Shown piece after piece: positions 1-15,946 of a stretch of DNA of 15,946 bases; position 1 is the stretch's first letter, and each line of letters starts with the position of its first letter. Source of the DNA: an uncultured Opitutales bacterium (lineage in GTDB: Bacteria; Verrucomicrobiota; Verrucomicrobiia; Opitutales; UBA9783); contig CAKUXH010000014.1 of the NCBI GenBank assembly GCA_934700265.1, positions 1 to 15,946 on the forward strand, read 5' to 3'. The notes below the pieces were generated by a model. It was not told the origin of the DNA and searched no databases. It was given only the letters and a program-made list of their open reading frames with translations. The translations under genes and the position numbers were made by a program.

Positions 1-50
1 AGATAAATCGTCACCATTTAAATAAGTTTCTGCAATAGGGATAAATTGAT

Positions 51-1100
51 TTATCCCATTAATTTGTACAGGCCTATCATTATATGTAAAAAAAATGCAT
101 TATTAGCAATGAGTGGCAATAAATTAGGTATATTCAAATTGGGACATCCTAAAATTGTTGCCATATCTTCTGCATCGGCAGTTGCATCCCATACGCATAA
201 TTCGTTTATGTTTCCATAGTAACAACGTAAAGGGTATTTGAATTCAAGAGGATCATCAGAATCTAGATTACTAAAACGATTTGGATTTCTTAAGCTATGA
301 AACCAGTGTAACATTTCATGAAATAGAGCAATATCGTAAGTACGATTTTCTTCATCTGTTGTTAATTCATTATTACCATTTAGAGCTAATGTTGAAGTAG
401 TTATGTTAACATTAAGATCAAATTCTATTGTATGGTTGTAAAAATCAAAAGCAAAACCATCGTTCGTAGACACAATAGTTATACTTCTACAAGTATTTCG
501 TCTATTTAAATTGTAAGCTATTGGTAAAATAACATCATTTCCGCAACACCCTTCATATGTACCATTATCTCTTCTTCTAATCTCAATAAACAAGCGATAC
601 AACAAAACTCGACCGACAGGATCAGCAGCAATATCGCGAAAAGTTCGCCAAAATTGTTGCCTCAAACCTGCTGAACCAAGTTTAATTATGACTTCCGGAA
701 ATCCATTAGCAAATCCCATTTTGGGTTCTTTAGGTTGTTGTGCTTGTCCTACGTTTGAAAAATTAACTGCCTTATTCCCTCCAAAAACCCTCACCCACCA
801 ATTGGTTACCTCATTATCATTAAGTTGACCAACGTATCTCGCTCCTGACCACATTCCAGCTTCAGACGTGCTCGGTTGATGCCCATCTGTTGGAAAATAT
901 AAATGGCAATTTGTATTTGGGATATGAACGTCTTCACAAAATTGCCCATTTTGATAACTTGTAAGGGCTTGAATTTGCCCTAAAGGGTCGATCTGTTCCT
1001 GCCTTCCAGGCGTCCCTGCAGGCAAAGTAAACTCTGGTATAGCCAATAACCACGTTTCCATTACCAAAAACGCAATTCCAATAATTCCGAATCTTTTCAT
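51..1100 (-). CDS. Exported M91/NleD-like zinc metallopeptidase
   Basis: The frame runs back to 1136, but I place the start at the ATG at 1100. From there the protein (349 aa) begins MKRFGIIGIAFLVMETWLLA, a good Sec signal peptide; no candidate start has a convincing ribosome binding site. The zincin motif HEMLH (residues 261-265, followed by WFH) carries two zinc-ligand histidines and the catalytic glutamate. Two other parts fit the Peptidase_M91 family: an upstream 'DIAADPVGRVLLYRL' segment (157-171), which resembles the conserved 'i...p.Gr.Ll' helix, and a downstream acidic 'DAEDMATILG' (309-318), which could supply the third zinc ligand. M91 includes NleD, a type III effector that cleaves host JNK/p38. 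This protein is much longer than NleD and has an N-terminal signal, so export by Sec is likelier than type III. Several cysteines suggest disulfides outside the cytoplasm. The zincin call is firm; the M91 assignment is recalled from motif pattern only. The target is unknown. Confidence 0.6.
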   Translation of the reverse strand: MKRFGIIGIAFLVMETWLLAIPEFTLPAGTPGRQEQIDPLGQIQALTSYQNGQFCEDVHIPNTNCHLYFPTDGHQPSTSEAGMWSGARYVGQLNDNEVTNWWVRVFGGNKAVNFSNVGQAQQPKEPKMGFANGFPEVIIKLGSAGLRQQFWRTFRDIAADPVGRVLLYRLFIEIRRRDNGTYEGCCGNDVILPIAYNLNRRNTCRSITIVSTNDGFAFDFYNHTIEFDLNVNITTSTLALNGNNELTTDEENRTYDIALFHEMLHWFHSLRNPNRFSNLDSDDPLEFKYPLRCYYGNINELCVWDATADAEDMATILGCPNLNIPNLLPLIANNAFFLHIMIGLYKLMG

Positions 1101-1136
1101 GATTTTCACTATTTCCATAGTAAATATATCGACCAT

Positions 1137-1306
1137 TTTCTAAAAATCTTTAGAGTTTTTTAGTTTTTTTGAAAATTTTATGAAAAGCACCTTAAAAGTT
1201 TCCAAAATTCATAAGCAAAATGAGTTCTACAATGAAATACTTCACGCCCACTAAGAAAACTTAGTCAATTATCTTTTCTTAGTAAATTTCGCTAAGAAAA
1301 GTTAAT
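1137..1306. repeat. Intergenic gap with nested inverted repeats
   Basis: This non-coding gap holds two inverted repeats sharing one core. The first is ACTAAG/CTTAGT around AAAA at 1250-1265. The second has perfect 10-bp arms CTTTTCTTAG/CTAAGAAAAG around a 9-nt loop at 1273-1301, immediately after the stop of the upstream gene. No T-run follows on the minus strand, so neither is a textbook intrinsic terminator. They could be an RNA-stabilising 3' stem-loop, an operator, or remnants of an inserted element. I see no convincing promoter for the M91-like gene here. Confidence 0.5.
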
Positions 1307-2131
1307 TTACCAAACAAACCCAAAACTCATCTGACCAATCCCCTGTAAAGAGCGCAACAAACGTAGATTCTTCTCGATAGAGCGTTGCAGATGGGTTTCG
1401 TAGCGAATGATCTTGTCGGTGTTTTCTGCCGAGGGTAGTTGAGCTACGGTTTCGTAAATGAAGCGCTTATGATCGAACTTTTTGATGCTATTCTCATAAT
1501 AATTCGGCATGTTGCTACCTGAACGCAGTTTGTTTTCAATATCGAGTTCATTCCAGGTACAAAATTCGCTGAGCTGCTCACAATTTCCCAAAAGTTCGAT
1601 ATCCATGTGCCGAAAACGTTGTTGCAAGTTTTGAACAATTTCTTCCAAAAGCCAACAAGCTTTGTCCGATAAATCCGAAAAATTAGCGTCTCCTTTAGCG
1701 GTTAACCATTTCTTAATTTGATTTAGGTTTTCCGATTCAGACTTATGGTTTTCCATGTTATAAATAATCGCTCTTCGCTCGATGAAATTTACCGGCGAAC
1801 CTGATGCATCCAGATTTAAGATTTCCAATTGCATTGCGCCCTGTTCAAACGCAAGCACTTTCCGTAAGCGCCAAACATCGATGGTAACTTTATCGCACAC
1901 AATCGCCTGCATCTGATCTCTCGGCTTCAAGCTCTCAAATATGCCAAACCTAAGCACTTCGTAATCCCGTGCTTCTTCATCGGAAATGTTTTTCAGGCAT
2001 TCCTTCGTGAAAATCCCGTGTTTTACAGCATTCAAAGCTGATTTAGCCTTCCCTAATGTTGTTTTCGGTCCCGTCGATAATTGTGCATTCCTTCGATTCG
2101 CTGATATTTTTTGCAAAGATAAGTCTCCCAT
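1307..2131 (-). CDS. Conserved hypothetical protein, 'STGPKT...NAxxHG' family
   Basis: The protein is 274 aa from the ATG at 2131 (a TTG at 2158 is possible but less likely). Residues about 8-40 carry the signature KISANRRNAQLSTGPKTTLG followed by KAKSALNAVKHGIF. This matches a family of hypothetical proteins found in several bacterial phyla, often in multiple copies; I know of no established function. The rest is charged and probably helical, with many Arg, Lys and Glu residues and no signal peptide or membrane segment, so it should be cytoplasmic. The basic, Ser/Thr/Asn-rich head could bind nucleic acid, but that is inference. It lies between the toxin array and the M91-like gene, about 150 bases from the broken zinc-ribbon gene, and is probably a separate unit. 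Stop is TAA. Confidence 0.6.
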   Translation of the reverse strand: MGDLSLQKISANRRNAQLSTGPKTTLGKAKSALNAVKHGIFTKECLKNISDEEARDYEVLRFGIFESLKPRDQMQAIVCDKVTIDVWRLRKVLAFEQGAMQLEILNLDASGSPVNFIERRAIIYNMENHKSESENLNQIKKWLTAKGDANFSDLSDKACWLLEEIVQNLQQRFRHMDIELLGNCEQLSEFCTWNELDIENKLRSGSNMPNYYENSIKKFDHKRFIYETVAQLPSAENTDKIIRYETHLQRSIEKNLRLLRSLQGIGQMSFGFVW

Positions 2132-2278
2132 GATTGTTATTATCAGGCAAATAGGCAAATTGCAAAAGATTATTCGTGGTTTTTAGCAATATCAGCACAT
2201 TTTTGTTCCTAGAGGTATTCCTGTTAACCAAGGGATTTTTTTACACCATTTTGCCAAGACTTTGGGATCATTTAAATG

Positions 2279-2614
2279 TCACTTTTTCCACCAGGTATCT
2301 GTCTCAAACTCCTTCTTTACTTCGAGTGGCGCCATTGTATCCCAGTTATCAAGGTATTGTTTACCATATTCATATTCTATCCACTCCCAAGGATCTAATT
2401 GTTCCGGTAGTTTTTTACCACACCAGGGGCAGTAATCAATGCCTCGACCACAATGGTTATTGGGATTTTTCTGATTAAGGATATAATAACTTCTATGAGA
2501 TTCATTATAACCCAATTCTGCTATCAAATCTCAATATTCATCCAAAAATTTATTGTTAAAGTAATATATCTCTCTTGCAACTTTTTCACAACAAATTTCT
2601 TCCTCTGTAAGCAT
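2279..2614 (-). pseudogene. Broken zinc-ribbon immunity-like gene (DUF6980-like)
   Basis: A full-length frame starts at the ATG at 2614 behind a strong ribosome binding site (AAGGAAGAAT), 12 bases after the stop of the preceding gene. It begins MLTEEEICCEKVAREIYYF, then hits an in-frame TGA at 2531-2533 (codon 28). Reading continues in the same frame through IDYCPWCGKKLPEQL to FETDTWWKK and a terminal TGA. The CC pair plus CPWCGKKLP and the WW ending match a small zinc-ribbon family often seen as an accessory or immunity protein (DUF6980-like, from memory). The head also resembles that of the neighbouring immunity protein (ILTEDMCCC), so the two are probably paralogues. A short product could restart at TTG 2527, but it would lack the CC pair. 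TGA is a true stop elsewhere in the window, so I read this as a nonsense-inactivated orphan immunity gene; a sequencing error is the alternative. Confidence 0.65.
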
Positions 2615-2626
2615 ATTCTTCCTTTA

Positions 2627-3241
2627 TTAGTCAAATTTTGCTATACGATCTGGATGTCCCTTTTCATACAAAGTACCATCAACACATTCCATAGCACCTC
2701 GATGTTCAGCTTTTTTACCACTAATTTTTCTTACTTCGTCAGGAACACCGTATTTCTCTAGCATGTAAGCAAAAGGTTCTCCACAATAAGGACAATAATC
2801 GATGGGGATAAAACCTTCCACAAGTCCTGTCTTATCAAGAATGTATTTAGCTCTTAAATACATTTGCTTCCGAATAAAATTATAGACAAATACAGACTCG
2901 CCAGGCATAGGATGGAAATCCAACTCCATTTCCCCATCTTTAGACCAATCGCACTTGCATAAAAATGACCCACATAGATGTTTTCTATATTTCCATTTCC
3001 CAGAACGCATGCTTTGAAAAACAGAAACTTTTTTACCGCAAAACGGACAAAAATCTATCGCATCATCTCCGGCATCACTCCAAGCCACAGGATCCAATAT
3101 GATATCTCGTAAAAGTAATCCAAACATCAAGGCCCCGTCACCTTTAGTAAAAGACGCTAAAATAGGGACTCCTGGCGTTGTTGCTGCCCAATACATCTGA
3201 TGGCAACAACACATATCTTCCGTCAAAATTTTCTTTTCCAT
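2627..3241 (-). CDS. Double zinc-ribbon protein, candidate immunity to the E3-like toxin
   Basis: I start it at the ATG at 3241 (MEKKILTEDM, 204 aa), one base after the toxin stop codon; a longer reading to 3277 would overlap the toxin gene. No separate ribosome binding site is visible, so translation is probably coupled to the toxin. It has two modules, each with an N-terminal Cys cluster and a later CPxCG knuckle: C11-C13 with CPFCGKK (65-71), and C90, C95, C97 with CPYCGEP (150-156). Each pair could hold one zinc. There is no signal peptide, as expected of a cytoplasmic immunity protein. Position directly behind a toxin ending in a colicin E3-like domain is the main reason for the immunity role. 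It does not look like the classical small colicin E3 immunity protein. The first module resembles the broken gene downstream. Confidence 0.6.
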   Translation of the reverse strand: MEKKILTEDMCCCHQMYWAATTPGVPILASFTKGDGALMFGLLLRDIILDPVAWSDAGDDAIDFCPFCGKKVSVFQSMRSGKWKYRKHLCGSFLCKCDWSKDGEMELDFHPMPGESVFVYNFIRKQMYLRAKYILDKTGLVEGFIPIDYCPYCGEPFAYMLEKYGVPDEVRKISGKKAEHRGAMECVDGTLYEKGHPDRIAKFD

Positions 3242-3242
3242 T

Positions 3243-4328
3243 TTATTTACACCAATCTGGTAATTTATGCTTACCACACTTAGCTGGTATCAATTCATCT
3301 GTTACCGCATCACGTACAAAATGCCGTCCCTTTGAATCAAAACATTCTACTTCATTATGAGTAAAATCACCATATCTGATTTCTTTTGTTCGTTCATTTC
3401 TATACGCTTTATGGTTGCCCTGCTTTCTGTAAAATTTCCATTCGCCTGTTTCCTTTAACTTTTTAAAATAGGAATCCAAATTAAGTCTGGTCCTTACAAT
3501 ACGTTTTGTTACTTTCTCAATATTTTTAACTGATTTTCCAGATGCTACTGCTAAAAATTTAAGGCTTTTCCCAACTTTTCCAATAGGCGTTAACTGAAAT
3601 CCAATTTCTGCAAAAGAAGAAACAATATCTTTTCCCTGAGCTAAATTCGAAATAGCTTCTAATGGAATAATAAAATTTACACCATCGTATGTAATTTGCT
3701 TATAGTTAGCACCTAACAAAGCTTTCAACGCTTTAATTTGTGTGGCAATACTATTATTCTCGATAGCGAGTTCTGCGGTGGCATCGGAAATCTCAATATC
3801 CATGCGGCCAATGAGTGCTGTTCCTGCAGCAGCTAGACGGCTATAACGCTCAATCTGCTCGGTTAATTCAGCCTCTAAATGATCCAAATAGGTCAATTGA
3901 ATCAGCGCTTCCGCATCCTGCAACGATGGCAAATCCCCATACTCGGCATGATGTGTACGCAATTCCTCCTGTACTTCCGCCCTAGTTTGTTCCAAAGCCC
4001 GCTGGATCATAGCATTGGCAACGATTTCGCCGACGGTGGCGCCGGTGCCTCCTGCGAGGAAATCTCCTCCGGTGAGTTCTGCGGCAGTACCTCCTAATAC
4101 GAAATGGCAGACTTTATGCATCAGCCAGGACATATCGCCATCGCCATGAGCATAACGTTCACCGATTTGATGCGCGAGATTCGCTGAAACGGTATTGACG
4201 GCCGCGCCCCCGAGTCCCGACAGGACATTTCCGCCGCATACCGCTGATGATACGTCGGTGGTGAGGGCTGCAGCACGCAAGCCTAATGTCGCTAAACCAA
4301 AAAAACAAACGATAAAAAATTTTTTCAT
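3243..4328 (-). CDS. Orphan Cdi-type toxin with own signal peptide and colicin E3-like rRNase domain
   Basis: This 361-aa protein has three parts. Residues 1-18 (MKKFFIVCFFGLATLGLR) are a Sec signal. Residues 17-188 are a pretoxin region clearly homologous to residues 919-1088 of the large CdiA-like protein: both start LRAAALTT, share IGxxVGEI-like and AASGTAxxGR blocks, and have nearly the same length. IENN (189-192) marks the junction to the variable toxin. The last ~85 residues match the colicin E3 cytotoxic domain in layout: Y319, D321, H324 and E328 give DxxHxxxE, followed by GRHF and a basic tail, as in 'YxWDxxHxxxE...GxHlG' of E3. E3-type enzymes cut 16S rRNA at the decoding site. The gene overlaps the stop of the previous immunity gene (ATGA) and is followed one base later by its candidate immunity gene. 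It lacks any FHA stalk, so it could be an independently secreted toxin or a silent cassette for recombination. The catalytic assignment rests on motif spacing only. Confidence 0.75.
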   Translation of the reverse strand: MKKFFIVCFFGLATLGLRAAALTTDVSSAVCGGNVLSGLGGAAVNTVSANLAHQIGERYAHGDGDMSWLMHKVCHFVLGGTAAELTGGDFLAGGTGATVGEIVANAMIQRALEQTRAEVQEELRTHHAEYGDLPSLQDAEALIQLTYLDHLEAELTEQIERYSRLAAAGTALIGRMDIEISDATAELAIENNSIATQIKALKALLGANYKQITYDGVNFIIPLEAISNLAQGKDIVSSFAEIGFQLTPIGKVGKSLKFLAVASGKSVKNIEKVTKRIVRTRLNLDSYFKKLKETGEWKFYRKQGNHKAYRNERTKEIRYGDFTHNEVECFDSKGRHFVRDAVTDELIPAKCGKHKLPDWCK

Positions 4329-4750
4329 TCTTCTTCTGGTTTCTTTTCTATTTCTCCCTTTTTCAGCATATCTTCAGCGGTATTATATCTGCTATAACGA
4401 TCGATAAATTCCCATTGGCCAATACATAGCCCATCGCTTTCTTGTTCGATATCAAAACAAGAATTATCTTCTTCTTTAGCAACAAAAGCAAATTTATCAT
4501 TATTGCATTCCATCATCCATATGAAGTTGTTGATAGCTCCATCTATTGCATCTACCAACATTGTTGTTACAAGCGATTTTTGTTCTTCTGTGAAACCTAA
4601 TGCCTGTATCTTCTTGTGCAAAGCTATTCTAAATGTAGGTTTAGTAGATCCATCTATTATTTTTAAATGACTCTCTATAGTGGTATCTCTTGCTTCCACA
4701 ACAACTTTTCTTCCAAATTCATAAATGGTATCTAATTTTTTATTTTCCAT
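4325..4750 (-). CDS. Candidate immunity protein for the HNH toxin
   Basis: This 141-aa protein has no signal peptide or membrane segment and an acidic, Glu/Asp-rich C-terminal half ending KKPEEE. Its ATG lies inside the end of the CdiA-like gene (11-base overlap), and its stop overlaps the next toxin start as ATGA, so it is translationally coupled on both sides. I do not recognise the family. The central segment (about residues 65-95, VDAIDGAINNFIWMMECNND...FAFVAKEED) looks like an amphipathic helix followed by a strand. The immunity role is inferred from size, acidity against a basic toxin tip, and position immediately after the toxin, the usual cdiA-cdiI order. Confidence 0.65.
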   Translation of the reverse strand: MENKKLDTIYEFGRKVVVEARDTTIESHLKIIDGSTKPTFRIALHKKIQALGFTEEQKSLVTTMLVDAIDGAINNFIWMMECNNDKFAFVAKEEDNSCFDIEQESDGLCIGQWEFIDRYSRYNTAEDMLKKGEIEKKPEEE

Positions 4751-7700
4751 CTTTTTTACCCCACGGCATATCTGTTGGATGTCTAATACCTTTTTCTTTT
4801 AAATTCCACTGAGAACGTGCAACAATATCGCGTGCCATTTGTTCGCTAGCACCACCTGCTTGCAAAGCTTGAACCGCAATACGATTTTGTTCTTCTCGGG
4901 TCATTGGTTTACCTGATTTTTTTAATTCTTCGCAAAGACGACGCTGTTCGGCACTTACCAAATCATGATCTATCCCTAACCTTTTCATCTCATCATTACT
5001 TAAGCACAAGGCTTTCTTGGGATTATATTTTGGTTCCGATTTGTAAGCACTTTTCATATGAACATGATGTCCACCACCAGAGCCGCCGTAAGGTGTTAGC
5101 GTAAATTCCTGAACTTCCTTCGTAGAAGCCTTCATGCCTCTGGATATAATCCTTGATTCTCCGGCAAAAGCTATTTGTTTGGAGGAGGCAAGAGATTTGA
5201 TAAAATCATTAAAGATATAAGTTGATTTTTTTAATACTTTTCCCACACCTTTTATAGCTTTAGGCGTGGTAACATCCCAAATAATTTCTGTAGCTACTTC
5301 GCGACTAACTTCCGATTTCGTTTCCTCATCTTTTTCGCAATAAGCTTGATAATACTTATATGCAAGTTGCAAAATTTCTCCAAGTGTCAATGCATATCCT
5401 ACAGGGCCAATCGCTCTACCGACTACCTTTCCAGCAACTTTAACACCGCCCCAAACCGAAAGATTATTTTCGGTAACAATTTGAGCCGAACAATGAGTAT
5501 CTGAAACGCTTAATCTTCCAACAAATGCTGTTCCAGAAGCAGCCAATTGTCCAATTTGTGCTGGCGACAGTCCATCTTGATGCATGTGCAAACGCTCCGC
5601 AAAAAGCTCGTTGAATTCTTCATTCGAAAGCGTTTGTCCCATGTCATGCATGACTTGCGCCTGCTCAAAAGTTTCTTGCAGAGCTGCTTGCGTCCTGCGT
5701 TCCAAAAAGATTTCACCAACTGTTTCGCCAATGATTGCTCCGATAGCTCCCGATAACGGATCTCCTCCTTGCAAACCAACTGCTAAAGCTTGAGTTGCTC
5801 CATGAACAACCTTATGCGTAACCTCACCCAAACGTCCATTAGCATTGGCCTCACCTACCTCATGAGCTATTTGAACCGCTCCGGTTTCAATGACTGCTCC
5901 AGCCATTCGACTTGCTAAATCTCGGCCCACTTTTCCACCGGATATCGCTGTCGATACGCCTGTGGTCAGGGCTGCAGCACGCAAGTTGCGTCCTAAGCGG
6001 GTCGTGAAGTCGAGCCCTTTAACAGCCGCCGATTCCGCAGCTAATTCAATACCAACAGCGGATTTGCCAGCTTTTTCAGCTTCAGCTATAGCTCCTAAAA
6101 CTTTTTCATCTTTAGCTAGCTTGGCTTTATCCACAATGGGTTTGTCAACGAATTTCGAAACAAGACCAGCAGCAATGGCGCTTGCGACGAGGCCTTTTAA
6201 ATAGCGTCTATCGGTTAATTCCTTGAAAACTTTGCCTAAATCGCCACCATTGGCAATGCTTGAAACAATGAACGTGTTCGTAATGCCTTCCATCGCAGCA
6301 CCGACACTTTTCGCAACGACTGTGGGAACACCCGTCAAACTGTCAGAAACAAACGTTGCAATTTTCCCGCCTGTGTAGATCGTCAATGCTACCACCAGGA
6401 ATGTTCTTAACGGCATGCTCATTTGCGTTGTGTGATGGTACCATTGCTCGTGCGTCTCTAGTACTTCCCGCAGATCAACTTCGTACATGGCGCACAAATC
6501 CACCACCCATGGCGCCAAACGGCCCTTCTTCACTTCCGTCATCAGCCGCCCAATCACGCGCACATCATCATGCACCATAATCGGCTCAATCACGGCTATA
6601 TTATTGTAGCCTTCATTGTGCGCCGTTGCCGTAATAAAGCCGCTATCCTCGTACTCCTCTTGATAGTACGACCGCTCACGACCAGCTTTTAGGCGGACTT
6701 CTCCTGTCTCAGAAATGAGCTCTGTCTGCTGCGATTTTGCTGACAAAGCTACCGTATCTAAATTATCATGCGCCCGAATGTGCAATTTTCTTCCAGCCGA
6801 TATTTCTGGACGAATTAAATGCTCTTGCAAATCGGTTGTACTTCCGGAAGCATCACTGAACCAGCCGCTACTTTCCCAAGTATAATGGGCATATTCCGAC
6901 TCGATAAACGGAATAATTTGTACACCACGATGCGAAACTAGTGTAAAATCTCGTCGTGCATTAATGCGTGGCGCTTCAAAAATTACCTCGCCATTGGTAT
7001 TTACGAAAATATTCTGCGCAGTAATATATGAAAAGATTCCATGACGTCCGTGAATGTCATACGTTGAACTTCCATCGCCTCCAGACGAACGATATTCCAA
7101 AACCGACGGAACAACTTGTATGCTATCGCCCGAACTTAGCGTAATATCGCCATCGGCTGAAATACGGCTGCCTGAAAGCACCAACCGACTCCCGGCTTCA
7201 ATGGTAATATCGCCACCACTTTTTATTTCCATATCGCCACCGGTTACCGAATGAAATACCGCATCATTTCCAGAACGTACAACTTCGGTTTGCGCAACAA
7301 TCAACGGTGCCATTAAATGGACTCCGGTAGCACCTTGAATCAAGCCGTTCGTGCTTATAATGCCAACACCCGTTTGCATATTAACAGCCCCACTTCTGCT
7401 AATAAGCGCACCGCCTTCATTTTGCGCAACACCACTTACATTAATCGTTACGTCACCTTTCGTTGCCTCTATAAGCCCTTGATTTACCCAATTGCCATCT
7501 GCCGTAAAATTCAATTCCCCTGCGACAACCATCGCCGGAGCTACGTGTAATGATTGCAAAGTAGCCTTACATGGGAACCAAACTAATGTAAGAAGTTTTT
7601 CTCCATTAATCGTAACTTCTTGCAACCAAACAATGTCCTTCTTTAAATGCTCCCATACTTCTTTCGTCAAATGTCCTAACTGCATTACAAGCTTATCTTC

Positions 7701-8738
7701 GACCTTCAATCGATGGTGCTCTTCAACGGTATTTTTATAAAATTGCCACAGCTGATCGTCTTCGTTCGTAAATCCAGGTAATAACCGCCGTCCCACTAAA
7801 TTTAGCATCTGATTGCGAATACGTTCTACTTCAATATCCGCTAAAAATGTTTTTCCATCTCGTTTTTCACTACCGTACTGCTCTAACAATTGTGTCGTAA
7901 TATTTCTCTGCTTTCCAACAATCGTCTCCTTAACCAACGATACGACTTGACAATGACCATCGACCACCAATTGCCCCAATGTCGATGCAACATCCCGCAC
8001 CTTCGAATTATCACATTCGACGTTCTTAACAGCTGCCTTAGGCGCTATAAAATCGCCTTGACATACCCATGTACCAATATTCTGAAACGAAATTAATTCC
8101 GGCGCCCCTAATCTGATTATCTGAACAGCACTACGACGCCATGTTTTGAGCTCTGTAAATTTCCCCAATAACGCTCCTCGAATCGTCCAACGAGCATCCT
8201 TATCAATATACAACCGCTGACTATTAACGATACAATCCCCATCGATAACAACTTCGCCACGCACCATTATGGTGGGCTTATCTTTCAACGGACATATCAT
8301 CAAACCGCCCTGTAAATACGTATACTGATTATTTCCTAAAATTATCCGATTTGCTGTTATAACAAAATGACTATTCGTCTCACCACTTATAACAAGCCCA
8401 TCATTTTTGATATTATTTCTCAGCCATAATAACGCCCCATCAATTCGAACACCTAATCCATCGGCCGCTAATTTCGGATCGCCATTCACCTTTTCCAACG
8501 GTGCCCAATCAACCGCAGACGTCTTACAAATTATTGTCGTCTGCTTTAATTTATCTGCCGTAAAACTAAAATTATACGTAACAGTTGCTATTTGAGCTCC
8601 TGCATCATTAAAACGTTTAATTTCCAACGATGGGATATAATTCGAGTAAGTCAACTTTACTTCGTATTTATCCGCAAATAACGTCGTACACCACGTAAAT
8701 AATAAAAACTGTACGAAACGTTTCATAAATGTTTTCAT
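4740..8738 (-). CDS. CdiA/FHA-like polymorphic toxin with HNH (GHH-type) nuclease tip
   Basis: The protein has 1332 aa. It starts at the ATG at 8738 behind TAAGG, with a Sec signal (about residues 1-22, ...TWCTTLFA). Residues 25-390 are beta-rich with no recognisable repeats. Residues about 400-720 are filamentous-haemagglutinin-like, with many 'GGDITIEAGSRL', 'ADGDITLSSGD' and 'AGRKLHIRAHDNL' style strands of a beta-helix. Residues 777-1088 include a DUF637-type pretoxin segment (PLRTFLVVALTIYTGGKIA and LRAAALTT...). TENN (1089-1092) takes the place of the VENN junction of CdiA. The C-terminal 244 residues are the toxin, ending in an HNH/Endo VII-type domain: GGHHVHMKSAYK (1222-1233), YNPKKALCLS, then helices to DMPW. 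The histidines of HHVH are the likely metal and catalytic ligands. It is short for a CdiA. I see no NPNG/NPNL-type TPS secretion signature, and no CdiB gene lies nearby, so the export route is uncertain. A candidate immunity gene overlaps its end. Confidence 0.75.
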   Translation of the reverse strand: MKTFMKRFVQFLLFTWCTTLFADKYEVKLTYSNYIPSLEIKRFNDAGAQIATVTYNFSFTADKLKQTTIICKTSAVDWAPLEKVNGDPKLAADGLGVRIDGALLWLRNNIKNDGLVISGETNSHFVITANRIILGNNQYTYLQGGLMICPLKDKPTIMVRGEVVIDGDCIVNSQRLYIDKDARWTIRGALLGKFTELKTWRRSAVQIIRLGAPELISFQNIGTWVCQGDFIAPKAAVKNVECDNSKVRDVASTLGQLVVDGHCQVVSLVKETIVGKQRNITTQLLEQYGSEKRDGKTFLADIEVERIRNQMLNLVGRRLLPGFTNEDDQLWQFYKNTVEEHHRLKVEDKLVMQLGHLTKEVWEHLKKDIVWLQEVTINGEKLLTLVWFPCKATLQSLHVAPAMVVAGELNFTADGNWVNQGLIEATKGDVTINVSGVAQNEGGALISRSGAVNMQTGVGIISTNGLIQGATGVHLMAPLIVAQTEVVRSGNDAVFHSVTGGDMEIKSGGDITIEAGSRLVLSGSRISADGDITLSSGDSIQVVPSVLEYRSSGGDGSSTYDIHGRHGIFSYITAQNIFVNTNGEVIFEAPRINARRDFTLVSHRGVQIIPFIESEYAHYTWESSGWFSDASGSTTDLQEHLIRPEISAGRKLHIRAHDNLDTVALSAKSQQTELISETGEVRLKAGRERSYYQEEYEDSGFITATAHNEGYNNIAVIEPIMVHDDVRVIGRLMTEVKKGRLAPWVVDLCAMYEVDLREVLETHEQWYHHTTQMSMPLRTFLVVALTIYTGGKIATFVSDSLTGVPTVVAKSVGAAMEGITNTFIVSSIANGGDLGKVFKELTDRRYLKGLVASAIAAGLVSKFVDKPIVDKAKLAKDEKVLGAIAEAEKAGKSAVGIELAAESAAVKGLDFTTRLGRNLRAAALTTGVSTAISGGKVGRDLASRMAGAVIETGAVQIAHEVGEANANGRLGEVTHKVVHGATQALAVGLQGGDPLSGAIGAIIGETVGEIFLERRTQAALQETFEQAQVMHDMGQTLSNEEFNELFAERLHMHQDGLSPAQIGQLAASGTAFVGRLSVSDTHCSAQIVTENNLSVWGGVKVAGKVVGRAIGPVGYALTLGEILQLAYKYYQAYCEKDEETKSEVSREVATEIIWDVTTPKAIKGVGKVLKKSTYIFNDFIKSLASSKQIAFAGESRIISRGMKASTKEVQEFTLTPYGGSGGGHHVHMKSAYKSEPKYNPKKALCLSNDEMKRLGIDHDLVSAEQRRLCEELKKSGKPMTREEQNRIAVQALQAGGASEQMARDIVARSQWNLKEKGIRHPTDMPWGKKDGK

Positions 8739-8791
8739 GCCCTTACATTCTATTAAATAGTATTTTTTTCTTTTGTAAATATTATTTTTTT

Positions 8792-8821
8792 ACATCATTG
8801 GAGAAAAATCTCCAATGATGT
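8792..8821 (+). terminator. 13-bp perfect stem-loop between the two FHA-like genes
   Basis: Perfect 13-base arms (ACATCATTGGAGA and TCTCCAATGATGT) flank an AAAA loop. On the plus strand a T-run follows after CA, so it looks like an intrinsic terminator for plus-strand (antisense) transcription. On the minus strand, where the genes lie, the stem is followed by an A-run, so it would not be a classical terminator. There it might instead act as an RNA processing or stabilising stem between the 516-aa gene and the CdiA-like gene. Confidence 0.5.
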
Positions 8822-8827
8822 CATTTT

Positions 8828-10378
8828 TTATCTCAATTCGGGAGAACCTTGTCGTGAAGGTAATGTTGAGCTTGCTTCCGATCTTGGCTTACGTCTTTCT
8901 TGCAATTGAACCATCGTTGCAAAAACCGGATTGGCTTTCAACTCCTGCAATTCAGCTGTATATTCTTCCAAATTAAATAATACAGAACAAATATCCGCTC
9001 CTTGAGCAATCTCATCCAATTTTTGCTGATACTGCTCGAAGGTTGCTGCAACTGCTTTCATAACACCCGGTTGCGCCTTATCCGCCTTGCCATTGACAAA
9101 CGTTTCAACTTTGCCTTTTACTGTGCCGAGAACTTCGAGTTTGGAGGAGATGAGCTCGTTCAGCGAGGTTTGAGTTCCTGAATGTACAAAGCCGTCCCAA
9201 TAAACGGTTCGTCCGCCACCCCCAAAGAAATTTCCCTTAAAATAACTTGTGTGAACACAGTTTAAAACATAAGTTATAACTTGCTTATTGGTAGCATATC
9301 CTTTTAACGATATGGTTCCGTCTAAATTGGAAGCATACATGAAACTGCCTACAGTCTGAGACGGTTGCTTTAAAACTAAACGATCATGAACGATAAATAA
9401 TGCACTTTTACCTTCTTTTCTAGTAAAATTTTGTATATTAGTAATAATTCTTTTACATCCTAAACAGCTATCTCTAAAACCCCATGCATAATATGATGGT
9501 GAACATGAATCTTTAGGGTCAAATTTTAATTCTCCACCATAAGTAAGCAGGAAATATCTCCTATCGCTTGATTGTATTCTATTACCTCGAGCATCTGTTA
9601 AAATCTTCTCTTTTTCCACAAATCCTCCCACGACAGGTTCCGTTTCGCTCTTATTAACCAGAGATTTCAGCGTAGCATTACCACCGATGCGCACTTCACC
9701 CGCATGATTGATGAAATCGCAAGGTTCACCATTGAAATCCAGGATACAATTTATCTGCCCTTTGTTCGTAATTTTTGTACCCGGCGATAAAATATCAGCT
9801 CGCAATATCGTAATTTTCCCGGATGCAACATTTTCCAATGTTTGCAGCGCCATAACTTGCCAGCCTCGCTTTACCGTCATTGTGCCCGAATTTTTAATAC
9901 TTGTGAGCAAACACAGCCAGTCCCTATCAACTTTTAATGTACCTACATTTTCAAACAAAATCGCTTTGTTTAAAAAGAAATTTTCGGTCACATTCAGCGT
10001 TTGATTTTTTTCAATGATCACCTTATTCGGATGATCTATACACAAGTTACCATCGTAGGTCCCTTGTATGCATAAATCCAATGTAGGCTTCAATTTCAGC
10101 TCTATACCATCAATTACAAACTTCGCTAGTGTCGGTTGCACTAAATCAAAATGAGCGTCATCTTTCATGTTTTTACGCCCCAAAGTCCAAGCATTTCCGG
10201 CTTTCTTTAATACAATTTCCTCACTACTTGCAACACCATCATCGCCGTTATAATTGACAACGATTTTCGTTTCTGTACCTCTCGTATCCGTAGTGAACTG
10301 AACTGACCCCGCATTTAGAGCCATCCATGAACCCGTGATTCCACCGATCCATAAGTTTATTTTGTTTTTGTTTTTCAT
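8828..10378 (-). CDS. Exported beta-rich FHA-like protein upstream of the CdiA-like gene
   Basis: This 516-aa protein starts MKNKNKINLWIGGITGSWMA LNAG, an acceptable Sec signal. Residues 25-330 are strings of short strands with Asn, Gly, Thr and Val ('VENVASGKITILRAD'-like; 'NKGQINCILDFNG'; 'HAGEVRIGGNATLKSL'), typical of right-handed beta-helix or FHA-like secreted proteins. They resemble the N-terminal third of the next gene (IDG..., 'VIIEKNQTLNVTENFF' against 'RIILGNNQYTYLQGG'). Residues 290-310 hold three cysteines (CSPSYYAWGFRDSCLGC). The C-terminal ~100 residues turn helical and charged, ending in a Ser/Arg/Pro tail. It has no toxin domain and no outer-membrane-barrel features, so it is not CdiB. 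It may be a surface partner of the CdiA-like protein or a paralogous stalk without a toxin tip. Only a weak GAAGAA lies well upstream of its ATG. Function is unknown. Confidence 0.5.
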   Translation of the reverse strand: MKNKNKINLWIGGITGSWMALNAGSVQFTTDTRGTETKIVVNYNGDDGVASSEEIVLKKAGNAWTLGRKNMKDDAHFDLVQPTLAKFVIDGIELKLKPTLDLCIQGTYDGNLCIDHPNKVIIEKNQTLNVTENFFLNKAILFENVGTLKVDRDWLCLLTSIKNSGTMTVKRGWQVMALQTLENVASGKITILRADILSPGTKITNKGQINCILDFNGEPCDFINHAGEVRIGGNATLKSLVNKSETEPVVGGFVEKEKILTDARGNRIQSSDRRYFLLTYGGELKFDPKDSCSPSYYAWGFRDSCLGCKRIITNIQNFTRKEGKSALFIVHDRLVLKQPSQTVGSFMYASNLDGTISLKGYATNKQVITYVLNCVHTSYFKGNFFGGGGRTVYWDGFVHSGTQTSLNELISSKLEVLGTVKGKVETFVNGKADKAQPGVMKAVAATFEQYQQKLDEIAQGADICSVLFNLEEYTAELQELKANPVFATMVQLQERRKPRSEASSTLPSRQGSPELR

Positions 10379-10622
10379 ATGTTAACGAAAAATTCTTCAA
10401 AATCGTGTTCTTTCTTAGAATTTTTTGAGAAATTCCCATAAAATCCTCAAAAACTTTTTCGTTATTCTGAAACCGTTCTGCAAAATGAGTAAAAATTTTC
10501 AAAGAATTTGAAGTGTCTTTTACAAAAAATCTTTCACTGTCGTAATTTTTTACCAAATATGTTTTTAAAACAACGGAAATCTTCTCATGAAAACTGCGTT
10601 TCAGATTCCTTACATGCCTCAT
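10248..10622 (-). CDS. Possible small protein overlapping the start of the FHA-like gene
   Basis: A 124-aa frame starts at the ATG at 10622 with a good ribosome binding site (GGAG, six bases before ATG). It is Lys/Phe/Asn-rich (MRHVRNLKRSFHEKISVVLK...) and looks helical up to about residue 85. The last ~44 codons overlap the 516-aa gene in another frame and read like random sequence. It may be a real small protein whose end was lost by frameshift, a leader peptide for the downstream gene, or chance. I do not recognise it. Confidence 0.25.
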   Translation of the reverse strand: MRHVRNLKRSFHEKISVVLKTYLVKNYDSERFFVKDTSNSLKIFTHFAERFQNNEKVFEDFMGISQKILRKNTILKNFSLTYEKQKQNKLMDRWNHGFMDGSKCGVSSVHYGYERYRNENRCQL

Positions 10623-10989
10623 TGCTACTCCGTTTTTGGGTTTTACCTTCAATCTTCCAGAAACACGATAATTTAAAAATTATAGCAATATCCGATCAAC
10701 AATCCTTTTTGTAAAAATAATATGTAAAAAGCCTTAAACAAATAAGCAATAGATCGCTTCTATTATATCCAGCAACCTTCGTAGAATTTATCAGTCCGAA
10801 CATTTTTGGTTGAAAATAATTTAAAAATATTTGTCAAGTGTTTTTGTGGGAAATTTTATCAAATTATGCGTAAATATCCCCCCTCGTCCGATCTTTTTCC
10901 CAATTCGTCACAACTGATATACACTGCCACATTTGATTTTGTGGCAGTGAGTTAAGATTTGGATATCCACTGAGAACAGCCGTTGATAT
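10623..10989. other. Long intergenic region between the two operons
   Basis: This AT-rich stretch has no credible gene. On the minus strand TTGACA at 10837-10832 (preceded by C) could be a -35 element for the FHA/CdiA-like operon, but I see no good -10 at the right distance. The right part holds the 43-bp repeated element (10907-10949), followed toward the ASCH gene by about 40 bases with nothing obvious. No T-tract terminator for the upstream operon is visible. Confidence 0.4.
10907..10949. repeat. 43-bp repeated element, left copy, with 10-bp perfect hairpin
   Basis: It starts GTCACAACTG and ends in a perfect inverted repeat, CACTGCCACA / TGTGGCAGTG (10922-10931 and 10940-10949), around the 8-base loop TTTGATTT. 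A gapless match (35 of 43 bases by hand count) lies at 15875-15917 in the same orientation, with the same hairpin layout and an 8-base loop of TTTTATTT. Compensating changes keep the stem paired in both copies. Lying just past the ASCH gene, it may be a 3' stem-loop, an operator, or a recombination site. Confidence 0.6.
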
Positions 10990-11595
10990 CTATTTTGATT
11001 CCGTAAAATAATCTTTATGATCTAATTCATCTAATTTTTTATCAACAATTTTTTCAGATTCTTTATCTAGGATATCATTTCTTTTTCGTTTTTCCAGGTA
11101 ACTTTTTTTAACTTCATTCGTTTGATCTGATGGTTTTCGCTTTATAATTTCTCCAAAATTATTTTTTTGTACATCAATACCAATGGCAACACATCCTTCT
11201 GGAGCCCTTCGACCTCCTGGGAAACTTTCGTAAATTCGAACACCACCCTCAATATCACCAGGGCAAATAAAAGGTAACATGTTTTCTACTCCTTCCGTTT
11301 CTAACATCTTTCTAAATGAACTATACTTATGTAAAAACTTGATTTTCCCAAAAATCCATTCATTACGACGTTTATCTTCCAAGACAATAGTAGAACCTTT
11401 TCGCATTTTTTTGCATGTACTACGGTAGACCCGTCCTTCTGCGGTTTTTGTTCCATCACAGAGCCATTTCAAAAATGGCCGTTGGGGAGTATTAATTATT
11501 GGCAAATAAAAATCACTTTGGGGATGTCTATCACCTAATACTTCCATAGTCATAAATGTAACAATCATTGATATAAGTTTAACGTTTTTATTCAT
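10990..11595 (-). CDS. ASCH-domain protein with signal peptide
   Basis: The protein has 201 aa. Residues 1-21 (MNKNVKLISMIVTFMTMEVL) look like a Sec signal, unusual for this fold. Residues about 40-141 match the ASCH (PUA-like, RNA-binding) domain: FLKWLCDGTKTAEGR (41-55) corresponds to the 'i..G.KT.E.R' motif, IFGKIKFLHKYSSFRKML to the 'V..i..Y.sFeem' strand-helix, then EGVENMLP, IYESF and GCVAIGID. Residues 152-201 are a lysine-rich tail (KRKPSDQ...KKSYLEKRKR). Some ASCH proteins bind RNA, and E. coli YqfB hydrolyses N4-acetylcytidine; the lysine of its triad aligns with K50 here, but its threonine is replaced by glutamate. The gene is third in the acetyl-CoA synthetase operon: its ATG overlaps the previous stop (ATGA) and it has a strong AAAGGAG site. 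ASCH fold likely; activity unknown. Stop is TAG. Confidence 0.65.
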   Translation of the reverse strand: MNKNVKLISMIVTFMTMEVLGDRHPQSDFYLPIINTPQRPFLKWLCDGTKTAEGRVYRSTCKKMRKGSTIVLEDKRRNEWIFGKIKFLHKYSSFRKMLETEGVENMLPFICPGDIEGGVRIYESFPGGRRAPEGCVAIGIDVQKNNFGEIIKRKPSDQTNEVKKSYLEKRKRNDILDKESEKIVDKKLDELDHKDYFTESK

Positions 11596-12773
11596 AATTT
11601 ATTCTCCTTTATAAATGTTATATATTTTTTTAATTTATTACGTAGATCATGATTAAAAGATTTATCATAACCATGTGCAATTTGATTGCGATCGTAATTC
11701 ATCATTCTCCAAACTTTTAATTTTTCAGGAGTAAGAATTTTACACTGTTCTGCTTTCCTTATCACAGATTGATGTTCAAGATTAACCAAATCCATTCTCA
11801 TTTCCTTGGCATAACTTATGGTAAATTCATTACAAATCGCCATCAGATAATAAGCCACTTCATCATCACTCAAACACTTTGGGTATTCCAATTTTTCAAT
11901 CAAGAAATCTAAATAATTTACATCTTGACTTTGCGAAAGTATATCATTATAAAATGCCATCAACATCCACCAATCATTCGCTGCATGATTTTTAAAATAA
12001 AATGCACCATATTTTTGATAAATTAGTTTTAATGAATTTTGTAAATCTTTATTAACACTTATAGAAGGATTTACCTCATTAATATAAGCAACAAGCCATT
12101 TTTCTGTATCGAACAAAATTTTAGCTTCTTCTTCATGATCTTTATTGGGATAAGAGGCATTAAACTCACTTCGATAATCTCGCTGCAGCTTTATATTATC
12201 ACAAATCCATGATGAAAATTCACTTCCTTTCAAAAATTGCTGTTTAAATAAGCGCGTACATTCATTAGCAATCAAAAAACGTACAGAATATAACAAACGA
12301 TTATCTTTAGATTTAAATTTTAATAAATTTTCTTTTAAAGAAATCCAATATTTTTGTAATTTTTGCGTTTGAATAATTGCCTTTTGTAACCATTGATCAC
12401 GCTCTAATCCTTTTAAAAGCCATTCCAAGTTTCGTAATAAATCTAAGTTATTATTAATTATAGCTAAAAAAGCATCCGTATCCTCTGTTGCAAAATAATG
12501 CTTTTGTAAAATTAATAGATATAAGTTATTACCTGCAGGTTCCATATCCCAATCAAGAGTTGTCCATCGAACTATCGTTTTCTTCCAATTGTGCTTATCG
12601 ATATCAGAAGCTTTTTCCAGCAATTGCTTTCGATATTCTATCCCCTCTTCATTATCAAATAAAACAATCTGATCCAGAATGCCTATTGCCTTTTCTTTAT
12701 CTTGTTCACTTAATTGAGCATACCCTTTAGAGAATATGCTAATAATCAAAAAAAATATATATATAAATTTCAT
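11592..12773 (-). CDS. Exported helical protein ending in a HEPN-like RNxxxH motif
   Basis: The protein has 393 aa. Residues 1-20 (MKFIYIFFLIISIFSKGYAQ) form a clear Sec signal with an A-x-A-like site. The rest is mostly alpha-helical and rich in Trp, Lys and Leu, with no family I recognise. Near the C-terminus NYDRNQIAHGYDKS (359-372) contains R362-N363-x3-H367, the Rx4H motif with the polar second residue typical of HEPN RNases. The following IAHGYD and Lys-rich helix resemble HepT/DUF86 ends ('RN.iaHgY'). HEPN domains are usually cytoplasmic nucleases of toxin-antitoxin, Abi and CRISPR systems, so a signal peptide is unexpected and suggests delivery outside the cell or into a host. The ATG overlaps the acetyl-CoA synthetase stop (ATGA), with GGAGGT inside the end of that gene. 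No adjacent MNT antitoxin is present. The HEPN call rests on one motif. Confidence 0.5.
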   Translation of the reverse strand: MKFIYIFFLIISIFSKGYAQLSEQDKEKAIGILDQIVLFDNEEGIEYRKQLLEKASDIDKHNWKKTIVRWTTLDWDMEPAGNNLYLLILQKHYFATEDTDAFLAIINNNLDLLRNLEWLLKGLERDQWLQKAIIQTQKLQKYWISLKENLLKFKSKDNRLLYSVRFLIANECTRLFKQQFLKGSEFSSWICDNIKLQRDYRSEFNASYPNKDHEEEAKILFDTEKWLVAYINEVNPSISVNKDLQNSLKLIYQKYGAFYFKNHAANDWWMLMAFYNDILSQSQDVNYLDFLIEKLEYPKCLSDDEVAYYLMAICNEFTISYAKEMRMDLVNLEHQSVIRKAEQCKILTPEKLKVWRMMNYDRNQIAHGYDKSFNHDLRNKLKKYITFIKENKL

Positions 12774-15628
12774 TTATTTACTACCTCCAATAAGAAAGAA
12801 TCTCTTAATTCTTTCAGTAAATTTTGTGATTTAATAATTTCTAAAACAGCGTCTATAAGCTTTTGACGATCAACTTTCAACATTTTACAAAAATTTTTAT
12901 CAAAAGTTGGTTTTTCCAAAAACTCTTCAAATGTTACTTGGGGAAGATATTTTCCTCCTAATGAACATGTAATTGTCTTTTTAGGCAAATTTAATTTTAA
13001 ATGAGCCATATGAACCCCTTGCGCATTACGAGACACAACAGACATTGTTTCATCTGTTGCCATCATAGGGCGAAGAGCATAATTATAAGGTTCTTCTACA
13101 CCATAGCTAACAAAGAAAACAATCTTATTATCTTCTTTTTTTTGTTCTGTCCAAGGTTTCTCGCCCACCCTTTCATGCCCATAACAAACAACCTTATCAC
13201 CATCAAATTCAAAAGTCCACAAACCTCTTTTTTCTCCCATATCTACTGTCATTTTATCTCCAGTCTGCGAAAAAAACAGTGGAACAGGTACATCTAAATT
13301 TGGTTCTAGTAGCACAAACCCTTTATCAGATTTATTTTTCTCATCTTCATAATAAATACATATTGCTGTATGAGAAAACTCATCCCAACCTTCTTGTCTA
13401 AATCTTTTAGACAATTTTACTGGAATAAAATGAGCATTCAAATCACTAGGTAGAGACAAAAACATCTGATTTATCAGTGTAAAACAAGAACCATAATTTT
13501 CTTTTTGTAATGCTACTTTTTTCACATCATAGTTTTTCAATGCATCCAAAATCGAAACATTTTTCAGTGATTTATAGTGTTTCAAAAAATCAGAAATAGG
13601 ATATAATCGATTATATACTGTTGATTGCAAATGTTTACTTAAAAGAGGCTGTAAAATATTTTTTAACGCTTCTTTCCCTAATGTACACTTTGTTTTTATA
13701 GGATAAAAAGGTGCGCTTGATAAACGAATTTTCTCTTTTTGAGCTTTTTTATAGTCACGTATTGCATTCTGTACATCCTCAACAGCACTCGGATTAATCA
13801 AAGTTTCAGTGTTACCAAAATCAATCTCATCAAAAGCAGACTTAAGCAATCGACGAATTATTTTCCCACTTCTATTTTTAGGAACTTGTGGAACAAAAAT
13901 AATATGACTTGGTCGAGCATAACTTCCCATTTCTTTTTGAACACGAAGTTTTAACTCATTTGCAAGGGCCTCACAACCTAATTTAGCATCTTTTAAAACA
14001 ACAAAAGCTGCAATTGCAGAACCTTTTACTTTGTCCTGTACTCCTATTACAGCTGTTTCAGCAACACGCAAATCATTTAAGATTGATGTTTCTACTTCTG
14101 CAGTTCCAATTCGATGTCCGGCAACTTTTAAAACTTCATCTGCGCGTCCGCCCACATAAATATAGTCATCAGTATCTTTTTGAGCTCTGTCACCAGCATA
14201 ATAATATTTACCATCCCATTTGCAAAAATACGTTTTCAAATAACGTTCATTGTCTTTATAAATACCACGCATCATTGAAGGGAACGGATGCAATAATGCT
14301 AAAAATCCTTGTTTAACACTATTTCCGGCTTCATCTAAAACATCTGCTGCATACCCCGGTAAAGCTTTTGTGATAGAACCTGGTTTTAATTTTGTAACCC
14401 AAGGAATAGGAGAAATAGCTAAAGCTCCTGTTTCTGTCTGAAACCAAGTGTCAACAATTGGACATTTTTTATTTCCGATAAATTCATTATACCAATGCCA
14501 AACTTCTGCTTTTAACGGCTCCCCTATTGATCCCAACAAACGCAAGGTTGCTAATTTATGATTACCTATGCAATTTTTTTCTCCCCATTGCATTAACATG
14601 CTTATGAAGGTAGGGGCAGTATAAAATGTTGTAACTCGATATTTTTCAATAAGGTAAGCAAATTGATCTTTTCTAGGATAATCGAAAGATCCATCATACA
14701 TAACCTGTGTCATTCCATTACACATAGGCCCATATACAGAATAGCTATGTCCTGTAATCCATCCTGGATCTGCTGTACACCAATAAATATCAGTTTCAGG
14801 TTTTGCATCAAATACTAATTTAAAAGATGTATTAACACCAGTTAAATAACCTCCTGTCGTATGAATTATCCCTTTAGGCTTCCCTGTGGTTCCTGAAGTG
14901 TATAACAAAAACATCATATCTTCACTCTCCATTGGAACACATGGGCAATGTGCGGACATTTTCGAAACAGTATCTTGCCAATAAAAATCTCGCCCGGGAA
15001 CCATATTTATTTTGTCATTATTATACTTAAAAACCAAAGTCGTCTTTATCGATGGACAATCGGGTAAAATTTCATCAACCACTTTTTTATAATTGATAAT
15101 TTTCCCATGACGCATTCCTCCATCTGCAGTTACTAAAAGGGCAGCTTCACTATCATTTATTCTTGTACGAACAGATTCTCCGCCTATCCCTCCAAAAATA
15201 AAATTATGTACCATTCCTACTCGAACAGCAGCCAACATTGCCATCAGAGACTCAGGAACCATTGGCATATAAATAGCAATACGATCCCCCTTTTTTAATC
15301 CTAAAGATTTATAATAATTAGCTAAACGATTAACTTCATCATACATATCTTTGTAGGTAAGGACTCGACAATTTCCCTTCTCATTTTCCCAGTAAAACGC
15401 CACTCGAGAACCATTACCTGCTAACACATGCCTATCTAAGCAATTGTAACAAGCATTAATTTCTCCATCAATATACCAAGAAGTAAAAGGGAAACCTGAT
15501 CCCTGTGTTTTAGACCAAGGTTTAAACCAATCTAGATTTTTTGCCTGATCTTCCCAATAAGAAACGTAATTTTCTGCTTTTATTTGTTGAGATGTCTCTG
15601 TTGAAGCAAATAAAACTCCTGACATCAT
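12770..15628 (-). CDS. acsA-like: Acetyl-CoA synthetase fused to a Cys-His papain/NAT-like domain
   Basis: The protein has 952 aa. Residues 20-640 are a complete AMP-forming acetyl-CoA synthetase (acetate + ATP + CoA to acetyl-CoA + AMP + PPi): P-loop LLYTSGTTGKPKG (241-253), TADPGWITGHSY (285-296), GSIGEP (366-371), DTWFQTETG (393-401), YAGD (477-480), GRADEVLKVAGHRIGTAE (494-511) and catalytic K589 in NRSGKI. The position equivalent to Trp414 of the Salmonella enzyme, which closes the acetyl pocket, is Phe396 here. Typical enzymes stop near residue 650; this one continues for ~300 residues. The extra part has GSC715, H753 in FSHTAICIYY, and E775 in VLLEPN, an order and spacing like the Cys-His-Asp/Glu triad of arylamine N-acetyltransferases or transglutaminase-like proteins (C-H gap 38, as in NATs). 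The ATG at 15628 has a strong GGGGAGG; a second ATG follows directly. The first residues MMSGVLFAST resemble the end of a signal peptide. First gene of a three-gene operon. Confidence 0.85.
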   Translation of the reverse strand: MMSGVLFASTETSQQIKAENYVSYWEDQAKNLDWFKPWSKTQGSGFPFTSWYIDGEINACYNCLDRHVLAGNGSRVAFYWENEKGNCRVLTYKDMYDEVNRLANYYKSLGLKKGDRIAIYMPMVPESLMAMLAAVRVGMVHNFIFGGIGGESVRTRINDSEAALLVTADGGMRHGKIINYKKVVDEILPDCPSIKTTLVFKYNNDKINMVPGRDFYWQDTVSKMSAHCPCVPMESEDMMFLLYTSGTTGKPKGIIHTTGGYLTGVNTSFKLVFDAKPETDIYWCTADPGWITGHSYSVYGPMCNGMTQVMYDGSFDYPRKDQFAYLIEKYRVTTFYTAPTFISMLMQWGEKNCIGNHKLATLRLLGSIGEPLKAEVWHWYNEFIGNKKCPIVDTWFQTETGALAISPIPWVTKLKPGSITKALPGYAADVLDEAGNSVKQGFLALLHPFPSMMRGIYKDNERYLKTYFCKWDGKYYYAGDRAQKDTDDYIYVGGRADEVLKVAGHRIGTAEVETSILNDLRVAETAVIGVQDKVKGSAIAAFVVLKDAKLGCEALANELKLRVQKEMGSYARPSHIIFVPQVPKNRSGKIIRRLLKSAFDEIDFGNTETLINPSAVEDVQNAIRDYKKAQKEKIRLSSAPFYPIKTKCTLGKEALKNILQPLLSKHLQSTVYNRLYPISDFLKHYKSLKNVSILDALKNYDVKKVALQKENYGSCFTLINQMFLSLPSDLNAHFIPVKLSKRFRQEGWDEFSHTAICIYYEDEKNKSDKGFVLLEPNLDVPVPLFFSQTGDKMTVDMGEKRGLWTFEFDGDKVVCYGHERVGEKPWTEQKKEDNKIVFFVSYGVEEPYNYALRPMMATDETMSVVSRNAQGVHMAHLKLNLPKKTITCSLGGKYLPQVTFEEFLEKPTFDKNFCKMLKVDRQKLIDAVLEIIKSQNLLKELRDSFLLEVVNK

Positions 15629-15630
15629 AG

Positions 15631-15639
15631 TTCCTCCCC
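15631..15639 (-). promoter_or_regulatory. Strong ribosome binding site of the acetyl-CoA synthetase gene
   Basis: On the minus strand GGGGAGGAA lies just before two successive ATG codons (15628 and 15625). The second has the better spacing (about 8 bases). It supports translation starting downstream of the 16-bp repeats in the present allele. Confidence 0.75.
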
Positions 15640-15658
15640 AAAAGAGAAACTTGCTCTT

Positions 15659-15738
15659 CCGGTTAAACGCGAAACCGGTTAAACGCGAAACCGGTTAAAC
15701 GCGAAACCGGTTAAACGCGAAACCGGTTAAACGCGAAA
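15659..15738. repeat. Five perfect tandem copies of a 16-bp repeat
   Basis: The unit CCGGTTAAACGCGAAA is repeated exactly five times (80 bp) with no mismatch, ending 30 bases before the acetyl-CoA synthetase ATG. Each unit junction forms a small inverted repeat, CCGGTT...AACCGG. The unit is not a multiple of three, so copy-number change shifts any reading frame that passes through it. The absence of mismatches suggests recent expansion or ongoing slippage. Confidence 0.95.
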
Positions 15739-15751
15739 TAATAAATCTCAT
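15695..15751 (-). other. Short upstream frame running into the repeats
   Basis: An ATG at 15751 opens an 18-codon frame (MRFIISRLTGFAFNRFRV) that stops at a TAA in the third repeat unit. Its ATG is 123 bases (41 codons) before the acetyl-CoA synthetase ATG, in the same frame. I see no ribosome binding site before it, and it may lie at or upstream of the transcript start, so it may not be translated. It matters mainly as a possible remnant of a longer N-terminus. Confidence 0.3.
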
Positions 15752-15754
15752 TAA

Positions 15755-15791
15755 ATGATAAGACTTAATGAAACATGCATGTCAATGTCAA
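15755..15791 (-). promoter_or_regulatory. Possible sigma-70 promoter of the acetyl-CoA synthetase operon
   Basis: Two adjacent TTGACA hexamers (15791-15786 and 15785-15780, minus strand) are perfect -35 matches. TATCAT at 15760-15755 is a 5-of-6 -10 match, 19 bases from the nearer hexamer, a little long. TTAAGT at 15768-15763 sits 17 bases from the other but is a poor -10. The start of transcription would fall near 15747-15755. Confidence 0.4.
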
Positions 15792-15873
15792 GACAAAAAT
15801 TAATATTTTTTGTCACTCCGGCCACTAATTAACACTGGTATTTTTCTCCCTTTGTTTTTACATTGTATATTTT

Positions 15874-15914
15874 TGTCACAACTGTCACAAATTGTCACAT
15901 TTTATTTTGTGACA
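15874..15914. promoter_or_regulatory. Array of TGTCACA boxes, possible operator
   Basis: TGTCACA occurs three times in direct orientation at 15874, 15883 and 15893 (spacing 9 and 10, about one helical turn), then inverted as TGTGACA at 15908-15914. A further TGTCAC is at 15811-15816. Regular one-turn spacing suggests binding of a regulator. The gene controlled may be the acetyl-CoA synthetase operon or a gene beyond the right edge. Confidence 0.45.
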
Positions 15915-15917
15915 GTG
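15875..15917. repeat. 43-bp repeated element, right copy
   Basis: This copy matches 10907-10949 without gaps (35 of 43 by hand count), sharing GTCACAACTG exactly and the stem-loop end TGTCACA / TGTGACA with an 8-base T-rich loop. The two copies are in direct orientation and bracket the three-gene operon. It overlaps the TGTCACA box array. Confidence 0.6.
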
Positions 15918-15946
15918 TTTTGTTAGTATTTATGCAGGACGGAAGG

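Follow-up and report, generated by a model that had tools for sequence, protein, structure and literature searches.

We studied a unit of three ORFs that runs on the minus strand from 15628 to 10990 of a 15,946-nucleotide stretch of DNA (the window, i.e., the whole stretch analyzed) and encodes, in this order, proteins of 952, 393 and 201 residues. The observation was confirmed as real: gene 1 codes for an acetyl-CoA synthetase (ACS) with a C-terminal extension, gene 2 for a HEPN protein and gene 3 for an ASCH protein. The trio is best read as a modifier plus exported effectors, in which a cytosolic acyl-CoA maker and acyltransferase would accompany two exported proteins of RNA-related families. 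As the original prediction had it, this combination matched no described system.

Both gene junctions were ATGA overlaps and each of the three starts was preceded by a Shine-Dalgarno-like site, indicating a bacterial origin of the trio and, probably, its translation as one coupled unit, as had been claimed. The GC content at third codon positions was 21-22% in all three genes versus 24-45% in the seven other window genes measured. The Shine-Dalgarno site of gene 1 (15633..15639, minus strand) was a strong one, and just upstream of the gene lay a tandem repeat of 16 bases in five perfect copies (15659..15738, plus strand), within which a stop interrupted the in-frame stretch 5' of gene 1. The strong Shine-Dalgarno site suggests MMSGVLF as the start of gene 1.

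Sequence comparison identified the first half of gene 1 (residues 1-624; 13757..15628, minus strand) as an AMP-forming acetyl-CoA synthetase (TIGR02188; Pfam PF16177, PF00501 and PF13193). Gene 1 scored 772.2 bits against TIGR02188 (cut-off 724.95) and 795 bits against NF001208 (cut-off 657), the complete enzyme spanning residues 12-624. This half was 44% identical to Escherichia coli Acs, with which it shares the full-length domain set, the catalytic lysine (Lys589, codon 13862-13864, equivalent to E. coli Lys609) and most of the active-site positions checked. Equivalents of the catalytic K609 and of the hinge and ATP residues R526, R515, D500, D517, G524 and R191 (E. coli Acs numbering) were retained in three of three fusion proteins, namely gene 1 and its relatives P0001 and P0002 (see below). 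Unlike Acs, gene 1 bears a 310-residue extension, and all three fusion proteins carry the changes Val386 to Ile and Arg584 to Gln, the latter position deviating also in a Cytophaga ACS. In addition Phe396 (14441..14443, minus strand), likewise a Phe in the three fusion proteins, occupies the site of Trp414, which caps the acyl pocket of the E. coli and Salmonella Acs and is a Trp in the E. coli and Cytophaga enzymes. Passages of PMC8383264 state that this Trp restricts acyl size, and passages of PMC8511477 that the W414F change increases the Km for acetate; from both, acetate is a likely but not certain substrate of the ACS half.

The rest of gene 1 (residues 641-952; 12773..13708, minus strand) is proposed to be a cysteine acyltransferase domain like those of arylamine N-acetyltransferases and ansamycin amide synthases (NATs, PF00797). 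A search for relatives of the extension (E <= 1) among 1795 candidate proteins, 0.55-1.75 times as long as full gene 1, returned P0001 and P0002, both with the same ACS fusion. The claim of an ACS fusion was thus borne out, with the extension kept in three of three proteins. Across these proteins residues 641-952 were 75% identical, and residues 701-720, near Cys715, 95% identical; by this measure the extension is under constraint. Three invariant residues make up the putative triad: Cys715, the proposed acyl acceptor (13484..13486), His753, the proposed catalytic histidine located 38 residues further on (13370..13372), and Glu775, the proposed third residue, placed by eye (13304..13306; all on the minus strand). 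We compared them with 31 NATs, of which 30 belong to the same phylum as genome G001. The Cys-His spacing of 38 fell within the 36-39 residues of all 31, and the domain residues ahead of the Cys (about 74) within their range of 66-90. On the other hand, the triad was C-H-D in all the NATs, with Asp as the third residue; the distance from His to the acid was 22 residues in the extension versus 14-15, i.e., its loop is longer; and the Cys lay in GSCFT instead of the G[YF]C[FY]E found in the 31 NATs, so that the NAT signature is kept in part only. A low-confidence structural model predicted a helical start, the Cys at the start of a helix and strands after it. In a re-ranked structure comparison of this model, NAT-family structures took ranks 1-9 and 18 among the best 50 rows, the top two being the geldanamycin amide synthase GdmF, and a NAT with a Cys-His-Glu triad (4dmo) also occurred among the rows; the last third of the extension fitted non-NAT folds better.

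Other searches gave no NAT. PF00797 had no match at E <= 10 in the extension, P0001 or P0002, by a program whose filters drop most matches above 0.1. Local and global hhalign comparisons of the extension with NATs were negative when run with permuted, reversed and decoy controls (51 decoys, one of them NhoA itself); the best local alignment set His753 on the NAT His, but its score was that of chance. Foldseek with the extension model returned no NAT in the best 50 rows and no first-rank match, and a sequence search of solved structures yielded no fitting relative of the extension. These negative results, the low confidence of the model and the partial signature would also suit another papain-like domain, of transglutaminase or peptidase type, or an unrelated fold, without acetyl transfer; NATs and transglutaminases have a common core. 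We regard this as a serious possibility, though somewhat short of an even chance, and as one that concerns the fold only and is compatible with effectors directed at a host (see below). Against it, NAT rows dominate the re-ranked comparison, the Cys is preceded by a helical segment of NAT length, which transglutaminase cores lack, and the extension is joined to an enzyme whose product, acetyl-CoA, is the co-substrate of NATs. A NAT-type acyltransferase is the best current reading of the Cys-His extension, supported by the predicted structure and residue spacing rather than demonstrated. If it is correct, acid activation and amide formation would be united in one chain, an architecture not encountered in the open-access literature searched, where no paper was found that pairs a NAT with an acetyl-CoA synthetase as a fusion; the main text of the NAT survey PMC11213898 does not mention "fusion" or "fused".

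Gene 2 (11592..12773, minus strand) encodes a protein with a signal-peptide-like start, MKFIYIFFLIISIFSKGYA (12717..12773, minus strand; mean hydropathy 2.95 over 12 residues), similar to those of its relatives P0004-P0007. About 265 residues of predicted helices separate this start from a HEPN domain at residues 287-393 (11595..11915, minus strand), within which RNQIAHGY (11667..11690, minus strand) corresponds to the RX4HXY motif of HepT-type HEPN proteins. The motif was present in six of the seven aligned proteins; the seventh, P0007, diverges ahead of the region and so does not contain it. The HEPN fold is well supported by the structural model, in which the four-helix arrangement was recognized with 1wwp as the supporting structure, in line with the HEPN motif protein originally described. 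With the same model Foldseek ranked 1wwp 32nd and gave no first-rank match, and the HEPN protein found no fitting relative in the sequence search of solved structures. PF08780 and PF01934 remained below cut-off in gene 2 and four relatives scanned; precomputed database annotation assigns PF08780.17 to P0004, P0008 and P0009. Among the closest described arrangements is the HEPN/MNT toxin-antitoxin system, which, like the trio, sets a HEPN-like domain with RX4HXY beside an ATP-using enzyme. In the HepT/MntA pair, according to sections of PMC7641770, the Tyr of RX4HXY is the site modified by the partner enzyme, which neutralizes the RNase. Unlike HepT, gene 2 has the export-signal-like start and the long helical segment, and no MNT nucleotidyltransferase domain (GSX10DXD) was found among the ten window proteins scanned.

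Gene 3 (10990..11595, minus strand) also begins with a signal-peptide-like segment, MNKNVKLISMIVTFMTMEVLG (11533..11595, minus strand; mean hydropathy 1.81 over 12 residues). Among its relatives, such a start was seen by eye in P0011-P0016 and a longer one in P0022; P0018-P0021 begin at or inside the segment, P0017 begins further on and P0023-P0027 have none. Profile comparison matched gene 3 to PH0355 (2z0t; 2.2e-19) and PF0455 (4.8e-17), which we take to be ASCH proteins and which were deposited as uncharacterized. PF04266 gave 21.0 bits, just under its cut-off of 21.2, with 15 of the 18 family members at E <= 0.01. The ASCH motif GxKxxxxR, as given in PMC5615036, appears in gene 3 as GTKTAEGR (11431..11454, minus strand); 17 of the 18 family members aligned carry the motif, the exception being P0017, which starts later. 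An ASCH domain is thus well supported at the sequence level, as claimed originally. Gene 3 shares the motif with PH0355, PF0455, YqfB and ZmASCH and differs from them in its export-signal-like start and in a charged C-terminal tail. This tail contains KRKR (11080..11091, minus strand), which resembles a monopartite nuclear localization signal and occurs in five of the six family proteins with tails longer than 30 residues. When the five KRKR tails, which are Lys-rich, were shuffled, KRKR arose in 0.3-0.7% of the shuffles and the more permissive pattern K[KR]x[KR] in 33-69%.

Extracts of PMC6972931 describe the ASCH protein YqfB of E. coli as an N4-acetylcytidine amidohydrolase, which raises the idea that the NAT-like half of gene 1 acetylates RNA cytosine N4 and gene 3 removes the acetyl group as YqfB would. 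The essential nucleophile of YqfB, Thr24 (the fourth residue of KTIT), is replaced by Glu, as in KTAE, in all 17 members whose sequence includes the motif. The register was taken from the motif itself, as automatic alignment left the position unaligned. Nor does gene 3 have the Lys-Thr-Glu triad of YqfB. Because the nucleophile is missing this writer/eraser idea was rejected, and with the products of genes 1 and 3 expected in separate compartments we consider such a switch highly improbable. Portions of PMC12839542 and PMC10853773 describe ASCH domains in defense systems as readers that recognize modified bases. PMC8195603 and PMC10671331 also contain both HEPN and ASCH, the former naming ASCH in its reference list only. 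A PADLOC run on four sequences returned Cmr5 alone, for the extension (E 0.017), which we took as noise, and assignment to a defense system was rejected. PHROGs returned a single weak match (E 5e-4), of the ASCH protein to an RNA-binding family.

Judged from hydropathy and inspection of the N-termini by eye, genes 2 and 3 would be exported through Sec and gene 1 would not, a division that is supported but not proven. The start of gene 1, MMSGVLFAST, has no positive charge ahead of its short, weakly hydrophobic stretch and does not make a convincing signal peptide; with a stop in the upstream frame, the suggestion that the first gene may have had one was not supported. The original prediction is therefore upheld in part: the fusion, the HEPN and ASCH assignments and the coupling stand, while an exported effector set is supported for genes 2 and 3 at most. 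HEPN and ASCH families are usually regarded as intracellular, acting in toxin-antitoxin systems and RNA metabolism, and if a HEPN RNase and its ASCH partner are indeed both exported, the two families would enter secretion biology. The open-access literature searched yielded a single paper that combines HEPN with secretion and endosymbionts.

Each of the three genes is conserved at the sequence level. For P0002 (a relative of gene 1), P0006 (of gene 2) and P0013 (of gene 3), the longest contig listed has the same length, 210,876 bases, which is strong evidence that the three lie on one contig. The trio probably recurs together in at least one relative, a conclusion supported but not demonstrated, and thus probably does not occur only here. 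In species genomes searched with the fusion protein only, by short exact peptide patterns, a single distant ACS was found, that of Cytophaga (43%), and a close relative of the fusion is probably absent from them. In viral contigs neither the HEPN and ASCH proteins nor the extension had a relative, and in plasmids the extension and the HEPN protein had no match; a phage or plasmid origin was rejected. Matches to phage DNA came from five records, in each case within short stretches of the ACS gene, and none of the 3001 plasmid records matched reached 60% identity to the ACS.

As an overall explanation we tentatively favor an acyl-CoA maker and acyltransferase encoded with an exported pair of HEPN RNase and ASCH protein. 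The ACS half, in the cytosol, would activate acetate, or another short carboxylic acid of slightly greater size, to its acyl-CoA; the NAT-like half would take the acyl group onto Cys715 of the Cys-His-Glu triad and pass it to an amine or hydroxyl; and genes 2 and 3 would leave through Sec as a HepT-type HEPN RNase and its ASCH RNA-binding partner. Given the translational coupling of the three genes and an export signal absent from the acyltransferase only, the relation we consider most likely is an acylation of the RNA-targeting pair by gene 1 ahead of export, to keep the pair harmless or to activate it. That the pair is the substrate is inferred from gene order only, and which of the two effects acylation would have is likewise inferred. 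Such a modification would resemble that of HepT by MntA. Toxin acyltransferases of the type of HlyC, which acylates hemolysin, also place a cytosolic acyltransferase and an exported protein in one operon; gene 1 differs from them in fold and acyl source, and its relation to a substrate is only proposed. A more specific version seems rather improbable to us, namely a new kind of self-fueled system in which one protein produces acyl-CoA and consumes it directly, its fused NAT-type domain acylating and thereby controlling the exported HEPN RNase, which an exported ASCH protein steers to RNA. The acylated residue might be the Tyr of RX4HXY, which MntA adenylylates in HepT, making the system an acylation counterpart of HEPN/MNT; we know of no NAT-family enzyme that acts on a protein toxin.

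Two other explanations of the trio were considered. The bacterium might live inside a eukaryotic cell and export the HEPN and ASCH proteins, perhaps with the ACS, onto host RNA, KRKR sending the ASCH protein to the nucleus. The signal-peptide-like starts of two of the three genes agree with this, as do neighbors that look secreted (the HExxH protein encoded at 51-1136 together with CdiA-like proteins) and KRKR itself, the only sequence hint of a host target; in addition, sections of a paper on Babela, a parasite of amoebae, take many proteins with signal peptides as secreted into the host. However, none of the ten window proteins scanned was recognized as providing a route across the outer membrane, the ACS lacks a convincing signal peptide, KRKR is absent from P0013, the member on the 210,876-base contig, and the tails are rich in Lys, their shuffles often holding the more permissive pattern. 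We consider a host-directed operon somewhat unlikely. Slightly less probable still is that gene 1 serves as an ATP-dependent amide synthetase for the N-acylation of a small amine (a drug-like amine, a polyamine or a secondary-metabolite precursor, as for NAT-family amide synthases), with genes 2 and 3 linked to it by position only. The GdmF rows at the head of the structure comparison and the altered acyl pocket suggested by Phe396 (extracts of PMC8511477 and PMC8383264) are in its favor, whereas the two ATGA overlaps and the probable recurrence of the trio favor a shared role, and no biosynthetic gene was recognized among the other window proteins scanned.

The neighbors of the trio in the window that are apparently secreted include CdiA/DUF637-like proteins besides the HExxH protein, and the former suggest interbacterial competition. 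A 46-base hairpin-containing element was found in two copies on the plus strand, one 41 bases past the end of the trio (10904..10949) and the other 244 bases ahead of gene 1 (15872..15917). The copies were identical at 37 of 46 positions; the number of such pairs expected from base composition was 8e-6.

Six database relatives of the ASCH protein encoded by gene 3 (P0022-P0027) had 46-56% identity to it, were shorter and lacked its charged C-terminal tail. Only P0022 presented a signal-like start, which was missing from the other five. The comparison suggests that a cytosolic ASCH protein gained the export signal.

Immediately upstream of gene 1, which encodes the acetyl-CoA synthetase, a 16-base tandem repeat was found in five perfect copies (positions 15659-15738); when read in the frame of gene 1, this array contains a stop. 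The three-gene unit is flanked on each side by one copy of a 46-base hairpin-containing element (10904-10949 and 15872-15917), both in the same orientation and identical to each other at 37 of 46 positions; on base composition, 8e-6 pairs this alike were expected. Elsewhere in the window, matches to either copy reached at most 29 of 46 positions. The element could be an intergenic repeat or could represent the borders of a mobile cassette.

The protein at 51-1136, which begins with a hydrophobic stretch and carries a HEMLH motif resembling that of metallopeptidases, had no Pfam match at E <= 1, and a 516-residue protein (8828-10378) had none above the cut-off. The gene of the latter adjoins that of a long CdiA/filamentous-haemagglutinin-like protein with DUF637 (4740-8738). 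A shorter CdiA-like protein (3243-4328) repeats the DUF637 end of the long one and then continues into a different C-terminus, and one small gene follows each of the two CdiA-like genes. Together, the two CdiA-like genes and the small genes after them resemble a polymorphic-toxin locus that contains immunity genes and a displaced cassette.
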